Part shown: piece by piece, positions 1-64,000 of the stretch
Layout of the letters: the number at the start of each line of letters is the position of its first letter
How positions within the stretch are numbered: position 1 is the first letter of the stretch
Virus record (IMG/VR): IMGVR_UViG_3300023180_000042
Location: 1 to 64,000 of that record
Length of the DNA: 64,000 nt
From: a virus
Direction: 5' to 3' (one strand)
Notes under the pieces: generated by a model
Databases searched by the model: none
What the model was told of the DNA's origin: nothing
What the model saw: only the letters and a program-made list of their open reading frames with translations
Program-made: the position numbers and the translations under genes

Positions 1-2
1 AC

Positions 3-779
3 CAGTTTACTCAAGGCACTACTGAAATTCTGGCAGGACAGAATTTGATCACTACTGCTGTGAATGAATGGGTAGCCGCATCGTCTACTGCAAACGTCAC
101 TGCACGTCATGTGAGTATGATTGGTCACAAAGGAACAATTGGTGGACCTTTGCTCGATCACTATGGCAAGACATACGGTGGTTTTCCTGCAGGTATTACA
201 AATCTTGCGACTTTCTATGGATCGCTTGTTGGTCGAGCGGTAGAAGCATTTCATGCAGACTATGCAATGTTTGCTTCGGGAGCAGGATTTTCTGTAAGTG
301 CAGGAAAGGCGGCTACAGCACTTAAAGCAATTGCATTGGGTGACGCACTGCCGCCTATTCCTGTGCCGCCTAAGCCTCCGATTATGCCTTTTATTCCACT
401 ACCGCCAACTGCACCAATTCCTAATCCAGCGATTGTCGAATTGCAGTTGTCATCGAGCAACTACGGTGTGCGCAACGTAGCAGTTGATCCTAAATTAAAG
501 GATAAGATACTTAAGTCTGATGATTATAAAGAACTCTTTAATTTCGATCCCACGATACATGAAGTTCGTTCGAAATTGCGTGATCCTCAACACTTCAACA
601 ACGGTGGGTTTACAAGTTATCTCGTGTCACAGGGTAAACTCAACAAAGACTTTAAAAAGAACATACCCAAGAACATCGGTCGATCTGCATCAAAGCAGGG
701 AACGATTCGATTTGGTACCAACTTAATTGGTAATAATCCTGCAGAAAACAGAAGCAAGCGATTCAGAGTGAATAAGTAA
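3..779 (+). CDS. Phage baseplate-associated structural protein, C-terminal part (5' truncated by window)
   Basis: The reading frame is open from base 3, so the gene starts left of the window; an internal TTG at 45 is not a convincing start. The visible 258 residues hold a Gly/Ala-rich stretch (GHKGTIGGPLLDHYGKTYGG), then a Pro-rich linker of PPIPVPPKPP type, then a charged C-terminus. I do not recognise a family. Its place directly before gp25 and gp6 suggests a baseplate hub or hub-associated protein (a gp5-like role is possible but not shown). The stop codon shares one base with the next ATG, indicating one operon. Confidence 0.5.
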   Translation, partial: QFTQGTTEILAGQNLITTAVNEWVAASSTANVTARHVSMIGHKGTIGGPLLDHYGKTYGGFPAGITNLATFYGSLVGRAVEAFHADYAMFASGAGFSVSAGKAATALKAIALGDALPPIPVPPKPPIMPFIPLPPTAPIPNPAIVELQLSSSNYGVRNVAVDPKLKDKILKSDDYKELFNFDPTIHEVRSKLRDPQHFNNGGFTSYLVSQGKLNKDFKKNIPKNIGRSASKQGTIRFGTNLIGNNPAENRSKRFRVNK

Positions 780-1516
780 TGAAGATATTAGTTGATCCAC
801 AATATAATCCAGAGTTTGAGTCTACCATCACTTCAGCGACTAAACTAGGTCCCGGCATCACATGTGCTAAGTTTTTGGGCGCACGTGGTTCTCGTACACA
901 GTTTGAGAAGTTGTATGCACAAGGATTTTTTGGTGCGCCTGATCTAAAGCAGATTGCACGTAATCTTGTGCTACACGCAAACGCAATGAAGACTGTAATT
1001 GGTAACATAACATTCGGACAGCATCGACTAATTGTGTCTGAAGGCATCTACGAGCCAAATCCAAAATTTGAGATACAAGAAATACCAGCAGGCTCAAAAG
1101 ATCAAGCAAAGAAACTCGCACGTGAAAACGATGGTGGTTCTTTTGGTAAAGGACCTGATGGATGGATCGCACGTATTCCGTTATATGTTGGTGAACGACC
1201 CAGTGGTGGTAGCGTAAATGATCTAAGAAGAACAGGACGTGCAATCGTATATCAGTTGATTGATAAGAACGGCAAGACTGATCCACGCAAGACGTTTGAT
1301 CTAGCCGTGTTCTGGAAAGACTACATTGACTACGACAAACTGACCCTTGACTATGATACATTTGATCCAAACGGTGACTTGACTTGTCAGATTGTGTTGG
1401 AAATGCCCGAGGTTCCATCCAGCTACGATGTCTCTTATTCTTATAACGTTGAGACAACATATAACGGTGAACTTCAGACTAAAAACGAACTGCTTGAAAT
1501 TCTTCCTGAAGAATAA
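779..1516 (+). CDS. Hypothetical phage structural protein, baseplate operon
   Basis: 245 residues, starting at an ATG that overlaps the upstream stop by one base. It is soluble, mixed alpha/beta, with no membrane segment or signal peptide and no catalytic motif that I recognise. The central part (GPDGWIARIPLYVG, RRTGRAIVYQLIDKNG) looks like a beta-rich structural domain. Its position between the hub-like gene and gp25 suggests a baseplate or tail-associated role. Function is inferred from context only. Confidence 0.55.
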   Translation: MKILVDPQYNPEFESTITSATKLGPGITCAKFLGARGSRTQFEKLYAQGFFGAPDLKQIARNLVLHANAMKTVIGNITFGQHRLIVSEGIYEPNPKFEIQEIPAGSKDQAKKLARENDGGSFGKGPDGWIARIPLYVGERPSGGSVNDLRRTGRAIVYQLIDKNGKTDPRKTFDLAVFWKDYIDYDKLTLDYDTFDPNGDLTCQIVLEMPEVPSSYDVSYSYNVETTYNGELQTKNELLEILPEE

Positions 1517-1524
1517 TATAAATA
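1517..1524 (+). promoter_or_regulatory. T4-type late promoter for gp25-gp6
   Basis: Exact TATAAATA octamer just after the upstream stop and 33 bases before the gp25 ATG. This is the T4 late promoter element recognised by gp55, which is encoded in this window. Confidence 0.8.
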
Positions 1525-1549
1525 AACGAAAAAGGTTTTTAGGTTCACA

Positions 1550-2311
1550 ATGGCTAAAAAGTTTTCTACAGAAGATGGCAATCTAGACACGAGTATTCGC
1601 GTTGTTAAAAATCGTGACTACTCGGACCTTGACTTGTCTCTAAATGCCAGAACGCCAACTTCTGATGGAGATGTTTTTAAAAAGACTGACGCGGCTTCTG
1701 TAAAGCAAGCTGTCAAGAATTTGTTGATGACGAACAGATTCGAAAAGCCGTATCGTCCTAATTACGGTGCTGATCTTGGCGGTCTTTTATTTGAATTGAT
1801 GGATGAAGATACTGGTGAAGAAATCATCGGTAAAATCAAGAGCGCGATTCAACGTTATGAGCCTAGAGCTAAAGTATTAAATGTTAAAGTTGTAGCAACA
1901 CCAGATTACAATAACGTATCAGTAGTAGTTGAGTTTAGAGTAGTCGCCACTGGATTAGTTGAAACATTAAAAGTTTCTCTCAATCCTTCGACGCCGACTG
2001 AAATTCCTTCACTGCCGATTACGACTGAGCCGTTCATTATTTACAATGATATTATTAGAGGGGAAAATGGTGATCGTCTAGCAACTTATCGTGGCGATCT
2101 AGTTAAGCGTGATTTGGTAATACCGCCTCCTGATGCATTGCTGACAGATCCAGATTCGGACATGATCTTTGCACTGTTTAACGGCTTTATTGAAGGCGTG
2201 TTGTTGATTGACTCTGATCTTCTAGAAGGTATTCTTACTGTGCCTGATGAAGATCAGATTTCACTACAGAACGGTGTAGACTTCTTGCTACCAGAACAAG
2301 TTATCGATTAA
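1550..2311 (+). CDS. 25: Baseplate wedge subunit gp25 with C-terminal extension
   Basis: 253 residues. Residues about 45-145 carry the GPW/gp25 fold signature (NLLMTNRFEKPYRPNYG, then GGLLFELMDE and IKSAIQRYEPRA), as in T4 gp25, which nucleates wedge assembly and sheath attachment. T4 gp25 is only about 132 residues; here about 110 further residues of beta-rich sequence follow the domain. Start supported by a late promoter and an AGG-type ribosome site. gp6 follows after 12 bases, as in other T4-likes. Confidence 0.9.
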   Translation: MAKKFSTEDGNLDTSIRVVKNRDYSDLDLSLNARTPTSDGDVFKKTDAASVKQAVKNLLMTNRFEKPYRPNYGADLGGLLFELMDEDTGEEIIGKIKSAIQRYEPRAKVLNVKVVATPDYNNVSVVVEFRVVATGLVETLKVSLNPSTPTEIPSLPITTEPFIIYNDIIRGENGDRLATYRGDLVKRDLVIPPPDALLTDPDSDMIFALFNGFIEGVLLIDSDLLEGILTVPDEDQISLQNGVDFLLPEQVID

Positions 2312-2323
2312 TCGGAGTAAAAA

Positions 2324-4108
2324 ATGGCGACTACCATTAAGTCAACAGAACTAGATTTTAACACGATCAAGAACAACTTGAAACTGTTCTTGGCACAGAA
2401 ACCGGAGTTTGCGGACTACAACTTCGAAGCATCTGGCTTGTCAAATCTATTGGATGTACTCGCCTATAATACGCACTACAATGCACTGATGGCAAACTTT
2501 GCTCTGAACGAATCGTTTCTGAGTTCTGCTCAATTGAGATCGTCGCTCGTTGGTCTTGCTGGAGGCTTGGGTTATAACGTCGGCTCAAGAAAAGCTTCGT
2601 TTGCAGTGGTAAATCTAAGCATCACGAATAACGATAATCCATCTTCAATGACCATTCCTTCTGGTACAAAATTCACTACGACAATTAACAGCAAAAGTTA
2701 TACTTTTCAAACACGAGATGCACTCATTGCACTCGCTGATGGCACAGGCGTTTATCAGTTTACGTTAAATGGTAATCGAAATATTCCTATCTATGAAGGC
2801 GTGACAAAACGTAAGACGTTTATTGCGGGCCCGTCAAGTGAGAACGACACCTATGTAATTCCTGTTAAGAACCTTGATCTTGACACTGTAATCGTACGTG
2901 TGTACGATAGTGTCACATCTAATCGATACGATCAATACATTAATATTTTTGACACAACCACAATTGATGAAACGTCACGAATCTACGTCATGAAAGAATC
3001 GCCCAACGGCTACTATGAATTGACATTTGGTAATGGCGTTCGTCTTGGTCGATTCCCTCAAGCAGGTGACAAGATCGAAGTCATTTACTCTGCTGTTGCT
3101 GGACCAGAAGCAAATGGTGGTAAAACGTTTGTTCCCACAACAACCATTGACGGAAAAACAGTAAACGTCACTACGGTTTCTGTATCTTCAGCTGGTTCGT
3201 TTAAGGAAGAAATTGAGTCTATTCGAAAGAATGCTCCTTTTCAATGGGCAGCCCAGAATAGAATGGTGACATCACAAGACTATGCCGCACTCATTAGACG
3301 AAACTTTTCTAATGTGGTAGGTGACATTAAAGCGTGGGGTGGTGAAGATAATATACCTGCTGATTATGGTTCAGTGTATCTGTCAATCGTGTTCAACACA
3401 GAGGATGACGTGGTGATTGAGAACACGAAAAGTGACATCACTGCACTTGCTGACGATTTGTCGATTGCCTCGTTTGATGTTAAATTCACAGATCCTGTCG
3501 AAACATTCCTTGAAGTTGCCACAGTATTTCAATTTAATCCACAATTAACATCACTAGATCAAACAACAGTTGAAAATCAAGTGTTGGCGGCGATGCAGAA
3601 TTATTTCGACACAAGCACAGGTGGATTTAATCAGTCTTTCCGTCGTTCTAATATGCTAACAGATATCGACGCTTCAGACGATTCGATTTTGTCGAGTAGG
3701 GCTGATATTAAGATGCAAGCTAGATTCGTACCAAACGGTTCTCCATCACAAACAATTTTTTACTCTTCTGCAATTTCTGTTCCAGATGATGCAACTTATA
3801 TCATACAGTCAGATCCATTTAATTTTAGAAGCAAAGTTTGTGTCTTAAGAAATCGTCTCGATTCTAATATTATGGAAATTATCGAAATTGCCACAGGAAA
3901 TCCTTTGATTGACAACATCGGTACGTACGATGCTATAAACGGAACAATTACATTGCTTAACTTTACTGGCACTATTTTAAATGGCGCATACATTAGAGTT
4001 GTGGCAACACCTGCGAATCCATCTGTGATTAGCCCTTTGAGAAATAACATTGTTCGTTATGATAATCAAGCATCACGTGCACGTGCAGTTATCACAGATA
4101 CGTTATAA
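2324..4108 (+). CDS. 6: Baseplate wedge subunit gp6
   Basis: 594 residues (T4 gp6 is 660). The N-terminus has the family signature: a TELDFNTIKNNLKLFL helix, then FEASGLSNLLDVLAYNTHYN and ALNESFLSSAQLRSS. gp6 dimers form the core ring that joins the baseplate wedges and triggers sheath contraction. The gene lies 12 bases after gp25 with a GGAG ribosome site. Its TAA stop lies inside the late promoter of the next gene. Confidence 0.9.
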   Translation: MATTIKSTELDFNTIKNNLKLFLAQKPEFADYNFEASGLSNLLDVLAYNTHYNALMANFALNESFLSSAQLRSSLVGLAGGLGYNVGSRKASFAVVNLSITNNDNPSSMTIPSGTKFTTTINSKSYTFQTRDALIALADGTGVYQFTLNGNRNIPIYEGVTKRKTFIAGPSSENDTYVIPVKNLDLDTVIVRVYDSVTSNRYDQYINIFDTTTIDETSRIYVMKESPNGYYELTFGNGVRLGRFPQAGDKIEVIYSAVAGPEANGGKTFVPTTTIDGKTVNVTTVSVSSAGSFKEEIESIRKNAPFQWAAQNRMVTSQDYAALIRRNFSNVVGDIKAWGGEDNIPADYGSVYLSIVFNTEDDVVIENTKSDITALADDLSIASFDVKFTDPVETFLEVATVFQFNPQLTSLDQTTVENQVLAAMQNYFDTSTGGFNQSFRRSNMLTDIDASDDSILSSRADIKMQARFVPNGSPSQTIFYSSAISVPDDATYIIQSDPFNFRSKVCVLRNRLDSNIMEIIEIATGNPLIDNIGTYDAINGTITLLNFTGTILNGAYIRVVATPANPSVISPLRNNIVRYDNQASRARAVITDTL

Positions 4109-4111
4109 ATA
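4104..4111 (+). promoter_or_regulatory. T4-type late promoter for gp8-like gene, overlapping gp6 stop
   Basis: Exact TATAAATA; bases 4106-4108 are also the gp6 TAA stop. Lies 32 bases before the next ATG. Confidence 0.8.
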
Positions 4112-4135
4112 GAACATCGTTAAAGAGAATTACTT

Positions 4136-5512
4136 ATGCCAGCATCCGCAACTAACAGTATGAGAGAACACTTATTGACTCTGTTTAAAGCAGATGTTGA
4201 TAGTTCGTCTCCACCTTATCATATAGGAATTGCTAGATCAGATCCCGTCGGTCCTGCTGATGGAATTACTGAGACGACTGTGGGCTCGCAATTCAATCAG
4301 GAAAAGTTTAGACACACGTTGCAGTCAGTCAAAATTATGAGTAATGCATCGTATGTAATTCCTGTTGTTAATTGGGAAAGTGGAGAAGTGTATGAAGCAT
4401 ACGATAACAATAATCCGTTTCAGACAAATTTCTACGTAATTAACAGTGCCCGTGAAGTGTTCTTGTGTCTTGAGCAAGGTCGCTTGGATGATGGCAGTAT
4501 TCAGCCTGCATTTACTGAGCCTACTTCTTTTCAAGCAAAGAATCAAGCAAAGTCTTTTAGAACGAGTGATGGCTATCTTTGGCGTTTCATGTACACGATC
4601 AGTAACTTTGCGGCTGGTAGTTTTCAGACAAGACAGTATGCACCAGTCAAGCAAATTGTAGACACAGGAACCACAATTCCTGAAGAGATTCAACAACTGA
4701 ATTTGCAAGATAGTGCTATTGGCGGACAGATTCTAGGCGTTATCATTGACAGTGGTGGTGATAATTATACGAACCCTACACTTACGTTCACAGGAAATGG
4801 TGCGGGCGCTCGATTCGTTGCTGATATTTTTGACAACAGAATCGTAAATGTAAGATGTGACTCAAACGGTATTGGTGGATTCTTGCACGGTGCTGACTAT
4901 GACTATGCATCGATCATTGTTACAGATCCAGGCGGTGGTTCAGGAGCATCTTTGAGGCCCGTAATTGCACCCAGAGTAGGACTTGGCGCAGATCCAGTTC
5001 GTGATCTTAAGTGTCGCCAACTCATGCTACAGACCGATTTTATTGGTCGTGAAGAAAACACTATCGTAGCCAATGATTGCGAGTTTTATCAAGTTGGTAT
5101 TATCAAGGGCTTAACACGATACGGTACTGATTCTGCATTTAATGGAAATACAGGACAAGTCTCAAAAATCTTGACCGTAAACGAAGTCACCGGCGCTTGG
5201 GTAGAAGGTGATACTTTTTCTAATGCTGAAGAAACAATCACTGGTAAAATTCTCTATCTAGATACACAGACTCTTTATTACTATCAAGACGTTGAAACAG
5301 GATTCGAAAGACCTCAAGCGGCTAACGGCTCTTTCGTTGCTGGAATGGCATTGACCAATGAGCAAGGTGGCACAGCAACGATTACAGGTGTTGTTAATCC
5401 CGATGTTGACGCATATTCAGGTGAAATTTTATACATAAATACACTTGAAGATGGAGTCACTCGGGAAGCAGATCAAACCGAAGACATTAGAATAGTTATT
5501 CAATTAGGATAA
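4136..5512 (+). CDS. 8: Baseplate wedge subunit gp8-like
   Basis: 458 residues against 334 in T4 gp8. The N-terminal half follows the gp8 pattern: MREHLLTLFK start, IGIARSDPVG (T4 has ITFGRSEPW), a PVVNWESG segment, and DGYLWRFMYTI corresponding to T4 DGYVWEYLYEI. gp8 is a wedge protein contacting gp6, gp7 and gp10. The second half contains Gly-rich beta repeats of the type GGDNYTNPTLTFTGNGAG and may be an added beta domain. Preceded by its own late promoter; the next gene follows after 3 bases. Confidence 0.75.
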   Translation: MPASATNSMREHLLTLFKADVDSSSPPYHIGIARSDPVGPADGITETTVGSQFNQEKFRHTLQSVKIMSNASYVIPVVNWESGEVYEAYDNNNPFQTNFYVINSAREVFLCLEQGRLDDGSIQPAFTEPTSFQAKNQAKSFRTSDGYLWRFMYTISNFAAGSFQTRQYAPVKQIVDTGTTIPEEIQQLNLQDSAIGGQILGVIIDSGGDNYTNPTLTFTGNGAGARFVADIFDNRIVNVRCDSNGIGGFLHGADYDYASIIVTDPGGGSGASLRPVIAPRVGLGADPVRDLKCRQLMLQTDFIGREENTIVANDCEFYQVGIIKGLTRYGTDSAFNGNTGQVSKILTVNEVTGAWVEGDTFSNAEETITGKILYLDTQTLYYYQDVETGFERPQAANGSFVAGMALTNEQGGTATITGVVNPDVDAYSGEILYINTLEDGVTREADQTEDIRIVIQLG

Positions 5513-5515
5513 AAA

Positions 5516-8500
5516 ATGGCTACAGAATTTACATCCAATACGCTATCTGGTATTTACTCAGATGATTTTAATGAGGATAACAATTTTCATCAAATCCTCT
5601 TTAACAATGGTCGCGCTCTTCAAGCGCGGGAGCTAACACAGCTTCAATCAATCATCTTTCAAGAATTAGCCAGATTTGGTAAGAACGTCTTTAAAGAAGG
5701 CGCTGTAGTCAATACAGGCGGTATGGCTGTTAATGCCAACATTGACTATATTAAAGTCTCGGCTGTAAATGCTGGCGGTGCATTCGCAGACATTCCTATT
5801 GGCACTGTTTTTAAGAACACAAGCACCGGCTTAGAAGCAAAAGTACTAGATGTAAAACCCAGAAATGTTGACGATGGATTTGTTCTTGATACGCTTTATG
5901 TACAGTATGTAAATTCTGGTGGCACTACAAATTCACAATTTGGTGATGGTGATGTGCTGTTCGATCAGTCTGGTGGTGGCTATCAGATCACTACCGAAAT
6001 TCCTAATGCTACGGGTAAAGGAGTCAGGTTCACTATAGGTGAGGGCGATTTCTTTGTTCTTGGTCACTTTGTTCACACTGTTGAACAATCGATCATTCTG
6101 TCTCCTTATACACAATCAGCAACAACGACGATTGGTTTTAAAGTTATTCAAGATGTTGTTACTGTCAATGATGATGTCAATTTATTCGACAATGCAAATG
6201 GTATTGTCAATACGGCATCTCCTGGTGCAGATCGTTTAAGAATTAGACTACAACTTACTGAACTGAGTAAGATAACCGAGAACGACACCTTCGTATTCGT
6301 CTGCAACATTGAGAATTCAAAAATCGTTGAGCAAGTCAAAGAGATTGACGCTTACAACACTGTCAACGATTTGATTGCACAAAGAACGTTTGAAGAGTCT
6401 GGTAACTATGTAGTTGAACCATTCGTTGCAAGTGTTGATGAAGGTACTTTCGTGTATCTTGATTCTAGTTTTGATTTAATTTTATCATCTGGAATGGCAT
6501 ATGTCAACGGTTATCGTGTTGAAAAAATTGCACCAACTCGCTTAAAAGTACCTAAGCCTAAGACAACTGAAACAGTAGAAAACGATGTTATTCCTGTTAC
6601 CTATGGTAACTATCTACTTGCAGACAGTCAGCGTGGTTTGATGGGTGGTCAATTTCACGATAATGTATATGAGTTTTATGATGACTTTGCTGGTCCTGCT
6701 TCAGGCACTTCACTAGGTTCTGCAAGAATTAGACAGGTGGAGAAAGCCGACGGTAACTATCGAGTTTATGTCTATGACGTACGGATCGATTCGGACAAGT
6801 CGTTAAGAGATGCCAAAGTACTTGCGAATACTACATCTGACAAATGGAGCTTAAAGCTTGAAGATAATGGTGCACACTTATATGCATCAACTCAAGATAA
6901 CAATCTTTTGTTCCCGCTGTCCCGTCCTCGTCCTGAGTCTTTTTCTGATATTGTATTGACGAAACAAAGACTGCAAGAATTTATTGTAGCCGATGGTAGT
7001 GGTGTTCTTACATTAAACACTCTGCCTGTAGGACAATCATATGTCGATACAACTCTATGGATCGTTGCTGACTCTGCGGCTATTTCACACACCGTATTAA
7101 CACCTACGAACAGTGGTCGAGATGTGCAAATTTCGGGCGCAATTCCAGGCGATACTTACTCTGTTCTGTGCTATGTTCAAAAGACAGGCACACGAAAAGC
7201 TAAGACTGACACTTTCGTCAATGGCGGAAAACTTACAGTAGCATACGATTCAGCGGCTAGACAATACTACTATCAATTTCCATACGTCGATGTGCATGAA
7301 GTAAGGAACGTTAATGTAACCAACATCGATGGACGCGATATGTCAGGCGATGTCCGTTTAGATTGTGGTATACGTGATAATTACTATGCAAAGAGTAGAC
7401 TGATTCTGAATGGTGATTACGATAGTGTTCCCACAACATTGCACGTCGATTACTCTTACTATGCACGTGGTGGCGGTGGTGATTTTTATGACGCTACTTC
7501 TTATCCAGATAACATAATATTTGCTAATAATATTGGTGGTGTCGTAGATCAAATTCAGCAAGACGGTACTGTAATTAATATTGCTAACTATCTCGACTTT
7601 AGACCCGACGAAACGTCTGGTGCTTTTAGTGCTTTTGAACTTCCTAGAAATGGGAGCAACATTACAGCGGATGTTAGTTATTGGTTACCAAGAGCAGATA
7701 AAGTTATTCTGACTCAAGAGGGTGAAGTTCAAGTTCTGATGGGTCAACCAGCAGGCAATCCACAGTACAAGCCAACTCCAGACAATACGCTTGAACTTGC
7801 CAAAATCTTAATAAACGGCAATATGCATGCCTTTGATGACTTGCGTATTACACCTGTCGAGCATCGACGCTATACGATGGCTGACATTGCAAAACTTGAG
7901 GCAAAGGTCGATGAGTTACAAGAATACACCGATCTGAGTCTTTTAGAACTTGAGCAAAAATTGTTTGCGGCACTTGACAGTGTTGGTAATGCAAGAGCCG
8001 AGTGTTGCAATCTCTGTGATGATCACTCGGATCAGACGGGTGCGGATACGAACAATCCCGATTACTCTGCATCTCTGGATCCAGAAAACAAATTGATTCG
8101 TCCTACATTTGATGAGAACAACATTCGACTTATTATCGACACTTCACTTTCTTCGGGAATTGTTAAGAAGGGCGATAATGTCTATCTGACACATGACTCA
8201 GAAGCTTGGGCAACTCAGGATCTTGCTTCTACTACTGTTAAAGTTAATCCATTTGGATTGGTTGATAACGTAGGCACACTGAAGCTATCTCCCACTTCTG
8301 ACGAGTGGAAAGATCCAGCACGTGCTGATCGTGCTGTGCCTGGTCAAGGTCGTCTTGATCGTAGACAAGCATATCTATGGAACAACTGGACTTGGAACTG
8401 GGCAGGTCGTTCTGCTGAAGACCTCGAATATTGGAATCCTTACTTTGATAACTCGATTATTGGGATTCGTCGAAGAAGGCTCGTTGAGCTAAGAGAGCGT

Positions 8501-10987
8501 TATTATTCTGGTCGAAATCAGGTCTCTCGATTCAGTGGTCGATTTGTGTCACGAGTTGTGCCTTCTGACACTCTACGTCAAGCAGTTGGCAATCGTGTTA
8601 TCGATGTTGCATTAATTCCCTGGATGCGCTCTAGAAAGATTTATTTCCACGCTAAGGGATTGAAGCCAAACACTAGACATTATCCTTTCTTTGATGGGAA
8701 AGAAGTTTCTGAATGGTGTCGTGAAGAGCCTGCATTCTTGATGTGGTCTGATCGTGATGATCAAACTGATCCACAAACTAGTTATTGGACAGACGAACAT
8801 CCTGATGGACAATCGCAGTTGATTTCTGACGCGAACGGTGAAATCATTGGTTCTTTCTGGATTCCAAACCCCGCAATAGAATGGAACGTCAGAGCGACAG
8901 ATCGAGAAACACAGTATAAATCACCAAATTTTTATTTTAGAGCAGGCATTCGCGAATTCAAATTACTAGACACCAGTGTTAATGATTGGGGTCGAGCAGA
9001 TAGTAAGTGCTTTGCATACTATGCGGCTGTTGGTGCAATCTGGCATCACTGGAATAATTTGATTACGACTAGACCTTGGGGTTACTGGTGGCCATTGTCG
9101 TACTGGGTTCACTGGGCTCAGATTTACAGTCCAAAAGAACTCAGAAATACACTCGATCAAATACGATCATCGGCTATAAATCTTGTTGATCCTAAATTGT
9201 CAGGTCTCTATGGTCCTGCGCAAGCTGGACTATCAGCGGCAGCTCTTACTGGCCTTGATGCAAATGGTCAAATGTCGCAGATTCTTTCTGACTACATTGA
9301 CGTTGATGCAAATCAGTTTGCAGAAGGATCACCAGCTACTACTATTACAGCGCCACAGAATCCTATGGCACAAACATTTTTCGTTGACAATCAGTTTGGC
9401 GTTACACTGACAAGTCTGCAACTGTACTTCAAAGCAAAAGATGACACGCTTCCTGTTCAGATTCATTTGCGTCCTGTTATTAACGGTAAGCCTGCACACA
9501 ACGAAATTGTTCCTGATTCTCAAGTTGTTTTGAAATCGAGTCAGGTTAGAGTTGTTGGTGAAGATCCTACGTTGGCTGTTATTCAAGAGCGTCCCACAAC
9601 GTTTACGTTCGATGAGCCAGTCTATCTGAAGCCTTGGACATCGTACGCAATTGTTGTGACTTCACAGTCGACCGACTATGAACTGTTTAGTTCTAGAACA
9701 TTGCTACCCGTATTCGGTTCAACTTCGCGAATCACATCGACGCAGAATGCTCCCGGAGCATTGTATCTGCCTCAGAACGGTCTTTCTTGGATCGAAGCAA
9801 AGGATCAGGATCTGATGTATGTTTTGAATCGTGCGAAGTTTGATCTTGGTGGTGGTAGTTTGATTCTGAAAAATGCACCGTTACCTCCAAAACTTCTTGG
9901 TCAAGCTGATCCGACAAAACAATCGCCGAAGCCAAATATTGAAACATTTGCAGGAACGAGAAAAATCTACGTGCATCACGCTAATCATGGTTTAGAACCA
10001 GGCGATCTTTGTAGACTCGACAGTGTTGCTAGTCTTGACTTTGGCGTAAGCGGCTATGCAGGTAGCATTGAAGGTTCTGGTGTATTCACTAATTCAAGTT
10101 CAATCGTATCGTACATCGAAGGAGCACACACAGTGGACTCTGTTGATGTGAATGGTTACTCATTCACTTATGATGTCTTACATCCAGTAGAAACATCATC
10201 AGGTCTCGGTAGTAGTCATAAAACATTATCCAGACGCAACGCTATCTTTAGCACCGCGATGCCTACAATCGAAACTGTAGTTCCGAACTTTACATCAATC
10301 GATGCTGGAGCTAAGTGGTCAGAAGGCAAGATGTTGTCGAGTACTAGAATCAATGCGGCTGGACGATGGAGCCAAGATGCGGATTACTCTAGAGTCACAT
10401 TGATGCAAAACATCGACTTCGACACTCCAAAGGCTATTTACAATCTAGCGGCTGAGGAAGCGAATTTCGGTGCTGGAGTCAGATCAGTATACTTCAAGCT
10501 TGATTTGAAAACATCGAATGATTATGTTTCACCTATCGTCGATATGCAGAGAGCATCTTTGACGCTTGCTGGATTCAAGCTTGACAATCCAACCGTAACA
10601 CCAGGAATTATCTCAGTCGATGAGACAAATCCGACTTCAGGAACAACGGGTTCGAAGCACATTACAACACCTGTATTCCTCGAACAAGATGCTGTAGGCA
10701 TTGATGTCAGAGCGTTAGTAAATATTCCTAATGATGCTGATATCTTGTGTTACTACAGAACTGCTGGTGCAGACGAAAATATACAAGATAAGTATTGGAT
10801 ATATCAGGAGAAAGTTGATAATATCCCATACGACAATTCTCAAGTATATCGAGATGCACAATGGTTGCCTGGTGGTCTAGGTGGTACTCTGAAGCCATTT
10901 AATCAAGCACAGTTTAAGTTTGTGTTTGTGGGTGGCGATAGAGCACCCTCTATTAAGAACCTGAGATACAGATATCTGGCAGTGTAA
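5516..10987 (+). CDS. Giant virion structural protein, DUF4815-like (baseplate/tail)
   Basis: 1823 residues. The N-terminus (residues about 10-60: IYSDDFNEDNNFHQILFNNG, RALQARELTQLQSI) matches the DUF4815 phage structural family found in marine T4-like phages beside gp6/gp8. A middle section (about 780-830) is a short coiled coil, followed by a Trp/Arg-rich region (NNWTWNWAGR), and the C-terminal third is beta-rich. Position suggests a baseplate wedge or peripheral baseplate protein, perhaps replacing T4 gp7/gp10; this is inference. It starts 3 bases after gp8 and its stop overlaps the next ATG by one base. Confidence 0.75.
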   Translation: MATEFTSNTLSGIYSDDFNEDNNFHQILFNNGRALQARELTQLQSIIFQELARFGKNVFKEGAVVNTGGMAVNANIDYIKVSAVNAGGAFADIPIGTVFKNTSTGLEAKVLDVKPRNVDDGFVLDTLYVQYVNSGGTTNSQFGDGDVLFDQSGGGYQITTEIPNATGKGVRFTIGEGDFFVLGHFVHTVEQSIILSPYTQSATTTIGFKVIQDVVTVNDDVNLFDNANGIVNTASPGADRLRIRLQLTELSKITENDTFVFVCNIENSKIVEQVKEIDAYNTVNDLIAQRTFEESGNYVVEPFVASVDEGTFVYLDSSFDLILSSGMAYVNGYRVEKIAPTRLKVPKPKTTETVENDVIPVTYGNYLLADSQRGLMGGQFHDNVYEFYDDFAGPASGTSLGSARIRQVEKADGNYRVYVYDVRIDSDKSLRDAKVLANTTSDKWSLKLEDNGAHLYASTQDNNLLFPLSRPRPESFSDIVLTKQRLQEFIVADGSGVLTLNTLPVGQSYVDTTLWIVADSAAISHTVLTPTNSGRDVQISGAIPGDTYSVLCYVQKTGTRKAKTDTFVNGGKLTVAYDSAARQYYYQFPYVDVHEVRNVNVTNIDGRDMSGDVRLDCGIRDNYYAKSRLILNGDYDSVPTTLHVDYSYYARGGGGDFYDATSYPDNIIFANNIGGVVDQIQQDGTVINIANYLDFRPDETSGAFSAFELPRNGSNITADVSYWLPRADKVILTQEGEVQVLMGQPAGNPQYKPTPDNTLELAKILINGNMHAFDDLRITPVEHRRYTMADIAKLEAKVDELQEYTDLSLLELEQKLFAALDSVGNARAECCNLCDDHSDQTGADTNNPDYSASLDPENKLIRPTFDENNIRLIIDTSLSSGIVKKGDNVYLTHDSEAWATQDLASTTVKVNPFGLVDNVGTLKLSPTSDEWKDPARADRAVPGQGRLDRRQAYLWNNWTWNWAGRSAEDLEYWNPYFDNSIIGIRRRRLVELRERYYSGRNQVSRFSGRFVSRVVPSDTLRQAVGNRVIDVALIPWMRSRKIYFHAKGLKPNTRHYPFFDGKEVSEWCREEPAFLMWSDRDDQTDPQTSYWTDEHPDGQSQLISDANGEIIGSFWIPNPAIEWNVRATDRETQYKSPNFYFRAGIREFKLLDTSVNDWGRADSKCFAYYAAVGAIWHHWNNLITTRPWGYWWPLSYWVHWAQIYSPKELRNTLDQIRSSAINLVDPKLSGLYGPAQAGLSAAALTGLDANGQMSQILSDYIDVDANQFAEGSPATTITAPQNPMAQTFFVDNQFGVTLTSLQLYFKAKDDTLPVQIHLRPVINGKPAHNEIVPDSQVVLKSSQVRVVGEDPTLAVIQERPTTFTFDEPVYLKPWTSYAIVVTSQSTDYELFSSRTLLPVFGSTSRITSTQNAPGALYLPQNGLSWIEAKDQDLMYVLNRAKFDLGGGSLILKNAPLPPKLLGQADPTKQSPKPNIETFAGTRKIYVHHANHGLEPGDLCRLDSVASLDFGVSGYAGSIEGSGVFTNSSSIVSYIEGAHTVDSVDVNGYSFTYDVLHPVETSSGLGSSHKTLSRRNAIFSTAMPTIETVVPNFTSIDAGAKWSEGKMLSSTRINAAGRWSQDADYSRVTLMQNIDFDTPKAIYNLAAEEANFGAGVRSVYFKLDLKTSNDYVSPIVDMQRASLTLAGFKLDNPTVTPGIISVDETNPTSGTTGSKHITTPVFLEQDAVGIDVRALVNIPNDADILCYYRTAGADENIQDKYWIYQEKVDNIPYDNSQVYRDAQWLPGGLGGTLKPFNQAQFKFVFVGGDRAPSIKNLRYRYLAV

Positions 10988-11220
10988 TGAGCAGATATGT
11001 ACCTGTGAAGGGGCACTCTGGCTTAGTTCGTGACACATATTCCAACGCATTGATTAACACCAATGCTCAGGAGATCGAACAAGCCAGAGAGCGTAAACGC
11101 CTCCGTCAACTTGAAAAAGCCCAAAAACAATCACTTGAACAAAAGGTAGAGACTATCGAAAAGGATCTGGATGAAATAAAAAGTATGTTGAAAGACTTGA
11201 TCCACAATTCTTATAAATAA
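10987..11220 (+). CDS. Small coiled-coil virion-associated protein
   Basis: 77 residues. The N-terminal half (MSRYVPVKGHSGLVRDTYSN, ALINTN) resembles a short conserved protein found among marine T4-like structural genes; the C-terminal half (KQSLEQKVETIEKDLDEIKS) is a clear coiled coil. Function unknown. Translationally coupled to the giant gene upstream by a one-base overlap. Its TAA stop lies in the late promoter of the next gene. Confidence 0.7.
   Translation: MSRYVPVKGHSGLVRDTYSNALINTNAQEIEQARERKRLRQLEKAQKQSLEQKVETIEKDLDEIKSMLKDLIHNSYK
11212..11219 (+). promoter_or_regulatory. T4-type late promoter for giant repeat protein
   Basis: Exact TATAAATA overlapping the upstream stop (11218-11220) and 41 bases before the ATG at 11253. 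Confidence 0.8.
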
Positions 11221-11252
11221 AGAATAATTGTTTTTGTGCTGTCGGAAAATTA

Positions 11253-14200
11253 ATGTCTTATCGTCCTCTCAAACACTTAAATGAAGGTGCGTTCAAAGAG
11301 CTACTGACTTCTGAAGAAGACTATCTGGCTTATCGAGCGGGTGTTCATTTAAGTAAAATGACAACAAGTGATTTGTCTGCGCTTTCTACTAACGCGGCAG
11401 GCGAACTTGTTGGTACGTTTGAAGACACTTTTTATACCTCTGGTCTAGGTCCCATTCCTGGCTCGACAATTACTCGCACAATTGCGATTACTCATGCATC
11501 TGATCCTGCTGGATCAACGCACACTTCTACGTTTGGTGCTTTCACGCCTTTACCCACTGTTGTTTATGTGGGAGACACAATTGAACTAACAATTCAAGGC
11601 ACAGCGACAAACACAGGCATTGGATTTGAAGAGATTGAATATCAGTTAGGTATTTCTGGTAGCGCGGCTATAGGAACTATTACTACGACTCCTTCGCCAG
11701 CGGCAACGAGTACGAGTGCAAACGGTCGAGAAGTATCGTGGGAAAATTATCCTGACGGCAATCTTAGCGGTTCTTATCAAGTCACGTGGTCTATTCCGAT
11801 TACCGATGATGGCGTAATCAACTTCACACTCAACGGTACTACTACTGATTTTCAAAACAGTGTTGTAAGTTCTACCGATGCTGAAGTGCTACCTTCTGTT
11901 CGTGTAGAGCCACAGTTGAAGCCAACTACTTCGGCTACACTGTATGAATTATATCAGAACGATGCGAATGTAGCAACCATCGACAACGACAATGCTCTAA
12001 AAAGAAATCCACTCTATTGGGATCGAACTGCAACGCCTGCTGGCTTGAAAGAAATGAGCGATGCAGAACTCGATATTGTAGTTCAAAGACTTCTTTTAAA
12101 AATCTTTGCAAACGATCTTCCCGGTCAGTATCGCCTTGCTACAGTATCTCCGGGCGCACAGTGGTCAGAGTTTATCGCAGATGTATTTGAAGACACTCGT
12201 GGTGACGGTTCACTTGTTACTTATTCTATCTGGGTCAAAACAACCGCAACAGTTCCGACAGTAGTTAAACCTATTTCGCCTTTACGTCAACCGTTGACTA
12301 ACAAGTTTCAAGGTATAAAGGATCTTAATGATTTAGAACTTGAAATGACTTTCGGCGAACGAATGAAGCAGGTTATTCAAGACACTGGCATTGGTAAGTA
12401 TCAACTTCGATCTTCTGCTGACGGACCACCTACAGATCCAGGTACGTGGGAAGCACGTGGTAGTGCAATCGATACAAACCTAACTTACGAATCTGAAACG
12501 GCTTATATTTCAACCGATTCGTATGATATTAACTACGCTTCGCAGTATCAAGGTTCATATGTTCCTGATTACATAGGCGAGTACATTGACACATACGAAT
12601 CCAACTATCTTGGTGAATACGGCGCTACTTATACATCATCTTATACTGGCAATTACGAGGCTACGTACATCGGTACGTTTAGTGGTGATTACGCGCAGAG
12701 TTATATAGGCGATTATCTTCTTGAGTACGCTCAATCTTATGAGAGTGGTTATGAAGGTGAATATGTTCCCAATTATTCGGGTCTTACTGTTGAAGAGCAG
12801 TACACGACCATTTACGAAGCTGAGGACGCGATTGAATTTTATGCGTCAGCATACGCAGAACTTTATGGTGATCTTCCTGTAATTTATACGGGCAACTATG
12901 TTACTCAGTACGTCGAGGAAGTTTATACAGGTAACTTTACGGAACTGTATGTCGGCGATTACGTCATAGACTATAGTGGTAACTTTACAGAAAATTACAT
13001 CGATGATGTCTATACAGGTAACTATATTGACGTATACACTGGCGACTACACAGAAAATTATGAAGGCAACTTTACCGTTAACTATATTCAAACTGAATAT
13101 GCCGGTAACTTTACACAGCCGTACACTGGTGATTTTACAGCCGCATACTCTACGTCTTATGCAGTTACTTACGCACAAGAAAACTATACTGGTAACTATC
13201 AATCAGATTATGCTTCTGAATATCAAGTGCCTTACACAGGCGACTTCTTAGCCACTTATATTCAGTTGATTTACGGTGGTAATTTCATCGAACAATACAG
13301 CGGTGACTTTACTGCAACTTATGCGGGCAACTTTACCGAAACTTATACTCAAGCCCAATATACTGGTAACTACTTGTCACAGTACGCTGGCAACTATCAG
13401 TCTGATTATTCTGGCGATTATATTGGAACTTATGAGCAACAGACTTACACGGGTAACTATATTTCTGATTACACGGGTAACTATCAGTCTCAGTATTCTG
13501 GTGACTTTACTGCCACTTATGCTCAAGCACAATACACAGGTGACTTCATTGTAAGTTACTCTGGTGACTTTATTGCTACATTCCAAGGACAGTATGAAGG
13601 CAATTATCAGTCTCAATACACTGGTAACTTCTTACAGGACTATACTGGTAACTTTATTCAAGGTTTTGAAGGACAATATCAAGGTAACTATCAAGTCAAC
13701 TATGACGGTAATTACATTTCGGACTATGTTACTGCTAGTTACACAGGCGACTTCTTGGCTGTTTATTCGGGCAACTTTGTAGAAACGTTCGAAGGTCAGT
13801 ACACTGGTAACTATCTTTCGACGTATGCTGGCAACTATACTTCAGATTACGTCGGCGATTTTGTTCAGACATTCCAAGGGCAATATGTCACTGTTTACGA
13901 AGAGCCGTATACCGGTAACTTTGTAAACACATTTATTTCTGCTGACTATACAGGCGATTACATCTCGCAATACGAGAGTAATTTCTTGCAAGCGTATTCT
14001 GGTAATTACGTCTCACTTTATGTGCAAGCCAACTATACTGGCAACTTCGCGGCTCAATATACTGGCGACTTTACCGCAAACTATCAAGGCGATTTTCTAA
14101 CTACATTCGTTGATGCGAACTACACTGGTAACTATGCTTCGGATTATGTTCGTGCGTCTTATACCGGTAACTTCCTAGCCACATATTCTGGCGATTTTCT

Positions 14201-17200
14201 TGCCTCTTATACCGGTGACTTTGTTACAACGTTCGTTGATGCGAACTATACTGGTAACTATGTTAGTCAATATTTGGGGACTCGGAATGTAACTTATTCG
14301 GGTAACTACATTTCGAATTACGCACAGGCGAACTATACGGGTAACTTCCTTGCAACATTCGTTGATGCAAACTACACAGGCAACTTCCTAGTAACTTATG
14401 CTGGCGACTTTACTGCTACATTCCAAGGGCAGTATCAAGGTGACTATGAGTCGGGCTATGCTGGCTCATTCGTCGCTCGATATACTGGTGACTTCTTAGG
14501 AACATTCCAGGGTCAATATGTTGGTGATTTCTTAGCCAACTATGATGGCAACTTTATTGCAAATTACGCTGGCGACTTCCTTGCTACGTTCCAAGGGCAG
14601 TATGTTGGTGACTATGTTGGTCAGTATACAAGACAAATCAACGTAGGCTATACAGGAAGCTTTCTGGCGACATTCCAGGGACAGTACACAGGTTCGTTTT
14701 CTCAAACTTATGTAGGGACTTACACAGGCACATATGTCGGTAACTACACTGGTACATATGTCGGAAACTATGCTGGTGCTTATGTATCGGCGGCAGCCAC
14801 TTATCAAGGTGGCTACGCCGGTGCTGCCGCTTGGACATCGTACTTCTTCAGTCTTAGTTCTCCTCGTTATTACTGGTATACGACACAAGCAAGATTTGCT
14901 TTTCCCGTAAACCGTTGGTTTTATTGGAATAATTCATTTCAATCATTGGCGAGCATTGCCAATGACGGATTAGTTCCCTTTTTTAGTCGCGGTTTTGAAT
15001 ATGAAGCGGGTACCATACAATATCAGACAGGATCGTCTTTAAGCACTCTCCGCAACTATTACAATATCAGACGCCGGTCAATTTTTGGTGGCTCAACATA
15101 CACTGGCGGATATACCGGCGGTGGCGGCACTTATACAGGAACATATGTTGGTTCGATTCAGCAAACCTATACTGGCTCGATTCAACAGTCGTACGATGGT
15201 AATTATATTGGCTCTGTTAACATAACATTCGTTGACGCAAACTATACTGGTGACTATCTTGGTCAGTATATACGAGCAATTAATCAAAGTTACACAAGTG
15301 TGTTCCAACAAACATTCGTTGATGCAAACTACACTGGTAACTTTATTGTTAATTATTCAGGCGATTATGTTTCTCGTTATACGGGCAACTTCCTTGCAAC
15401 GTTCGTTGATGCAAACTACTCTGGTAACTTCTTAGCGACATATACCGGCAACTATACTGGTGTATATGTTGGTAGCTTCCTTGCAACGTTTGTTGATGCA
15501 AACTATGTGGGTAACTATGTTTCGAACTATACCGGTGACTTCTTAGGAACGTTCCAGGGTCAGTACGTTGGTGATTTCTTAGCAACATTCCAAGGTCAGT
15601 ATCAAGGCGATTTTATTGCGAACTACGTTGCAACGTTCGAACAAAATTACACTGGTGACTTCCTTGCTACGTTCCAAGGCCAGTATCTGGGTAACTTTGT
15701 AACGCCTTATACTGGCAACTATATTTCAAATTATGCTGGCGACTTTACGGCGGCGTATACTGGAAACTATGTTGGCGATTTCTTAGCCACGTTCCAGGGA
15801 CAATATCTGGGTAACTTTACTGTACAATATACCGGTAATTATCTGAGTCAATATACTTCTGATTTCTTAGCCACGTTCCAGGGACAGTATGTCGGTGATT
15901 ACATTTCGAACTATAATGCAGACTTCAATACTCAGTATCAGTCAAACTTTACGGCAACGTTCCAGGGTCAGTACATTGGTGATTTCTTAGCAACATACAC
16001 TGGCACTTATGACACAATATATGTTCAAGCCGACTACACTGGTAACTTCGTCACAACATACAGTGGTGATTATATCTCTGATTACACCGGTGACTTTACT
16101 GCCAACTTCGTTTCACAGCAATACACTGGTGATTATATCTCTGATTACACTGGTAACTTTGCAGTAACGTATACTGGTAATTATCTCGGCGATTACGTTT
16201 CGCGATACACTGGCGACTACGTTGGAAATTACGCCGATCAAGTGTACGGTGGTGACTTTACTCAAGTCTATACTGGCGACTTTACGAATAACTACGTTGG
16301 CGATTATATTTCTACATACGCTCAAGCAGATTATTCTGGTAACTACGTATCAAATTATCAGGGTAACTTCACGGCGCAGTTCGAAGGTCAATACGTAGGC
16401 AACTTCTTAGAAGATTATACGGGCGACTTTACAGCTATTTACTCTGGTGACTTCCTTCAAGGATTTGCTGGTCAATACGAAGGTAATTATATTACTCCGT
16501 ATACCGGTGATTATATTTCAGCCTATACTGGTGATTTTCTTGCAACGTTTGAAGGTCAATATGTTGGCGATTTCATCGTACAATACACTGGTAACTTCAT
16601 CGAAACTTATGAAGCAGACTTCGTACAAGATTTTGAAGGTCAGTATACTGGTAACTATCAGTCTGACTATACTGGCGATTATGTCGCAATTTATACTGGT
16701 GACTTCTTACAGATTTTCCAAGGGCAATATGTCGGCGATTACGTAAAAGCATATATCGGCAATTATCAGTCAGCCTATACGGGCGATTTCGTATCGATAT
16801 TTGAAGGTCAGTACACCGGTGATTATCTGTCTGATTACACTGGTAACTATCAAGCAAATTATTCAGGCGACTATCTGTCTAACTTCGAAGGTCAGTACAC
16901 TGGTGACTTTATCGTAACATACACAGGCAATTACGAAGTAGACTACACGGGCGACTTTGTTGAATCATACACCCAAGATTATGAGCAAGACTACATAGAA
17001 GATTATGTTGCTCAAGAAGCATACGTAACGGCTTATGCTGGAAACTACACTCCAACATACGAAACAGTTTATACTGGTGATTATACTCCTGATTACGAAG
17101 GTCCATCGGGCGACTATTTAGGAACCTATCTTTCGAATTACACTGAAGAGTTGTATGCGCAAGAGTTTACGGTTGACTACATATCATTAGACTATACGAG

Positions 17201-17495
17201 AAATCGCGAAGAAAGTTACACTGGTGATTCTTATATAGAAACGTACACAACTGATTTCGAATCAAGTACTGATTACGCCACTTATTTGGGCGGTGATGAT
17301 AATGAAGAATATGTAGGAACATTTGAGGGCGCGGGAGATGCAGAAGTTTATGGTGGTTCTCCTTATGAAGGATCTAGTTACGTATCTGATTACAATCGAG
17401 TAGTTACCATCGCAGAAGCATATTTGGATGACGCTAAATTAACATCAACACCAGTAACAATTGAGACATTTACATTATACGTACGTGTTGCTTAA
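11253..17495 (+). CDS. Giant Tyr-Gly octad-repeat virion fibre-like protein
   Basis: 2080 residues. Residues 1-410 are non-repetitive, with an Ig-like beta region and a conserved-looking FQGIKDLNDLELEMTF block. From about 413 to 1960 the chain is built of octads [YF]-x-G-[ND]-[YF]-x-x-x (YTGNYVSQ, YSGDFLAT), spaced by 5-residue units such as FVDAN and by FQGQYxGDF variants. An island at about 1180-1280 rich in Trp/Tyr/Arg interrupts the repeats. The C-terminal 120 residues are acidic and then non-repetitive. No cysteine is seen and almost no Lys lies in the repeats. The regular aromatic spacing suggests a stacked beta structure (solenoid or fibre). Own late promoter; likely a long virion appendage (inference). 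Confidence 0.8.
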   Translation: MSYRPLKHLNEGAFKELLTSEEDYLAYRAGVHLSKMTTSDLSALSTNAAGELVGTFEDTFYTSGLGPIPGSTITRTIAITHASDPAGSTHTSTFGAFTPLPTVVYVGDTIELTIQGTATNTGIGFEEIEYQLGISGSAAIGTITTTPSPAATSTSANGREVSWENYPDGNLSGSYQVTWSIPITDDGVINFTLNGTTTDFQNSVVSSTDAEVLPSVRVEPQLKPTTSATLYELYQNDANVATIDNDNALKRNPLYWDRTATPAGLKEMSDAELDIVVQRLLLKIFANDLPGQYRLATVSPGAQWSEFIADVFEDTRGDGSLVTYSIWVKTTATVPTVVKPISPLRQPLTNKFQGIKDLNDLELEMTFGERMKQVIQDTGIGKYQLRSSADGPPTDPGTWEARGSAIDTNLTYESETAYISTDSYDINYASQYQGSYVPDYIGEYIDTYESNYLGEYGATYTSSYTGNYEATYIGTFSGDYAQSYIGDYLLEYAQSYESGYEGEYVPNYSGLTVEEQYTTIYEAEDAIEFYASAYAELYGDLPVIYTGNYVTQYVEEVYTGNFTELYVGDYVIDYSGNFTENYIDDVYTGNYIDVYTGDYTENYEGNFTVNYIQTEYAGNFTQPYTGDFTAAYSTSYAVTYAQENYTGNYQSDYASEYQVPYTGDFLATYIQLIYGGNFIEQYSGDFTATYAGNFTETYTQAQYTGNYLSQYAGNYQSDYSGDYIGTYEQQTYTGNYISDYTGNYQSQYSGDFTATYAQAQYTGDFIVSYSGDFIATFQGQYEGNYQSQYTGNFLQDYTGNFIQGFEGQYQGNYQVNYDGNYISDYVTASYTGDFLAVYSGNFVETFEGQYTGNYLSTYAGNYTSDYVGDFVQTFQGQYVTVYEEPYTGNFVNTFISADYTGDYISQYESNFLQAYSGNYVSLYVQANYTGNFAAQYTGDFTANYQGDFLTTFVDANYTGNYASDYVRASYTGNFLATYSGDFLASYTGDFVTTFVDANYTGNYVSQYLGTRNVTYSGNYISNYAQANYTGNFLATFVDANYTGNFLVTYAGDFTATFQGQYQGDYESGYAGSFVARYTGDFLGTFQGQYVGDFLANYDGNFIANYAGDFLATFQGQYVGDYVGQYTRQINVGYTGSFLATFQGQYTGSFSQTYVGTYTGTYVGNYTGTYVGNYAGAYVSAAATYQGGYAGAAAWTSYFFSLSSPRYYWYTTQARFAFPVNRWFYWNNSFQSLASIANDGLVPFFSRGFEYEAGTIQYQTGSSLSTLRNYYNIRRRSIFGGSTYTGGYTGGGGTYTGTYVGSIQQTYTGSIQQSYDGNYIGSVNITFVDANYTGDYLGQYIRAINQSYTSVFQQTFVDANYTGNFIVNYSGDYVSRYTGNFLATFVDANYSGNFLATYTGNYTGVYVGSFLATFVDANYVGNYVSNYTGDFLGTFQGQYVGDFLATFQGQYQGDFIANYVATFEQNYTGDFLATFQGQYLGNFVTPYTGNYISNYAGDFTAAYTGNYVGDFLATFQGQYLGNFTVQYTGNYLSQYTSDFLATFQGQYVGDYISNYNADFNTQYQSNFTATFQGQYIGDFLATYTGTYDTIYVQADYTGNFVTTYSGDYISDYTGDFTANFVSQQYTGDYISDYTGNFAVTYTGNYLGDYVSRYTGDYVGNYADQVYGGDFTQVYTGDFTNNYVGDYISTYAQADYSGNYVSNYQGNFTAQFEGQYVGNFLEDYTGDFTAIYSGDFLQGFAGQYEGNYITPYTGDYISAYTGDFLATFEGQYVGDFIVQYTGNFIETYEADFVQDFEGQYTGNYQSDYTGDYVAIYTGDFLQIFQGQYVGDYVKAYIGNYQSAYTGDFVSIFEGQYTGDYLSDYTGNYQANYSGDYLSNFEGQYTGDFIVTYTGNYEVDYTGDFVESYTQDYEQDYIEDYVAQEAYVTAYAGNYTPTYETVYTGDYTPDYEGPSGDYLGTYLSNYTEELYAQEFTVDYISLDYTRNREESYTGDSYIETYTTDFESSTDYATYLGGDDNEEYVGTFEGAGDAEVYGGSPYEGSSYVSDYNRVVTIAEAYLDDAKLTSTPVTIETFTLYVRVA
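12490..17130 (+). repeat. Coding tandem repeats, Tyr-Gly-Asn/Asp octads
   Basis: In-frame 24-base units encoding [YF]-x-G-[ND]-[YF]-x-x-x, well over one hundred by eye. Codons vary freely between units (TATACTGGTAAC, TACACAGGCGAC, TACACGGGTAAC), so the array is old and held by protein selection rather than recent DNA duplication. Some segments, such as those coding TFVDANYTGN, recur almost unchanged at the DNA level (for example near 14105, 14230, 14360, 15315, 15405), suggesting limited later exchange. Confidence 0.85.
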
Positions 17496-17510
17496 AATAT
17501 GGAGTAAATT

Positions 17511-17990
17511 ATGGCAAAGTATGAGTACTTAGATAATGCATTTTGGGAAGCAGAAGATCGCTCAATCGTAAAATGCATTAGGCTAACTACGCTTGAAGGT
17601 CAAGAAGGCAAGAAGAAAAAAGACGTTATGGAGTTTCGCAAGATTCGTCCTGATGGCTCTGAATGCCCTCACTATAAAGAAGTGGTAACAAAAGTAGGCA
17701 TTCCAAAGATTGATGAGAATACTGCTGAACGTAAAGAAAGAAAAGAGCGTGAAGTAAGAGAAAAACGCGCTCATCACGAGCAAAAGAAAAAGACTGCTGA
17801 ACTAGAGCAACTTTTCAATCTTAAGCTTCAAGCCTTTGAAATTGAAGAGATTAAAAATTCTGAAGATCGTGTATTACGTGGCAAGATTCGTAGAGCGCAA
17901 AATGTAGTAGAAATGAATGCGTTGTGTGCAGTTTTGATCGCAAAAGAATTGGGCTATTATGGAGACAAAGATGACGCAGGAGCCAACTAA
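17511..17990 (+). CDS. Charged coiled-coil protein of unknown function
   Basis: 159 residues, ATG 15 bases after the giant repeat gene with a GGAG ribosome site. N-terminal 70 residues are mixed; residues about 70-125 are Lys/Glu/Arg-rich helix (ERKERKEREVREKRAHHEQK). I do not recognise a family. It lies between the repeat protein and the glycosyltransferase-like gene, whose start it overlaps, so the three are probably co-expressed. It could be an assembly chaperone or adaptor for the fibre; this is inference. Confidence 0.65.
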   Translation: MAKYEYLDNAFWEAEDRSIVKCIRLTTLEGQEGKKKKDVMEFRKIRPDGSECPHYKEVVTKVGIPKIDENTAERKERKEREVREKRAHHEQKKKTAELEQLFNLKLQAFEIEEIKNSEDRVLRGKIRRAQNVVEMNALCAVLIAKELGYYGDKDDAGAN

Positions 17991-18708
17991 GGGTTACGTA
18001 ATCGTTGCGTCACGGCGAAGTTTCTTTTATGTGTCTGCACTTAATTTGATGGAATCAATTCGCGATTTTTATCCTGATGCAAATATCTGTCTAGTCTGTG
18101 AAGAAAAGTTTCTTGATGATCGAGGACGAAAACTCGCCAACGAAATAATTTTCTGTAACGATCACAAGCGAGCCAAACTTTGGGGCATGGCAAAGTCTCC
18201 ATGGGATATTACATTCTATATTGACGCAGACACAGAAGTCGAGCATGAAGACATTGAACATGTCTTTGGCGAACTGAATGGCTATGATGTCATGTACACT
18301 GGTCTTCCCGAAGAACGTTCTTACTGTTATGCAGAACTGAAGTTTCCTGGTGGTCAATTCGAACTGTGTGGGGCAGTGTGTCTGTATGACATGCGCAATC
18401 CATTAGTGCGCGAGTTTATGTGGGACTGGTATGATCTGACTGTTCAACAATACGCAGGCACTTGGTGGCCACAGAAAGAAGATGGAACAGAAGATACTGA
18501 ATTATATCCTGCAACGTTGAAGCGTTGGGATCAATTCTCTCTTTGGTGGCTTGTAAACAAAGAGCCCAAGTATCAAGACTTGAAAGTGGGTATCTTTGAA
18601 GATGACGCCAGATGGAACTATTTTTCACGCTATAAATATGCTCACAACAAGAAGCCTGTTGTTATTAGACATTATTCTGCTTCTGAAGCGAAGCATATGG
18701 AGTTTTGA
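17971..18708 (+). CDS. GT-A-like glycosyltransferase
   Basis: 245 residues from the ATG at 17971, chosen because GGAG lies 6 bases upstream; an in-frame ATG at 17959 adds 4 residues. A Rossmann-like start (YVIVASRRSFFYVSALNLME) leads to a DxD motif in FYIDADTEVE (residues about 85-87), the metal/nucleotide-sugar site of GT-A enzymes, then FPGGQFELCGAVCLY and a Trp-rich acceptor-side region. Overlaps the upstream gene by 20 bases and the next by one. Likely sugar transfer onto a virion or host target; acceptor unknown. The adjacent fibre is an attractive substrate by context only. Confidence 0.7.
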   Translation: MTQEPTKGYVIVASRRSFFYVSALNLMESIRDFYPDANICLVCEEKFLDDRGRKLANEIIFCNDHKRAKLWGMAKSPWDITFYIDADTEVEHEDIEHVFGELNGYDVMYTGLPEERSYCYAELKFPGGQFELCGAVCLYDMRNPLVREFMWDWYDLTVQQYAGTWWPQKEDGTEDTELYPATLKRWDQFSLWWLVNKEPKYQDLKVGIFEDDARWNYFSRYKYAHNKKPVVIRHYSASEAKHMEF

Positions 18709-19385
18709 TGAGAGATATTCCACTTAACGATTTTGCATTAGACATCTTAGATGATGCGCTTTGGTTCACTCAAGACAAGAACTATGAGACTGTTGTGCTA
18801 ACAAAGAAAGATAAGCACACCAAAGAAGATGCTGACTGGTATACCGGCGAAGCATACTTCAAACAAATTATGGCGCAAGGTACAGGTCATAATGGATTTC
18901 CAGAAATTGTGGTATCTCATGGTTTTGGCATTGGTCAAATGCATTTCTCTAAAGAGAGAACTTCGCAGGCAAGAATTCCTGAAGTCTCTATGAAACAGGA
19001 TGCGTTTTTGCAAAAAATACAAACTACGTTCAATTTGAAACGTAATGCTCTATTTGCGGTTTATCCGCCAGGTGGTTACATTTCTTGGCACAACAATGCG
19101 AATGCTTCTGCATTCAACTGCGTCTTTACTTGGAGCGAAACCGGCGATGGTTGGTGGAAGCACTGGGATAATGAAAAGAAAGAAATGGTAACGATACCTG
19201 ATAAGAAAGGCTGGCAATGTAAAGTTGGTTACTTTGGTGCGTACGAAGATCCTGCCGAAAAGCTAGTGTATCACACAGCACGAAATGGCGACACAGGTTT
19301 ACGCATGACAGTTGCATTTGTGCTTGACAGATCAGAGATGGCTATAGGAATGCAAGATTGGATTATTGAAGATATTCACGCCTAA
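18708..19385 (+). CDS. 2OG-Fe(II) oxygenase-like protein
   Basis: 225 residues from the ATG that shares one base with the glycosyltransferase stop (TGATG), with GGAG 5 bases upstream. The C-terminal half resembles the 2-oxoglutarate/Fe(II) double-stranded beta-helix fold: YPPGGYISWHNN with H128, then VYHTARNGDTGLRMTVAF with H189 and R199 in the places of the distal His and 2OG-binding Arg. The usual HxD is HxN here, which would weaken iron binding, so it may be a divergent or inactive member. Related oxygenases are common in marine T4-likes near tail genes. Possible role: hydroxylation of a structural protein. Confidence 0.5.
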   Translation: MRDIPLNDFALDILDDALWFTQDKNYETVVLTKKDKHTKEDADWYTGEAYFKQIMAQGTGHNGFPEIVVSHGFGIGQMHFSKERTSQARIPEVSMKQDAFLQKIQTTFNLKRNALFAVYPPGGYISWHNNANASAFNCVFTWSETGDGWWKHWDNEKKEMVTIPDKKGWQCKVGYFGAYEDPAEKLVYHTARNGDTGLRMTVAFVLDRSEMAIGMQDWIIEDIHA

Positions 19386-19390
19386 ATTAT

Positions 19391-19398
19391 TATAAATA
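19391..19398 (+). promoter_or_regulatory. T4-type late promoter
   Basis: Exact TATAAATA in the 47-base gap after the oxygenase-like gene, 42 bases before the ATG at 19433. Confidence 0.8.
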
Positions 19399-19432
19399 GA
19401 GCCATAAGATTCATTTTTTAGGTTAGAGACTT

Positions 19433-19786
19433 ATGGCAAGGTATGAAGAATTAACTATCGATCAGGGAACAGATGTTTCTCTTGACGTGTATCTTACGAA
19501 CATCGATGGTTCACCAAAAGATTTGTCTGGCTATTCAGCCGCGGCTAAAATGAGTACGCGGTATGACGTTGATAGCTCAGATAAAATCTCTTTCGACGCT
19601 TATGTCACTGTCCCTCCAACTGCCGGCATTGTTAACTTATCTTTGACAAACACCGTCACAGATACGCTAAATAGTAAAAGAAAATATGTTTACGATATGG
19701 AAATTTCATATCAAGACAGCGATGCCAACACTATCGTAGAAAGAGTTCTTGAAGGACTTATAACAGTAACGCCTTCGGTAACATGA
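19433..19786 (+). CDS. Small beta-sandwich structural protein
   Basis: 117 residues, all beta-type sequence: EELTIDQGTDVSLDVYLTNI, then KDLSGYSAAAKM and a closing strand pair VYDMEISYQD. The pattern resembles N-terminal domains of phage upper-baseplate or fibre proteins (BppU-like Ig domain), but identity is too weak for a firm name. First gene of a fibre-type operon with its own late promoter; the next gene begins 7 bases later. Confidence 0.6.
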   Translation: MARYEELTIDQGTDVSLDVYLTNIDGSPKDLSGYSAAAKMSTRYDVDSSDKISFDAYVTVPPTAGIVNLSLTNTVTDTLNSKRKYVYDMEISYQDSDANTIVERVLEGLITVTPSVT

Positions 19787-19793
19787 GGTCAGT

Positions 19794-20945
19794 ATGTCAG
19801 TACAAGTAGGAAACAGGACATTAGTAAGCAAGATAACGTACGGTACACCTTATCGTACTGCTGTCATTTCTGCTAGTGCCGACATTGATGCAATCACAGG
19901 TCTTGTCACATCAGGTGCAGTAGACGGCTCTCTCTTTGAATACGACTCAGCGTCAGGCAACTGGAAAGCCACGTTAACACTTCGAAAGCAGATTATCGAT
20001 GGTCGTGTTTATCCGTCTGACTCAGATCGTGCACAGATTCTTATTCGGCGCTCGGGCACTCAGGGCGATCCACTTGTTTTAAGAACAGGTGAATTAGCAT
20101 ACTCATATCTTTCAGACTCTGGTAGTTCCGCAGACGGCTTCGGCTTAGGCGGTGATCGTCTGTTTATTGGTGCTGGCGGCGATTCGTCAGTTGCGGGTGT
20201 ACTACAAGCAGAGCGCATCGATGTAATCGGTGGTAAGTATTTTACTGATCTACTGAATCATCCACATGGTGTGCTAACTGCTTCTAGTGCGATTATAACA
20301 GACTCCGAAGGTAAAGTCAATACTTTAAAAGCTGGCTCGCTAGAACTAGACAGTGCTACGCTGGGTAGACTGGCGGTATCTGATTCTGCAATCTTTAACG
20401 ATCTGCAAGTTCTTGGCACACAAACCATTGTAGAAATTATTGCTGATCGTATCAACGTTGACAACCTCACTGTTGATAGTAGTCTGAGTGTTCTAGGACT
20501 AGCCTCGTTCAACGACAGTGCAACCTTTGCTGGTAAAATTACTGTAAGTGGTGCTGGTGTATTTGATGATACACTCGATGTAGCAGGACTTACCACACTC
20601 GATTCTGCTGTTATAAACAATCTGAGGGTTGATTCTAGCCTTGAAATTCCTGGCTCATTGACCATTGCAGGCACTACTACGTTTGACTCTACTGCAACGT
20701 TCAATGGTGAAGTCAACATTGGCGAAAGAACACTAAGCGAGTTTATTGATAGCGATGTGTTCCAATTGTTACGTGCAGGTCAGGCTATCATCTTAACATA
20801 TGCAGATGATAGTGACAAATTAACGATTTCAGTTCCAACAGCTACGGCTAATACACCTGGAGTTGCGTTCTTCGACTCAGCGCAGTTCACTGTCGATTCA
20901 AACGGTCAGGTTTCATTGCTGGAATTTGAAGGCGGTGACTTTTAA
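19794..20945 (+). CDS. Tail fibre-like structural protein, DS-rich
   Basis: 383 residues. Contains a repeated strand-turn pattern around Asp-Ser pairs (LTVDSSLSVLG, NNLRVDSSLEIPG, TTFDSTATFNGEVNIG) typical of beta-helical or triple-stranded fibre shafts, with a LQVLGTQTIVEIIADRINVD block that recurs in related form in the protein at 24555. No enzyme motif. The C-terminus (ANTPGVAFFDSAQFTVDSNG) looks like a fibre tip. Probable virion fibre or baseplate decoration. Confidence 0.65.
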   Translation: MSVQVGNRTLVSKITYGTPYRTAVISASADIDAITGLVTSGAVDGSLFEYDSASGNWKATLTLRKQIIDGRVYPSDSDRAQILIRRSGTQGDPLVLRTGELAYSYLSDSGSSADGFGLGGDRLFIGAGGDSSVAGVLQAERIDVIGGKYFTDLLNHPHGVLTASSAIITDSEGKVNTLKAGSLELDSATLGRLAVSDSAIFNDLQVLGTQTIVEIIADRINVDNLTVDSSLSVLGLASFNDSATFAGKITVSGAGVFDDTLDVAGLTTLDSAVINNLRVDSSLEIPGSLTIAGTTTFDSTATFNGEVNIGERTLSEFIDSDVFQLLRAGQAIILTYADDSDKLTISVPTATANTPGVAFFDSAQFTVDSNGQVSLLEFEGGDF

Positions 20946-20951
20946 TAAATA
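20944..20951 (+). promoter_or_regulatory. Near-consensus late promoter
   Basis: AATAAATA, one mismatch from TATAAATA, located at the end of the upstream gene and 37 bases before the ATG at 20981, the same spacing as the exact sites. Confidence 0.55.
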
Positions 20952-20980
20952 GAACAATATCGGTAGGATAGAGACTTAAC

Positions 20981-23900
20981 ATGGCAATAACAAAAATTAT
21001 CCATAAAAAGACGAGTGTCCCGGAGAAACGTCCGGGCATCGCCGATATCGAGCTTGGTGAAATTGCGATCAATACGTTTGATGGCAAGATGTTCATCAAA
21101 CAAGATAGAAATGGTGAGGTTGACATTGTTCAAGTCGGTGACGATCCTACACCCAACGTATACTATGTTTCTAAATCAGGTAAGAATGGAAACTTAGGTA
21201 CGTCTCTTTCTGATGCATTCCGCACAATTGACTCTGCTGTCGATCTTATCACAACACTCAAAGATTTTGATTTTGACGAAGGTATTTGTCGAAGAGACTT
21301 GGGTCTCATTCTTGATGGTCTACAGTTTGATATTGCTTTTGGAACAAACTATAACGCAGTAACGTCTGGTCTCGCATATCAAAGAGGCAGTGTAAGTGCG
21401 GTCAAAGTTATTGAAGAGCAAATCGTTGCTACACGAAGTGCATTCAACGAAGCAAAGGGTGCTATCGCTTCCCTAGATCCTGTTAAAGCAAGCACTGGCG
21501 ATGATGGTGCACTTGCAAGAAATGCTAGACACTGGGCAGAGGTTGTTGATATTCTTGTCAACGGAACGCAAAGCACAGAAAACTTTGCTGACTCTATCGA
21601 ATATCCAGTTCCTGTTGTTCTGCCTACAGCAGACGCAGATGATGCGGCTGTCATTCTACAGAACAACCGTGAGTATCTAAAGAACGAATTAGTCCAGTAC
21701 ATTGCAGAGAACTTCCCTGCTCTTACTTATGACCGAGACTTGTGTTCGCGTGACACAGGATACATCATCGATGCTGTAACGCTCGATTTGATGCTCGGTA
21801 CAAACTTCAACTCCGTCACTGCGGGCTCTGCATATTATAGAGGAAATGCATCTGCGCAGTTGGTGATCAGTGATCAGCTAGAAGGAACAGTTGGTGCAAT
21901 CAACGAATTAGGTCGTTTGATTGGCGAACTTGCCATCGACTCTGATTCTCGGGTAAATGTTACAAGCAGTATTGCAGAGATTACTGACATTATTAGCAAC
22001 GGTCTTGATGGTGCTGATGCGTTTACTTATCCTGCGGCTCCTGCATCTACAGCAAATCAACAAACAGCCGCTACTGCAATTCAGTCTAATCGAACAGCAA
22101 TCATCAACTCGACGATTGCTTGGATCGACAGTAACTATCCAGCATTGTCTTACAACTCTGCTACTTGTGGTCGTGACGTAGGATTTGTACTTGACGGCTT
22201 GACACACGATATTCTCTATGGTGGTAACTATCAGTCTCGTAGAAGTGCTGATGCATACTTCTCTAATGCTGTAAGTCAGTTGGGCGATTCTGAAACATTA
22301 CCTACTGTTGCGGCATATGACGAACTAAAGAACATCGTCAACACTTATGTCACAACTTCAACAGAGCAAGCCCGTGTCAACGACTTGATCGAAATTGTAA
22401 ACGAAGTTCTTGAAGCCGGTAATGTTGCTGTACTCAGACCTCTCGTTTATCCAAACTTTACAGGTATTGACGGCACAACAACTGCATCTTACAATTTGAT
22501 TCTAGCCGACTCTGCTAATCTTAAAGCGGGCGTGATTGCATATGCCGATCAGAATGGTCCTGCAACGTATGATCGTGTTCGCTGTAAGCGAGACGTTGGT
22601 TTCATCGTAGACGGCTTGACATTTGACGTTCTGTATGGTGGTAACTTTGCGAGCGATATTGTTGCACGTGCATACTTCTCGTTTGGCACAAATCAGTTGG
22701 GAGACAGTGCTTCTGATCCTGAAGTTGTCGCGACAGTATCGACTTATCAGCACCTGAAGCAGATTGTTGACGAATTGCTTTCTAACAGCCTGTCTTCTAA
22801 TTTGTACGAGCAAGGAACTTGGCCAGGTGCTGGTGTTGGTCCTGACTCTTCTGGTAATGGCGGTAACTACTCTACTGCAACTGAAGCGCAGGTCACAAAT
22901 GACTTGCTAGACAATTTGATCACTGTTATTACAGAGGGAAGTCTTGCCAGTATCGATTCTGTACAAGAGCCTAGCCTTGCGGCTCGTGCTGTTCCTATCG
23001 AGTTAAGAAACGCTGTTCAGTCTATTAACGACGAACGAAACCTCATTATTACTCAATCAGTACAGCGAGCGCAAGCTACAAATGATATTACAATTTATCT
23101 CAAGTCGGGTGATTATGTAATTAATAACCCAATTCAGCTACCTGAGAAGGTTGCTATCGTGGGCGACAACTTGAGAACAACGACGATTCGTCCGTTTAGC
23201 GTAGACTCTGATTTGTTCTATGTGAGAAGCGGATGTTTCTTGAAAGACATTACGTTCCGAGATCATCAAAGCGGAGCGGCTTGCGTAGCATTTAACCCGA
23301 ACGTTGACTCGCCAAGAGCAGGTCCGTTTATTGTACAGTCTCCTTACGTACAGAACTGTACGTCGATTACTACTGACGGTATTGGTATGAAGATCGACGG
23401 TTCGAAATGTTGGGGTCTGCGTTCGATGGTATCTGACGCATTCACTCAGTACAACGCGGCTGGTACTGGCGTATATCTACTCAATCGTGGTTATGCGCAG
23501 TTGGTATCGATCTTTACGATTTCGACTGCAACATCTATTCTTGCTGAAACTGGTGGTCAGTGTTCTATCACTAACTCTAACACCAGCTTTGGTGACTTTG
23601 GTCTTATCGCACGAGGTAGTAGCCCAGTTCTTTACTCTGGTATTCTCGACTCTGATTATGCCAAGTTTGATGATGTGATGCAAGTGAATGAGATTATTAA
23701 TCTTGATTCGGCAGACTGGCTAAATCCATACGGCGAGTATAAGAAGCCGAACTATGGTGATGCGATAAAGTTTGACTCAGAAGATTACTATTACACATGT
23801 CTTGGCGTCGATTCAGTTGCACCTGGTGTTTATAACATCACATTCCAGCCACCGTTGAACCAAGACATGAGACGTAATCAGAAAATTAGTTTTGTTCAAC

Positions 23901-24190
23901 GTTCTGTTATCACATCATCTTCACACACGTTTGAATACGTGGGTGCGGGTACGAACACCTTTACTGCTATTCCTCAGAATGGTGGTATTCCTGATCCTAC
24001 AAAAGAAGTTATTTTCGATTCTGAGACGAACGAAGGTCTGGTGGTATTCACGAGTACGGACCAGCTGGGTGACTTTAGAATTGGTGCTGAACTGACAATT
24101 CGTAGACAGGCAGGTCGAATCGAGGGCGAGACGTTCGAAAGATCGTTGTACGCAATTCTAACTCCATACATTCTAGCACTAGAGGGTTGA
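20981..24190 (+). CDS. Large virion protein with four RDxG repeats and beta-helix domain
   Basis: 1069 residues. Residues about 100-590 contain four related modules with the core RDxGxxxDxxxxDxxxGxN (CRRDLGLILDGLQFDIAFG, CSRDTGYIIDAVTLDLMLG, CGRDVGFVLDGLTHDILYG, CKRDVGFIVDGLTFDVLYG). From about 705 a right-handed parallel beta-helix-like region follows (NPIQLPEKVAIVGDNLRTTT, FLKDITFRDH, IGMKIDGSKC), resembling pectate-lyase-fold tailspikes. Such proteins are structural components of marine T4-like virions; whether this one degrades a polysaccharide cannot be told from sequence. Near-consensus late promoter and a strong hairpin early in the coding region. Confidence 0.75.
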   Translation: MAITKIIHKKTSVPEKRPGIADIELGEIAINTFDGKMFIKQDRNGEVDIVQVGDDPTPNVYYVSKSGKNGNLGTSLSDAFRTIDSAVDLITTLKDFDFDEGICRRDLGLILDGLQFDIAFGTNYNAVTSGLAYQRGSVSAVKVIEEQIVATRSAFNEAKGAIASLDPVKASTGDDGALARNARHWAEVVDILVNGTQSTENFADSIEYPVPVVLPTADADDAAVILQNNREYLKNELVQYIAENFPALTYDRDLCSRDTGYIIDAVTLDLMLGTNFNSVTAGSAYYRGNASAQLVISDQLEGTVGAINELGRLIGELAIDSDSRVNVTSSIAEITDIISNGLDGADAFTYPAAPASTANQQTAATAIQSNRTAIINSTIAWIDSNYPALSYNSATCGRDVGFVLDGLTHDILYGGNYQSRRSADAYFSNAVSQLGDSETLPTVAAYDELKNIVNTYVTTSTEQARVNDLIEIVNEVLEAGNVAVLRPLVYPNFTGIDGTTTASYNLILADSANLKAGVIAYADQNGPATYDRVRCKRDVGFIVDGLTFDVLYGGNFASDIVARAYFSFGTNQLGDSASDPEVVATVSTYQHLKQIVDELLSNSLSSNLYEQGTWPGAGVGPDSSGNGGNYSTATEAQVTNDLLDNLITVITEGSLASIDSVQEPSLAARAVPIELRNAVQSINDERNLIITQSVQRAQATNDITIYLKSGDYVINNPIQLPEKVAIVGDNLRTTTIRPFSVDSDLFYVRSGCFLKDITFRDHQSGAACVAFNPNVDSPRAGPFIVQSPYVQNCTSITTDGIGMKIDGSKCWGLRSMVSDAFTQYNAAGTGVYLLNRGYAQLVSIFTISTATSILAETGGQCSITNSNTSFGDFGLIARGSSPVLYSGILDSDYAKFDDVMQVNEIINLDSADWLNPYGEYKKPNYGDAIKFDSEDYYYTCLGVDSVAPGVYNITFQPPLNQDMRRNQKISFVQRSVITSSSHTFEYVGAGTNTFTAIPQNGGIPDPTKEVIFDSETNEGLVVFTSTDQLGDFRIGAELTIRRQAGRIEGETFERSLYAILTPYILALEG
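21280..22720 (+). repeat. Four coding repeats, RDxG module
   Basis: Four in-frame modules of the RDxGxxxD type within the protein at 20981-24190, beginning near 21289, 21742, 22168 and 22585. The third and fourth share a longer tail (YFSNAVSQLGDS and YFSFGTNQLGDS), so they are the closest pair. Confidence 0.8.
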
Positions 24191-24193
24191 TAC

Positions 24194-24562
24194 ATGGCTA
24201 TCCCACTAAATACATTTAAAACGACAACTGCGGTAGTTCCGGAGGAACCCCCCGGCGGATTTACCGGGGATAGCGATGTCATCTACGTTGTTCCTGCGGG
24301 GATTACAGCAATTGTGCTTATGGCGCAGATTGCGAATCTAGACTCTGCTGAACACACAGTAACGTTCACTCACTATGATCGTGACGAAGTACTGAACACA
24401 GAACTTGTGAAGGATCTTCCTGTTCTGCCGAAAGACGCTGTTGGTGTGATTACTGGTAAGTTGATCGTAGAAGAAACAAATAGAGTTAGATGCTCGGGTT
24501 CTACTGGCTCAAGTGGCAAACTCAAACTAGTATTAAGTTATCTGGAATCTCTAAATGGCTAA
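24194..24562 (+). CDS. Small structural protein, fibre operon
   Basis: 122 residues, beta-rich (DVIYVVPAGITAIVLMAQIA, HTVTFTHYDRDE, GKLKLVLSYLE). Similar short proteins sit among fibre genes of marine T4-like phages; probably a virion decoration or adaptor. Starts 3 bases after the upstream stop and overlaps the next gene by 8 bases. The first 60 bases of coding sequence contain two consecutive GC-rich hairpins. Confidence 0.6.
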   Translation: MAIPLNTFKTTTAVVPEEPPGGFTGDSDVIYVVPAGITAIVLMAQIANLDSAEHTVTFTHYDRDEVLNTELVKDLPVLPKDAVGVITGKLIVEETNRVRCSGSTGSSGKLKLVLSYLESLNG

Positions 24563-25781
24563 ACGAATAGAACACGTTAGCGGACGTGTAAAACTAAGAG
24601 ATCCGAGTCAGTTAGATTCTGATCGCTTTATTTACATTACGCTAGATCAAGCGGAAGCAAACTTTGGACGACCTGATTCAGATCGTCTATTAGTCATTTC
24701 TAATGTCGATGGCACGAGACTGTTCACCGACGAAATTGCGCTGGGCGGTCTTGCTTTCAAACCCGGCTCGCTTGATTCTGCGGATTCTGCTTCGCTATAT
24801 GCTCTATTTGTTAAAGGCGATCCTTTCGACGGTACAGTTGATAGTGTTGCCGTCAAGAAACTTTCTGAAGCTTTCTTCGAAGAAGACACACTTGATACGG
24901 TCACAACTCGTGGCAATACTACGACAAACACAATCGATGTTGGCAGAGTTATTGCTGACAGTGCGTTTATTTCTGGTCGATTAATTGTAGGCGGTGATCT
25001 TCAGGTCAACGGCACAACTACCACGATCAATTCTACAGAACTGTCTATTAACGACAAGAACATTGTACTGGCTGACAGCGCCCTAAGTGCGGCAGCCGCA
25101 GACAGTGCAGGTATTACGGTTGCTGGTGCAAACGCACAAATTTACTACAAAGCCGCCAGCGACACATGGAATCTAAACAAAGCAACGATCTTTGACTCTA
25201 CCGTTGAAATCAACAACACGTTGACTCTTAACAATGTAGAAAGAAGACAGACGACTTTAGTTCTTTATCTTGATGAAATTACAGGTGAAGTAGTTGCAGG
25301 CGATCCTTCGGGTGATAGTGCAGAAGGTGCAATTGCATCGAAGCAGATACAAGTTGTCAATGTCAATGACAGCAACGAATATCATCCATTATTCGTACGT
25401 GATTATATCGGCATTGACAGTATCAACACTGATATTCAATTCACATACAATCCTGGTCTAGACAGAATTAGTGTTGGTCGACTTGAACTGAATCAACTCG
25501 ATTCACAAGAAGGCGTTACTCGATTCTTGGTACTGAACGATTCTGATCAGGTACGTTTTAGAAACTTAGGCGGTCTTTCTCTTCTCGACTCAGAAACAGA
25601 TACACTGCAAACTGTAACAAGACGTGGTGATTCTACTGATCAGCCAATTACCGTTAAGAAACTTACGACAGTTGACAGTGCATCAATTGGAGGCGACTTG
25701 CAGTTCCAAGGTGCACTCCGAGACGAACAAGGCTTCAGACTAGTAATCTATGATTCTGCTGGACTTGTGCTTTGGGGCTAA
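24555..25781 (+). CDS. Tail fibre-like structural protein
   Basis: 408 residues. Residues about 145-180 carry the fibre motif LIVGGDLQVNGTTTTINSTE followed by LSINDKNIVLADSA, widespread in shafts of marine T4-like fibres; further DS-containing strands follow (TVEINNTLTLNNVERRQTT). The C-terminus is short and beta-rich (GGDLQFQGALRDEQGFRLVI). No catalytic motif. Its start overlaps the upstream gene, so it belongs to the operon running from 20981 into the neck genes. Confidence 0.7.
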   Translation: MAKRIEHVSGRVKLRDPSQLDSDRFIYITLDQAEANFGRPDSDRLLVISNVDGTRLFTDEIALGGLAFKPGSLDSADSASLYALFVKGDPFDGTVDSVAVKKLSEAFFEEDTLDTVTTRGNTTTNTIDVGRVIADSAFISGRLIVGGDLQVNGTTTTINSTELSINDKNIVLADSALSAAAADSAGITVAGANAQIYYKAASDTWNLNKATIFDSTVEINNTLTLNNVERRQTTLVLYLDEITGEVVAGDPSGDSAEGAIASKQIQVVNVNDSNEYHPLFVRDYIGIDSINTDIQFTYNPGLDRISVGRLELNQLDSQEGVTRFLVLNDSDQVRFRNLGGLSLLDSETDTLQTVTRRGDSTDQPITVKKLTTVDSASIGGDLQFQGALRDEQGFRLVIYDSAGLVLWG

Positions 25782-25793
25782 TAGGAGAAATCG

Positions 25794-26549
25794 ATGGCAT
25801 CACCTACAACACGCAACGAACTGATTGATTTTTGCTTGCGCAGACTCGGAGAGCCTGTGCTTGAAATCAACGTGGACGTTGATCAGATTGAAGATAAAGT
25901 AGATGATGCGATTCAAAAATATCAAGAGTTTCACAGTGATGCTACGATTCGAACTTATCTGAAGCACCAAATCACTGCGACTGATGTGGCGAACAAGTAC
26001 ATTCCTGTTTCGTCTGACATTATTTTTGTTTCGAAAGTATTTCCGATCTCTACTACATTCAGCACCACAGGTAATCTTTTTGATATTCGCTATCAGATGT
26101 TCTTAAACAATATGGGCGACTTCATTAATTTTGCTGGTGACTTATCTTATCTGTATCAGATGGAACAGTACTTAAGTATGATCGACATGCAGTTGCATGG
26201 TCATCCTCAAGTAACGTTCTCTCGTAGACAGAATCGTCTTTATGTGTTTGGCGATTTTGAAGACGAAGATTTGCAAGAAGGAGATTATTTGGTTGCAGAG
26301 ATTTATCAAACCATTGATCCCGAAACACATACAAGCATCTACAATGATATGTTTATCAAAGACTATACGACCGCTTTGATCAAACAACAATGGGGTGCTA
26401 ATCTCAGTAAATTCGAAGGTATGCAATTACCTGGTGGAGTTACGATGAACGGTCGTCAAATCTACGAAGACGCAACGGCTGACATTGAACGACTTGAAGA
26501 GAAACTGAGAAACGAACAAGAACTTCCGGTCGATTTCTTTGTAGGGTAA
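25794..26549 (+). CDS. 13: Neck protein gp13
   Basis: 251 residues (T4 gp13 is 309). The N-terminus shows the gp13 pattern ELIDFCLRRLGEPVLEINVD then QIEDKVDDAIQKYQEFH. gp13 and gp14 form the neck that closes the packaged head and joins it to the tail. gp14 follows after one base and gp15 after that, matching T4 order. AGGAG ribosome site 8 bases before the ATG. Confidence 0.85.
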   Translation: MASPTTRNELIDFCLRRLGEPVLEINVDVDQIEDKVDDAIQKYQEFHSDATIRTYLKHQITATDVANKYIPVSSDIIFVSKVFPISTTFSTTGNLFDIRYQMFLNNMGDFINFAGDLSYLYQMEQYLSMIDMQLHGHPQVTFSRRQNRLYVFGDFEDEDLQEGDYLVAEIYQTIDPETHTSIYNDMFIKDYTTALIKQQWGANLSKFEGMQLPGGVTMNGRQIYEDATADIERLEEKLRNEQELPVDFFVG

Positions 26550-26550
26550 G

Positions 26551-27438
26551 ATGGCGACGAATAGGTATTTCAGACAAGGTGCGACATCGGAGCAGATTCT
26601 CTATGAAGATTTAATCATCGAGTCTCTTAAGATATATGGTCAAGATGTTTACTACCTGCCTCGCGAGATAGTCAAAAGAGACACAATCTTTGGCGACGAT
26701 TCGACTTCGCGTTTTGATAATGCCTATCGATTAGAAATGTATATTGAAAACGTCGAAGGATTCGACGGCGAGGGTGATCTGTTCACAAAGTTTGGTGTAG
26801 AAATTCGTGATGCCGCAACGTTCATTGTAGCACGGCGTCGATGGAAAAGTCAAGTACAATTCTACGAAAATACTGATGAAAAGCCCATGTATCGTCCACG
26901 CGAGGGCGATCTGATCTATCTCACGCTGTCAGATTCTTTCTTTGAGATTACAAAGGTAGAGACTGAGAATCCATTCTATCAGTTAAAAGATTTGCCTGTC
27001 TTTAGAATTCGTGCAGAACTCTTTGAGTACAATGATGAAGACTTTGATACAGGTCTTGATCTCGATGACATTGAACAACAAGCATTCCAGAGACTGGTCA
27101 CATTTGATCTTGCGAACATGACAGGTAAATTTGAAGTGGGCGACACGTTGACACAGACAAATCCAAATGGCTTCACTATTACAGGTGATGTTGTGAAGAT
27201 TGATGCTTCGATTCCTTCGTCGTATAAAGTCTATATTGCTCACGCAGGCGCAGATGATGGTGCGTATCATACATTCAGTGCTGACTATCGTATTGAAAAC
27301 GAAGACGGTATTGGTGGAAAACCTTCTATAGTGAATCAAGAAATACTAGAAGAAGGTGCGCAGAACACAGACTTCGACACTGAAGCGTCTGGCATCATCG
27401 ATTTCTCTGAATCTAATCCGTTTGGAGATCCTGCATAA
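26551..27438 (+). CDS. 14: Neck protein gp14
   Basis: 295 residues (T4 gp14 is 256). N-terminal signature YLPREIVKRDTIFGDD followed by AYRLEMYIENVEGFDGEGDL and IRDAATFIVARRRW is that of gp14, partner of gp13 in head-tail joining. Sits between gp13 and gp15 with a one-base gap and a one-base overlap. Confidence 0.88.
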   Translation: MATNRYFRQGATSEQILYEDLIIESLKIYGQDVYYLPREIVKRDTIFGDDSTSRFDNAYRLEMYIENVEGFDGEGDLFTKFGVEIRDAATFIVARRRWKSQVQFYENTDEKPMYRPREGDLIYLTLSDSFFEITKVETENPFYQLKDLPVFRIRAELFEYNDEDFDTGLDLDDIEQQAFQRLVTFDLANMTGKFEVGDTLTQTNPNGFTITGDVVKIDASIPSSYKVYIAHAGADDGAYHTFSADYRIENEDGIGGKPSIVNQEILEEGAQNTDFDTEASGIIDFSESNPFGDPA

Positions 27439-28820
27439 TGTTTGGCACTTACTTCTATCATCAAAGAATTCGAAAAGCAGTGGCTGTGTTTGGCTCGCTG
27501 TTTAATAATCTAAATGTTCTTAGAACAAATGCGGCTGGTGATATTATCAGTCAAGTTAAGGTGCCTTTATCTTATGCACCCAAGAGAGACTTTCTGGCTA
27601 GAATCGACGCAATGAACAACGGCGAAGAGGCTGAGCGTCAGATCGCAATCAAGTTGCCAAGAATGTCCTTTGAAATTATGTCGATGAACTACGATGCTAC
27701 TCGACAGTTACCTAAGATGAATAAGTGTGTGACGTTTCCTGATAACTTTTCGGGAAGTGCACAAGAGATTTACACACCAGTACCCTACTCGATTGGCTTT
27801 CAACTGAACGTATACGCAAAGTCGCAAGACGATGCACTACAAATTGTAGAGCAAATCTTGCCCTACTTTACGCCTCAGTACACCGTTACAGTCAAGCCAC
27901 TTTCTGATTTTGACACGAAAGAAGATACGCCGATCACACTAACTGGTATTACGTTCCAAGACGATTACGATGGACCATTAGAAGCGCGTAGAACGATTAT
28001 ATACACACTCGACTTTGAAATGAAGTTGAGTCTGTATAAAAATGTTTCGTCTTCCAGTTCGATCATTACACAAGCCACTGTTAACTTTTACGAAATTGAT
28101 AAGACTGATATTCTATCGTCTGTTGTTCTTGATTCGTTCACTACAGAAGGTCTGAGCGGTAAGATTGCAGAAGATGATGGTACGTTAACAAACAACAATT
28201 TTAAGATTCGATTTGCACCAAGAGAAATTACTTCAATAGAAGTGTCATCAAATCCACAGAATGGAACAGCCACAGCATCACTGACATCAAATACAACAAC
28301 CACAACTGGTCGTATTACTGCGAACGGTTCATGGTCTTATACACCGAACGCTGACTGGCACGGCACAGACACATTTACAATTCGTGCTAACATTACTGGT
28401 GGTGGTAGCGTAGAGCGTACAGTTACCGTTGTTGTTGGTCCGACTGAACGTGACACATTCGATCAAACTGAATTTATTAATGTTGGTGCAGGTGAGGCGT
28501 TCCTTGATATCTTTGTAGGAACAACCGATCAATTTGAAACGACTGGCGGCGTAACATATTCTATTGCCGCTGGTGGATATCCAAACCATGGTTCTTTGTC
28601 AGTAACCAACGCAAATACTGGCGAATTTAAATATATACCAGATGCAGGCTTTGATGGCTCAGATAGTTTTGTTTACAGAGCGACTCCAGCTGGCGGCAAG
28701 TCTGAAGTAGGAATTGTTTCTATTACCGTTGTTTCAACAGCAAACATTATGGCGGCTGAAAACGGAGAAATCTTAACAATCGAACAAGCTTCTGATGACA
28801 TCTTAGAACTAGAACAATAA
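27438..28820 (+). CDS. 15: Tail terminator gp15 with cadherin/VCBS-like extension
   Basis: 460 residues; T4 gp15 is 272. Residues 1-about 225 match gp15 (MFGTYFYHQRIRKAVAVFGS, LSYAPKRDFLARID, ARRTIIYTLDFEMKL), the protein that caps the tail tube and sheath for joining to the neck. Residues about 225-440 are two bacterial cadherin/VCBS-like beta modules (NGSWSYTPNADWHGTDTFTI and FKYIPDAGFDGSDSFVYRA), absent from T4 gp15. The extension could project from the neck as a surface decoration. Boundary is approximate. Confidence 0.85.
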   Translation: MFGTYFYHQRIRKAVAVFGSLFNNLNVLRTNAAGDIISQVKVPLSYAPKRDFLARIDAMNNGEEAERQIAIKLPRMSFEIMSMNYDATRQLPKMNKCVTFPDNFSGSAQEIYTPVPYSIGFQLNVYAKSQDDALQIVEQILPYFTPQYTVTVKPLSDFDTKEDTPITLTGITFQDDYDGPLEARRTIIYTLDFEMKLSLYKNVSSSSSIITQATVNFYEIDKTDILSSVVLDSFTTEGLSGKIAEDDGTLTNNNFKIRFAPREITSIEVSSNPQNGTATASLTSNTTTTTGRITANGSWSYTPNADWHGTDTFTIRANITGGGSVERTVTVVVGPTERDTFDQTEFINVGAGEAFLDIFVGTTDQFETTGGVTYSIAAGGYPNHGSLSVTNANTGEFKYIPDAGFDGSDSFVYRATPAGGKSEVGIVSITVVSTANIMAAENGEILTIEQASDDILELEQ

Positions 28821-28832
28821 CGAGGAATAGAA

Positions 28833-29567
28833 ATGGCAACTGTAAAAATATCGCAACTGGCACCAATGATCGGGACTCCTGATAGCGATGATTTTATTGC
28901 AATCGTTGACGCCAGTTTGTCAGAGACAAAAAGAATTCTGGTCAGTGATTTTCTTTCAGGAATTGATAGCGTTGCGAATGCAACATTTGCCATTCAAGCC
29001 ACTTATGCTGATAGCGCACTTGATGCTAGATTTGCAGTTGTAGCAAATAGAGCATTTGTCGCTGATAGCGTTGCAGTTGCGGCTTCGGCATTAACTGCTG
29101 ACGCCGCTGACAGTGCAACAAATGCAACGAATGCAATCCTTGCTCTAAGGGCAAACAGTGCTGACAGTGCGACAAACGCAACTTTCGCTAATTATGCTCA
29201 ACGGGCTGAAACTGCCGACAGCGCCACAACAGCCGCTTTTGCATTCAGAGCGGATTACTTAACGTTAGATAGTGTTGGTAACGCCACTTTCGCATTTACT
29301 GCTGACAGTGCAAATAGAGCAACGCGAGCAATTTTTGCTGATCGAGCAGGATTTGCAGATTATGTCAGTCAAGATAGCGACCTTATTTGGGGCGCCGCGG
29401 CGCCATCATCTGTTGATAGTGCACTTGATTATTTGAAAAACAATCTGAATGCTTATTCTACTGACAGTGCTGCCCTCTGGACTGGTTCAGCACCAACAAC
29501 GATTGATAGTGCTTTAGACAGATTGGCACTTGTTGTTAGAACATTGAATGGCGGTACTGGCGCATAA
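28833..29567 (+). CDS. Fibre-like paralogue 1: shared N-domain plus Ala-Asp-Ser repeats
   Basis: 244 residues. The N-terminal about 40 residues (VKISQLAPM, DDFIAIVDASLSETKRI) are paralogous to the next three genes. Residues about 45-175 are Ala-rich pseudo-heptads around ADSATNATFA and NRATRAIFADRAG, which fit a trimeric helical or mixed shaft. Two copies of a motif of the form APSSVDSALDYL / APTTIDSALDRL close the protein. Probably a short fibre or adaptor. No late promoter; starts 12 bases after gp15. Confidence 0.6.
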   Translation: MATVKISQLAPMIGTPDSDDFIAIVDASLSETKRILVSDFLSGIDSVANATFAIQATYADSALDARFAVVANRAFVADSVAVAASALTADAADSATNATNAILALRANSADSATNATFANYAQRAETADSATTAAFAFRADYLTLDSVGNATFAFTADSANRATRAIFADRAGFADYVSQDSDLIWGAAAPSSVDSALDYLKNNLNAYSTDSAALWTGSAPTTIDSALDRLALVVRTLNGGTGA

Positions 29568-29571
29568 CCTA

Positions 29572-29579
29572 TATAAATA
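29572..29579 (+). promoter_or_regulatory. T4-type late promoter
   Basis: Exact TATAAATA in the 41-base gap between fibre paralogues 1 and 2, 37 bases before the ATG at 29609. Confidence 0.8.
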
Positions 29580-29608
29580 AGAGAAAGATTTTCAATTGAG
29601 GATATAAA

Positions 29609-30322
29609 ATGGCAATTGCAGGCGTTAAAATATCGAGTCTTCGGGAGCTGACTAATGCCGAAGATAATGATTACATCGTCATCAATGACTTTAGCACGAC
29701 CACTACTAAGAAGATTAGTAGGGAAAATTTTCTTAGGAACTCTACTAACGTAAGAGACTCTGGTGAGAATGGCGCGTTTATCCAAACGCTTACGTGCAAC
29801 TCCCTTGACGTAAACGTGGATGCGGCTATTAATGGATCGACAACTATTGGTGCTGATCTTAGTGTTAATGGCACCATTACTTTTGATAATCTAAAAGACG
29901 CTGTTGAGAACATTATCATCACTAAGTTTGTTGATGAAGCGGACGGTATTTCGTCTAATGACGATGACGTTTCTATTCCTACATCTGCGGCTGTTAAAGA
30001 TTACGTCGATGGTGCTGTATCTGACCATCGTGCAAAAATTGTACATGGCGAAACTCAGAATGGTTTGAGTCTTGTCAATCAACTGAAAGTCTATCAAACA
30101 GAATATGTAAAAGAAGTAGGCGCCTTTGAAGAAGGAATCTTTGATTCGTTAATTGCACATGAGGTACAAGAGATTGTTCCTTATGTTGTGCTTGGTGAAA
30201 AAGATGCTGTACATCGTGACGGTAAGCCTAACTATCAGAAAATTAATTATCAGAAATTGGTACCCATATTGATCACTGCTATTCAGGAGTTGTCAAGACA
30301 AATTGAAGAACTTAGGAGCTAA
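29609..30322 (+). CDS. Fibre-like paralogue 2 with C-terminal Peptidase_S74 chaperone
   Basis: 237 residues. N-terminal paralogous domain (GVKISSLRELTN, DYIVINDFSTTTTKK), short shaft (DLSVNGTITFDNLKDAV), then the intramolecular chaperone auto-processing domain of phage fibres and endosialidases. The autocleavage motif S-D-x-R-x-K is intact (S138, R141, K143), followed by HEVQEIVPYVVLGEKDAV and a C-terminal helix. By analogy with EndoNF, cleavage before S138 would release about 100 residues after trimerisation. Very short for an S74 fibre, so most of the shaft is missing or supplied by a partner. Confidence 0.8.
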   Translation: MAIAGVKISSLRELTNAEDNDYIVINDFSTTTTKKISRENFLRNSTNVRDSGENGAFIQTLTCNSLDVNVDAAINGSTTIGADLSVNGTITFDNLKDAVENIIITKFVDEADGISSNDDDVSIPTSAAVKDYVDGAVSDHRAKIVHGETQNGLSLVNQLKVYQTEYVKEVGAFEEGIFDSLIAHEVQEIVPYVVLGEKDAVHRDGKPNYQKINYQKLVPILITAIQELSRQIEELRS

Positions 30323-30325
30323 ACA

Positions 30326-31798
30326 ATGCCAGGCGTAAAGATTACAGACTTAGAAGAATTAGCACAAGCGCCTGCTGATGATGACATTCTTGTCATTGTC
30401 GATCTTGATGCAAACGCTACTAAGTTTATTTCAGTTGAAAATCTTCTAGAGCCAGCAAGTGCGGCGGCATCTGCCGGCACTGCTGACAAACTTCTGATCG
30501 AAGCGACTGATGCAGATGTTACATTTTATCTGGGTATGTTTCCTAACGCGCCTGGCACACCAGCGGCAGACTCCTGTAAAGTTGATACTGACTTAAGATA
30601 TAACGCACTTACAAACACGCTGACAACTGGATTCTTTGCAGGTAACGGTGCTAATCTAACGGGCGTTCTTGCAGATAGTGCCGCAAGAGCAACAACTGCG
30701 ATTGAAGCCCAACGAGCATTATTTGCAGAAGCCGCTCTAAGTGCTGATAGCGCAGACTTTGCGACTCAAGCAGTTTCAGCAGAACGAGCAGACAGTGCAA
30801 CAAACGCGACCAATGCTGTGTTTGCAACAACTGCGAACTTTGCGTTTGGTGCTGACAGTGCAAACAGAGCGACCACAGCAATTCAAGCGGATCGCGCAAC
30901 TCAAGCAGATAGTGCAATCAATGCCACTTTAGCAAATACTGCTTTGACTGCAAACTTTGCTATCGATGCAGATAGCGCAAACTATGCTACAACTGCTGGC
31001 TTTGCGCTAACTGCTGGCAATGCTGAAACTGCTGATAGTGCTGTCAATGCTACATTTGCAAACACCGCATTAACTGCTGAGAACGCAATTACTGCTGACA
31101 GTGCTATTAATGCATCGAATGCGGTATTAGCCGATGTTGCTGAACTTGCTAGACGCCTTGGAAACTTTATTGATTCTGCAACAGGATCAAGAGCCCTTGG
31201 TGATCTGAAAGTAGATAGCGATTTGATTGTACAAGGCGACATTCGAAGCGTAAACGGAATTTTTTACGGTGATGGATCTGGCTTAACAAACGTTACTAGT
31301 ACGACTGTGGCTTTGGCGACTCAGCAAACCGATGCCAAAGCTATTGACTCGGCGGGCAAACACTATCTCATGTTGCGTACCGTAGAGTTAGGATATGATA
31401 GTGTTGCCACTACTGCACTTCTTACTTATGATCCCGCAACATTTACACTCAGCGCAAATGCATTCTCTGGCGATGGCTCTAACTTAACAAACGTTACTGC
31501 TATTCAAGCGACCAACGCAGAAAACGTTGATGTAACAACTGTTGGCGATAGTGCGCTTTATTTTGTGCATTTAGGAAGTACCACATCTGGTAATGATAAC
31601 GTCAACGTAAACACAAACCTAACCTACAATCCATTAAGAGGCAGACTATCTGCAACAATTTTCGATACTGGCGAATGGGAAGTGTACGAGAGTGCGGGTA
31701 ACTTAACTTTTGCACACAACGGTACGAAACAGATGAGTCTTTCTGAGAATGGTGATCTTGCTATTGCTGGCACACTGTCTCAAAGTGCAACAATATAA
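30326..31798 (+). CDS. Fibre-like paralogue 3: Ala-Asp-Ser repeat shaft
   Basis: 490 residues. N-terminal paralogous domain (GVKITDLEELAQ, DDILVIVDLDANATKFIS). Residues about 115-275 are Ala-rich repeats around DSATNATNAVFATTA and ADSANYATTAGFAL. The remainder carries GDGSGLTNV / GDGSNLTNV motifs common in long phage fibres and a beta-rich tip (WEVYESAGNLTFAHNGTKQM). No enzymatic motif. Starts 3 bases after paralogue 2. Confidence 0.65.
   Translation: MPGVKITDLEELAQAPADDDILVIVDLDANATKFISVENLLEPASAAASAGTADKLLIEATDADVTFYLGMFPNAPGTPAADSCKVDTDLRYNALTNTLTTGFFAGNGANLTGVLADSAARATTAIEAQRALFAEAALSADSADFATQAVSAERADSATNATNAVFATTANFAFGADSANRATTAIQADRATQADSAINATLANTALTANFAIDADSANYATTAGFALTAGNAETADSAVNATFANTALTAENAITADSAINASNAVLADVAELARRLGNFIDSATGSRALGDLKVDSDLIVQGDIRSVNGIFYGDGSGLTNVTSTTVALATQQTDAKAIDSAGKHYLMLRTVELGYDSVATTALLTYDPATFTLSANAFSGDGSNLTNVTAIQATNAENVDVTTVGDSALYFVHLGSTTSGNDNVNVNTNLTYNPLRGRLSATIFDTGEWEVYESAGNLTFAHNGTKQMSLSENGDLAIAGTLSQSATI
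30660..31135 (+). repeat. Coding Ala-Asp-Ser repeats
   Basis: In-frame degenerate repeats coding ADSAxxAT(T/N)A within fibre paralogue 3; a shorter array of the same kind lies at about 28975-29370 in paralogue 1. Spacing is near-heptad, consistent with a trimeric shaft. Confidence 0.65.
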
Positions 31799-31801
31799 AT
31801 A
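31794..31801 (+). promoter_or_regulatory. T4-type late promoter overlapping a stop codon
   Basis: Exact TATAAATA; bases 31796-31798 are the TAA stop of fibre paralogue 3. Lies 38 bases before the ATG at 31832. Confidence 0.8.
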
Positions 31802-31831
31802 TTGACAGCCGCAAAGTATTGAGGAAATAAA

Positions 31832-33253
31832 ATGGCAGACATTAGAATTTCAGAATTGCAAGAATTGATCAACGTTCAAGACAGTGACGTTCTTGTGATC
31901 AATGATATTACTGCGGCTACTACCAAAAAGATTACTCGTGATCGCTTTCTTGTAGGCATCACACGGAACGTTTTTGACTCCGCAAATAACGCAGTTGTAA
32001 AGCAAGACTTAAAGGTCAACAACGATCTGATCGTTGGTGGTGATATCGAAGCGACAGGTGATATTTCGTTTGGTTCATTGACCGACGTTACTGCTGGTAT
32101 TACAGCACTTCGATTTATTGGCACTGGTATTGAAAATAATGACAGTAATGGTGCTATTCCAACTGCGGCGGCTGTTGCTGATTATCTCGATTACTTCTTG
32201 CAGGATCTTTATGACTCTGCTACACTACCAGTCACGCTCAATGCGTTGACAGATGTTAGTATTGTCACGCCACTCGCAAATGAAGTTCTAAAGTACGATG
32301 GCTCAAACTGGATCAATGCGATTGACTCTGCGGGTATTACAAATCTTGGTGCACTTGATGATGTAATCATTTCAAGTCTTACTGACGGTCAGGCACTGAA
32401 GTATAATGGATCTTACTGGGTAAACGCAACTGACTCAGCCGGTCCAACTAATCTTTATCAGCTAGACGATATTTTTATCGACTCAGCACTGTCGGCTAAT
32501 CCTCTTACGACTGGACAAGTTCTCAAGTGGAACGGAACTAAGTGGGCTAACGCTAACGACTCTAGCGGTGGTGGCGGTGGTGCTGGCGGTGGACTCGACA
32601 GTGCGCTGACATTGCAACTGATTAGTTCGTCTGTCAATCTGAATACGCTTTCTGGTGTAGCAATCTCTGCACCCTCGACAAATCAGGTTCTCAAGTACAA
32701 TGGGTCTCAGTGGGTAAATGCCGCTGACTCTGTTGGTGCTGGCGGAAGTAATGCTCTCAACGATTTGACCGATGTTGTCATCTCAACACCTAGCACGAAT
32801 CAAGTTCTGAAGTATAATGGTTCTAACTGGGTAAATGCGGCTGACTCCGTTGGCGGAGCTGGCGCTGGTTTATCGTCTCGCGGCACATTCAATACTGTCA
32901 CCGCTTCGTTGAGCAATAATGACTCAGTAGACGTGAACATTACTGGAGCATATAAAGGTTATTCGATGCTCAAGATTCAAACAGACGTTGCGGCATGGGT
33001 AAGAGTCTACACTGATTCGGCTTCGCGTACTGCTGATCTCGGTCGGCTTTCGTCAGAAGATCCAGCACCAGGCTCTGGTGTTGTAACTGAGGTAATCACA
33101 TCGGGTGCAGAGACAATCAACTTGGCTCCTGGACCTATCGGCTTTAACAATTCGTCGCCCGTAACTGACACTATTCCTATCAAGATCGTAAATCTAAGTG
33201 GAGGTGCATCCGCGGTCGACGTTACACTTACGGCGTTGAAGCTTGAAGCATGA
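31832..33253 (+). CDS. Fibre-like paralogue 4 with LKYNGSxWVNA repeats
   Basis: 473 residues. N-terminal paralogous domain (DIRISELQELINVQDSDVLV, TKKITRDRFL). Residues about 135-345 hold five copies of a roughly 40-residue fibre repeat with core VLKYNGSxWVNAxDS (one variant is VLKWNGTKWANANDSSG) separated by Gly-rich linkers. The C-terminal domain (GYSMLKIQTDVAAWVRVYTD and ETINLAPGPIGF) resembles the tip domain of fibres in marine T4-likes. Probably a receptor-contacting or decoration fibre. Overlaps the subtilisin gene by 4 bases. Confidence 0.7.
   Translation: MADIRISELQELINVQDSDVLVINDITAATTKKITRDRFLVGITRNVFDSANNAVVKQDLKVNNDLIVGGDIEATGDISFGSLTDVTAGITALRFIGTGIENNDSNGAIPTAAAVADYLDYFLQDLYDSATLPVTLNALTDVSIVTPLANEVLKYDGSNWINAIDSAGITNLGALDDVIISSLTDGQALKYNGSYWVNATDSAGPTNLYQLDDIFIDSALSANPLTTGQVLKWNGTKWANANDSSGGGGGAGGGLDSALTLQLISSSVNLNTLSGVAISAPSTNQVLKYNGSQWVNAADSVGAGGSNALNDLTDVVISTPSTNQVLKYNGSNWVNAADSVGGAGAGLSSRGTFNTVTASLSNNDSVDVNITGAYKGYSMLKIQTDVAAWVRVYTDSASRTADLGRLSSEDPAPGSGVVTEVITSGAETINLAPGPIGFNNSSPVTDTIPIKIVNLSGGASAVDVTLTALKLEA
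32235..32865 (+). repeat. Five coding repeats, LKYNGSxWVNA module
   Basis: Five in-frame modules with the core LKYNGSxWVNAxDS inside fibre paralogue 4. The last two are nearly identical in protein (ISTPSTNQVLKYNGSNWVNA, ISAPSTNQVLKYNGSQWVNA), pointing to a recent duplication. Confidence 0.8.
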
Positions 33254-36200
33254 CATTAAAAGTCTATCACGTCATATTGCATCGTACAGAGGATCTGGAT
33301 GCATTTTATGCTGATATGGAGACGCCGGGAGGCTATCTCCATATACCAGATCGTGCTGTTGATTATGCCGCAAGGCTTCCTTTCAGTAAAGTCACTGCAT
33401 ATCGTCTAACAGACGAAGAAGCGGAACAAGTAAAACAAGATCCTCGTGTTCGTGCAGTTGAACCTGCACTTGAAGACCACGGCATTTTTGCGAAGCCCAC
33501 TTGGACCGATACTGGTCAATGGCGCAAAGATGACGGCGCAAACGCAACAAACAGTCAACAAAACTGGGCTTTGTATCAGTGTACCCGAGATACAATCTCT
33601 ACCACATATGGCACAGACGGCACAGCACTTGTCATATCACAAACTTCAGCCAATGCTGAAGGAAAAGACGTTGATGTCATTGTTGTCGATGGCATTCCCA
33701 ATTTAGATCACCCAGAATTTGCTGTCAATGCTGACGGCACGGGTGGATCACGCATCATTCAATACAACTGGTTTCAACATACTGATTCTGTTACGGGCGG
33801 TGCATATGCAAATGGAACGTGGGATTATACTACAGAATCGCTAGGTGATTCAGAAAACAATAACCATGGCACACACGTCATGGGCACAGTTGCGGGTAAT
33901 AGACAGGGTTGGGCACGAAAAGCAAATCTGTACTCGATCAGTCCGTATGGTTCTAACTACAATTGGACATCTACTGGCATTAGTTCTAGTTATGTATTTG
34001 ACTACGTACGAGCGTTTCATCGAAATAAAAGCATCAATCCTAGAACTGGTCGAAAGAATCCAACGATTATTAACAACAGTTGGGGTTACTCGTACCCTGA
34101 TACAGGCAATATCATCGACTCAGCTGGATCAGTAGAGCGAATTGTCTTTCGAGGAACAACGTACAACGGTCCCTTTACGACCGAGCAAATGCTAAACTAT
34201 GGTGTTCCACCTTATTGGGCTTACACAAAAGCCGCGGTCGACGCTGGTATTCCTATTGAAGTTGCTGATGGTGTCTATACCACTCCGCCAGCAAAAGTCA
34301 CAAGCATTGGATGGAAGCTTACAACTCCCGCAACAAAAACACAAGAGTGCATCGACGATGGAATCATTGTGGTTTCTGCGGCGGGTAACAGTTCTCAGTA
34401 CATTGATTCGTCGAATGGCGATGATTATAATAATAAGTTGTTTTTAAAATATAATGCGTTTCCTGCTACCATCTCTGCATTTCAAGGAGCGAGCGATTCA
34501 GCGATATACTATCATCGAGGGTCAGCACCCGGAAATACTTCGTTGTGTATTGGTAATGCATCCATCTATCAAAACAATCAGAGAGAATTTTCAAGCAACT
34601 TCGGTCCTAGAATCGATCTCTTTGCGCCTGGTGATGAGATCATTAGCGCAATTCGTCACAATGATTTTTATGACAACATCGTAACTGATCCAAGAAATGC
34701 ATCATACTATTACGGAATCATTGGTGGCACAAGTATGTCTGCACCTCAGGTGACAGGTGTTCTTGCATCTATTCTTCAGATTAATCCAGACTTTAGACAA
34801 GCAGACGCAAAGAGATACATTCAAGGCACAGCATTCACAGGTGCGATGTTCGATTCTTCAACTGATTGGGGAAATGTCACAACGTATGGCTGGAATACTC
34901 TTTATGCTTTGAGTACAGATTTAAAAGATACAGTTGACTTGTATCTTCGTTATAGAGAAGAACGTGCAAGTGTTGGTGTCACACTTCCAAAAATAAATAA
35001 TAGAGAAAGACCAACAACGGGTGTTCTTTGGCCTAGACCTAAAGTTATTAAGACACGCAGAAGCACTGGTGATATTCTTTATCCTTCGCCTGATGCTGAT
35101 CTTGCACTAGCACCGCTTGACGCTCAAACTTCATATGCGGGTACTTTCACGGCTAACTTTGTGGGCGATTCTGCTATTACATATACGGGTGACTTCACAA
35201 CTGATTACACAAGTATTGACATATACGTCAATGACAGCACAGGACTAGATTATAGCCCAGCCTATGCGAGTGGTTATATTGGCGACTTTACTGCTGTTTA
35301 TACGGGAAATTATCTTGGAGCGTATGAAGGAAATTATAATCTAACTTATGCAAGTACAGCGTATCTAAGTCGTTATAGTGCGACAGACTACATTGGGTCG
35401 GATGGTTCATATGAAACCAGTTATAATAGCTTTTACGAAGGTCCATCGGGCACCTATTTAGCAACTTACGTGGGCACGATGGCGTACTTTGGTGATTATG
35501 TGGTATCACCCGACGAACTAGATTACACTACTGACTACGGCGTTGGCATAAAGTATACGGGAGATTATCAAGGTCCTGCACATCCGGGCTTTGAAACAAA
35601 TTATATTGGTTCTTATCAGTCTGAAGTTCAAGAAGGTGGTGGCACGTTCTTGGATTCAGTAACATACTCCGGTAACTTTATTAGTGATTACTCAAATCCA
35701 ACAGACTATGTATCTGATTATACAGGTAACTATGTAGCAAACTACCTTGCTACTATTATAGTTTACTCGTCTGAGTATATTTCCAATTACGCCGGTAATT
35801 ATACTCTTGAAGGCTATACTGGAGACTTTCTTGCCAACTTTACTGGAACTGAAGCATATACTTCAGACAGTGCGGGTGACGGCGCTATCATAATTTCAGA
35901 TTATCTGGGAACATATACTGGAAACTATGTTGACTCTGGTGATGCATCATACATTGGATCTTACTTGGGCGACTTCAGTGCGAATTACACAGGTAACTTC
36001 TCATCTAATCTAGAATACACTGGTGGAGATGGCGGCACATATTTGGGCGCATATCTAGGAAACTTTAGTGCGATTTACACAGGCAATTATGTCGGTGGGG
36101 CTTACCAGGCAACTTATGTCGGTGCATCGAACACTTCGTTGAATGTAACGAACAATGGTGCTTCTAACTACATTATTGATAGTGCATCGAACCCAACGTT

Positions 36201-36531
36201 GACACTTGAAAGAGACACTACATATACATTTAACTTAAGTGTCGGTGGACATCCGTTCTGGATTAAGACAGCGGCAACTACTGGAACTGGCGATCAGTTC
36301 AATACTGGTGTGACAAACAACGGCGCAGAAACAGGCACGTTGACGTTTACTCCTGACTCTGCCGCACCAAGTACTCTCTACTACATCTGTCAGTACCATA
36401 GCGGAATGGTAGGCACTATAAATATTGTTGCCGCCGGTTCTACAGACTACGTTACTGTCTTTACCGGTGTCGATCAAGAAAATTATATAGGTGACTTTAC
36501 AACATCGTTTACAGGCGGCTACAATGCATAA
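33250..36531 (+). CDS. Subtilisin-like protease fused to Tyr-Gly octad repeats and a cupredoxin domain
   Basis: 1093 residues. Residues 1-78 look like an I9-type propeptide (LTDEEAEQVKQDPRVRAVEP). Residues about 138-550 form an S8 subtilase with a full triad: D147 (VIVVD), H206 (NNHGTHVMGT), S495 (GGTSMSAP), plus oxyanion N380 (AAGNS). From about 628 to 955 come the same octads as the giant protein upstream (YTGDFTTD, YTGNYLGA). Residues about 960-1062 form a plastocyanin/azurin-type domain with candidate type-1 copper ligands H1001, C1047, H1050 and M1053 (CQYHSGM, the amicyanin C-x2-H-x2-M spacing). No signal peptide, so likely a virion protein. Confidence 0.85.
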   Translation: MTLKVYHVILHRTEDLDAFYADMETPGGYLHIPDRAVDYAARLPFSKVTAYRLTDEEAEQVKQDPRVRAVEPALEDHGIFAKPTWTDTGQWRKDDGANATNSQQNWALYQCTRDTISTTYGTDGTALVISQTSANAEGKDVDVIVVDGIPNLDHPEFAVNADGTGGSRIIQYNWFQHTDSVTGGAYANGTWDYTTESLGDSENNNHGTHVMGTVAGNRQGWARKANLYSISPYGSNYNWTSTGISSSYVFDYVRAFHRNKSINPRTGRKNPTIINNSWGYSYPDTGNIIDSAGSVERIVFRGTTYNGPFTTEQMLNYGVPPYWAYTKAAVDAGIPIEVADGVYTTPPAKVTSIGWKLTTPATKTQECIDDGIIVVSAAGNSSQYIDSSNGDDYNNKLFLKYNAFPATISAFQGASDSAIYYHRGSAPGNTSLCIGNASIYQNNQREFSSNFGPRIDLFAPGDEIISAIRHNDFYDNIVTDPRNASYYYGIIGGTSMSAPQVTGVLASILQINPDFRQADAKRYIQGTAFTGAMFDSSTDWGNVTTYGWNTLYALSTDLKDTVDLYLRYREERASVGVTLPKINNRERPTTGVLWPRPKVIKTRRSTGDILYPSPDADLALAPLDAQTSYAGTFTANFVGDSAITYTGDFTTDYTSIDIYVNDSTGLDYSPAYASGYIGDFTAVYTGNYLGAYEGNYNLTYASTAYLSRYSATDYIGSDGSYETSYNSFYEGPSGTYLATYVGTMAYFGDYVVSPDELDYTTDYGVGIKYTGDYQGPAHPGFETNYIGSYQSEVQEGGGTFLDSVTYSGNFISDYSNPTDYVSDYTGNYVANYLATIIVYSSEYISNYAGNYTLEGYTGDFLANFTGTEAYTSDSAGDGAIIISDYLGTYTGNYVDSGDASYIGSYLGDFSANYTGNFSSNLEYTGGDGGTYLGAYLGNFSAIYTGNYVGGAYQATYVGASNTSLNVTNNGASNYIIDSASNPTLTLERDTTYTFNLSVGGHPFWIKTAATTGTGDQFNTGVTNNGAETGTLTFTPDSAAPSTLYYICQYHSGMVGTINIVAAGSTDYVTVFTGVDQENYIGDFTTSFTGGYNA
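35140..36110 (+). repeat. Coding Tyr-Gly octad repeats in the protease
   Basis: In-frame degenerate units coding [YF]-x-G-[ND]-[YF]-x-x-x, less regular than in the 2080-aa protein and broken by spacers, between the subtilase and cupredoxin domains. The unit definition is the same, so the two proteins share this module. Confidence 0.8.
36417..36424 (+). promoter_or_regulatory. Possible internal late promoter
   Basis: Exact TATAAATA inside the 3' end of the subtilisin gene, 107 bases before the ATG at 36524. Spacing is longer than at other sites and the bases are coding (GTINIV), so it may be chance. Confidence 0.35.
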
Positions 36532-39500
36532 TGGATTTCTAGACAAAAGAAGAAGACATCTCAACCTGCGTGAAATGCAGGTCGAGAACGTGTTGCCTGA
36601 ACATTTTGCTCAGTTCTATCCTAAGTTTATCGCTCTGCTAAAAAACTACTACGAGTGGCAAGATCAGAACGATCCTAACGAGTTGTTAAATCATCTCTTC
36701 GCTGTTCGTGATATTAACGAAACTGACATCACACTACTCTCGTTTATCGAGGACGAGTTTCTTTTGGGTGAAGCATACTTCGAAGGCTTTGGTACAGAAG
36801 ACTTTGAAAAGCGAGCCGCCGCAAACTTCTCTAATACTCTGTTCAGATCAAAGGGTACAAAGTTTGCTATCGAATGGTTCTTTAGATCATTCTACGGTCT
36901 AGACGCTGACGTAATTTATCCAAAAGAAAACGTTTTCACACTAAACAATCCAAATTCGCAGGTTGGTCCTGACTCGTTGAGATACTTGACCAATGATAAG
37001 TTATATCAAACGTTCGCTCTGTTAATACGTGTTGGTGTGCCTATTTCAAAGTGGCGAGATATTTTCAAACTGTTTGTTCATCCTGCGGGCATGTATCTTG
37101 GTGCTGAAGTGTCGGTTGACGATGTTGTTACTCCAGCAATCAACGCTGTCATGCAAGACTCTGCTGTGGATCAGAGACCTTCTCCTGTTTGGACGCTAAC
37201 ACGCTTTCTTGATAGTGCGGGTCGTTACGGTGAAGCTTACATCGGCGATCCTGTATACAACACACTGACAGGTAATATCGATAGTGTTCCAGAAGGAACA
37301 ATATTTAAGTATAAAATTAGCGGCACAAATATTCCAGCTGGTACAGGCACTGTTCGTTATTTTGTTGATCCTGCTGGTGGTGATCTTGCCAGTGATACAT
37401 CAACAAATGACTTCTACAATTTCGATTCGGCGGGCGCATTCAACTACACGCCGCCGTATGAAGTGCCTCTTAGAAGCAGTAAAGCAATTTTGCAGTTACA
37501 GCAAGACAGTCCGCTGGGACCTGCGTTTGGTTACTTTACAATACCAACAGGCATTGATAGTGTCGAAACAGAAGGTCAAGAAGCATTTACTGTATTCGTT
37601 GAAGACGTTGGTGAAAGAACCATCGCGTCCGATCGTGTAGTGTTAAACGATGTCATTACAAGATATCAAATGACACCCTTTGATCCTGTTGACGAAGGAA
37701 ATAATCTTTCGATTTTTGTATCGCACGGCTCAGGTTCTCTTTATGATGGTAACCCCAATACGAAAGCGTGGAATAGCACAACGCTGTACTGGTATGGTAA
37801 ACATATTTCAACAACCGATTCTGATTTTGTCACGCCGTTGCCTGACTCAAGCAGTCCACAACCCGTAAATATTAGACCAGCATCGATCAGTGGAAATCCT
37901 CCTAACGTCGGAACTGTGTCAGAAGGTTTAATCACTATTCCGATTCGTGGCGACACGGTATCAGAAAGCACAGAGCATTTCGCTGTAATACTTGAGACGT
38001 TCGAAGGAATTAAGAAAGACTCTGTAACTGTTGCGATTAACAACACAGCGGCTACGTTTACGGTCACACCGAGCGCGGCGAGCTATACTGAAGGTGATAC
38101 TCTTTCATTTACAATCAATCATAGTTCGCAAGATGGTGGCGATACAGTCACATGGCAATTTACTGGCGGGATAGCTAGTGATCCACGTCCACTTGCAACT
38201 TCTGGATCGTTTAACTTAAATAGCGGCACATCGACAACATTTAGCATTCAAGTTCGGGCTGATACTATTCAACGAGGTACAGTCGGAGGATTTTTTCAAG
38301 TTACGAATAGTAAATACAGTCCTGCTCTCGTAGCAACCTCTTCTGGTTTCAACGTGTTCGATCAAAATCCAGTATACAATCTTACGATGAATCCTACAAC
38401 CGCAAATGAAGGTGATACTGTTACATTCGATGTGTCTGGAAGCAACATTACTGACGGCACTTATTATCTTCAGATTGGTAATGTCGGCACAAATAATTTA
38501 GATTTCTTAACGTATGCTGGCAATGGAGGAGCTCCTGGACAAGGATTAAACTCACGTGCTTCAATTACGGTAACAAACAATAGTGGAACAAGTTCATCTC
38601 TTGTTTTTGCTGACAGTTCCGAAACTGCTGATGAATCTTTTTATGCGTATCTTCATTCAGATCCTGTAGTGTTCGATCCGCTTGTTTCTTCGTTAAATCA
38701 GATTCGTGGTGGTGCGGCGGCTACTTACACTCTTACTCCGAACAAAACACGTGTTCCAGAAGGTGAGACTTTAACGTTTACATTTACAACGACTGGCGCT
38801 GACGGAATATTCGATTGGCAAGTACGAACGTCCGACACTTTCTTAACTTTTGATGGATTACGAGGCTTAACGCCAAATGACTTTGGTAAACTAAATCCCA
38901 CCACAGGCGAGTGGGATGTCGATGAGCCTACAAATGTAGGACTGTATTCCTATTCGCAATTGCCATACGGAGATGAAGCAAGCGAAGGAAATGGAATGGT
39001 AGTTTCTGGTGGAACAGGAACGTTCTCGTTGCTAATTCGTGATGATGGTCAAGACGAAGATTCAGACGAACAAGATTTCTGGGCAATTGTTAAAAACAGT
39101 TCGGGTGTAACACTCGCTCAGTCTGCTTCTGTTCGTATCATCGATGCAGACGCAGTTGATTATAATCTGTACGTTGTTGAGCAAACGGGTGTGCGCGATA
39201 GTGCTGTTACAGAAGGTACTGAGAGTCTTGTATTAAACTTTACGACGAATGCGGCAGTTGACGAAAACTTGTATTTTGAATTGCAAAAGTCAGATGCTCT
39301 TGGTAGCCCTTGGTCTAGCAAATGGACAAACAATGCACAAAAATACATACCCTTTGCTGAAACTGATCCAGCATCTACAGCGATAAAACTTTTGTATACG
39401 CAAAATGGTGGTGCTGACATGGGCGCACCAATATTTGATGGCACATACGAAGGCGAGCAATTTGGCGTAGCGTATCTATCACGAAACGATTTTGCAAGTA

Positions 39501-40600
39501 ATGGTGGTGACGTACTCGACACAATGACGTTCTCTGTACTAGATGCGCCTGCAACATGGACATTAACTGCTAGCCCTTCGACTACTGTAGACGAAGGTGA
39601 TGCAATTTCGTGGAGTGTTGGTGGAACTAATATTCAAGACGGCACGTACTATTATAACATTACTGACTATGATGTAATTGAAACCGATCAAAGTGGTTCC
39701 GGTTCGGGGCAGTCTGCGATTCGCACAAGTGATCCAGAAGCACTGAACATTCCAAATGGCAGTGTATGTATTAACAATGCAAATGTGCCAGGAACTGTTA
39801 CAGGCGCATTTGCTGTGACCGTCAGTGGTTCTATATTATATTATCAAATCAACATGAGCGAAAACTTAACTGCAACCGTTCAGAACGCACGGCTAGTATT
39901 TGGCAGTGAAGAAGCTTTGGCTGACTTTAACTCAGGATCGGCAGGCACGTTCACTATGACAAGTAATAGTGGTGGATTTGCTACGTCTACAGCCACAAAT
40001 GACGATACGATTGATGACACATACACAATGGCTATATATGATCGAGCAGGTCCAACAGCACCAGCGGCAAGTGTAGGATTTACAATCACTGATACGACTG
40101 TGGGCGGTCCTGGTGGACAATCTACAGTGAACTTTGTTGCCGAACCCAGCATTGGCGGGTTCTTTGTCGCTGATCTGAAAGTTGTTACTGATGCAGATGC
40201 TCTTGCTACGGCGATATCATCCGTAGAGATTCGACCAGATGGTGGAGTATACGGAAAAGGCAATCTTGATCCTTTAGGCAGTAATGGAGTAACATTTATT
40301 AAGATCGGCACATGGCATCAATCAGCGACTACTACAGGTAACTTTACCGTAAGGGCTGAAATTATTTCTGGTCCTACTCTCACGTCAGTAGCACAGGGTA
40401 GCTACGGAACAGACTTATCATTGTCTTCTACTCAGTCTTGGTCGCATCAAGTGCGAGTCCGAGCGCCGAATTCTAGATTTACTTCAATGCAAGTTAGATA
40501 TACGATTACCGATGATGCTGATCCTACAAACACAGCTAGCCAAAACATAGTGTTTAACAGCGAAGTTGAATACATCGGAAATGCAGTAGAAACTCCATAA
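36524..40600 (+). CDS. Large virion protein with Calx-beta-like modules
   Basis: 1358 residues from the ATG at 36524, which overlaps the protease stop; an upstream TTG at 36491 is less likely. The N-terminal about 200 residues (VLPEHFAQFYPKFIALLKNY, RSKGTKFAIEWFFRSFYGLD) form an all-alpha domain typical of a structural protein encoded before gp16 in marine T4-likes. The rest holds at least four Calx-beta-like beta modules, each opening with a variant of YTEGDTLSFTI (NEGDTVTFDV, PEGETLTFTF, DEGDAISWSV). Calx-beta modules usually bind calcium and occur in adhesins. No enzyme motif. Probable tail- or neck-attached fibre. Confidence 0.7.
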   Translation: MHNGFLDKRRRHLNLREMQVENVLPEHFAQFYPKFIALLKNYYEWQDQNDPNELLNHLFAVRDINETDITLLSFIEDEFLLGEAYFEGFGTEDFEKRAAANFSNTLFRSKGTKFAIEWFFRSFYGLDADVIYPKENVFTLNNPNSQVGPDSLRYLTNDKLYQTFALLIRVGVPISKWRDIFKLFVHPAGMYLGAEVSVDDVVTPAINAVMQDSAVDQRPSPVWTLTRFLDSAGRYGEAYIGDPVYNTLTGNIDSVPEGTIFKYKISGTNIPAGTGTVRYFVDPAGGDLASDTSTNDFYNFDSAGAFNYTPPYEVPLRSSKAILQLQQDSPLGPAFGYFTIPTGIDSVETEGQEAFTVFVEDVGERTIASDRVVLNDVITRYQMTPFDPVDEGNNLSIFVSHGSGSLYDGNPNTKAWNSTTLYWYGKHISTTDSDFVTPLPDSSSPQPVNIRPASISGNPPNVGTVSEGLITIPIRGDTVSESTEHFAVILETFEGIKKDSVTVAINNTAATFTVTPSAASYTEGDTLSFTINHSSQDGGDTVTWQFTGGIASDPRPLATSGSFNLNSGTSTTFSIQVRADTIQRGTVGGFFQVTNSKYSPALVATSSGFNVFDQNPVYNLTMNPTTANEGDTVTFDVSGSNITDGTYYLQIGNVGTNNLDFLTYAGNGGAPGQGLNSRASITVTNNSGTSSSLVFADSSETADESFYAYLHSDPVVFDPLVSSLNQIRGGAAATYTLTPNKTRVPEGETLTFTFTTTGADGIFDWQVRTSDTFLTFDGLRGLTPNDFGKLNPTTGEWDVDEPTNVGLYSYSQLPYGDEASEGNGMVVSGGTGTFSLLIRDDGQDEDSDEQDFWAIVKNSSGVTLAQSASVRIIDADAVDYNLYVVEQTGVRDSAVTEGTESLVLNFTTNAAVDENLYFELQKSDALGSPWSSKWTNNAQKYIPFAETDPASTAIKLLYTQNGGADMGAPIFDGTYEGEQFGVAYLSRNDFASNGGDVLDTMTFSVLDAPATWTLTASPSTTVDEGDAISWSVGGTNIQDGTYYYNITDYDVIETDQSGSGSGQSAIRTSDPEALNIPNGSVCINNANVPGTVTGAFAVTVSGSILYYQINMSENLTATVQNARLVFGSEEALADFNSGSAGTFTMTSNSGGFATSTATNDDTIDDTYTMAIYDRAGPTAPAASVGFTITDTTVGGPGGQSTVNFVAEPSIGGFFVADLKVVTDADALATAISSVEIRPDGGVYGKGNLDPLGSNGVTFIKIGTWHQSATTTGNFTVRAEIISGPTLTSVAQGSYGTDLSLSSTQSWSHQVRVRAPNSRFTSMQVRYTITDDADPTNTASQNIVFNSEVEYIGNAVETP

Positions 40601-40601
40601 T

Positions 40602-40952
40602 ATGAAAAAAGACGATCCTAACATTAAGTCAGACTACGATTATTCCCGAGCAACTTACTATGAGTTGATTGACAAGGGAAGAGAATCGCTCGATCTGATG
40701 ATCGAGGTTGCTCGCGAGTCTGAGCATCCAAGAGCCTTTGAAGTTCTGTCGAATATGATCAAGAACATTTCAGATGTCAATGACAAGTTGATGGAACTAA
40801 ATAAGAAAACCAAAGACATTACACAAGAAAAAGAAGAGCCTAAAGCAATTACCAATAATAATGTTTTTATAGGAAGTACAACTGATCTGCAACGTCTGTT
40901 GCAACAAAGCGAAGATGAAAAGGTGATTGATGTTAGCCCATCGAATGAGTGA
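40602..40952 (+). CDS. 16: Terminase small subunit gp16
   Basis: 116 residues (T4 gp16 is 164). Pattern DYDYSRATYYELIDKG, then PRAFEVLSNMIKNISDVNDK, KKTKDIT and NNVFIGSTTDLQRLL corresponds to T4 gp16 (DDYGVVRRNM, PRHMEVFATLM, MKDIT, NATVFMGSPTEL). It forms rings that regulate DNA packaging by gp17, whose gene overlaps its end. Confidence 0.85.
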   Translation: MKKDDPNIKSDYDYSRATYYELIDKGRESLDLMIEVARESEHPRAFEVLSNMIKNISDVNDKLMELNKKTKDITQEKEEPKAITNNNVFIGSTTDLQRLLQQSEDEKVIDVSPSNE

Positions 40953-42549
40953 TCACGAACATTATTTAGGTAATATCAATGTAAAACGTGACGGGGTACA
41001 GCAAGAGTGGACTCAGCATCAAGTGCTAGAGTACGCGAAGTGCATGAAAGATCCTGCATATTTTGCAAAGACTTACGTAAAGATTATATCACTTGATAAA
41101 GGACTTGTCAACTTTGACCTATACCCATATCAAGAAAAAATGTTCAACCATTTTAACGATAATCGGTTTTCTATCGTCTTGGCTTGTCGTCAGTCTGGTA
41201 AAAGTATTTCGTCAGTTGTTTACTTACTTTGGTACGCTATATTCCATCCTGAGAAAACGATTGCGGTTCTTGCCAACAAAGGCGCAACTGCAAGAGAAAT
41301 GCTTGCACGTGTCACGTTGGCTCTTGAAAACTTACCCTTCTTTTTACAGCCTGGTTGCCGCGCTCTCAACAAAGGTAGTATTGAGTTTTCAAATAATTCT
41401 CGCATCATTGCTTCTGCTACTTCAGGCAGTTCTATTCGTGGTATGTCTGTCAATCTATTGTTTCTTGACGAGTTTGCTTTTGTTGAAAGAGCTAGTGAGT
41501 TTTACACCTCGACATATCCGGTAATCTCTGCGGGTAAAGATACAAAAGTTATCATAACATCTACCGCTAACGGTATTGGTAATACGTTCCACAAAATCTG
41601 GGAAGGCGCTGTACAAAAGACTAACGAGTATCAAGCCTTTACAGTTAACTGGTGGGACGTGCCAGGACGTGATGAAGAGTGGAAGAAGCAGACGATTTCG
41701 AACACGTCACAGATGCAGTTCGATCAAGAATTTGGTAATACGTTTTTCGGAACGGGCGATACACTGATCAATGCAGAAACACTGCTTAATCTAAGAGCAA
41801 TGCCACCTCTCAAAATGCTTGAGGGCGGTGATGTAAAAATCTACGAAGAAACATCAAAGAATCACGAATATCTCATGATGGTCGACGTAGCAAAAGGAAG
41901 AGGACAGGACTATTCGACGTTTAACGTAATCGATATATCTGTGCGACCCTTCAAACAGGTCGCTGTGTATCGGAACAATACTATTTCTCCAATACTCTTC
42001 CCTGACATTATCTATAAGTTTGCGAAAGTCTACAATAACGCATATGTGATCGTTGAATCAAATGATCAAGGTAGCGTGGTTTGTAGAGGCTTGTATTATG
42101 ATCTAGAATACGAAAATGTTCACGTGGAGTCAACAGTAAAGGCAAATGCTGTTGGCATTGAAATGACACGGAAGACAAAACGTCTTGGTTGTTCTGGCAT
42201 CAAAGACCTTCTTGAAAACAATAAATTAGATATTGTTGACGATGATACCATCTTAGAGATTTCTACGTTCGTATCGAAGGGACAGTCTTACGAAGCCGCT
42301 GATGGCAACCACGACGATTTGATGATGAACTTAGTGATGCTTGGTTACTTTATATCGACACAGATGTTCTCAGACATGACAGACATCAATCTCAAGCAGA
42401 TGATGTTCGAACAGCAGATGAGACGTATCGAAGAAGATGTGGTGCCGTTTGGTTTTCATGATGATGGGTCTAGTGCCATTCAAGAAATCGAAGATAGAGA
42501 ACGTATGAAGTACGAACCGTGGCAGTTGTCATGGGACGAACCATACTGA
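40930..42549 (+). CDS. 17: Terminase large subunit gp17
   Basis: 539 residues (T4 gp17 is 610). DNA-packaging ATPase/nuclease at the portal. Walker A CRQSGKS at about 86-92, Walker B LLFLDE at about 176-181, motif III region ITSTAN, then an RNase-H-like nuclease with MVDVAKG and a C-terminal HDDLMM acid pair. Start taken at the ATG with AGGTG 5 bases upstream; an in-frame ATG at 40945 is possible. Overlaps gp16 by 23 bases. Confidence 0.95.
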   Translation: MLAHRMSDHEHYLGNINVKRDGVQQEWTQHQVLEYAKCMKDPAYFAKTYVKIISLDKGLVNFDLYPYQEKMFNHFNDNRFSIVLACRQSGKSISSVVYLLWYAIFHPEKTIAVLANKGATAREMLARVTLALENLPFFLQPGCRALNKGSIEFSNNSRIIASATSGSSIRGMSVNLLFLDEFAFVERASEFYTSTYPVISAGKDTKVIITSTANGIGNTFHKIWEGAVQKTNEYQAFTVNWWDVPGRDEEWKKQTISNTSQMQFDQEFGNTFFGTGDTLINAETLLNLRAMPPLKMLEGGDVKIYEETSKNHEYLMMVDVAKGRGQDYSTFNVIDISVRPFKQVAVYRNNTISPILFPDIIYKFAKVYNNAYVIVESNDQGSVVCRGLYYDLEYENVHVESTVKANAVGIEMTRKTKRLGCSGIKDLLENNKLDIVDDDTILEISTFVSKGQSYEAADGNHDDLMMNLVMLGYFISTQMFSDMTDINLKQMMFEQQMRRIEEDVVPFGFHDDGSSAIQEIEDRERMKYEPWQLSWDEPY

Positions 42550-42561
42550 AAACAGGTAATT

Positions 42562-42569
42562 TATAAATA
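42562..42569 (+). promoter_or_regulatory. T4-type late promoter for gp18-gp19
   Basis: Exact TATAAATA in the 84-base gap between gp17 and gp18, 72 bases before the gp18 ATG. The rest of the gap is AT-rich leader. Confidence 0.8.
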
Positions 42570-42633
42570 AATACATTGAAATTATCCGTATTATGTTCTC
42601 TTATCATATATTAACGAAAAAAAGGACACGACC

Positions 42634-44376
42634 ATGGCATTAATACCATCTGAGTCTCCAAGCATTCTCGTAAAGGAATTCGATCTGTCTGGTGTTGTGC
42701 CGGCAGTCACTTCTTCAACGGGAGCGTTTGTAGGGGACTTTAACTGGGGTCCAGCTAATCAGCCTATTCTGGTAAGTAGTGAAGCAGAATTGGCTTCGCA
42801 ATTTGGATCTCCTTCTGACGATTCTGCGGCGGCAGTATCGGATTTTCTCTCCGCTTCAATGTTTTTGAAGTATTCAAGTAGCGCGTACGTAACACGTACC
42901 GTAGACGATTCAGCACAAAACGCAATTGCGGCTGGTGCTGACCAAGTGTTGATTAGAAATCGTGCTGATTGGGATGCGCGTAGCGTCACAACTCTCAACA
43001 ACTATGTTATCGCAAAATATCCTGGCACTTTAGGTAACAGCCTTAAGATTTCAATGTGCCCATACAGCGAAGGTGATAGTGCGTTCGATAACTGGACTAT
43101 TGACGGCGCTAATATCTCTACACTGTTTGATGGTGCACCAAGATCATCGGCTAACGTAGCTGGTTTTGGCTTTGCGGCTGACTCTGAAGTTGGTGATGAA
43201 GTGCACGTTGTCATTCTCGACGAGGATGGTAAAATTTCAGGAACACCGGGAACAGTACTAGAGAAGTATGAGTATCTTTCTCTAGCCACTGACGCAAAAA
43301 CTTCTAATGGCTCAACAAACTTTATTCAGAACGTTTTGAATAACAAGTCTGAATATGTTTGGGCACCCAACTTGTCGGATGCTTTCCCAGGAATTACAAG
43401 TGCGGCATCGTTTAGAGGTTCTCAAGCGGCTCGTGTAGCGAACTATTCTCTTGATCGAGGTAGAGCGGCTAATCCGGGCATAAACGATTATCTGATTAGT
43501 TTTGGTGAATACAACGATCCTGATGTAATTCAAGTGGACTTCTTAGTTGCACCAGAAATTTCAGACAGTGCTGACTGTAGAACTATGGCCAACAGCTTGA
43601 CTGCACAAGCGGTAGCACGTAAAGACTGCGTTGTTGTAACTTCACCTCCTGCAGAAATTGTGACAGGAAGAGGTTCGAATACCAGTACAATTGCTTCTGC
43701 TACAGCGGCATGGGCTAATACGCTGAACGCTTCTTCCTACTTGATCGTCGATGGCAACTACTTGAAAGTATACGATAAGTATAACGATGAGTATGTGAAT
43801 ATTCCTGCGGCTGCCGCAACAGCGGGTGTGATGGCGTCTACCGATCTGAATGCAGATCCGTGGTACTCTCCTGCAGGCTCTAGAAGAGGGCAGTACTTTG
43901 GAGTGACATCTCTGGTGTACAACCCTGCTAAGGCTCAAAGAGATACGCTGTATAAAGCCGGTGTTAACCCAATCGTTAACTTGCCAGGACAAGGAATTTT
44001 GTTGTACGGAGATAAGACTAAGTTAGGTCGTCCTTCTGCGTTTGATCGCATTAACGTTCGTCGCCTCTTCTTGGTGATCGAGCGAGCAATCAAAGGCGCC
44101 GCACAGAACGTTATGTTCGAATTCAATGATGAATTCACTCGTGCGGAATTCGTTAATATCATCGAGCCTTTCTTGAGAGAGATCAAGGGTCGAAGGGGTA
44201 TCACTGACTTCAGAGTGGTGTGTGATGAAACAAACAACACTCCGAACATCATTGATAACAATCAATTTGTCGCATCGGTCTTCATTAAGCCTGCACGTTC
44301 TATCAACTACGTAACATTGAACTTCGTAGCAGTTAGAACTGGCGTAGACTTTGATGAAGTCGTTGGACTGGTTTAA
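42634..44376 (+). CDS. 18: Tail sheath protein gp18
   Basis: 580 residues (T4 gp18 is 659). Contractile sheath subunit. N-terminal SESPSILVKEFDLSGVVPAV and GDFNWGPANQPILVSSEAEL match gp18; the C-terminal sheath core includes NLPGQGILLYGDKT, FDRINVRRLFLVIERAIK and FVNIIEPFLREIKGRRGI. AAGGA ribosome site before the ATG. gp19 follows after 18 bases. Confidence 0.95.
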   Translation: MALIPSESPSILVKEFDLSGVVPAVTSSTGAFVGDFNWGPANQPILVSSEAELASQFGSPSDDSAAAVSDFLSASMFLKYSSSAYVTRTVDDSAQNAIAAGADQVLIRNRADWDARSVTTLNNYVIAKYPGTLGNSLKISMCPYSEGDSAFDNWTIDGANISTLFDGAPRSSANVAGFGFAADSEVGDEVHVVILDEDGKISGTPGTVLEKYEYLSLATDAKTSNGSTNFIQNVLNNKSEYVWAPNLSDAFPGITSAASFRGSQAARVANYSLDRGRAANPGINDYLISFGEYNDPDVIQVDFLVAPEISDSADCRTMANSLTAQAVARKDCVVVTSPPAEIVTGRGSNTSTIASATAAWANTLNASSYLIVDGNYLKVYDKYNDEYVNIPAAAATAGVMASTDLNADPWYSPAGSRRGQYFGVTSLVYNPAKAQRDTLYKAGVNPIVNLPGQGILLYGDKTKLGRPSAFDRINVRRLFLVIERAIKGAAQNVMFEFNDEFTRAEFVNIIEPFLREIKGRRGITDFRVVCDETNNTPNIIDNNQFVASVFIKPARSINYVTLNFVAVRTGVDFDEVVGLV

Positions 44377-44394
44377 GCGCAAGGAGAATAACTC

Positions 44395-44922
44395 ATGGCG
44401 ATTTTAGGAGTAGATGACTTTAAGTCGAAGCTGAGAGGTGGTGGCGCAAGACCTAATCTGTTCAAGGCGACACTTAACTTTCCAGTATACGCAGGGGGTG
44501 ACGTAGAACTTACGTCATTCCTCTGTAAGACTGCGCAGTTGCCACAATCCTCAACTAACTCGTTTGCAGTACCGTTTCGCGGTCGCGAACTAAAAGTTGC
44601 GGGTGATCGTACATTCGAAGATTGGACAGTCACTATCATTAACGATACTGACTTTACCATTCGTGATTCGTTTGAGCGATGGATGAATGGCATCAACGCA
44701 CACAGTGCTAACACAGGCTTGACAAACCCAGTTGATTATCAATCAGACTTGCTGGTTGATCAATTGGATCGTGACGAATCTGTGATCAAGCGTTATACGT
44801 TTAGAGGTGCATTCCCGACAGTTGTTGGACCAATCACCCTTGACTATGACCAGCGTGATCAGATCGAAACGTTTGATGTCACGTTCTCGTATCAGTATTG
44901 GGAAAGCAATACGACATCTTAA
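44395..44922 (+). CDS. 19: Tail tube protein gp19
   Basis: 175 residues (T4 gp19 is 163). Builds the inner tube. Typical features: DDFKSKLRGGGARPNLFKAT start, SFLCKTAQLPQSS, FEDWTVTIINDTDFTIRDSF and a C-terminal ETFDVTFSYQYWE. AAGGAG ribosome site. A strong intrinsic terminator follows. Confidence 0.93.
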   Translation: MAILGVDDFKSKLRGGGARPNLFKATLNFPVYAGGDVELTSFLCKTAQLPQSSTNSFAVPFRGRELKVAGDRTFEDWTVTIINDTDFTIRDSFERWMNGINAHSANTGLTNPVDYQSDLLVDQLDRDESVIKRYTFRGAFPTVVGPITLDYDQRDQIETFDVTFSYQYWESNTTS

Positions 44923-44934
44923 TGGTGTACTAAA

Positions 44935-44971
44935 TATAAGGGAGTCTTCGGGCTCCCTTATATAATTTTTT
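44935..44971 (+). terminator. Intrinsic terminator after gp19
   Basis: A 12-bp stem (44935-44946 with 44951-44962, one T-G pair) closed by a TTCG tetraloop, followed after 3 bases by six T. It separates the sheath/tube genes from the portal operon. Confidence 0.85.
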
Positions 44972-44981
44972 AGGAATACGT

Positions 44982-46568
44982 ATGGCAGATAACGTAAACA
45001 CATTGAAACTTTTTGGCTTCGAAATCAAGCGAGCCAAAAAAGATGACAAAGACAAAGAGAAATTACAGTCTGTTGTCCCACCAACTGACACTGACGGCGC
45101 GGGTTATGTAACTGCGACGGCGGGTCATTTTGGTCAGTACATTAATATGGATGGAGATGAGTCGAAAGACAACCATCATCTTATTTTGCGCTATCGTGGT
45201 GTAGCCATGCATCCTGAAGTAGATATGGCAATTGACGAAATTGTCAACGAAGGCATTTCTGCTTCTGAACTATCATCTTCTGTAGAAATTTCACTTGATG
45301 ACATTGAAGCTGGTGAAAAGATCAAAGAGCAGATTCGTGAAGAGTTTGAAAACATTATCGGTATGCTCCGATTCAATGAGATCGGTCACGAAATCTTTAG
45401 GTCTTGGTACGTAGATGGTCGTATCTATCATCATCTTCTTATCAATGATGCACAACCAAAAGCAGGCATTCAAGAGATTCGAAACATTGACTCGACTCGC
45501 ATTCGAAAGGTGCGCGAAGTCAAATACAAGAAAGATCCAACAACTGGCGTCAAGGTCGTAGACAAAGTTGATGAATACTATATCTACGAAGACAAGCCAG
45601 GCAACACGCAAACTGGTGTAAAACTGTCTAATGATTCGATCAGTTATGTCACTAGTGGTCTATTAGATGAGACAAAAAAGAAAGTTGTTTCGCATCTCCA
45701 TAAAGCACTGAAGCCAATCAACCAGTTGCGCATGATGGAAGACTCGTTGGTCATCTATCGTCTCGCACGTGCACCCGAACGTCGAATTTTTTACATCGAC
45801 GTAGGTTCTTTGCCTCGTGGTAAAGCAGAGCAGTACATGTCGGACATCATGTCCAAGTATCGCAACAAGCTGGTCTATGATGCAAACACTGGTCAGATCA
45901 AAGATGATCGCAAGCACATGTCAATGCTTGAAGACTTCTGGCTACCACGTCGAGAGAACGGACGTGGAACAGAGATCACAACACTGCCAGGCGGCGAGAA
46001 TCTGGGACAGATAGATGACATCATCTATTTCCAGAAGCGACTGTATCGTTCTCTGAATGTCCCAGTGAATCGTTTAGAGCAAGAAGCACAATTCTCGCTT
46101 GGCAGATCGACTGAAATTTCTAGAGATGAGGTTAAGTTCCAAAAATTCATTGATCGGCTTCGTAGAAGATTCTCTTGGGTGTTCTTGGGTATTCTCAAGA
46201 AGCAACTCATACTTAAAGGTATTATCACCGAGCAAGACTGGGAAGAGTGGAAAGACAACATCTATGTTGACTTCGTAAAAGACAACCACTTTACCGAACT
46301 GAAAGAGATGGAGATTCTTCGCGAACGTATCGGTATCATGAACGAAATTACACAGTTCGTTGGTGAGTACTATTCGAAAGAATGGGTTATGCGTAACGTC
46401 TTGCGCATGTCCGATGATGATCTAGAAGCAATGAAAAAAGAGATCGATCAAGAAACTAAAGACGGTGAAATTGAAGATAAAGATGAAGAAGAGCAACAAG
46501 AGCCAGCGGCGCCTAAACCCGTACCTGTTCAAGTTGTTCCCGATGAACCAAAAGATGAGGAAAAATAA
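44982..46568 (+). CDS. 20: Portal protein gp20
   Basis: 528 residues (T4 gp20 is 524). Dodecameric portal vertex for DNA entry and head-tail joining. Signature segments include ILRYRGVAMHPEVDMAIDEI, LIYRLARAPERRIFYIDVG (written with VIYRLARAPERR), LPRGKAEQYMSDIMSKYRNK and FWLPRRENGRGTEITTLPGG. The acidic/Pro C-terminal tail (KDEEEQQEPAAPKPVPVQ) is poorly conserved. Stop overlaps the next ATG by one base. Confidence 0.96.
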   Translation: MADNVNTLKLFGFEIKRAKKDDKDKEKLQSVVPPTDTDGAGYVTATAGHFGQYINMDGDESKDNHHLILRYRGVAMHPEVDMAIDEIVNEGISASELSSSVEISLDDIEAGEKIKEQIREEFENIIGMLRFNEIGHEIFRSWYVDGRIYHHLLINDAQPKAGIQEIRNIDSTRIRKVREVKYKKDPTTGVKVVDKVDEYYIYEDKPGNTQTGVKLSNDSISYVTSGLLDETKKKVVSHLHKALKPINQLRMMEDSLVIYRLARAPERRIFYIDVGSLPRGKAEQYMSDIMSKYRNKLVYDANTGQIKDDRKHMSMLEDFWLPRRENGRGTEITTLPGGENLGQIDDIIYFQKRLYRSLNVPVNRLEQEAQFSLGRSTEISRDEVKFQKFIDRLRRRFSWVFLGILKKQLILKGIITEQDWEEWKDNIYVDFVKDNHFTELKEMEILRERIGIMNEITQFVGEYYSKEWVMRNVLRMSDDDLEAMKKEIDQETKDGEIEDKDEEEQQEPAAPKPVPVQVVPDEPKDEEK

Positions 46569-46924
46569 TGTCTGACGAAGATGTAGTAATTGACGAATTG
46601 CAAGCAGAGCCTATTCAACCAAACTCTAAAGCAGTTGAAGATTTTCTAAAGGCGATTGAAGATCAAAACTTCACTCAAGCCGAGCGACAGTTTAATGATA
46701 TGGTAGGTGATCGTTTGCAAGATACTTTGGATCAAGCCAAAGCAAGAATTGCGGCGTCTCTGGGTCAAGAAGAGCCAGAAGCTGAAGAAGATGATCTAGA
46801 TGCTGTTGAGGACTCGCTTGACGATGACGAAGAAATTAGTCTTGATGATCTTGACTTAGACATCGATGATAATGAAGATGACGTGGATGAGGATGACGAC
46901 GAAGACCTCGTTGCTCCTGTTTAA
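46568..46924 (+). CDS. 67: Prohead core protein gp67-like
   Basis: 118 residues (T4 gp67 is 80). N-terminal part (VEDFLKAIEDQNFTQAERQF, TLDQAKARIA) matches T4 gp67 (GLIEAIKSNDLVAARKLF), and the C-terminal half is almost purely Asp/Glu, as in T4. It is an internal scaffold protein processed by gp21 during head maturation. One-base overlap with gp20, the T4 position. Confidence 0.85.
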   Translation: MSDEDVVIDELQAEPIQPNSKAVEDFLKAIEDQNFTQAERQFNDMVGDRLQDTLDQAKARIAASLGQEEPEAEEDDLDAVEDSLDDDEEISLDDLDLDIDDNEDDVDEDDDEDLVAPV

Positions 46925-46936
46925 AAATCATTATTT

Positions 46937-46944
46937 TATAAATA
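46937..46944 (+). promoter_or_regulatory. T4-type late promoter
   Basis: Exact TATAAATA 24 bases before the ATG at 46961, in the gap after the gp67-like gene. Confidence 0.8.
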
Positions 46945-46960
46945 AATAACACGAGACAAA

Positions 46961-47605
46961 ATGTCAAAGGTAACTGATAAAGAAATTAAATTATTGGAAA
47001 AAGTTGCTAACGCCCATCTGTATGAAGTAATGGGCAACAAAGACAGGTATATAGACAAGCCTGATAATTTTAGCACAGTCCAATATATGAATGCAAGAGG
47101 ACATGTTGATCAACTCAAATTAAAGGAGATGATCGTAAAATGTATCATAGATCATGTTGGAACGTCTGAAGCGTTTCTAAACATGGGAACAGCATGTGGT
47201 CATTTAGAGTATGCTAATCGATTGAACCACGGGCGATTGACAATCAGTTCATGCGAATGGGATTATCAATATGAGTGCTGTGAAAAGATACGTGACATGC
47301 TGGGCGTTCAGATCAGTTACAGATGTAATGACGTTTTAGGTGATGATTTTGAAATACGTGATTGTAAGACGTATTTCGATCACGTTATTTTAGATAGGTT
47401 TTTTCCTGTGTATCGAGCAGATACACACCACAGAACAGAAGAGGTATTGAAGAAATTTAAACCATACGCAAGGAGAGCAATTTTAATTGAGTCCGATGGC
47501 AACTGGTCAAAAGAACAATGGTCTTGGTTAGTCAAGACAGCCGAACGAAGAATTAAAATCTCAGGCGAATGGAATATGTTTCTGATAAAACTGGAAAACT
47601 TATGA
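46961..47605 (+). CDS. Methyltransferase-like protein inserted in prohead operon
   Basis: 214 residues. Residues about 72-110 resemble motif I and the following acidic strand of class I SAM methyltransferases (AFLNMGTACGHLEYANRL, then SSCEWDYQYECCEKI), with a later strand YFDHVILDRFF. The Gly-rich loop is GTACG rather than the usual GxGxG, so the call is tentative. T4 has no gene of this kind between 67 and 68. It brings its own late promoter and overlaps the next gene by 4 bases. Substrate unknown; cysteines are unusually frequent for this window. Confidence 0.45.
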   Translation: MSKVTDKEIKLLEKVANAHLYEVMGNKDRYIDKPDNFSTVQYMNARGHVDQLKLKEMIVKCIIDHVGTSEAFLNMGTACGHLEYANRLNHGRLTISSCEWDYQYECCEKIRDMLGVQISYRCNDVLGDDFEIRDCKTYFDHVILDRFFPVYRADTHHRTEEVLKKFKPYARRAILIESDGNWSKEQWSWLVKTAERRIKISGEWNMFLIKLENL

Positions 47606-47808
47606 AGACGTTTAAGAGCATCCGCGAAGCGAAGAAAAAAATGCCAGCAGGTGAACATGTCTTCGACAAGAAAGTGAATCGTCACTCAGTGATGATCCAC
47701 AAAGACAACAAAGGGTTTACTGTCTATATTGACGGTGACAAACTAGACACCTATCGTTCTCAGAAAGAAGCTGAGAAGATGGGTGTAGCTTTCGCTAAGG
47801 AAATGTAA
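47602..47808 (+). CDS. Small prohead protein in gp68 position
   Basis: 68 residues from the ATG at 47602 (MKTFKSIREAKKKMPAGEHV), chosen because the in-frame TTG upstream lies inside the previous gene. It lies between gp67 and gp21, where T4 encodes the prohead core protein gp68 (141 residues). Basic N-terminus and a small beta fold (GFTVYIDGDKLDTYRS) with a helical C-terminus. Homology to gp68 is inferred from position. Confidence 0.6.
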   Translation: MKTFKSIREAKKKMPAGEHVFDKKVNRHSVMIHKDNKGFTVYIDGDKLDTYRSQKEAEKMGVAFAKEM

Positions 47809-48474
47809 ATGAAACTTATTACCGAATATCATGAAAACGACTTACAGTGCATCGTCGAAGCAAAGGATGGTGGTGAAAAGTCTTATATGATTGAAGGTAT
47901 CTTTGCGCAAGCAGAACAAAAGAATCGTAACGGGCGTATCTATCCTAAAACAATTATGGAAAAGGCTGTAAATACGTACGTTGAACAACAGGTTAGCAAA
48001 AAGCGGGCTGTGGGTGAATTGAATCATCCCGAAGGTCCCACTGTTAACTTAGACAAAGTTTCTCACCTCATCACTGATCTTCGATTCGAAGGCAATGATG
48101 TAGTAGGAAAGGCACAAATATTGGATACTCCAATGGGCAAGATCGTTAAAGGCTTGCTTGATGGTGGCGTTCAACTAGGCGTGTCAACTCGTGGCATGGG
48201 TAGTCTTGAGCAAAGAAATGGCACAATGTATGTGCGAGAAGACTTTATTTTGAATACTGTCGATATCGTACAAGATCCTTCCGCGCCTGCGGCTTTCGTT
48301 AATGGTATTATGGAAGGCGTAGAGTGGGTATGGAATAACGGTGTTATTGAGGCTCAAGAAATTGAAAAAATGGAGACTGAAATTAAATCGGCTCCGACAA
48401 AGCATCTCTATGAGACGCAAGTTCGTGAGTACAAAAATTTCCTCTCGTTGCTCAAATCAAACTTTAAGGAGTAA
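47809..48474 (+). CDS. 21: Prohead protease gp21
   Basis: 221 residues (T4 gp21 is 212). Serine protease that matures scaffold and capsid proteins at (I/L)xE sites. Candidate catalytic residues H73 (GELNHPEG) and S126 (GVSTRGMGS) are in the expected order and spacing. IYPKTIMEKAV and the DIVQDPSAPAAF segment are typical. Begins immediately after the upstream stop. Confidence 0.93.
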   Translation: MKLITEYHENDLQCIVEAKDGGEKSYMIEGIFAQAEQKNRNGRIYPKTIMEKAVNTYVEQQVSKKRAVGELNHPEGPTVNLDKVSHLITDLRFEGNDVVGKAQILDTPMGKIVKGLLDGGVQLGVSTRGMGSLEQRNGTMYVREDFILNTVDIVQDPSAPAAFVNGIMEGVEWVWNNGVIEAQEIEKMETEIKSAPTKHLYETQVREYKNFLSLLKSNFKE

Positions 48475-48479
48475 AACAT

Positions 48480-49520
48480 ATGTCTGATCTAGACCAAAAT
48501 GTTGAGCTTCCTATCGATGAGGACAACCAAATCGAGGAAGCAAGTGCTCAGAAGATGCCTGTTGGTACAGAGGCGGACTCTATTGCGTCTGTAGACAAGA
48601 CTGACGCTCCTGTTAAGAAAGCTCCCGCTCGTAAAGGGGATCAGACTAAACAGGATCCGATGCCTAAGACCAAAGCAGGAATGCTAAACGCTATGTACAG
48701 CAAGATGTCTGGTATGAAAAAAGACCAACTGACTGCTATGTTCAGCAAGATGTCTGAAGAGTTCGAAGATGTAGAAGAAGGCGAAGCAGTTGAACTGCCC
48801 GAGTTCTCTTACAACGATGAACTGTCTGCTCTTGTAGAAAGCGAAGCTACTTTATCTGATGAGTTCAAAGCGAAAACTGCTGTGATCTTTGAAACTGCTA
48901 TTCGTTCTAAGCTGTCCGAGGAAATCGAACGCCTAGAGGATGAATATCAAACTCGACTCGACGAAGAGCTGGACGCTACGCGCACAGACCTCGTAGAGAA
49001 AGTTGATAGCTACCTCAACTACGTAGTTGAGAACTGGATGCAGGAAAACAAACTCGCTGTTGAGACTGGCTTGCGCACTGAAATCGCTGAAGATTTCATG
49101 GGCAAACTGAAGGATCTGTTCCTTGAGTCTTACATCGAAGTTCCTGAGTCTAAAGTTGACCTAGTTGATGAACTTGCAGAGCAGGTTGAAGAGCTTGAAG
49201 AAAAGCTTAACAGCCAAACTGCAACTGTTCTTGAAATGTCTGAGAAGGTTGAGATTTATCAGCGTGAAGCGATTATTCGCGAAGCGTCTCGTGATCTCGC
49301 CGAAACTCAGGTAGAAAAACTCGCGTCTTTGGTGAGTTCTCTCGACTTCGAAGATGAAGAATCTTTCGCATCTAAAGTCAAGACTGTAAAAGAGTCTTAC
49401 TTCAAGAAGGAAGTTGCTTCTACAGAAGAAGAGATCGTCGAAGACTGGGATACAAACAACACAGAGGTTTCTTCTGTGATGGACATGTATCTCAACGCCA
49501 TCAAAAAATCTAATAAGTAA
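48480..49520 (+). CDS. 22: Prohead scaffold protein gp22
   Basis: 346 residues (T4 gp22 is 269). Main internal scaffold. Acidic and largely helical, with a long coiled coil (VDLVDELAEQVEELEEKLNS) and many potential (I/L)xE processing sites. The segment MLNAMYSKMSGMKKDQLTAM precedes the core. Lies between gp21 and gp23 as in T4, 11 bases before the capsid gene. Confidence 0.92.
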   Translation: MSDLDQNVELPIDEDNQIEEASAQKMPVGTEADSIASVDKTDAPVKKAPARKGDQTKQDPMPKTKAGMLNAMYSKMSGMKKDQLTAMFSKMSEEFEDVEEGEAVELPEFSYNDELSALVESEATLSDEFKAKTAVIFETAIRSKLSEEIERLEDEYQTRLDEELDATRTDLVEKVDSYLNYVVENWMQENKLAVETGLRTEIAEDFMGKLKDLFLESYIEVPESKVDLVDELAEQVEELEEKLNSQTATVLEMSEKVEIYQREAIIREASRDLAETQVEKLASLVSSLDFEDEESFASKVKTVKESYFKKEVASTEEEIVEDWDTNNTEVSSVMDMYLNAIKKSNK

Positions 49521-49531
49521 GGAGTACTAAG

Positions 49532-50911
49532 ATGACTGTTCAAGTATCTTATGACAAACTCATCGAGAAGTGGAGCCCAGTTCTCGAGGAAACGTCTGCT
49601 GGTGAGATCAAAGATCATCACCGTAAAGCTGTAACTGCCGCTGTTCTTGAGAACCAAGAGCAAGCATTCCGGGAAGAAGCAGGCATGCTTGCTGAAGCCC
49701 CAACCAACACCAACTTCAGCGCAACTGGCGCTGCCGCTGGCGTAACTGGCGCAAACTGGAACCCTGTTCTGATTGCTCTCGTTCGACGTGCTATGCCTAA
49801 CCTCATGGCTTACGATCTCGCAGGCGTTCAGCCTATGACTGGTCCTACTGGCTTGATCTTCGCAATGAAGGCTCGTCACAAGACTACTCGTGGTGGTGCA
49901 ACTGCTGACACTGAAGCTTTGTTCCAAGAAGCGCACACTCCGTTCTCTGGCGACTCTTCTGTGTCGCAAGATTCGGCTAATGCCGCTGGTAACAAGGGTC
50001 CTTCTGGTCTGACTGGTGTTTCTGACACTGACAACGACTCTTCTATCGTTGACTCTGGTTCGTCTTACGTTCCTGGTGTTGGCGGTGGTATGTCTACGGC
50101 TGATGCTGAAGCCCTCGGTTCTACCGGTTCTGCATTCGCAGAGATGGGATTCACCATCGAAAAGAGCACGGTTACTGCGAAGTCTCGTGCACTGAAAGCA
50201 GAATACAGCCTCGAATTGGCTCAAGACTTGAAAGCGATTCACGGTCTTGACGCTGAGACAGAGCTGGCTAACATTCTGTCTACTGAGATCCTCGCTGAAA
50301 TCAACCGTGAGATCATCCGTACTATCAACAGCCAAGCCAAGATTGGTTGCCGACAAGCTGGTCTCCAGACTGCTGGTATCTTCGATCTTAGCACTGACGC
50401 TGATGGTCGTTGGTCTGTTGAGAAGTTCAAGGGTCTGTTGGTTCAACTTGAGCGTGAAGCAAACGTAATCGCGAAAGAAACTCGTCGCGGTAAGGGTAAC
50501 ATCGTTGTATGTTCTTCTGACGTTGCTACTGCTCTCGTTGCGGCTGGTATGCTCGACTACGCTCCTGCACTCAGCACGAACCTGCAAGTCGATGACACTG
50601 GTAACACCTTCGCTGGTGTTCTGAACGGACGTACTCGCGTCTACATCGATCCGTATGCAACTTCTGACTACGTAACTGTAGGCTACAAGGGTACTAACCC
50701 TTATGACGCTGGTGTGTTCTACTGCCCATACGTGCCTCTCCAGATGGTACGTGCAGTTGGCGAGAATGACTTCCAGCCACGGATCGGCTTTAAGACTCGT
50801 TACGGCATGGCTTCTAACCCATTCGTGGGCGCGACTCCTGCTGACGGTCTTGCTACCGCTCGTACTAACCAGTACTACCGTATCTTCCGCGTGGACAACA
50901 TCCTCGCCTAA
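49532..50911 (+). CDS. 23: Major capsid protein gp23
   Basis: 459 residues (T4 gp23 is 521). HK97-fold shell protein. Conserved blocks: WNPVLIALVRRAMPNLMAYD, GVQPMTGPTGLIFAMKARH, FTIEKSTVTAKSRALKAEYS, ELANILSTEILAEINREI and the C-terminal FQPRIGFKTRYGM. A likely gp21 cut lies after LAE at residue 55, giving a mature N-terminus at A56. Codon choice is strongly biased, as expected for the most abundant virion protein. GGAG ribosome site and a terminator after the gene. Confidence 0.97.
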   Translation: MTVQVSYDKLIEKWSPVLEETSAGEIKDHHRKAVTAAVLENQEQAFREEAGMLAEAPTNTNFSATGAAAGVTGANWNPVLIALVRRAMPNLMAYDLAGVQPMTGPTGLIFAMKARHKTTRGGATADTEALFQEAHTPFSGDSSVSQDSANAAGNKGPSGLTGVSDTDNDSSIVDSGSSYVPGVGGGMSTADAEALGSTGSAFAEMGFTIEKSTVTAKSRALKAEYSLELAQDLKAIHGLDAETELANILSTEILAEINREIIRTINSQAKIGCRQAGLQTAGIFDLSTDADGRWSVEKFKGLLVQLEREANVIAKETRRGKGNIVVCSSDVATALVAAGMLDYAPALSTNLQVDDTGNTFAGVLNGRTRVYIDPYATSDYVTVGYKGTNPYDAGVFYCPYVPLQMVRAVGENDFQPRIGFKTRYGMASNPFVGATPADGLATARTNQYYRIFRVDNILA

Positions 50912-50928
50912 GAGATACAATAAAAAGA

Positions 50929-50976
50929 ATCTCTTTAGAGATCATTTTTGGGGGAGCCGCAAGGCTCCCTTTTTTT
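50929..50976 (+). terminator. Intrinsic terminator after gp23
   Basis: A minor hairpin ATCTC-TTTA-GAGAT (50929-50942) precedes a strong one, GGGAGCC-GCAA-GGCTCCC (50952-50969), followed by seven T. It ends the capsid operon. Confidence 0.9.
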
Positions 50977-50983
50977 ATAAATA
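50976..50983 (+). promoter_or_regulatory. T4-type late promoter for secreted protein
   Basis: Exact TATAAATA starting on the last T of the gp23 terminator tract, 86 bases before the ATG at 51062. Confidence 0.7.
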
Positions 50984-51061
50984 TTTTCAGTCCTATGCTT
51001 GATACTGCATATGTGCCTGGTGCAGGTACATATCCGCGGTCTCACATATAGGAGAAATGAA

Positions 51062-51442
51062 ATGAGATATACTCTGCTAGTATTAGCATTTTTAAGTACT
51101 TTTGCTATGGCGCATACAATTACGTATGACAATGGAGATGTTTATACAGTGGCTGATGACGAATTCGTTTTTGTGGCAAAGCAAAGCGAATTGTGGACTC
51201 GCCAAGTTTATAACAATGGCAACACGAATCAGTTTAAGAAAATTGTCCCATGGACGAAGGTAGACTATACGCCGCCTGATAATGGGACAAACACTGGCAT
51301 GGTGTTTGGTTCGCACGAGTGGTGTGCGGCCTATGTGCCTTGGTCAGAAGGATACACTTTTGCAATGCAAGCATGGCAACGTTATTGTGATAGCAATAAC
51401 GATGGAGTCTATGACGAAGACGATGAACGCTGGGAAGGATAA
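51062..51442 (+). CDS. Secreted protein with EF-hand/dockerin-like calcium loop
   Basis: 126 residues from the ATG with GGAG 8 bases upstream. Residues 1-17 form a signal peptide (LLVLAFLSTFAMA, cut before H18), so the product is exported to the periplasm or beyond. Two cysteines (C88, C109) could pair. Residues 110-121 (DSNNDGVYDEDD) fit a DxNxDGxxDxxD calcium-binding loop. No family recognised. An accessory gene between the capsid gene and a convergent lipoprotein metalloprotease, sharing a terminator with it. Confidence 0.7.
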   Translation: MRYTLLVLAFLSTFAMAHTITYDNGDVYTVADDEFVFVAKQSELWTRQVYNNGNTNQFKKIVPWTKVDYTPPDNGTNTGMVFGSHEWCAAYVPWSEGYTFAMQAWQRYCDSNNDGVYDEDDERWEG

Positions 51443-51444
51443 AG

Positions 51445-51468
51445 AAAAGGGGCTTGCGCCCCTTTTTT
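51445..51468. terminator. Bidirectional intrinsic terminator
   Basis: Stem AAAAGGGGC / GCCCCTTTT with a TTGC loop (51445-51466), with A-tract and T-tract on either side. It can end transcription of the rightward secreted-protein gene and of the leftward metalloprotease gene, whose stop lies at its edge. Confidence 0.85.
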
Positions 51469-52876
51469 AATAGTAGCAAACTGGATTTTCAAAGTAATAC
51501 ACAAGAGGGTCAGGACTAGGTGCTGGCGAAAAAGCGACGATGTAATCGTCTTCAGCCAGTTGACTCATTCTATATCTGACTCTGTTTAGATGTTTCACAG
51601 CCTGTGTTTCTGGTGGTTGTGTTTCAATAGGCTGTAGGCAGAAACAGCCACCTTTTGTGCCAAGTCTTACTGTTTTACTGTTTTCAGGTATTTCAAAATA
51701 TGCATCATAGTCTGAAAATCTACCAGTAGGCAGATCAGAGTATGACATAACGGTGCCGTAGCCAGCCCAGATCGAATTATCTTCTTTCTCTACTGGTGCT
51801 CGATATTCTGGTAGCAGATAGCCAAACGAATATTCAAAAATGTTTACTGTGCCTTGATGATCACCAAAGTGATGATCGAGTCCTAAAATGTGACCGACTT
51901 CGTGCACGAATGTTTCATGCGCTCGCTCATAGTATCGTGTTGCGGCATAATCCTGAAAGACTGTGTTCTGAAAACATTGTGTGATTCCTCGTGTTTTTTG
52001 GACTCCTCGTGTTCCATCTACTTGAGCAACACCACACGCAATAGGATCTTCCTCTTTCTTTTTAAACAGAAATGCAATGTCAGCCTCTGCGTTTCGTTGC
52101 CACTTTTCGACATCACTAAATTCGTAACGATCACCAAAGAATGCTGTGTACTGCCGCCTTAGATCACCTGCACCAACTTCTACCATTTTTAAATCGACAA
52201 GTCGAAGAACAATATAAACACCAGAATCAGCAAAGACTTTGTTGGCAAAATCCAATTCACGGCGAATGTATTCTTCATGTGTCAAGCCTTCCATGTCTTC
52301 TTCGGTGAGTTTGCTATCAACAACTGCGAGTAAATCGATTACTGCTAGTTGCTCATTATCCACTTCATATGGAAAGTCAACGCCTGTTCGCTGAAGCACA
52401 CCATCACAATTCATGTAGTCATACCAAGGGTGTTTAGTGTCAGTTGGATCAGAAGGGCAAGATGCTGGCGGATCCATCTGAGGAATAAAACCACATTCTT
52501 CAGCATCTTCTTGTATAGTCTCAACCTGTTTGCCACCGTTTCCATCAGCTACGTCTTGCACAAGTGTAAGAAGCTGAATAAATCTATTCTCAGGACTAGG
52601 CTCTTCTACACAGTATGGTTCTGATAAAGGTGTGCCAAATGCGGGTGGAGGTTCATAGCCACATTCTTCTGAATTTTCTGTTTTTTCTACGATCTCGCCG
52701 CCAGCACCATCTGCTGTGACAATTACTAATGTGTGCGGATCTTCACAGTACTCATCTAAAACAGTGCCTTGTGCGGGATGATTAACAACTGGTGGTTGCT
52801 CTATAATAGCAGAAGATTCGTTACCGCCTGAACAACCTACAAGCAGAGCGAATACAAAGGGCATGTACTTAATCAT
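51467..52876 (-). CDS. Lipoprotein zinc metalloprotease (metzincin-like)
   Basis: 469 residues on the minus strand. A lipobox LVGC places the lipidated Cys at C15, so the product is membrane-anchored in a Gram-negative envelope. Residues about 43-74 and 88-130 form a duplicated Cys module (YC ... GGxxVE ... EECGY/F). The catalytic domain has the metzincin motif HExxHxxGxxH (H325, E326, H329, H335 in HEVGHILGLDH) and a Met-turn at M377 (GTVMSYS). It sits alone and reversed within the rightward late genes, with its own late promoter. Possible roles are host-envelope processing, lysis or superinfection exclusion; none is shown. Confidence 0.8.
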   Translation of the reverse strand: MIKYMPFVFALLVGCSGGNESSAIIEQPPVVNHPAQGTVLDEYCEDPHTLVIVTADGAGGEIVEKTENSEECGYEPPPAFGTPLSEPYCVEEPSPENRFIQLLTLVQDVADGNGGKQVETIQEDAEECGFIPQMDPPASCPSDPTDTKHPWYDYMNCDGVLQRTGVDFPYEVDNEQLAVIDLLAVVDSKLTEEDMEGLTHEEYIRRELDFANKVFADSGVYIVLRLVDLKMVEVGAGDLRRQYTAFFGDRYEFSDVEKWQRNAEADIAFLFKKKEEDPIACGVAQVDGTRGVQKTRGITQCFQNTVFQDYAATRYYERAHETFVHEVGHILGLDHHFGDHQGTVNIFEYSFGYLLPEYRAPVEKEDNSIWAGYGTVMSYSDLPTGRFSDYDAYFEIPENSKTVRLGTKGGCFCLQPIETQPPETQAVKHLNRVRYRMSQLAEDDYIVAFSPAPSPDPLVYYFENPVCYY

Positions 52877-52903
52877 ATTATTAGTCCAAATAGTGCCTTA
52901 ATT

Positions 52904-52911
52904 TATTTATA
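52904..52911 (-). promoter_or_regulatory. Leftward T4-type late promoter for metalloprotease
   Basis: TATTTATA on the plus strand reads TATAAATA on the minus strand, 28 bases before the metalloprotease ATG. It overlaps the rightward late promoter by two bases. Confidence 0.75.
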
Positions 52912-52917
52912 TAAATA
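52910..52917 (+). promoter_or_regulatory. Rightward T4-type late promoter for gp3-like gene
   Basis: Exact TATAAATA, 39 bases before the ATG at 52949, back to back with the leftward late promoter at 52904-52911. Confidence 0.8.
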
Positions 52918-52948
52918 CCATTATAAAGCAACTCACTTGGGAATATCA

Positions 52949-53458
52949 ATGGCTGATTTTACATGCGATCCTACATATCTTGCGCCGACTGGATTTAAGG
53001 TTGCGCTTGATCGAAAGAACTATCCAAACATTCAGTTCTTTGCTCAACAAGTACAGCATCCTTCTATGGACATGACTGCTACTGAATTGCCTTATCGTAG
53101 AGTGGGTAATGTTGTTACACCGGGCGATACTTTGTCTTTCGGCACTGTCAGCATGGATATTCTGATGGACGAAAACATGAACGTCTATCAAGAAATCTAT
53201 GACTGGATGCGCAGACTTGTCGAAGAAGAATATAAGTCAAATACAGGCAGACTGCTGTCCACTAATGCGGATGAAATTGGATCATTCTGTGATATCAGTG
53301 TGTCTGTATTGACAAGTCACAATAATATTGGTCGAACAATCAAGTATGTAAATGCACTGCCTACTTCGCTAGGTGACGTACAGTTTGCGGCTACGAGTCA
53401 GGGTGAATACATCACGTTCCCTGTCTCATTCAGATTTGATTATTTTGAGCTAGTGTGA
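52949..53458 (+). CDS. 3: Tail completion/sheath stabiliser gp3-like
   Basis: 169 residues from the ATG at 52949; an in-frame TTG at 52937 would add 4. All-beta tube-like sequence (TGFKVALDRKNYPNIQFFAQ, VVTPGDTLSFGTVSMDILMD, YQEIYDWMRRLVEEE, FPVSFRFDYFEL). Proteins with this pattern between gp23 and uvsY in marine T4-likes are annotated gp3, which ends the tail tube. Resemblance to gp19-type tube folds is also visible, so a second tube protein cannot be excluded. Confidence 0.65.
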   Translation: MADFTCDPTYLAPTGFKVALDRKNYPNIQFFAQQVQHPSMDMTATELPYRRVGNVVTPGDTLSFGTVSMDILMDENMNVYQEIYDWMRRLVEEEYKSNTGRLLSTNADEIGSFCDISVSVLTSHNNIGRTIKYVNALPTSLGDVQFAATSQGEYITFPVSFRFDYFELV

Positions 53459-53464
53459 TATAAT
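53436..53464 (+). promoter_or_regulatory. Host-type extended -10 promoter for uvsY
   Basis: TTGATT at 53436-53441, a 17-base spacer ending in TGA, then TATAAT at 53459-53464. The predicted start is about 30 bases before the uvsY ATG. Lies at the end of the gp3-like gene. Confidence 0.65.
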
Positions 53465-53501
53465 ACACTTTGTGTATCTTTTAATACAGTAATGGTATAT
53501 T

Positions 53502-53945
53502 ATGAATTTAGAAAACATTCTTCAGGAGTGGAAGAAAGACTCACATATCGAGTATAACAAACTTGATGTGACTTCGCAAGAGACTCCTAAACTACACGCA
53601 AAATATCTTGAGCTATATAGTAACGCAAAGCTTAAACTCAAAGACGCGGAGTTTAAGCAGAAGGTATTGCTCAAAGACAAGTGGCTATATTACAACGGGA
53701 AGATGCCCGTCGAAACAGTGATTGAGAAAGGTTGGAATCCTGATCCGTTCGATGGTCTAAAAATTCTCAAAGGCGAGATGGATTACTACTACGATAGTGA
53801 TCCTGAGATTATGGCAAGTGAAGCAAAACTCGCTTACATGAAAGAGGTTGTCGATACTCTCAAAGAGATTATGGACAACATTAAGTGGCGTCATTCGACG
53901 ATAAAGAACATGATCGATTGGAAAAAGTTTGAGGCTGGATTTTGA
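53502..53945 (+). CDS. uvsY: Recombination mediator UvsY
   Basis: 147 residues (T4 UvsY is 137). Loads UvsX recombinase on gp32-coated single-stranded DNA. Matches T4 through the N-terminus (ENILQEWKKDSHIEYNKLD), the basic middle (FKQKVLLKDKWLYYNGKM; T4 KKVALKARLDYYSG) and the C-terminus (KNMIDWKKFEAGF; T4 QDMRAFEAG). Followed by uvsW, the standard linkage. Confidence 0.9.
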   Translation: MNLENILQEWKKDSHIEYNKLDVTSQETPKLHAKYLELYSNAKLKLKDAEFKQKVLLKDKWLYYNGKMPVETVIEKGWNPDPFDGLKILKGEMDYYYDSDPEIMASEAKLAYMKEVVDTLKEIMDNIKWRHSTIKNMIDWKKFEAGF

Positions 53946-54082
53946 TTGGATTGCTAGGACTACTGGCTGTGTTTATGTGTCCGATGGTATTTGGTGGCAT
54001 TACGTTTGTTTACTCGCACAGTGCAATACATCAAGAAACCTTAGACCGCTGGAAGCGACAAGAGTACGATGCAAATAATTAA
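53942..54082 (+). CDS. Small membrane protein between uvsY and uvsW
   Basis: 46 residues from a TTG overlapping the uvsY stop (TTGA), with GAGG 7 bases upstream. Residues 2-24 (IGLLGLLAVFMCPMVFGGIT) form one hydrophobic segment, followed by a charged cytoplasmic-type tail (LDRWKRQEYDANN). The end overlaps the uvsW start by 14 bases. Too short for homology by eye; the ribosome site, hydrophobic segment and tight overlap support it. Function unknown. Confidence 0.45.
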   Translation: MIGLLGLLAVFMCPMVFGGITFVYSHSAIHQETLDRWKRQEYDANN

Positions 54083-55550
54083 ACTCAAAATGAAAGACTA
54101 TGCGATGCTTCAGTTGACCGAGTGTGAACCACACATTGTCACTGAACTGTCCGAGCATTTCACGTTTGAGGTACCAGGCGCTAAGTTTATGCCCGCTGTC
54201 AAACGCAGAGTTTGGGACGGCAAGATTCGTATGCTTGATCGAACTACTGGTCAGATAAATGCTGGCTTGTACTGGGCGATTAAGAAGTTTGCGATGGAGC
54301 GCGGCTATGGTATTAAAGTCGAAGAAGGACCATATGGCTATCCATACGCGACCAACAAAGTAAATCATCTCAAAACAATCGAGTGGCTTGACTCGCTCGA
54401 TATGCCTTACAAGCCTCGTGACTATCAGTACGAAGCACTGACACACGCAATCAAATATCGTCGCGCTATTCTGCTGTCGCCCACTGGCTCTGGTAAGTCT
54501 TTTATCATCTACATGTTGATGCGATGGTACTTAGAAAATCGACAGGCGGGCAAAAAGATTCTACTGATTGTGCCTACGACCTCTCTTGTAGAGCAAATGT
54601 ATTCAGACTTCAAAGACTATGGCTTTGACGTTGACAATAATTGTCATCGAATCTACAGCGGCAAAGATAAAGAGACGGACAAAGATATAGTCATCACAAC
54701 ATGGCAATCTATTTACAAACTGCACCCTGTTTGGTTTCACGAGTTTGGTTGCATCTTTGGCGATGAGGTACATGGATTCAAATCAAAATCGCTCTCATCA
54801 ATTATGAACAAAGCTGTAAACGCTGAGTATCGATTCGGCACAACAGGTACACTTGACGGCACACAGGTACACAAATTGGTGCTTGAAGGTCTATTTGGTC
54901 CTGTTCATCGTGTGACTACAACGCACGAACTTCAGCAGAAAGATACGCTGGCTAAACTAAATATAGATATACTATTGCTTCAGTATTCTAAAGAACAGTG
55001 TAAAGAAATGGAGGGCAAGACCTATCAAGAAGAAATTGACTTCATCGTCTCAAACGAAAAGCGAAACAAATTCATTTCAAATCTTGCGGTCGATAGGAAC
55101 GGAAATACGTTGGTTTTATTTAACTTGGTGGATCGTCATGGCAAGGTGTTGCGGGATCTGATTGAAACCAAGCTGAAAGATGGGCAACGATTATTTTACG
55201 TCTCTGGTGAAACCAAAACCAGCGACAGAGAGCAGATTCGGAATATTGTGGAGAAGCAAAAGGATTCTATTATACTCGCTAGTCTGGGTACTTTCTCCAC
55301 TGGCATTAATATCAAAAATATACATAATATTATATTTGCGTCTCCTTCAAAAAGCCAAATCCGTGTCTTACAATCAATCGGAAGAGGACTAAGAAAATCT
55401 GATGATGGTACTGACGCACACTTGTTTGATATTGCAGATGATCTGCATTGGAAGTCACGAAAGAATTTTACATTGTTGCACAGTGCCGAGCGAATTAAAA
55501 TTTATAATAATGAAAAGTTTCCTTACAAAATAACACAAATAGGAATGTGA
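54069..55550 (+). CDS. uvsW: Recombination DNA/RNA helicase UvsW
   Basis: 493 residues (T4 about 500). SF2 helicase that unwinds branched DNA and R-loops, switching replication from origin- to recombination-dependent mode. Walker A SPTGSGKS at 137-144, DEVH box at 232-235, motif III FGTTGTLDG, motif VI SIGRGLRKS. The N-terminal about 110 residues match the small UvsW DNA-binding domain (PGAKFMPAVKRRVWDGKIRM). Confidence 0.95.
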   Translation: MQIIKLKMKDYAMLQLTECEPHIVTELSEHFTFEVPGAKFMPAVKRRVWDGKIRMLDRTTGQINAGLYWAIKKFAMERGYGIKVEEGPYGYPYATNKVNHLKTIEWLDSLDMPYKPRDYQYEALTHAIKYRRAILLSPTGSGKSFIIYMLMRWYLENRQAGKKILLIVPTTSLVEQMYSDFKDYGFDVDNNCHRIYSGKDKETDKDIVITTWQSIYKLHPVWFHEFGCIFGDEVHGFKSKSLSSIMNKAVNAEYRFGTTGTLDGTQVHKLVLEGLFGPVHRVTTTHELQQKDTLAKLNIDILLLQYSKEQCKEMEGKTYQEEIDFIVSNEKRNKFISNLAVDRNGNTLVLFNLVDRHGKVLRDLIETKLKDGQRLFYVSGETKTSDREQIRNIVEKQKDSIILASLGTFSTGINIKNIHNIIFASPSKSQIRVLQSIGRGLRKSDDGTDAHLFDIADDLHWKSRKNFTLLHSAERIKIYNNEKFPYKITQIGM

Positions 55551-55551
55551 C

Positions 55552-56001
55552 ATGGATTATCAAGACAATTTAGCACAGTTCAAATTTAGTAACGGCCAAG
55601 AAGTTGTTTGTGAAGTCATGGAGTGGCCTGAAGATAAAACTCAAGATATCATTGTTCGAAATGCCATGTCAATCATTATGGGCGAAGATCAAGATGGTGA
55701 TAGAGTCTATATGTTTAGACCATGGGCGCATTATCTAGAAGCGCCTGACGAATATATTTTGGTGAACACTCTCCATGTTGTGAGTACAAATCGCCCTAGT
55801 GTTCATCTTGAAGAAGAGTATAAGTATGCTGTTACAGAGATGCACAAACACAGGCGACTCAGAGATGCTGCCGCAAGAAAAGAGCAGAATGAAGCCTTTG
55901 AAAGATTACAAAACGCTATGGTAAAAATGATTGAAAATGACTCTACTGGAATCTTATCAAACGTGCTACCATTTCCTAAACGCGATGACACATTGCATTA
56001 G
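55552..56001 (+). CDS. Conserved phage protein, possible Sm/Lsm-like fold
   Basis: 149 residues, ATG one base after the uvsW stop. The N-terminal half has the strand pattern of a small Sm-like barrel (FKFSNGQEVVCEVMEWPED, DIIVRNAMSIIMGE, RVYMFRPWAHYLE, YILVNTLHVVS); the C-terminal half is a charged helix. Proteins of this type recur in marine T4-likes near uvsW. If truly Sm-like it may bind RNA; this is a guess from pattern. Confidence 0.5.
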   Translation: MDYQDNLAQFKFSNGQEVVCEVMEWPEDKTQDIIVRNAMSIIMGEDQDGDRVYMFRPWAHYLEAPDEYILVNTLHVVSTNRPSVHLEEEYKYAVTEMHKHRRLRDAAARKEQNEAFERLQNAMVKMIENDSTGILSNVLPFPKRDDTLH

Positions 56002-56085
56002 TATATTCTGTCGCCCTGCGCGTGGAGTTAGATTTTAACACGATTTTTTTAATCTGTCAAGCTTTTTTTTAAACTAATTTTAGTT

Positions 56086-56091
56086 TATAAT
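56086..56091 (+). promoter_or_regulatory. Possible host-type promoter for gp55
   Basis: TATAAT in the 122-base gap before gp55, 33 bases ahead of the ATG, with a T-rich upstream tract but no good -35. It could be a middle or early promoter. Nothing else is evident in this gap. Confidence 0.4.
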
Positions 56092-56123
56092 AGTAACAAT
56101 ATGTAAACCGTGAGTAGACATTT

Positions 56124-56702
56124 ATGAAAGAAAACAAACCACATTACGTCAACAACGCTCAGTTTTCTGAGGCTGTTGTCGAGTACGTAAGACACGCCAA
56201 CTCTGAAACCGAGGCTGGTAATCCAAAACCCATCGTGCCAAACTACGTTGCAGAGTGTTTTCTGAAGATCGCAGAAGGCTTGTCTCATAAGGCTAACTTT
56301 GTGCGGTACACGTACCGTGAAGAGATGGTCATGGACGCTGTAGAAAACTGTCTTAAGGCTATCGAGAACTACAATCTTGAAACTGCTACTCGCACAGGCA
56401 AACCCAACGCATTCGCATACTTTACACAGATTGCATGGTACGCATTTTTGCGCCGTATCGAGAAAGAGAAAAAGCAACAGGACGTTAAACTCAAGTTCAT
56501 TGCCGAAGCAGATATCAGTCAATTTATGGAAAACGCTGATGACATTGATATGAGTGACGATACCACATTCTCTTTCATTGAAGAATTACGCTATCGAATT
56601 GACGCTGTAAAAGAAAGCGATCGAATGTTCAAAGAATATGCTACAAAAGAAAAGCGCCGCCGTAAAGCAAAAGTAGACTCAGACTTGACACAGTGGTTAT
56701 AA
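56124..56702 (+). CDS. 55: Late-transcription sigma factor gp55
   Basis: 192 residues (T4 gp55 is 185). Directs host RNA polymerase to TATAAATA promoters together with gp33 and the gp45 clamp. Conserved blocks: YVNNAQFSEAVVEYV, IAEGLSHKANFVRYTYREEM, NAFAYFTQIAWYAFLRRIEK (T4 [20 protein letters not shown]), the region 2-like core. Its presence explains the many late octamers in the window. Confidence 0.93.
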   Translation: MKENKPHYVNNAQFSEAVVEYVRHANSETEAGNPKPIVPNYVAECFLKIAEGLSHKANFVRYTYREEMVMDAVENCLKAIENYNLETATRTGKPNAFAYFTQIAWYAFLRRIEKEKKQQDVKLKFIAEADISQFMENADDIDMSDDTTFSFIEELRYRIDAVKESDRMFKEYATKEKRRRKAKVDSDLTQWL

Positions 56703-56837
56703 ATGGAGTATACTTGTATGTGGAAGTATGAGTGTAAGTCAGGCACGTACGCAGAGACGAGTCTACTTGCTTTGTTATGGACTATCTTTACTCACCGTTT
56801 GCATCATCTGATCGAGGACGGTAAGTTTACGGACTAA
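56703..56837 (+). CDS. Small protein between gp55 and gp47
   Basis: 44 residues, ATG directly after the gp55 stop and stop one base before gp47. Sequence begins MEYTCMWKYECKSG, has a short hydrophobic segment (SLLALLWTIFTH) and ends LIEDGKFTD. The exact fit between two conserved genes supports coding. Family not recognised. Confidence 0.5.
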   Translation: MEYTCMWKYECKSGTYAETSLLALLWTIFTHRLHHLIEDGKFTD

Positions 56838-56838
56838 T

Positions 56839-57912
56839 ATGAAAATAGCATTGCTAAACGATACGCATTGTGGCATCCGCAATTCATCGGATATCATGAT
56901 GAAGTATCAAGAGAAATTCTATTCTGAAGTATTCTTTCCTTATCTGTTAGAGAACAACATCACCAAGATTCTACACCTTGGTGACTACTACGATAATCGA
57001 AAGTTTATCAACTTCAAAGCCCTTGAACACAATCGTAAAATCTTCCTTGAGAAGTTGCGTGAACACAAGATACACATGGACATCATTCCTGGTAACCATG
57101 ACGTATTCTACAAGAACACGAACGATCTGAGTTCACTGAAAGAACTGCTCGGTCACTACATGGCTGAAGTTCGTATCATCGAGAAGCCAACTGTGGTTGA
57201 GTATGATGGCACACCGGTTGCACTCGTGCCATGGATCAATGATGAGAACGAAGCAGAGACCGAAAAGTTTCTGAAGACGTGCAAAGCGTCTATCGTCGGC
57301 GCTCACCTAGAGTTAGAAGGCTTTGAGATGCAAGCAGGCATTCCATGTACGCATGGCATGAGTGCAGATGATTTCAAAAGATTTGACACAGTACTCACTG
57401 GTCACTTCCATACGAAATCAAATCACGGCAACATTCACTATCTTGGCTCACAGATGGAGTTCTTCTGGTCAGATGCACATGATCCAAAGTACTTTCACAT
57501 CTTCGATACCAAGACACGTGAACTGACACCTGTACAAAACACCGTCACACTGTTTCATCGGCTGTACTACGATGATACCGTAGAGAAGGCTGAGTATAAG
57601 TATCGTACAGGCAAACTGCCCGACATCACTGACAAGTTCGTCAAGGTTGTTGTGGCTAACAAATCTAATCCAAAACTATTTGAACACTGGCTTGATCGTA
57701 TTCAGTCCAAGCGTATTCATGAACTGAAGATCGCAGAGAACTTCGAAGAGTTCGTTGGTTCGTCGGTCGAAGATGATCGAGTATCTGTAGAGTCAACTGA
57801 ACAATTGTTAAGCAGTTATATTGACGCTGTTGAAACACCTCTTGATAAAGGACATATTAAAAAACTTGTCCATGAATTAATGATAGAGGCTCAGACAGCA
57901 GATATAGTATAG
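56839..57912 (+). CDS. 47: Recombination nuclease subunit gp47 (SbcD/Mre11-like)
   Basis: 357 residues (T4 gp47 is 339). Mn-dependent nuclease acting with gp46 in end resection and host-DNA breakdown. Calcineurin-type phosphoesterase motifs: LLNDTHCGIRN (DxH), HLGDYYDNR (GD), IIPGNHDVF (GNHD), VGAHLELEG and LTGHFHTK (GHxH). Directly downstream of the 44-aa gene. Confidence 0.95.
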   Translation: MKIALLNDTHCGIRNSSDIMMKYQEKFYSEVFFPYLLENNITKILHLGDYYDNRKFINFKALEHNRKIFLEKLREHKIHMDIIPGNHDVFYKNTNDLSSLKELLGHYMAEVRIIEKPTVVEYDGTPVALVPWINDENEAETEKFLKTCKASIVGAHLELEGFEMQAGIPCTHGMSADDFKRFDTVLTGHFHTKSNHGNIHYLGSQMEFFWSDAHDPKYFHIFDTKTRELTPVQNTVTLFHRLYYDDTVEKAEYKYRTGKLPDITDKFVKVVVANKSNPKLFEHWLDRIQSKRIHELKIAENFEEFVGSSVEDDRVSVESTEQLLSSYIDAVETPLDKGHIKKLVHELMIEAQTADIV

Positions 57913-57930
57913 AAACGCACCTGCCGTATT

Positions 57931-57944
57931 ACCAGAGGTCTGGT
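57931..57944. repeat. Inverted repeat in gp47-gp46 gap
   Basis: ACCAGAGGTCTGGT, a perfect 14-base palindrome ending 6 bases before the -35 of the gp46 promoter. Could be an operator or a small RNA hairpin. Confidence 0.4.
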
Positions 57945-57949
57945 GATGC

Positions 57950-57978
57950 TTGACACACTACTTTCGGTATGATATAGT
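57950..57978 (+). promoter_or_regulatory. Host-type promoter for gp46, near-leaderless
   Basis: Perfect TTGACA at 57950-57955, a 17-base spacer, then TATAGT at 57973-57978. The expected start, about 7 bases on, falls at the gp46 ATG (57985), and no Shine-Dalgarno sequence is seen. Confidence 0.75.
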
Positions 57979-57984
57979 ACACAT

Positions 57985-59691
57985 ATGATTAAATTTACAA
58001 ATTTGCGTTACCGTAACTTTTTGTCTACGGGCGATCAATTCACTGAAATTTCCTTAGATCGTGCTAGGTCTACTCTAGTCGTTGGACAAAACGGCGCTGG
58101 CAAATCGACAATGCTGGATGCGTTGTCGTTTGCCCTTTTTGGCAAAGCACATCGAAGCATCAACAAGGGTCAGTTAGTCAACTCAATCAACGGCAAAGCC
58201 ATGCTAGTCGAAGTCGAGTTCTCAATTGGTCCATCAAACTATAAGATTGTGCGTGGCGTCAAGCCCAACAAGTTTGAAATCTGGAAAGATAATGTACTGA
58301 TCAACCAAGACAGTCACAGTAAAGAGTACCAGAAAGTTCTTGAGCAGAACATTTTGAAATTGAATCACAAATCGTTTCACCAGATTGTGGTGCTTGGTAG
58401 TTCATCGTTCATTCCGTTCATGCAACTACCGGCACAGCATCGCCGTGAGGTGATTGAAGACTTGCTCGACATTAACGTGTTCTCTAAGATGAACACCATT
58501 TTGAAAGAACGCATTTCGATTCTGCGCGAGCGCGAGCGAGCCAACAAAGTTGCGTTAGAACTGATCGAAGAAAAGATCAAGACACAGCGCGACTACGTGG
58601 CTAAACTAGAAAAACTTAGCCGTGAGCAGAAGACCGAACGCCTAAAAGAAATTGCTGTACTGCAAGAGTCAATCACAACTCTTGGTCTTGGTCGTGTCTC
58701 TGTGTCTCAAGATCAGATGAAGAATCTGAAGAGTCAGATGGATGAGCTAAATAGTAAGATTCGTGAGGTCGAGAAATTCGACACACAATTTTCTACGAAG
58801 CAAAAAGCACTGAACAAAGAGATTAAGTTTTATGAAAGTAACTCCACTTGTCCCACCTGTGACCAAAGTATCGAGCCAGAGGTTAAGCAAGCAAAGACTG
58901 AAACAGCGGCTAGAAAGTGGGACGAATTCGAAGAAGCAAGACACCAAGCCTCAGCCCAAATCAAATCACTCTCGGATCGACATCGAAGTGTAGAAGAAAA
59001 CATTGCGAAGATTCAAGAGCAGTTGAATCGCGAGTTTGAAATCAACACACAGATCACTCAGGCTCAAAATAGAATCGAGCAGTTACAACGAGAGGTCGAT
59101 AAGGTTGAGACTGAGACTGACTCTGTAGAAGATTCGCTTTCGCAGTTAGAAATTTACACCAAAGAAGAGCAAGCCCTAACTAAAGACAGACGCCAACTGT
59201 CCGAAGAGGGTGCGTACAATACTGTCATCACAGAACTGTTAAAAGATACTGGCATCAAGACTAAGATCATCAAACAGTATTTGCCCGTGATCAATAATCT
59301 GGTCAACAAGTATCTGCAAGTTCTGGACTTCTATGTGTCGTTTCATCTGGACGATACGTTTAAAGAGTCTATTCGTTCTCGTTACAGAGACGAATTTTCG
59401 TACGACTCATTCAGCGAAGGAGAGAAACAGCGAATCGATTTAGCCTTGCTGTTCACTTGGCGTATGGTCGCAAAGATGAAGAATAGTGTCGCAACCAATC
59501 TTCTCATTCTTGACGAAACTTTCGATAGCAGTTTGGACGCTGACGGCGTAGACAACCTGTCGAAGATTCTTGAGACGCTTGACGAAGATACGTGCGTATT
59601 TGTTATTTCACACAAAGGAGAAATGCTTGACGGTAAATTTGATGAGAAAATTGAGTTCGTTAAATCAAAGAACTTCAGCAAAGTCGCTTGA
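57985..59691 (+). CDS. 46: Recombination ATPase subunit gp46 (SbcC/Rad50-like)
   Basis: 568 residues (T4 gp46 is 560). SMC-like ATPase partner of gp47. Walker A GQNGAGKST at 34-42, coiled coils on both sides of a zinc-hook CPTC at 289-292, ABC signature FSEGEKQR near 476-483, and Walker B LLILDE at about 506-511 followed by the D-loop region SSLDADG. Host-type promoter directly upstream. Confidence 0.96.
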   Translation: MIKFTNLRYRNFLSTGDQFTEISLDRARSTLVVGQNGAGKSTMLDALSFALFGKAHRSINKGQLVNSINGKAMLVEVEFSIGPSNYKIVRGVKPNKFEIWKDNVLINQDSHSKEYQKVLEQNILKLNHKSFHQIVVLGSSSFIPFMQLPAQHRREVIEDLLDINVFSKMNTILKERISILRERERANKVALELIEEKIKTQRDYVAKLEKLSREQKTERLKEIAVLQESITTLGLGRVSVSQDQMKNLKSQMDELNSKIREVEKFDTQFSTKQKALNKEIKFYESNSTCPTCDQSIEPEVKQAKTETAARKWDEFEEARHQASAQIKSLSDRHRSVEENIAKIQEQLNREFEINTQITQAQNRIEQLQREVDKVETETDSVEDSLSQLEIYTKEEQALTKDRRQLSEEGAYNTVITELLKDTGIKTKIIKQYLPVINNLVNKYLQVLDFYVSFHLDDTFKESIRSRYRDEFSYDSFSEGEKQRIDLALLFTWRMVAKMKNSVATNLLILDETFDSSLDADGVDNLSKILETLDEDTCVFVISHKGEMLDGKFDEKIEFVKSKNFSKVA

Positions 59692-59716
59692 CCTCAAGCG
59701 CAGAAAAGTGTATAAT
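59688..59716 (+). promoter_or_regulatory. Host-type promoter for gp45
   Basis: TTGACC at 59688-59693, 17-base spacer, TATAAT at 59711-59716. The predicted leader is about 30 bases and includes GAGG before the gp45 ATG. Confidence 0.75.
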
Positions 59717-59753
59717 TTATTGAAATTAACGTGCATAAAAGTGCGAGGATATT

Positions 59754-60428
59754 ATGGAACTAACTGAAAAGACGTTGACTGTTCTGAAGAACTATGCAAC
59801 GATTAACCCTAACGTTGTGATCAACAATGGCAACGTAATCAAAACAATCTCTGAGGCTAAGAATGTTCTTAGCAGTGCTGAGGTTGACGTTGAGTTTCCC
59901 AAGCAGGTCGGCATCTATGACCTGAGCGAGTTTCTCAGCGTCTTGTCTTTGGTTGATTCGCCACGTCTTACATTTGAAGACAACAACTTTTTGATCAGTG
60001 ACGGTAGTGGTCGCACTCGTATCAAGTACTTTTACTCTGATATAGATATGCTTACTGTCCCGAGCAAAGACATCATCATGCCTGAGTGTGAGGTATCTTT
60101 CTCTCTGGATCGTGAGACGTTGACCCGAGTGAAGCGAGCGGCTTCTGTTCTTGGTCACACTGAAATGTCTTTGTCTGTTGTGAATGATGTATTGCAGTTG
60201 TCTGTAATCGATCAGAACGACAAGACTTCGAACGTATTCTCTATCGACGTTGATGGTGAGTACAAAGACGCAAATTTCAACTTCGTATTCAACATTGCGA
60301 ACTTGAAGATGGTTGATGATGATTATCGAGTTGATATCTCATCTAAATTGATTTCTCATTTTGTCAATGAGATTAGCGGTATCCAATACTGGGTAGCACT
60401 TGAAAAAACTAGCACTTACGGAGAATAA
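59754..60428 (+). CDS. 45: Sliding clamp gp45
   Basis: 224 residues (T4 gp45 is 228). Trimeric DNA-polymerase processivity clamp that is also the mobile activator of late transcription with gp55. Pattern: LTEKTLTVLKNYATINPNVV, DVEFPKQVGIYDLSEFLSVL, FSLDRETLTRVKRAASVL and SHFVNEISGIQYWVALE. Own host-type promoter; follows gp46 as in T4. Confidence 0.94.
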   Translation: MELTEKTLTVLKNYATINPNVVINNGNVIKTISEAKNVLSSAEVDVEFPKQVGIYDLSEFLSVLSLVDSPRLTFEDNNFLISDGSGRTRIKYFYSDIDMLTVPSKDIIMPECEVSFSLDRETLTRVKRAASVLGHTEMSLSVVNDVLQLSVIDQNDKTSNVFSIDVDGEYKDANFNFVFNIANLKMVDDDYRVDISSKLISHFVNEISGIQYWVALEKTSTYGE

Positions 60429-60432
60429 TGCT

Positions 60433-60639
60433 ATGGCTAAGAATGAAACGAACGAAAGCGTCGAGCAACTGATGGAACTCGCTAATCGCGTGACCCGCAG
60501 TACTGTCGCTGTAATTGATACCGTGACCGGACGTGGTGGCTTTCGCGGTGAAGAACTCTCGACTATCGGCCAGTTGCGAGATCAATCTATTCAGTTGATT
60601 CAACTTGTTGAACAAATGCAAGGTGAATCTGGCGAATAA
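60433..60639 (+). CDS. Small helical protein between gp45 and gp44
   Basis: 68 residues from the ATG with GGAG 9 bases upstream. Predicted helical ends (VEQLMELANRVTRSTVAVI, LRDQSIQLIQLVEQMQ) flank a Gly-rich middle (TGRGGFRGEEL). T4 has rpbA at this position, but no similarity is apparent. Function unknown; likely a replication-cluster accessory. Confidence 0.6.
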   Translation: MAKNETNESVEQLMELANRVTRSTVAVIDTVTGRGGFRGEELSTIGQLRDQSIQLIQLVEQMQGESGE

Positions 60640-60642
60640 TTC

Positions 60643-60651
60643 TGATATAAT
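60643..60651 (+). promoter_or_regulatory. Extended -10 promoter, near-leaderless
   Basis: TGATATAAT, an extended -10 (TGnTATAAT) with a poor -35. The expected start falls at the ATG of the 53-aa gene at 60658. Confidence 0.55.
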
Positions 60652-60657
60652 ACTCCT

Positions 60658-60819
60658 ATGAACAAACTCTGGACTATCTGGAAGTACGCTATCGGTAGCT
60701 TCAGTGATGACAAGACCGCAGACTATGACAATCATGTCGCGGTTATTCGAACGTTTGTTGTCGTAATCAATGTTGGCTGTGCTTGCATGATTATGGCAAA
60801 CATCGTTCACAAATGGTAA
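60658..60819 (+). CDS. Small membrane protein before gp44
   Basis: 53 residues. N-terminal amphipathic part (NKLWTIWKYAIGSFSDDKTA, DYDN) and one C-terminal membrane segment (FVVVINVGCACMIMANIV) ending HKW. This layout resembles short conserved proteins in marine T4-like replication clusters, which I recall only in outline. No Shine-Dalgarno; the promoter at 60643-60651 would give a leaderless mRNA. Confidence 0.6.
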   Translation: MNKLWTIWKYAIGSFSDDKTADYDNHVAVIRTFVVVINVGCACMIMANIVHKW

Positions 60820-60843
60820 TTTTATTATGATGCGGAGTAATTT

Positions 60844-61782
60844 ATGTCTAAAGATTTTCTCTGGGTTGAGAAGTATCGTCCTCGCAAGGTAGAAGACACA
60901 ATTCTACCAAAAAAACTGAAAGAAGTTTTTACAAAGATCGTGCAGTCTGGTGAATTGCCTAACATGCTTTTTACCGGCACTGCTGGTCTTGGTAAAACTA
61001 CCGTAGCACGAGCAATCTGTGATGAACTTGGCTATGACTACATTGTCATCAATGGTTCTGAAGAAGGTAACATCGATACGCTACGTGGCAAAATCAAGCG
61101 TTTTGCATCCTCTGTCTCTCTAGGTGGCGATGTCAAGGTCGTCATCCTAGACGAGGCTGATTATCTAAATCCTCAATCGACACAGCCAGCTCTTCGTGGC
61201 TTCATTGAAGAGTTTTCTGATAACTGTCGATTCATTCTGACTTGTAACTTCAAGAATCGAATCATCGAGCCGCTTCACTCTCGGTGTGGTGTATATGAAT
61301 TCAATACGACCAAGAAAGAGATGCAGACTCTCTGTGCCGATTTCTTTGTGCGATTGATCCACATTCTTGAATCTGAGCAAGTCGCATTCAACAAAGACCT
61401 GCTTGCACAACTGATCATGAAGTACGCCCCAGACTGGCGGCGTGTAATCAATGAGTGTCAGCGGTACTCGATTGGCGGTCAATTGGAAACTACAGTTCTC
61501 AATAATGATGCAAGTGGTAACTACGATTCTCTTTTCAAGTCGCTCAAAGACAAAGACTTTAAAAAGATGCGCAGTTGGGTCGCTCAGAACGTAGACGTTG
61601 ATGTGTCTGCAATCTTTCGTCAAATCTATGACAACATGTACGAGAAAGTGGACGCATCTTCGATTCCGCAACTGGTGTTGATTCTTGCTGACTACCAGTA
61701 CAAGAATGCCTTCGTTGCTGATCATGAGTTGAACATCGTCGCATGTATGACTGAGATCATGGCAAACGTGGAGTTTAAATAA
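60844..61782 (+). CDS. 44: Clamp loader large subunit gp44
   Basis: 312 residues (T4 gp44 is 319). AAA+ ATPase that with gp62 loads gp45. N-terminal FLWVEKYRPRKVEDTILP, Walker A GTAGLGKTT at 45-53, Walker B VILDEAD at 100-106, arginine-finger SRC at 146-148. GGAG ribosome site; stop overlaps the gp62 ATG by one base. Confidence 0.96.
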   Translation: MSKDFLWVEKYRPRKVEDTILPKKLKEVFTKIVQSGELPNMLFTGTAGLGKTTVARAICDELGYDYIVINGSEEGNIDTLRGKIKRFASSVSLGGDVKVVILDEADYLNPQSTQPALRGFIEEFSDNCRFILTCNFKNRIIEPLHSRCGVYEFNTTKKEMQTLCADFFVRLIHILESEQVAFNKDLLAQLIMKYAPDWRRVINECQRYSIGGQLETTVLNNDASGNYDSLFKSLKDKDFKKMRSWVAQNVDVDVSAIFRQIYDNMYEKVDASSIPQLVLILADYQYKNAFVADHELNIVACMTEIMANVEFK

Positions 61783-62159
61783 TGAATCCGTTTGACTATG
61801 TGACAGCCATTAATCATGGCAAGCAAGACATCATGGACGATGATTTGAAAGAGAAAGCCTATAACTCTTTTCTGACAAATCGATCACTAAGTTATTTTCC
61901 TGATACCGTTGCCGCGGCTAACGTTATGAATCAGTTTCACCACTTGGATAACAAGTTACAATTTCATTTTTTACTAAATATAGTAAGAAAGCGAAAGCGG
62001 TTCTCTAAGTGGGAGAAACAAGAGACTTTCGATGACGTGGAAGCGGTAAAGGAGTATTATGGATACAGCAACGAAAAAGCACGTTCGGCTTTATCCCTCC
62101 TTTCACCTGATCAAATTAATGAAATAAGAACAAGGATCTACAAAGGTGGAAGAAAATAG
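61782..62159 (+). CDS. 62: Clamp loader small subunit gp62
   Basis: 125 residues (T4 gp62 is 187, so this is a short form, as in marine T4-likes). Begins MNPFDYVTAINHGKQDIMDD and contains YNSFLTNRSLSYFPDTV, followed by a basic helical region (LNIVRKRKRFSKW). Single gp62 plus four gp44 form the loader. Coupled to gp44 by one-base overlap and overlapping regA by 14 bases. Confidence 0.88.
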   Translation: MNPFDYVTAINHGKQDIMDDDLKEKAYNSFLTNRSLSYFPDTVAAANVMNQFHHLDNKLQFHFLLNIVRKRKRFSKWEKQETFDDVEAVKEYYGYSNEKARSALSLLSPDQINEIRTRIYKGGRK

Positions 62160-62553
62160 AATTTGGAAACCAGCAGATATGCTGGAAGTGACGTTGAACG
62201 AACCCGATGATTTTCTCAAGGTTCGTGAGACATTGACAAGAATGGGTGTAGCATCTCGACGTGAAAACAAACTGTTTCAGTCATGTCATATCTTGCACAA
62301 ACAAGGTCGGTACTTTATCGTGCACTTCAAAGAATTGTTTCTACTCGACGGCAAGAAGTCTAATCTAGAAGAGGCTGATGTTCTAAGAAGAAACACCATC
62401 GCTACTTTGTTAGCAGATTGGGGACTCGTGCAGATCGTCGATAAGGCTCAGGTAGCAGAGTGTGCACCACTGCGACAAGTGAAGATCATTTCTCACAAGG
62501 ATAAAGATCAGTGGGAGTTGTGTCCAAAATATAATATCGGTAATAAGGCTTGA
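62146..62553 (+). CDS. regA: Translational repressor RegA
   Basis: 135 residues from a GTG with AAGGA 9 bases upstream. T4 RegA (122 residues) aligns from the internal ATG at 62179 (MLEVTLNEPDDFLKVRETLT; T4 MIEITLKKPEDFLKVKETLT), so the shorter start is the alternative. Also conserved: QSCHILHKQGRYFIVHFKEL, RRNTIATLLADWGLVQIV and PKYNIGN. RegA binds start regions of early mRNAs, including those of gp44, gp45 and itself in T4. Confidence 0.93.
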   Translation: MEENRIWKPADMLEVTLNEPDDFLKVRETLTRMGVASRRENKLFQSCHILHKQGRYFIVHFKELFLLDGKKSNLEEADVLRRNTIATLLADWGLVQIVDKAQVAECAPLRQVKIISHKDKDQWELCPKYNIGNKA

Positions 62554-62699
62554 CAGTCCAAGAACATTACGCTAGAATGGAAAAGATATTCGGCAAACTA
62601 CCTAATCCCTATCATGAGCCTAAGCAGTTTGCCTATTTCGTCAAGCTATACAAATACTACCATTTCAGTAGAGATGGAAAGAATCACTGGGTTGCTTAA
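62550..62699 (+). CDS. Small basic protein after regA
   Basis: 49 residues from a TTG overlapping the regA stop, or 40 from the ATG at 62577. Aromatic, basic sequence (KQFAYFVKLYKYYHFSRDGK, ending NHWVA). The same bases contain TTGACA at 62550-62555 and TAGAAT at 62573-62578 with a 17-base spacer, so the region may alternatively be a promoter. Its 3' end touches the convergent gene downstream. Function unknown. Confidence 0.4.
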   Translation: MTVQEHYARMEKIFGKLPNPYHEPKQFAYFVKLYKYYHFSRDGKNHWVA

Positions 62700-62980
62700 A
62701 TTCTCGCAATCGATTCAACGTGACAAGTTTTCTTGCGTGAGAACTTGATCGGTGTTCCTTCTCTGACTTGACGCGAACGAAATTGAAACTGAGTGATTTC
62801 TTCTACGTCATATTCGCAGTTTGTTTTGATAGCGTACTTATTACCTTGCTTGTCTCTGATCTGAATTAAGTCGCTAGACGTATCAAACATGACAATCGGA
62901 GTAAGATTGGCAGTGACAACACTCTCATTAGCGAATGAGATTAGCGGTAACATAAGTAATACGAGGATGATGTTTTTCAT
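62696..62980 (-). CDS. Small secreted protein
   Basis: 94 residues from the ATG at 62980, chosen because GGAGG lies 6 bases upstream on the minus strand. Residues 1-17 form a signal peptide (KNIILVLLMLPLISFA). The mature part is beta-rich (VVTANLTPIVMFDTSSDLIQ) with two cysteines (TNC, KTC) that could pair. No family recognised. Leftward, against the flanking genes; a TATAAT on the minus strand at 63046-63041 may be its -10. Confidence 0.6.
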   Translation of the reverse strand: MKNIILVLLMLPLISFANESVVTANLTPIVMFDTSSDLIQIRDKQGNKYAIKTNCEYDVEEITQFQFRSRQVREGTPIKFSRKKTCHVESIARI

Positions 62981-63068
62981 ATTTGCCTCCAGTCGCCTCA
63001 CGGCGTAGTTATTGTTACAGTTTTATTACACTGTATATACATTATATATAGGTTTTTGGACTTAGACC

Positions 63069-63227
63069 ATGAAAAAAGATGACAATCTTCTTGTGAAAAT
63101 CAATAAGGAAGATAAGAAAGAATTTATTGCGCTGTGTAAAGAAATGGACACAAGCGCATCTCGTGAAGTGAGACACTTCATAAAAAAATTTATACAAGAG
63201 AACCAAAAGCAAACTTCTCGCGTATAA
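63069..63227 (+). CDS. Ribbon-helix-helix DNA-binding protein
   Basis: 52 residues. A strand (DNLLVKINKED) is followed by two helices (KKEFIALCKEMDTSASREVR, then HFIKKFIQEN), the MetJ/Arc/CopG layout, in which a dimer puts the strand in the DNA major groove. Probable small repressor or regulator. No clear Shine-Dalgarno. Its TAA stop lies inside the late promoter of hsp20, so late transcription starts within its 3' end. Confidence 0.6.
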   Translation: MKKDDNLLVKINKEDKKEFIALCKEMDTSASREVRHFIKKFIQENQKQTSRV

Positions 63228-63230
63228 ATA
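63223..63230 (+). promoter_or_regulatory. T4-type late promoter for hsp20
   Basis: Exact TATAAATA overlapping the stop of the ribbon-helix-helix gene and 77 bases before the Hsp20 ATG. Confidence 0.7.
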
Positions 63231-63299
63231 ACCGCGTGATGCCTTTATAGGGTCACATATACAACACAACCTTGCTTAATTAATTAGGAGGTACCGTTT

Positions 63300-63737
63300 A
63301 TGGTAACTAAAGCATTTACCTTTCCACGTTCGCATTTTATTGGCTTCGATCACGTTTGGTCTGAGATTGAACGTCTTTCAGAGATGTCAGACAACAAACT
63401 TTTTCCTCCACACAACGTAGTCAAGCATGACGAATCAACGTTTTCAATCGAACTTGCACTGGCTGGTTATAGCAGAGACAACCTAGAAATTGAAGTGAAA
63501 GAAGGCAACGCTCTTCTTGTGATTTCTGGCGACAACCGAGTCGAAGAGTTTGAAAACGAGCGATCAAAGGAGTACCTGCATCGTGGAATCTCAGGTAAGA
63601 AGTTTACTCGCACCTTTAGACTGTCAGAACATGTTGTTGTTGATGGAGCAGACTTCGTGGACGGATTACTCGTCATTAACTTGAGAGTAGAGATTCCTGA
63701 AGAAAAGCGTCCGAGAAAAATCTCAATCTCATCTTAA
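63300..63737 (+). CDS. hsp20: Small heat-shock protein Hsp20
   Basis: 145 residues. Alpha-crystallin domain at about 37-140: FSIELALAGYSRDNLEIEVK, LLVISGD, FTRTFRLSEHVVVDGADFVD and GLLVINLRVEIPEEKRPRKI with the usual C-terminal IxI-type tail (KISIS). Hsp20 genes are common in marine T4-like phages and are thought to aid virion folding. Strong AGGAGG ribosome site 9 bases before the ATG. Confidence 0.92.
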   Translation: MVTKAFTFPRSHFIGFDHVWSEIERLSEMSDNKLFPPHNVVKHDESTFSIELALAGYSRDNLEIEVKEGNALLVISGDNRVEEFENERSKEYLHRGISGKKFTRTFRLSEHVVVDGADFVDGLLVINLRVEIPEEKRPRKISISS

Positions 63738-63751
63738 AGGACGTAATACAA

Positions 63752-64000
63752 TTGAAAAGAATTTTAGCCCTCGCACTTGCATTGGGTTTATCTGCTAGTG
63801 TTAGCGCCAATGATGTTGAAGAAGTAAAAGTGTATGCGACAAAGATCGACAACTCAGGCTATACTATGAGAGCCGGTCTGACGAACGTTGCGCTGTTGCA
63901 CGAATACGACGAAAGACTTGACACTTGGCATTACATTGGTTATACTGATGAATACGGTCAAACTGTAACAGTTGATGTTGATAAATCTATCAACAAAGCT
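63752..64000 (+). CDS. Secreted protein, 3' truncated by window
   Basis: 83 residues visible from a TTG with AAGGA about 10 bases upstream, 14 bases after hsp20. Residues 1-19 form a signal peptide (KRILALALALGLSASVSA). The mature part (VEEVKVYATKIDNSGYTMRA, HYIGYTDEYGQTVTVDVDKS) is beta-rich. The gene runs off the right edge. No family recognised. Confidence 0.55.
   Translation, partial: MKRILALALALGLSASVSANDVEEVKVYATKIDNSGYTMRAGLTNVALLHEYDERLDTWHYIGYTDEYGQTVTVDVDKSINKA

Follow-up and report, generated by a model that had tools for sequence, protein, structure and literature searches.

Closest described systems

In SMC and Rad50 proteins a single head is built from N- and C-terminal parts; the chain runs out, turns at a middle hinge and returns antiparallel, with arms of equal length. 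The C-terminal part of T4 gp5 (gp5C) is a triple-stranded beta-helix of VxGxxxxx octads (PMC4576200). Pelagimyophages have a host recognition cluster (PMC7029224). Mimivirus has virus-encoded collagens with virus-encoded modifying enzymes (PMC9546862).

The window analysed here (64,000 nucleotides of IMG/VR record IMGVR_UViG_3300023180_000042) is from a marine T4-like virus and contains a plus-strand open reading frame with ATG start (11253–17495), coding for a Tyr/Gly-rich protein of 2080 residues. Its likeness to SMC/Rad50 is one of topology only: those proteins are alpha coiled coils and intracellular ATPases with no sequence relation to it, whereas the present protein has tetrad, beta-type repeats and lies in a viral structural region. 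It shares with gp5C an 8-residue rhythm, Gly at position 3 and the setting of a T4-like phage structural protein. Unlike gp5C, which has Val at position 1 and is a trimer of intertwined chains, it has Tyr (110) or Phe (1) at that position in 111 octads, a second aromatic at position 5, a period of 4 and mirror-complementary arms. T4/T5-type tail fibres have a similar gene neighbourhood, likewise with a tail-fibre-assembly relative (phrog_3304), but there is no sequence match, the variable domain is central and the conserved C-terminus is placed at the base. Mimivirus collagens (PMC9546862) are likewise repetitive viral proteins with viral modifying enzymes, but form a collagen triple helix, whereas the present arms lack a collagen repeat and contain hardly any Pro or Lys. 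A collagen-like repeat (GXY triplets with Pro) was ruled out by the period of 4 and the Pro content of the arms (<1%). The protein probably forms a virion fibre in which a long chain pairs with itself as a single hairpin.

Repeat unit and domain layout

A previous sequence-only reading described an octad, [YF]xG[ND][YF]xxx, over about three quarters of the protein. The octad is borne out (115 strict copies; 200 shuffled versions of the repeat region average 1.4 and never exceed 6), but strict octads make up ~44% of the residues, and it is the arms with tetrad rhythm that reach ~70%. The true period is 4, not 8. Consecutive aromatics spaced exactly 4 form 310 pairs. Tetrads are grouped by 7 (28 residues) or as 6 tetrads plus one pentad (29 residues). 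Cys is absent from the whole protein and Lys is scarce (15 residues, 1 of them in the arms), as had been read; the repeat composition is low-complexity. FVDAN and FQGQ, earlier taken for spacers, are both present, but as mirror partners of each other and not as random punctuation.

All parts lie on the plus strand. The conserved N-terminal base domain (residues 1–424; 11253–12524; 37–87% identity to relatives, modelled in relative L107) is followed by the outbound repeat arm (residues 425–1180; 12525–14792), parsed into ~184 tetrads or pentads. A non-repeat middle domain, presumed to be the tip (residues 1181–1290; 14793–15122), is marked by its dN/dS and by the mirror centre. The inbound repeat arm (residues 1291–1998; 15123–17246; ~173 tetrads or pentads) is mirror-complementary to the outbound one. 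The C-terminal segment (residues 1999–2080; 17247–17495) ends in TLYVRVA, is conserved across the family and is a strand in the L107 model.

The gene and its cassette are found in one GenBank phage and in >100 uncultivated viral contigs. The phage is C48C1 (OQ984149, Kyanoviridae), the only GenBank phage record found with the protein; its homologue CDS0201 (3347 residues, annotated hypothetical) has the same cassette, but its tetrads are rich in Arg and its inbound arm carries additional globular inserts. psbA, sought as a sign of a cyanobacterial host, was present in none of the 10 records searched. As the earlier reading had supposed, the repeat belongs to no named family: the window protein matches 0 families in Pfam, PHROGs and NCBIfam. 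A PDB sequence search with the repeat region gave no match. Matches to Synechococcus S-RIM2 (a different, VTGN-type low-complexity array) and to Enterococcus phage Riverwalk (where no gene is annotated) were taken as compositional. A literature search found no paper on C48C1 or on such fibres. Judged from sequence, no such fibre is found among described families.

Mirror register of the arms

Counted outward from the middle domain, 21 of the 22 FQGQ-type tetrads of the window protein are exactly opposite a 5-residue spacer of the FVDAN class in the other arm. In relative L017, 43 of 44 FQGQ-pentad pairings are exact and ungapped over ~317 tetrads: all 35 inbound FQGQ tetrads share their tip-to-tetrad counts with outbound pentads, inbound pentads coincide with outbound FQGQ tetrads 8 times, and the register holds across irregular intervals of 3, 10 and 34 steps. 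In the controls, the best parallel alignment gives 22 (L017) and 10 (window), and shuffles of unit order at most 28 and 12. Spacers of the same type show no excess at mirror positions (p 0.92), a result that then revealed the opposite-type pairing. Mirror scans of L157, L136, L130, L133, L123 and L125 met too few FQGQ-type marks or an indistinct centre.

Arg-rich relatives have Arg blocks opposite Gly blocks. The Gly-minus-Arg tracks of their mirrored arms anticorrelate below −0.5 in 24 of 24 members, against 0 of 24 in the parallel-orientation control. By unbiased search, the mirror centre is inside the middle domain in 23 of the 24 and at about residue 1232 in the window protein. Residue-level alignment of the arms by aromatics alone left the register ambiguous, and gapped alignment of G and non-G tetrads failed to discriminate against alternating nulls. 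Because G/non-G complementarity is by itself weak evidence in alternating arrays, where a shifted register scores nearly as high, the case for mirror pairing rests on the rarer spacers and the Arg blocks.

Arm lengths are equal in 32 relatives over a 30-fold range (46–1361 residues; log-Pearson 0.991; inbound/outbound ratio 1.01 ± 0.08). The main structural rival to the hairpin is an antiparallel homodimer. The outbound arm of one chain would pair with the inbound arm of a second, giving a strut, not a free fibre, with the middle domains central and both ends carrying a base. Mirror symmetry and arms of equal length would follow from this arrangement as well. Two bases per particle would be awkward for a tail appendage, and the monomer model puts the C-terminus with its own base domain, though domain swapping would look alike. 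The dimer is considered unlikely.

The one-way octad fibre or homotrimer of the sequence-only reading is unsupported, the protein having two equal arms in mirror register round a middle domain. A parallel homotrimeric beta fibre of the T4 gp5C or classical long tail fibre type, with octads stacked one way, would fit the tail-fibre neighbourhood, and in spacing the octads, with Gly as their third residue, resemble the VxGxxxxx units of the gp5 beta-helix (PMC4576200). It leaves the equal arms, the spacer partners and the Arg/Gly mirror blocks unexplained, and the fastest-evolving domain is central, not C-terminal. The mirror register favours antiparallel pairing of the arms over a gp5C-type parallel trimer, which is given little probability. 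A trimer of hairpins could let the trimeric and hairpin pictures coexist.

Selection and structure models

The protein pattern is under selection, as had been claimed: identical units use differing codons, and comparison with relative L015 (85% identity) gives dN/dS values of 0.079 for the repeats and 0.125 for the N-terminal domain. The repeat region is, by this measure (dN/dS 0.08), under purifying selection. The middle domain is the fastest-evolving part of the protein (0.33 vs 0.08 in the arms). Octad positions 1 and 3 are unchanged in 111 of 111 units; position 4 ([ND]) is identical in 95%, position 5 ([YF]) in 97% and the free positions in 73–86%.

In the AlphaFold model of L107, the shortest relative, the base domain and the C-terminal strand mostly have pLDDT >90, with the strand beside the domain; long strands span 259–289 and 389–421. 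The model thus places the C-terminus at the base domain with good confidence. Comparison of the base-domain model with PDB and BFVD (Foldseek, VIA) gave no fold match, which does not in itself prove a new fold. The L107 repeats have pLDDT <50, showing neither stacking nor disorder. These low values and the low-complexity composition would suit a flexible, disordered Tyr/Gly-rich tether or a silk-like adhesive without fixed register; on that reading nothing would account for a mirror register held exactly across 317 tetrads, or for a dN/dS of 0.08, and it is very improbable.

Gene neighbourhood and accompanying enzymes

The locus sits in the baseplate/tail-fibre region of a T4-like virus, with baseplate genes on one side and neck genes on the other. 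The setting resembles the cluster for host recognition in pelagimyophages (PMC7029224) and would suit a virion appendage, presumably a tail fibre. The conserved cassette order is fibre gene, accessory gene, glycosyltransferase-like gene, prolyl-hydroxylase-fold oxygenase and tail-fibre-assembly relative. The cassette is present in 69 of 69 loci with room downstream, which are not independent of one another and of which L095 shows no detectable accessory gene. The linkage is also recovered when searching from the glycosyltransferase side. Directly downstream of the repeat protein gene, the accessory gene (17511–17990, plus strand; 159 residues) possibly codes for a dedicated chaperone. The last member (19433–19786, plus strand; 117 residues) is by PHROG match a relative of the L-shaped tail fibre assembly protein (phrog_3304/phrog_1084).

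The glycosyltransferase-like gene (17959–18708, plus strand; 249 residues) has the GT-A/GT8-like motifs YIDAD, DQ, RWN and RHYS, whose conservation across 68 sequences is 97% or higher. The GT-A hallmarks (DxD metal motif, DQ, C-terminal His) are found as the sequence motifs D83-A84-D85, D180-Q181 and H229 (L022 numbering). Alignment with E. coli WaaJ is weak, at the DxD region. A search of the window's genome for GT8 family PF01501 found nothing at E values up to 10, and the gene reaches no Pfam family. The next gene (18708–19385, plus strand; 225 residues) is modelled at pLDDT 95.5, and its product has the predicted double-stranded beta-helix fold of 2OG-Fe(II) oxygenases (Foldseek: P. putida P4H 4j25, E 3.9e-6; VIA: PHD2 3oui, Z 11.2, rmsd 3.0, 146 residues aligned). 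H128, H189 and R199 are invariant; position 130 is Asn in 40 of 40 sequences, where the canonical iron ligand is Asp. Profile comparison of both enzymes with single E. coli proteins was not significant, and PDB sequence search with the enzyme profiles gave nothing.

The two enzymes may modify host lipopolysaccharide or another virion protein instead of the fibre, a reading of somewhat less than even probability and compatible with any fibre model. GT8 enzymes of pelagimyophages are proposed to act on LPS (PMC7029224), oxygenase paralogues occur elsewhere in the same genomes, and a distant glycosyltransferase relative adjoins a non-octad gene (L198). The strict linkage of the enzymes to the fibre gene in both search directions speaks against it. 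Both are retained where octads are few (L093, L097, L107) and may therefore act on something other than the repeats.

Proposed fibre and its significance

In the hairpin fibre, the base would consist of the N-terminal domain together with the conserved strand at the C-terminus; the fibre is probably located on the tail. The outbound arm would leave the base and reverse at the tip, where the small, variable middle domain probably contacts the receptor; the inbound arm would return alongside it, antiparallel and in tetrad-for-tetrad register, as extended beta chains paired within a single molecule. A self-complementary code would set the register: Gly tetrads (YxG[ND]) opposite Arg tetrads or non-Gly ones (FLAT-like), and FQGQ tetrads of 4 residues opposite FVDAN-like spacers of 5. 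The two arms would lengthen or shorten together, each gaining or losing matching units. The two adjacent enzymes may modify the fibre by hydroxylation and perhaps glycosylation. Arms made of extended beta chains would allow a fibre of up to ~0.2 μm, against the several tens of nanometres first suggested. The chances are about even that this is a new fibre class, in which a chain of hundreds of tetrads pairs with its own returning arm by a two-letter code (Gly vs bulky, 28- vs 29-residue units), gains length by paired units and is completed by hydroxylating and glycosylating enzymes that neighbouring genes supply for this purpose.

If true, the sequence would reveal the fold of the fibre in nearly the way it reveals base pairing, and either arm could largely be predicted from the other. 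It would be a new viral appendage architecture and would offer a design rule for length-programmable fibres. Modification of a fibre by the phage's own hydroxylase and glycosyltransferase becomes a testable question, and for uncultivated marine T4-like viruses the middle domains would be candidates for the receptor-binding tip.

Description of the repeat protein

The open reading frame at 11253–17495 (+ strand) encodes a giant repeat protein of 2080 aa. Strict octads ([YF]-x-G-[ND]-[YF]-x-x-x) number 115, vs 1.4 in shuffles, and 310 aromatic pairs stand at a spacing of exactly 4. Compared with an 85% identical relative, the repeats have a dN/dS of 0.079, and octad positions 1 and 3 are unchanged across 111 units. 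By these figures the octad array recognized in the sequence-only reading is genuine, and selection acts on its protein pattern.

No match to the repeat protein is found in Pfam, PHROG, NCBIfam or PDB sequences. The sole homologue among GenBank phages belongs to Phage C48C1 (Kyanoviridae), 3347 aa, annotated as hypothetical. Relatives in IMG/VR number 101 by search with the N-terminal domain and 314 by search with the adjoining glycosyltransferase-like gene. No relative is found by N-terminal domain search of bacterial genomes; one contig binned as Sphingobacteriales bears the same cassette of downstream genes and looks like phage DNA. Complete members are 423 to >3300 aa in length, share the start PLK...EENYLAY and nearly all end in TLYVRxA; the central part varies freely in length and composition. 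In many relatives Arg tetrads (YSRTRVSAY) substitute for some of the four-residue units. Two family repeat genes lie in tandem at loci L027, L033, L053, L069 and L050. L049 and L167, relatives at the same locus, differ in rhythm: their aromatics mainly stand 6 or 10 residues from one another (FIDNIDFIDNVDYIDN-like).

Description of the arms

A non-repeat middle domain (aa ~1181–1290 in the window protein) splits the array near its midpoint and is the fastest-evolving part (dN/dS 0.33). In 32 distinct members the outbound and inbound arms on either side, delimited from an automatic repeat track and then entered by hand, are equal in length (46–1361 aa, log-Pearson 0.991, ratio 1.01 ± 0.08); on average the domain lies 1.4% of the array away from the exact midpoint, vs 25% for random placement. 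The inbound arm of C48C1 (L001:16012-26055) contains several extra globular inserts; inserts excluded, repeat residues of its arms are still about equal, judged by eye.

The arms of the window protein consist of seven-segment units of two kinds, one with an FQGQ or FEGQ tetrad (28 aa), the other with a 5-residue spacer, e.g., FVDAN or YIDDV (29 aa). Coded as Q (tetrad FQGQ/FEGQ), B (5-residue spacer) and dots (other tetrads), and read from tip (middle domain) to base, the outbound string of the window protein starts .........Q......Q......Q......Q....B..B......B and the inbound string ........B......B......B......B....Q..Q......Q. The two are complements. Both spacer types had already been noted in the sequence-only reading, which did not report the mirror code linking them.

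In the window protein 21 of 22 Q exactly face a B, ungapped and at one constant offset; in the relative L017, 43 of 44 do so across ~317 tetrads, ~1270 aa per arm. Q-Q and B-B facings are absent at mirror register. Maxima are 12 (window) and 28 (L017) when the order of inbound units is shuffled (2000 trials), and 10 and 22 in the best parallel alignments. L017 is longer because units were gained in both arms at the same level, among them an odd 3-tetrad step that occurs at an identical index in both. Acidic residues increase from tip to base in each arm. The B/Q test worked in the close group of the window protein, L015 and L017, was less clear in the incomplete L047 and gave no information in six other Arg-poor members.

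Among Arg-rich members, Gly-minus-Arg profiles of the two arms, taken outward from the middle domain, are anticorrelated below −0.5 in 24 of 24, vs 0 of 24 with the second arm read in the other direction and 66 of 262, mostly close kin, with arms exchanged between members. The best mirror centre, located by a script blind to domain position, falls inside the middle domain in 23 of 24.

Proposed structure

AlphaFold models cover L107, the minimal member (423 aa), and the oxygenase of the cassette. In the L107 model pLDDT is mostly >90 in the N-terminal domain and over the final ~20 residues, and long strands span 259–289 and 389–421. On this model the C-terminus appears to be part of the base; from model confidence and strand lengths, the two strands are probably paired. 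Searches of PDB and BFVD give no match to the base domain. The short arms between the confident parts have pLDDT <50, so the repeat fold is one that we infer and that the model does not show.

The protein probably forms a hairpin fibre, with the N-terminal domain and C-terminal strand as base and the variable middle domain as tip. Its arms would pair antiparallel, Gly tetrads opposite bulkier tetrads, with the 4-residue Q opposite the 5-residue B as pairing code. The main structural rival, an antiparallel dimer, predicts the same symmetry. As a hairpin, arms of ~710–760 aa would extend up to ~0.24 μm, and fibres of the family would span ~15 to 450 nm, by arithmetic at 0.33 nm per residue in full extension; coiling would shorten them.

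Description of the downstream genes

The repeat gene is followed, always in this order, by ~155-aa, ~245-aa and ~230-aa genes and an L-shaped tail fibre assembly relative in 69 of 69 loci that extend ≥3 kb downstream, loci that are not independent and include single contigs counted twice; the ~155-aa gene is undetected in L095 alone. In the reverse search from the ~245-aa gene, a tetrad-repeat protein lies upstream in nearly all loci reaching that far, with exceptions or divergent genes in L158, L159, L167 and L174.

The ~230-aa protein is modelled (pLDDT 95.5) with a prolyl-hydroxylase fold, matching P. putida P4H (E 3.9e-6), PHD2 (Z 11.2) and chlorella-virus collagen prolyl hydroxylase (Z 9.6). 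His128, His189 and Arg199 are invariant. Position 130 is Asn in 40 of 40 sequences where Asp is usual, and activity is thus likely rather than certain. Two more oxygenase paralogues occur in the same phage genomes (L001; records G001, G002, G005), one of them lying in C48C1 with the tail tube gene on one side and uvsY on the other. The ~245-aa protein has motifs of GT-A/GT8 glycosyltransferases and no family match. A distant relative of it (38%; L198:5543-6597) adjoins a non-octad gene and a fibre-assembly relative; the oxygenase is absent there.

The fibre may be a substrate of the two cassette enzymes, for hydroxylation and glycosylation; collagens are reportedly treated in this way by mimivirus enzymes (PMC9546862). 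The arms have hardly any Pro or Lys, so the targets would be Asn/Asp, Thr/Ser, Tyr or Arg.

Genomic setting

The window lies within a 74,322-base IMG/VR virus record bearing a T4-like structural module (baseplate wedge genes, neck genes, terminase, sheath, gp20 portal, scaffold, gp23). A structural-module protein at 30326–31798 contains a Chlorovirus glycoprotein repeat (PF06598, E 8e-10). A second octad-bearing protein, at 33250–36531, has a subtilisin-family domain (PF00082, E 5e-27), then ~22 octads and a C-terminal phrog_677 match. The stretch around the repeat gene resembles the host recognition cluster of related pelagimyophages (PMC7029224); this likeness, with the baseplate and fibre-assembly neighbours, suggests by gene position that the repeat protein is a tail appendage. 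The protein is real, selected and widespread among uncultivated T4-like viruses, without prior description in the libraries searched, and is organised by a mirror code.

Follow-up and report, generated by a model that had tools for sequence, protein, structure and literature searches.

Directly behind the gene for a giant repeat protein lie three tightly packed genes, two of which appear to encode enzymes, and the question raised by this locus is what those enzymes act upon. The DNA analysed here (the window) is a single strand of 64,000 nt, positions 1–64,000 of the 74-kb IMG/VR record IMGVR_UViG_3300023180_000042, and covers a region of late structural genes in a T4-like phage. The initial annotation had placed the three genes at 17511–19385 and read them as a dedicated fibre-modification cassette. 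The open reading frames are found there, right behind the repeat gene, in the following arrangement.

11212–11219 (+): late-promoter-like box TATAAATA before the repeat fibre gene
11253–17495 (+): aromatic-repeat fibre gene, 2080 aa, with a conserved N-terminal domain, repeats and a C-terminal tag
17463–17492 (+): C-terminal tag of the repeat fibre, ETFTLYVRVA
17511–17990 (+): adaptor gene, 159 aa
17971–18708 (+): glycosyltransferase (GT) gene, 245 aa from the likely ATG
18223–18231 (+): DxD motif D85-A-D87 in GT, both Asp invariant
18631–18638 (+): late-promoter-like box TATAAATA within the GT gene, 77 bases ahead of the OG gene
18708–19385 (+): 2OG-oxygenase-fold (OG) gene, 225 aa from the ATG at 18708
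19089–19097 (+): H128-N129-N130 (HxN), predicted metal-site motif in OG, Asn at +2 invariant
19391–19398 (+): late-promoter-like box TATAAATA after OG, ahead of the fibre-assembly gene
19433–19786 (+): downstream tail-fibre assembly gene, a conserved neighbour (PHROG 3304 / 1084; 1.6e-12, 4.3e-20)

Gene layout and late-promoter-like boxes

The adaptor gene starts 15 bases past the end of the repeat gene and overlaps the GT gene, which in turn overlaps the OG gene by TGATG. The list of open reading frames has GT starting at 17959, with the likely ATG at 17971, and gives TTG at 18705 as an upstream alternative start for OG. Among IMG/VR relatives (478 oxygenases and 354 GTs) the adaptor, GT and OG all recur as conserved families in unchanged order, and because they do so we regard them as real genes. 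Alignment of relatives identifies the adaptor as a conserved family, and it is probably a charged, helical or coiled-coil protein. A natural adaptor-GT fusion of 561 aa is present in one relative (L311, 8295–9980), with the adaptor at residues 33–163 and the GT at 329–551, and this fusion ties the adaptor to GT function. The linker between the two parts of the fusion is ~165 residues long.

The sequence TATAAATA occurs 14 times in the window, compared with 2.4 expected from shuffles. The boxes at 11212 and 19391 bracket the repeat gene through OG, consistent with one late operon, and the box at 19391 is predicted to start the next transcript. It had been claimed that no late promoter lies between the genes. 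This is correct for the gene junctions, but the box at 18631 lies inside the GT gene and is found at the same position in 5/6 relatives. This internal box may give OG a late transcript of its own, or it may be a by-product of protein conservation.

Predicted folds and active sites

To model the two enzymes we used alignments drawn from relatives' loci, with C48C1 rows left out. The AlphaFold (AF2) model of GT has a mean pLDDT of 96.5 and adopts a GT-A (GT8) fold, with glycogenin as the top match (Z 17.4 over 193 residues, rmsd 3.5, 16% identity), followed by Skp1 galactosyltransferase, GlyE, UGGT and LgtC; WbbM is also among the matches. Across 32 diverse sequences, down to 26% identity, D85, D87, D187 and H234 are invariant. 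Judged by position, D85, D87 and H234 would correspond to the DxD and late His metal ligands of glycogenin. The suggestion of a GT-A-like enzyme with a DAD motif is thus borne out by a GT8-like predicted fold and by the invariance of both Asp residues.

By sequence the relationship is far fainter. When a family profile was built from the 32 sequences, its top PDB sequence was glycogenin, at the weak E of 0.035; a 7-sequence GT profile gave no match in the same kind of search. None of 55 GT family members matched Pfam PF01501 (GT8), with 0/11 genomes above the cut-off; weak matches to the unnamed PHROG 1903 were found for 13/55 GTs (best 6.2e-6), the window GT not among them. Neither Pfam nor PHROG gave a significant match to any of the window's own adaptor, GT and OG. 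We accordingly label the enzyme GT8-like and do not file it as GT8 by sequence. Glycogenin is a GT8 Tyr-O-glucosyltransferase. It resembles our GT in being its best fold match and weak top profile match and in sharing the DxD and late His; GT differs from it in having no Pfam GT8 match and in that Tyr is scarce in some of the putative substrate fibres.

The AF2 model of OG (mean pLDDT 92.6) adopts the double-stranded beta-helix fold of 2-oxoglutarate (2OG) oxygenases, with PHD2 (Z 11.3), PiuC (10.7) and P4H (10.5) as its best matches; chlorovirus collagen prolyl hydroxylase (Z 9.7) and the amino-acid halogenases BesD and HalB (9.5) also match. OG shares with PHD2, bacterial P4H, PiuC and the chlorovirus enzyme this fold (Z 9.7–11.3) and the motif order H..H..R, but it has an invariant Asn in place of their Asp ligand, and the repeats that are its putative substrate are Pro-poor. 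In the OG motif YPPGG(Y/F)IxWHNN, Asn lies two residues past the first His, where HxD/E has its carboxylate, so that the first and distal His of the usual HxD/E...H metal triad are kept and the acidic residue is not. R199, the 2OG-binding-type Arg, is invariant and lies 10 residues past H189.

The oxygenases were first found with HNN patterns; this ascertainment risk was removed by counting HxN only on oxygenases in loci reached through the GT gene. Asn occupies the +2 position in all 147 of these, with the middle residue varying among N, H, T, D and S, and the distal His and Arg are present in 146/146 that could be aligned. The fold and motif order together place Asn130 in the predicted metal site. 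Since OG has HxN and not HxD/E, plain hydroxylation cannot be assumed. The 2OG-oxygenase-like assignment is therefore retained for the predicted fold, and its customary chemistry is not.

Without the usual carboxylate, OG may be inactive or may carry out other chemistry. One reading is that it is a structural or binding relative, such as a folding helper, rather than a working oxygenase. HxN replaces HxD/E in every sequence, as this reading would have it, and oxygenase sequence profiles matched no known Pfam oxygenase family. Nor did comparison with PDB sequences yield anything useful, and weak matches to PHROG 81 (2OG-Fe(II) oxygenases) were limited to 4/65 oxygenases (best 8.5e-4), a set that excludes the window OG. 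We nonetheless consider a non-catalytic OG unlikely. Only 8 columns are invariant in 58 diverse oxygenases and H128, N130, H189 and R199 are among them; because of this the sites have the pattern of selection on an active site, and the predicted H/N/H/R set points to one that is used. Human AspH, moreover, hydroxylates without a carboxylate ligand, even with a single His, and halogenases likewise work without the metal carboxylate (PMC10947486).

Linkage of the enzymes to the fibre

Scans with OG, GT and the fibre N-terminal domain reached ~400 loci, many of them sharing contigs, and occurrences were hence counted by cluster. The OG- and GT-anchored scans cover the best 80 matches each, and several hundred further relatives may hold rarer contexts. 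Among the matches listed, the order repeat fibre, adaptor, GT, OG (and chaperone) was found in 133/155 OG clusters and 121/131 GT clusters at 90% identity. When clustered at 60% identity, again among the matches listed, all three partners were nearby in 49/56 OG clusters and 26/27 GT clusters, the 27th GT cluster being the adaptor-GT fusion. The linkage also holds from the other side: starting from the fibre N-terminal domain, all 56 contigs that extend past the fibre carry the cassette, and 22 others end too early. The anticipated co-occurrence of the three genes with the repeat gene across contigs was thus observed. The layout varies in a few loci: an unrelated gene lies between fibre and cassette in L148, L274 and L298, a second fibre gene lies inside the cassette in L077, and in L385 the fibre, adaptor and GT genes have no oxygenase nearby. 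L060, L069, L412 and L077 each have a pair of repeat-fibre genes that share their N-terminal domain and are placed ahead of the cassette or inside it.

Among the matches listed, frequent occurrence of the enzymes without a repeat protein was not seen for GT. For OG it was confined there to a minority branch that lies away from the repeat fibre and comprises two clusters in the head-gene region plus another paralogue elsewhere. The head-region genes form a second HxN oxygenase branch (L019, 18267–18920, C48C1 CDS0017; L162–L181), flanked on one side by UvsY and on the other by a tail-tube-like gene that follows the major head gene. This position suggests that their substrate is another protein of the virion. 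The paralogue (L184, 131–805, C48C1 CDS0046) is a third oxygenase with HTN, located in the replication region and adjoining the gene for a NifU-like Fe-S protein. In the genome collection, oxygenase relatives were found at 3 loci, all in metagenome-assembled contigs: L417, L418 and L419, binned as Bifidobacterium breve and Sphingobacteriales. These are probably phage contigs that were wrongly binned, or contamination.

Searching 50,697 phage records (INPHARED) with tblastn from several starting points, we found a match only in C48C1 (Kyanoviridae), the nearest annotated relative, in which the cassette genes are annotated as hypothetical proteins. C48C1 holds all three oxygenase kinds (cassette, head-region and HTN paralogue), and the cassette linkage is maintained there though its repeat is very different. 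A literature search found no paper on C48C1 or on the cassette.

The fibre itself is far more changeable than the enzymes encoded behind it. In L005, GT and OG are 81% and 76% identical to those of the window and the repeat 39%. Fibres of relatives range from 230 to 3347 aa, the shortest cut by contig ends; the 3347-aa protein is CDS0201 of C48C1, and short natural forms include those of L071 (351 aa) and L055 (437 aa). Their repeats, mostly [YF]xG[NDT], place an aromatic residue at every fourth position; the window fibre has 314 aromatic spacings of exactly 4, and the 'octad' repeat of the initial annotation is better described as a period-4 aromatic lattice. Thr, Tyr, Asn and Asp are abundant in the repeats and Gly and Ser are also common, but there is little Lys (0.5%) or Pro (1.6%). 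With almost no Lys or Pro, and with period-4 aromatic repeats in place of Gly-X-Y, collagen-type Lys/Pro hydroxylation is unlikely.

The initial annotation had the repeat supplying hundreds of Tyr, Thr, Asn and Asp side chains. Fibres range from Tyr-rich to Phe-rich, the two residues interchange freely, and the repeat zone of one fibre (L076) has only 2% Tyr. Because Phe-rich fibres keep the cassette, Tyr is not obligatory, and strict Tyr-O-glucosylation by GT was dropped as a candidate. None of the residues with a hydroxyl or amide side chain is plentiful throughout the fibres, with repeat-zone minima of 2% for Tyr, 2% for Thr and 1% for Asn and Asp together.

Given that no repeat residue is indispensable, the enzymes could act only on the parts common to nearly all fibres, the N-terminal domain or the C-terminal tag, for example licensing chaperone docking or attachment, and leave the repeats alone. 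The tag (TYTLYVRxA, or a distant form xxLWLRTA) closes 216/244 repeat proteins; among the other ORFs of at least 150 aa it does so in 3/1711. It is possibly a dock for a chaperone, the adaptor or an enzyme. Arginine hydroxylases of the 2OG type are known, and the tag has a conserved Arg at its end. That the tag or N-terminal domain is the sole target is nevertheless improbable, as it leaves unexplained why the enzymes track the aromatic-repeat fibre and not any tagged protein, and the tagless fibres of L014, L125 and L136 still have the cassette.

The GT, with or without the oxygenase, might instead modify the host LPS O-chain against superinfection, and be merely carried in a host-recognition cluster. 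GT8 genes in the host-recognition clusters of pelagimyophages have been interpreted in this way (PMC7029224), and the LPS builders LgtC and WbbM are among the GT fold matches. Yet the host-surface genes of such regions are described as variable, with no conserved order, whereas in 26/27 clusters GT keeps to a single fibre type, the adaptor and the oxygenase. An LPS substrate also leaves the adaptor-GT fusion and the tagged fibre unexplained, and co-expression with fibre genes would be late for surface exclusion. We regard it as quite improbable. The pelagimyophage genes resemble ours in belonging to a variable fibre region of marine T4-like phages; they differ in being read as LPS enzymes, whereas here GT is tied one-to-one to the fibre (PMC7029224).

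The least likely alternative, and a very improbable one, is that the enzymes hypermodify DNA, with the oxygenase hydroxylating a base and GT glycosylating it. Base-J-type and T-even precedents pair such enzymes. Against this, the genes belong to the fibre operon in nearly every genome, the OG fold matches are led by protein hydroxylases with no TET/JBP profile matches, and GT matches GT8-type enzymes, with no DNA glucosyltransferase among the listed matches.

A proposed fibre-modification cassette

Genomic linkage alone cannot name a substrate. Taken with the predicted folds, the two-way linkage leads us to favour, at a probability of roughly 60%, a cassette dedicated to tail-fibre modification in T4-like (Pantevenvirales) phages, which would use it to decorate their own fibres. 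The original proposal is upheld in its enzyme classes, from structure prediction, and in its linkage; its focus on Tyr is weakened, and plain hydroxylation cannot be taken for granted. The fibre is probably the main substrate of both enzymes, and we lean towards GT adding sugar to it.

Under the favoured reading, the repeat fibre, adaptor, GT and 2OG oxygenase would be made together late in infection. The adaptor would hold GT on the fibre or deliver it there, perhaps via the conserved N-terminal domain or the C-terminal tag, and GT would glycosylate hydroxyl side chains of the repeats, on Thr/Ser and on Tyr where present. The oxygenase would oxidise the same fibre, most likely by adding a hydroxyl group to an aliphatic or beta carbon, which might create extra sites for sugar. 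Such modification might make the shaft soluble, stiff or antigenically variable, or yield a tuned adhesin. That the oxygenase acts before GT on the same residues is a guess modelled on collagen and mimivirus (PMC9546862), and rather less likely than not. A bolder version, which we think unlikely, has phage-only 2OG-type HxN iron enzymes installing a new modification along hundreds of repeats, for example beta-hydroxylation or halogenation of the Tyr/Phe aromatic lattice; the adaptor-guided glycogenin-like GT would then add sugar, with the C-terminal tag as the recognition handle and the repeats freely rewritable.

As a kind, the proposed cassette resembles virus-encoded modification of a virus's own repetitive proteins. 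The Mimivirus collagen-modifying system comprises L230, a lysyl hydroxylase/glucosyltransferase, together with R699 and the collagen-like L71 (PMC9546862). In both cases the viral genome combines a gene for a repetitive structural protein with those for a 2OG oxygenase and glycosyltransferases that modify it or, here, are proposed to do so. Mimivirus is a giant virus, whereas ours is a phage whose repeats are almost without Lys and Pro, whose glycogenin-like GT is a separate protein, whose oxygenase has HxN, and whose genes form one tight operon in which a small adaptor is nearly always present. As far as we have checked, the enzyme families, the HxN site, the adaptor and the tag are new to systems of this kind.

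If this reading is correct, many T4-like phages encode the machinery to modify the giant fibre of the host-recognition region after translation. Adsorption and host range would then need rereading, as would the glycosyltransferases in such genomes that are taken to be 'LPS-modifying'. The cassette would also be a means of decorating repeat proteins in the cytoplasm with the products of one operon, and its HxN oxygenase family would be a test of how much departure from the iron-ligand rules nature allows in 2OG enzymes.

Follow-up and report, generated by a model that had tools for sequence, protein, structure and literature searches.

Several phages encode proteins that resemble, in part or over their whole length, the product of the gene described here, which lies in a 64,000-nucleotide stretch of DNA from a tailed phage (the window). 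The proteins of S-H9-1, S-CAM4 and ACG-2014e (phrog_9158) share with it an I9-like prodomain region, a subtilase (S8) domain, a C-terminal cupredoxin with an H-C-H-M ligand set and, directly upstream, a fibre gene ending in a domain that we call UD, but they lack the Tyr-Gly repeats between protease and cupredoxin, and protease identity is about 28-32%. SCREM1_165 of S-CREM1 (annotated "peptidase") and the proteins of S-H38 and Sf-FR1 ("subtilisin-like serine protease") are likewise S8 family members that have a UD gene upstream and baseplate or virion-protein genes nearby, but consist of the protease only, no cupredoxin having been found in them. The cyanophage baseplate wedge or tail-fibre connector proteins (gp9/gp10-like) of phrog_677 end in the same cupredoxin domain and have no protease. 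Secreted-looking proteins from Flavobacteriaceae, PS1-clade alphaproteobacteria, Myxococcales and other bacteria carry the same domain, at up to about 60% identity; unlike the phage proteins they are cellular, and many have lipoprotein-like or signal-like N-termini. In proposed organisation only, we liken the locus to the T2/S16-type gp37-gp38 pair, a trimeric fibre with a separate tip protein, although gp38 is a polyglycine-helix adhesin and not an enzyme (PMC12892980).

The component domains are already known, and the family is present, unnamed, in PHROGs. In the literature that we searched, most subscription journals lying outside its scope, an S8 peptidase common to P-HM1 and P-HM2 is mentioned (PMC3037559); beyond that mention, it yielded no description of cupredoxins in phage tails, of subtilases on fibres or of S8 proteins in cyanophages. 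Nor did we find there any account of UD paired with a protease, of that protease being replaced or of a copper-site domain grafted repeatedly into these proteases, and all three are apparently new.

Results

Domain composition of the S8 protein

The open reading frame is real, and its start ATG shares bases with the stop codon of the fibre gene upstream (ATGA). All seven residues singled out by a first-pass annotation of this DNA (D147, H206, S495, H1001, C1047, H1050 and M1053) occupy the positions it gave them, and subtilase, Tyr-Gly repeats and cupredoxin are, as it held, combined within one phage protein (Table 1). Judged by its intact D147/H206/S495 triad and its family motifs (DG, HGTH and GTSM), the product is a member of peptidase family S8 (subtilases); Peptidase_S8 (PF00082, Pfam) matched residues 138-535 with an E value of 5e-27, and subtilisin and proteinase K are among the PDB matches of the domain. 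The propeptide had been described as I9-like, for which the fold order speaks and the Pfam score does not: in the full-length AlphaFold2 model its secondary structure runs beta-alpha-beta-beta-alpha-beta, as expected for I9, while PF05922 (I9) gave 17.3 bits against a gathering cut-off of 21.2, and we therefore call it I9-like only. The same model is readable over the prodomain and the S8 domain and of low confidence over the repeats and the cupredoxin (pLDDT about 20-50). No hydrophobic N-terminal segment was found in the 1093-aa protein, in agreement with the reported absence of a secretion signal.

The repeats, described earlier as octads linking protease to cupredoxin, do link the two, with periods of 4 and 8: the Tyr/Phe autocorrelation peaks at those lags, there are 53 Tyr in a stretch of 340 residues, and the repeats briefly return C-terminal of the cupredoxin. 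The same repeats make up most of a 2080-aa tail-region protein of the window (ORF 11253-17495), which has no cupredoxin and whose counterpart in phage C48C1 is 3347 aa long.

Table 1. Features of the fibre and protease region, with positions in the window
Feature	Position	Strand	Basis or remark
Accessory fibre/protease block between sheath-stabiliser and small terminase genes	28833-40600	+	
Upstream fibre protein, 473 aa	31832-33253	+	co-conserved partner gene
UD, ~130-aa C-terminal domain of upstream fibre protein	32858-33250	+	directly before S8 genes
S8-cupredoxin protein, 1093 aa	33250-36531	+	open reading frame confirmed
I9-like N-terminal prodomain, residues 1-78	33250-33483	+	sub-threshold PF05922; fold order in model
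Subtilase (S8) catalytic domain, residues 138-535	33661-34854	+	PF00082; PDB matches
Catalytic Asp147	33688-33690	+	Asp in 71/73 aligned rows; remaining 2 gapped
Catalytic His206	33865-33867	+	His in 72/73 aligned rows; remaining 1 gapped
Oxyanion-hole Asn380	34387-34389	+	column invariant, alignment A2
Catalytic Ser495 (GTSMSAP)	34732-34734	+	invariant in A2; Ser in 45/45 ungapped rows
Tyr-Gly repeats of 4/8 residues, residues about 625-957	35122-36120	+	autocorrelation; same repeats in ORF 11253-17495
Cupredoxin domain, residues 957-1063	36118-36438	+	AlphaFold2; Foldseek
Predicted copper ligand His1001	36250-36252	+	44/46 copies
Predicted copper ligand Cys1047	36388-36390	+	41/46 copies
Predicted copper ligand His1050	36397-36399	+	42/46 copies
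Predicted copper ligand Met1053	36406-36408	+	42/46 copies
Downstream gene with Baseplate_wedge match	36524-40600	+	ATG overlaps S8 gene end

The cupredoxin and its putative copper site

Copper-bind (PF00127, plastocyanin/azurin family, Pfam) scored 15.8 bits on the C-terminal domain, below its cut-off of 21.2. An AlphaFold2 model of the domain, built from 38 relatives, has a pLDDT of 93.6, and all 47 of its Foldseek matches in the PDB at E <= 0.001 are of cupredoxin fold (lowest E 2.6e-5), among them rusticyanin, AcoP, plastocyanin, pseudoazurin, NirK, multicopper oxidases and a CuA domain. As modelled, the domain is a beta-sandwich of the cupredoxin superfamily. Cys1047 lies at a strand end, His1050 and Met1053 in the loop toward the last strand, and His1001 before a strand; this placement matches type-1 sites, and the four residues stand at the canonical type-1 places with the spacing C-x2-H-x2-M. 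The structure prediction proposed in the first-pass annotation thus confirmed the fold in the model, with ligands placed by strand and loop position.

The ligands are also kept in homologues. All four are present in 40 of 46 distinct copies, which have a median identity to the window copy of about 42% and were gathered via the protease, the UD domain or tblastn and not by ligand motifs, the profile that scored them having been trained on a pattern-fetched, biased set, so that some bias may remain. The six exceptions comprise one truncated copy, one permuted copy from S-CAM1, one partial match and three with ligands lost (L264, L306 and L342). The pattern-fetched set itself shows the four ligands unvarying in 52 of 52 copies, a figure that is partly circular because some of the search patterns included the ligands. 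The domain is under purifying selection (dN/dS 0.11-0.16). Between the window and a second locus, L012, the cupredoxin is 89% identical (dN/dS 0.11), and the protease part is far diverged (S8 65%, repeats 43% identity). From residue conservation and the predicted structure, the cupredoxin probably binds copper.

Occurrence of cupredoxins and of S8-cupredoxin fusions

The same cupredoxin domain was found in 315 phage records, nearly all from cyanophages. The proteins that carry it are often annotated as gp9/gp10-like baseplate connectors or as tail fibres, with which a fold search of viral proteins agrees, and some tail-region proteins from phages with other hosts (Pelagibacter, Actinomycetia) have it too. 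The suggestion that protease and cupredoxin form a combination not previously described is contradicted by single proteins containing both in S-H9-1, S-CAM4, ACG-2014e/i/j, AG-345-P14 and many metagenomic phages. We accordingly rejected a unique fusion, the combination being found in GenBank, UniProt/BFVD (ACG-2014e) and PHROGs, where the window protein matches phrog_9158 over its full length (E 2.4e-115; residues 3-1059 against profile positions 5-695 of 696).

The two domains are joined in several ways. P-SSM2 and Sf-CH8 encode them in adjacent genes, and in three contigs that we take from their IMG identifiers to be of freshwater type (L095, L101 and L134) the cupredoxin is inserted within the S8 domain, between the His and Ser regions. 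S-CAM1_094 (L268:4380-6641) has it inside the S8 domain as well, between the Asp and His regions; here the C-x2-H-x2-M strand is placed ahead of the remaining cupredoxin and the four ligands are kept, apparently a circular permutation as read from the sequence, and the catalytic Asp position seems by eye to be Glu. A cellular subtilase with a P-domain, from an Opitutus MAG (Verrucomicrobia; L244:2-4672), has the same cupredoxin near its C-terminus. In a tree of 114 S8 proteins, the 22 with a cupredoxin fall into 13 separate groups requiring 12 changes, a count that does not distinguish gains from losses, rests on many weakly supported nodes and leaves out one truncated row. The domain sits at three or more positions in these proteases, including inside the catalytic domain, and is often absent. 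Its scattered distribution on the tree, together with a locus of the window's own lineage (L017) that has protease and repeats and no cupredoxin, marks it as a mobile, optional module, built into or lost from proteases several times.

A conserved pairing of fibre and protease genes

The fibre-gene context proposed earlier was supported, but the first-pass annotation missed the conserved pairing of the S8 gene with the fibre gene upstream. Of 66 distinct S8 genes, 59 have UD immediately upstream, and most S8 start codons either overlap the UD stop or lie 0-7 nt away. Counted from the other side, the next gene after 71 UD fibre genes encodes an S8 protein in 58 cases (13 with a cupredoxin), a cupredoxin protein without S8 in 2 and something else in 11; these loci were fetched mainly via UD, as the best 80 of at least 589 confirmed loci, with a profile built from copies preceding S8 genes, and the census therefore favours copies near the window's own. 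UD ends no more than 3 residues from the fibre C-terminus in 70 of 71, and is conserved up to its last residues, with an invariant Glu at the end and no evident processed tail. Neither the window's UD nor its homologues had a Pfam or PDB match; UD-related stretches number at least 589 in IMG/VR and occur in phrog_9627/15343.

In one phage a sedolisin (L301:646-2298; S53; Pro-kuma_activ, E 2e-15) stands right behind the UD fibre gene, in the subtilase's usual place, and with the protease replaced in this manner, proteolysis looks like a kept property of the arrangement. The pairing is not obligatory, since in another (L275) a baseplate-wedge-like gene comes straight after the UD gene, with no protease between. 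In S-H9-1 (second copy), Sf-CH1b and S-SCSM1 the protein encoded after UD is of another family, and P-SSM2, Sf-CH8 and S-T4, which have S8 relatives, do not appear among the phages listed as matching UD. The UD protein of S-CREM1 begins with T4_gp9_10_N, and the S8 gene of this phage is found among baseplate genes. Taken with the UD-protease pairing, this points to a baseplate-mounted fibre with an exchangeable protease either carried at its distal end or serving that end.

Genomic neighbourhood, host and probable virion location

The nearest named phage is C48C1 (large terminase 73%, major capsid 66% identity), in which the sheath-stabiliser and small terminase genes abut; the block that lies between them in the window is absent and is thus accessory. 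Within the block are a sub-threshold S74 match (29609-30322) and a fibre-like protein with Ala-Asp-Ser-Ala repeats (30326-31798) that matches a Chlorovirus glycoprotein repeat (PF06598, E 8e-10). A relative of the downstream baseplate gene (L275:4866-8969) has a sub-threshold Hint/intein-like match at residues 1223-1263. Because C48C1 has no recorded host and the OM43 phage Melnitz is also near the window by its major capsid protein, we do not claim a cyanobacterial host.

A virion location, which had been thought probable, is supported by analogy with a distant S8 relative: S-SCSM1_228 carries the GenBank note "virion protein" and has lectin-like Laminin_G_3 domains, and mass spectrometry detected 45 S-SCSM1 proteins in virions (PMC9602691). 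The S8 group of S-SCSM1_228 is a divergent one, in which UD is not directly upstream. By this comparison, the window's S8 protein is probably located on the virion as well.

Discussion

We lean, by a modest balance of probability, toward a protease that is associated with the fibre, is exchangeable and acts on proteins of the host surface, the copper-binding module being optional. The upstream, overlapping gene would make a tail or baseplate fibre ending in UD, and the S8 protein would associate with this fibre, most likely docking on UD at the distal end, much as gp38 is pictured on gp37. The I9-like prodomain would be removed autocatalytically, and the mature protease would, on the virion, cleave host surface proteins during adsorption. 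The Tyr-Gly repeats may be shaft material, common to another long tail-region protein of the same phage. The cupredoxin would be optional, a type of module widespread on the fibres of marine phages and presumably binding one copper ion, and a role in stability or surface binding seems more likely for it than catalysis.

A protease at adsorption is the most likely role, and a maturation protease for the fibre comes second. In the latter case, unlikely in our estimation, the S8 protein would work inside the cell during infection, with its partner fibre or itself as the target. Autocatalysis is the usual way in which I9-type prodomains are removed, fibres are known to have self-cleaving chaperones of the S74 type, and the block contains a sub-threshold S74 match; these points, and the tight coupling with the fibre gene, fit a role in assembly. 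However, UD is conserved to its terminal Glu and shows no evident tail that is processed off, an enzyme for processing alone has no obvious need for fibre repeats or a cupredoxin, and the lectin-like domains of S-SCSM1_228 suggest an outward role. A more specific form of the adsorption reading, which we regard as improbable, would make UD a general dock at fibre tips to which exchangeable proteases, subtilase or sedolisin, attach, with a copper-loaded cupredoxin tuning or targeting the protease on the host surface.

The cupredoxin itself might serve in other ways. PMC11705849 discusses tail-fibre iron and the Trojan Horse hypothesis, and a copper counterpart of this "Ferrojan/Trojan horse" idea, in which fibre copper would aid adsorption via a host metal-uptake or redox surface protein, could draw on the iron-bearing fibre precedent, on the 315 mostly cyanophage records and on a copper site kept despite low background identity and through the apparent permutation in S-CAM1_094. 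We hold it to be quite improbable, the domain also occurring in phages of other hosts (Pelagibacter, Actinomycetia) and some copies having lost the ligands. The degenerate copies and the sub-threshold Pfam matches would suit a cupredoxin that is metal-free in vivo and only an Ig-like decoration of the fibre, to which we give marginally less credence; the retention of four ligands by 40 of 46 copies whose median identity is about 42%, and by the permuted copy, speaks against it. Copper-dependent oxidation or cross-linking of the Tyr-rich repeats had also been raised, and such repeats do flank the cupredoxin in the window lineage. A lone type-1 copper site is without an O2-reducing centre, however, and repeats and cupredoxin occur apart: S-CAM4, S-H9-1 and ACG-2014e have S8-cupredoxin proteins without repeats, L017 has S8 and repeats without a cupredoxin, and ORF 11253-17495 has repeats without a cupredoxin. 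This activity is therefore very improbable.

The window gene is one case of a widespread, apparently undescribed arrangement in which a fibre gene with a particular end domain is followed by a protease gene, and the pair brings out that domain, UD, as one not described before. Polysaccharides are what most of the described fibre or spike enzymes cut, and little is known about receptor-binding and surface-degrading enzymes in cyanophages and related aquatic phages; a swappable fibre-protease gene pair is a testable candidate for how such phages handle protein surface layers. That several hundred sequenced phages carry copper-site domains makes the part of metals in marine virions a concrete question. 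On the improbable reading that UD is a dock for such proteases and a copper-loaded cupredoxin tunes or targets them, this would be a phage fibre with a metal-assisted protease cutting its way to the receptor.

Follow-up and report, generated by a model that had tools for sequence, protein, structure and literature searches.

The window analyzed here comprises 64,000 nt of a 74,322-base contig that stems from a T4-like marine phage. The genes recognized on the contig are gp23, gp3/tail tube, uvsY, uvsW, gp55, gp47/46, gp45, gp44, and gp62, and nearly all of them are oriented rightward. At the locus under study, a leftward gene for a lipoprotein metalloprotease and a rightward gene for a tail tube protein are arranged back to back (Table 1). 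Cyanophage records name the counterpart of the latter gp3 or tail completion. The original prediction had placed a lipoprotein metalloprotease on one side and "gp3-recombination genes" on the other; the Reprolysin_3 match identifies the former as reprolysin/metzincin-like, and the latter name is acceptable because the gp3/tail tube gene is followed by uvsY and uvsW. The metalloprotease unit ends at a bidirectional terminator that also ends a convergent rightward unit, which encodes a small exported protein without a Pfam or PHROG match. Members of the family of this exported protein occur in at least 113 IMG/VR stretches (L319-L398 among the loci), on either strand and adjoining gp23 or gp3. 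Upstream of the exported protein gene, the T-run of the gp23 terminator nearly merges into the next late octamer (50950-50983), and such terminator-promoter fusions recur in many relatives, including L139, L151, and L157.

Table 1. Features of the locus and of the late transcription machinery, with window coordinates.
Feature	Coordinates	Strand	Basis or remark
Small exported protein gene	51062-51442	+	inverted homologue is the minus partner in L130-L132
Late octamer directly past the gp23 terminator	50976-50983	+	serves the exported protein gene
Bidirectional intrinsic terminator	51445-51466	both	GGGGC stem-loop, T run on either side
Metzincin/reprolysin-like lipoprotein metalloprotease, 469 aa	51467-52876	-	Pfam Reprolysin_3 E=1.3e-9; lipobox LLVGC and motif HEVGHILGLDH in the translation
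14-bp perfect palindrome TATTTATATAAATA	52904-52917	both	pair of gp55-type late octamers that overlap; proposed late promoter for both directions
Minus late octamer TATAAATA	52911-52904	-	-13 to -6; predicted start A 52898, leader 22 nt
Plus late octamer TATAAATA	52910-52917	+	predicted start A 52923, leader 26 nt to ATG 52949
Sigma70-like site TTGATA-18-TATAAT	52949-52920	-	11/12 consensus match; faces the metalloprotease gene
Tail tube/cyanophage "gp3" tail completion protein	52949-53458	+	phrog_45 tail tube E=2.6e-30; annotation of syntenic genes
uvsY recombination mediator	53502-53945	+	PF11056 E=7e-32
uvsW helicase	54069-55550	+	PF21241 and helicase domains
gp55 late sigma factor	56124-56702	+	phrog_234 E=7e-49; solved T4 gp55 7d7c_F E=3e-13
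gp45 sliding clamp	59754-60428	+	phrog_223 E=8e-69
gp44 and gp62 clamp loader	60844-62159	+	phrog_168, phrog_225

The gap between the two divergent genes contains the 14-mer TATTTATATAAATA, which is its own reverse complement and is present only once in the contig. It holds one exact TATAAATA on each strand, and the bases 52910-52911 are common to both octamers, exactly as had been predicted. On both strands the octamer agrees with the T4-type sequence, which has T or A at -13, and the two octamers amount to symmetric -10 elements that overlap, one per strand, as in bidirectional promoters. When the published octamer register of -13 to -6 (PMC1524935) was applied, the two predicted starts were 25 bp apart. 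The minus octamer is located 27 nt from the metalloprotease ATG at 52876, while 15-34 nt separate most plus octamers from their genes. Together with the shared terminator, this normal spacing gives the metalloprotease gene the layout of a full transcription unit that starts at the palindrome. The leader RNAs of both predicted transcripts lack a notable fold.

Late octamers are enriched in the window, with 14 observed versus 2.4 expected from sequence shuffles. Twelve of the 14 are intergenic, and an ORF on the same strand follows within 70 nt in every case. Thirteen are on the plus strand, and the only one on the minus strand is a half of the palindrome; for the whole contig, the numbers are 14 and 1. 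The window has a single credible gene on the minus strand, and this sole minus octamer precedes it. With 13 plus octamers and upstream DNA of 62% AT, only 0.012 palindromes would be expected by chance. The palindrome is thus not a product of chance, and it is very improbable that an AT-rich stretch 5' of one octamer simply happens to read TATTTA.

The sigma70-like site offers another way to transcribe the metalloprotease gene. The plus octamer alone would then work, the metalloprotease would be expressed early or middle, and the minus octamer would be incidental. This explanation can draw on the high similarity of the site to the consensus and on four relatives (L161, L162, L165, and L167) in which the upstream ORF is on the minus strand yet lacks a minus octamer, so that not all reversed genes at this position carry one. 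However, the site overlaps the leader and the start codon of the plus gene, which are constrained, and it is degraded in L130, while L130 retains both octamers unchanged. In addition, the only minus octamer would have to coincide with the only minus gene. We therefore regard transcription from the sigma70-like site with an incidental minus octamer as unlikely.

The original prediction had named conservation in relatives as a check, and the palindrome was indeed found to be conserved in some of the 40 IMG/VR loci that carry the plus (gp3/tail tube) gene. A plus octamer precedes this gene in every relative examined. The complete palindrome is kept in the close relatives L128, L129, and L133, and also in L130-L132, the tube proteins of which are 85-86% identical. 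In the latter, all 14 bases are retained, while the remaining gap has largely diverged and has another length; that a sister lineage keeps the site although its flanks have changed again argues against chance. The minus gene of L130-L132 does not encode the metalloprotease but a 127-aa exported protein. Within the family of this protein, represented by 46 distinct upstream regions, an octamer within 150 nt was found only for the inverted L130-type copy. Conversely, loci with gp23 directly upstream (L135-L137, L139-L141, L144-L151, L158, and L159) have the plus octamer without a minus octamer. The palindrome has probably been exploited by inverted cargo genes. A general enhancer function of the palindrome for the plus promoter was also considered, and it was rejected because the sequences 5' of the plus octamer are unrelated among the relatives.

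A further relative, L138 (578-1175), carries an HNH-type gene inserted into this gap on the minus strand with its own minus octamer, which is 72 bases away and faces the plus octamer. Because the two octamers face each other, the predicted transcripts would overlap by about 54 nt. This arrangement is another answer to the same need. L122-L125 carry close copies of the metalloprotease gene; L126 and L127 have a homologue with 54% identity in another phage context. As the L126 and L127 homologues have different neighbors and no octamer, they provide no test of the promoter.

Similar sites also exist in cultivated phages. In 23 T4-like isolates, the 14-mer was found once, in Pelagibacter phage Mosig (60971-60984), where it is located exactly between divergent genes with a minus start at 60954 and a plus start at 60990. 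A tighter interlock, TATTTATAAATA, in which the octamers share four bases, is present once in T4 (116450-116461) and once in RB69 (118641-118652), in both phages between the divergent genes 26 and 51. The exact 12-mer TATTTATAAATA is absent from the equivalent gaps of RB49, 44RR, and RB43. The 44RR gap (L414) contains the shorter symmetric TATTTAAATA where the interlocked octamers of T4 lie, and RB49 has a near match; TATTTAAATA is possibly a variant symmetric late promoter, and both cases are suggestive only. No divergent octamers 0-20 bases apart were found in 15 isolates, so octamers that do lie close together are interlocked.

The recurrence in IMG/VR was quantified with a control palindrome, TATATTTAAATATA, that has the same composition as the 14-mer. 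Among the matches listed, from contigs that were not all T4-like and with genes defined by simple ORF calls, the 14-mer was located in a divergent gap at 20 of 118 distinct sites, compared with 3 of 113 for the control (Fisher p=2.7e-4). A within-contig comparison gave the same picture: among the matches listed, 20 of 57 14-mers (35%) were in divergent gaps versus a background of 15.5% for the other gaps (p=2e-4), while the control palindrome had no divergent excess over its same-contig background. The excess also extends to contigs that lack a second late octamer, and when only contigs that have one were considered, the intergenic numbers (7 of 19 versus 3 of 15) were too small to separate the two palindromes. 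The 14-mer is also found inside genes and in co-directional gaps, such as the terminase/tail sheath gap in L022, L064, L072, L100, and L112, and symmetry by itself is therefore no proof of a second product. This distribution is the one point in favor of chance, against which the divergent enrichment over the control of identical composition has to be set. If the palindrome in the terminase/tail sheath gap worked both ways, the terminase gene would be transcribed late in the antisense direction. At another divergent palindrome (L007, 3652-3665), the distance to the minus ATG is only about 6 nt, a spacing at which the late mRNA would be leaderless. The presence of such sites between back-to-back genes, T4 included, suggests a recurring and little-noticed design. 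In the searchable literature, we found no account of T4-type late promoters that are divergent and interlocked, though T4 carries one at 26/51, and no report of late starts in this T4 gap.

T4 late promoters, which depend on gp55, gp33, and gp45, consist of a -10-like octamer and lack a -35 element (PMC2988020, PMC7892883), which leaves the octamer and the clamp as the sole determinants of orientation. The site described here shares with them the exact TATAAATA at -13 to -6, normal leader lengths, and the presence of gp55 as well as clamp and clamp-loader genes in the contig (PMC1524935, PMC2988020). Whereas the T4 late promoter is a one-way site, here two octamers are interlocked head-to-head in a perfect palindrome. 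The 26/51 gap of T4 and RB69 is alike in having overlapping consensus octamers between divergent genes; however, four instead of two bases are common, the predicted starts are 23 bp instead of 25 bp apart, and genes 26 and 51 are both baseplate genes, whereas one of the genes here is cargo. The bidirectional promoters of E. coli (acrA/acrR and bioA/bioB type) resemble the site in their symmetric -10 region, their use in both orientations, and steric exclusion (PMC12825309). Their known divergent starts are 10-23 bp apart, with small variation allowed (PMC12825309), and they use sigma70, an optional -35 element, and DNA-bound activators, whereas here gp55 would act without a -35 element, and the expected activator is a directional sliding clamp. 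By its sequence, the palindrome would represent a known class of promoter in a bidirectional form, one that recurs in T4-like phages. The perfect two-fold symmetry would also be expected of a site bound by a dimeric protein such as a repressor, and the palindrome could be an operator of this kind instead of or besides a promoter pair. However, the site is made up precisely of two late consensus octamers that are in register, T4 and RB69 join the same two octamers by a different overlap of four bases, and the contig has a single copy; an operator is thus highly improbable.

Therefore, we think it likely that the site at 52904-52917 acts as a late promoter in both directions, dependent on gp55, and that it supplied inverted cargo genes with a late start. 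The sequence, the gene order, the conservation, the recurrence elsewhere, and the presence of gp55, gp45, gp44, and gp62 support this view, and so the prediction of two overlapping late promoters that face the metalloprotease and gp3/uvsY/uvsW in opposite directions gained support, with initiation on both strands being what we infer from these features. Because T4-type late promoters have no -35 element, the octamer palindrome should be readable by the gp55 polymerase either way. Rightward transcription from about 52923 would yield the gp3/tail tube, uvsY, and uvsW RNA, and leftward transcription from about 52898 would yield the metalloprotease RNA, which would stop at the terminator at 51445-51466. 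As to the order of events, the gap between gp23 and gp3 would have taken in cargo genes, and symmetry of the resident gp3 promoter would have provided an inverted cargo gene with a late start at a cost of six bases.

A polymerase on the palindrome would shut out the other. The open T4 late complex is unwound from -12 to +2 (PMC7892883), and hence the two predicted bubbles would abut at 52910/52911, leaving no room for two polymerases. Mutual exclusion is thus a sound structural inference, and this part of the original prediction, that only one polymerase could sit there at a time, is fair. The further step to a switch or balance, in which competition between the orientations would set the ratio or timing of the metalloprotease versus the gp3 and recombination genes, is not supported. 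In its favor, overlapping -10 elements cannot hold two polymerases (PMC12825309; bubble size PMC7892883), and in E. coli, strong activation of one direction can lead to competition and repress the other (PMC12825309); clamp-activated late promoters may be strong. However, bidirectional E. coli promoters have no measurable competition at basal activity (PMC12825309), no regulator site was found, and the palindrome is paired with unrelated minus genes in different lineages. The latter argues against a dedicated circuit and fits better with economical promoter sharing. Overall, a true regulatory switch seems rather unlikely, although a little less so than transcription from the sigma70-like site.

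A promoter of this kind would carry the concept of bidirectional promoters beyond the host sigma70 and into the gp55 system with its clamp activation. In T4, the polarity of late activation was switched when the nick was moved to the other strand (PMC2988020). As the core is symmetric and a -35 element is lacking, the part of the promoter that is recognized by sequence has no direction of its own, so that the direction would be set by the facing of the gp45 clamp. It is conceivable, though we would put it forward only tentatively, that the clamp orientation, and thereby replication or nick polarity, picks the direction, and that the site reads fork direction as gene choice. As direction in the gp55 system should depend on the orientation of the sliding clamp, the natural symmetric site would be a clean test template for a coupling of replication polarity and gene choice. 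For reversed cargo genes of T4-like phages, our results suggest a route to late expression, in which a late promoter already in place is completed to a palindrome.
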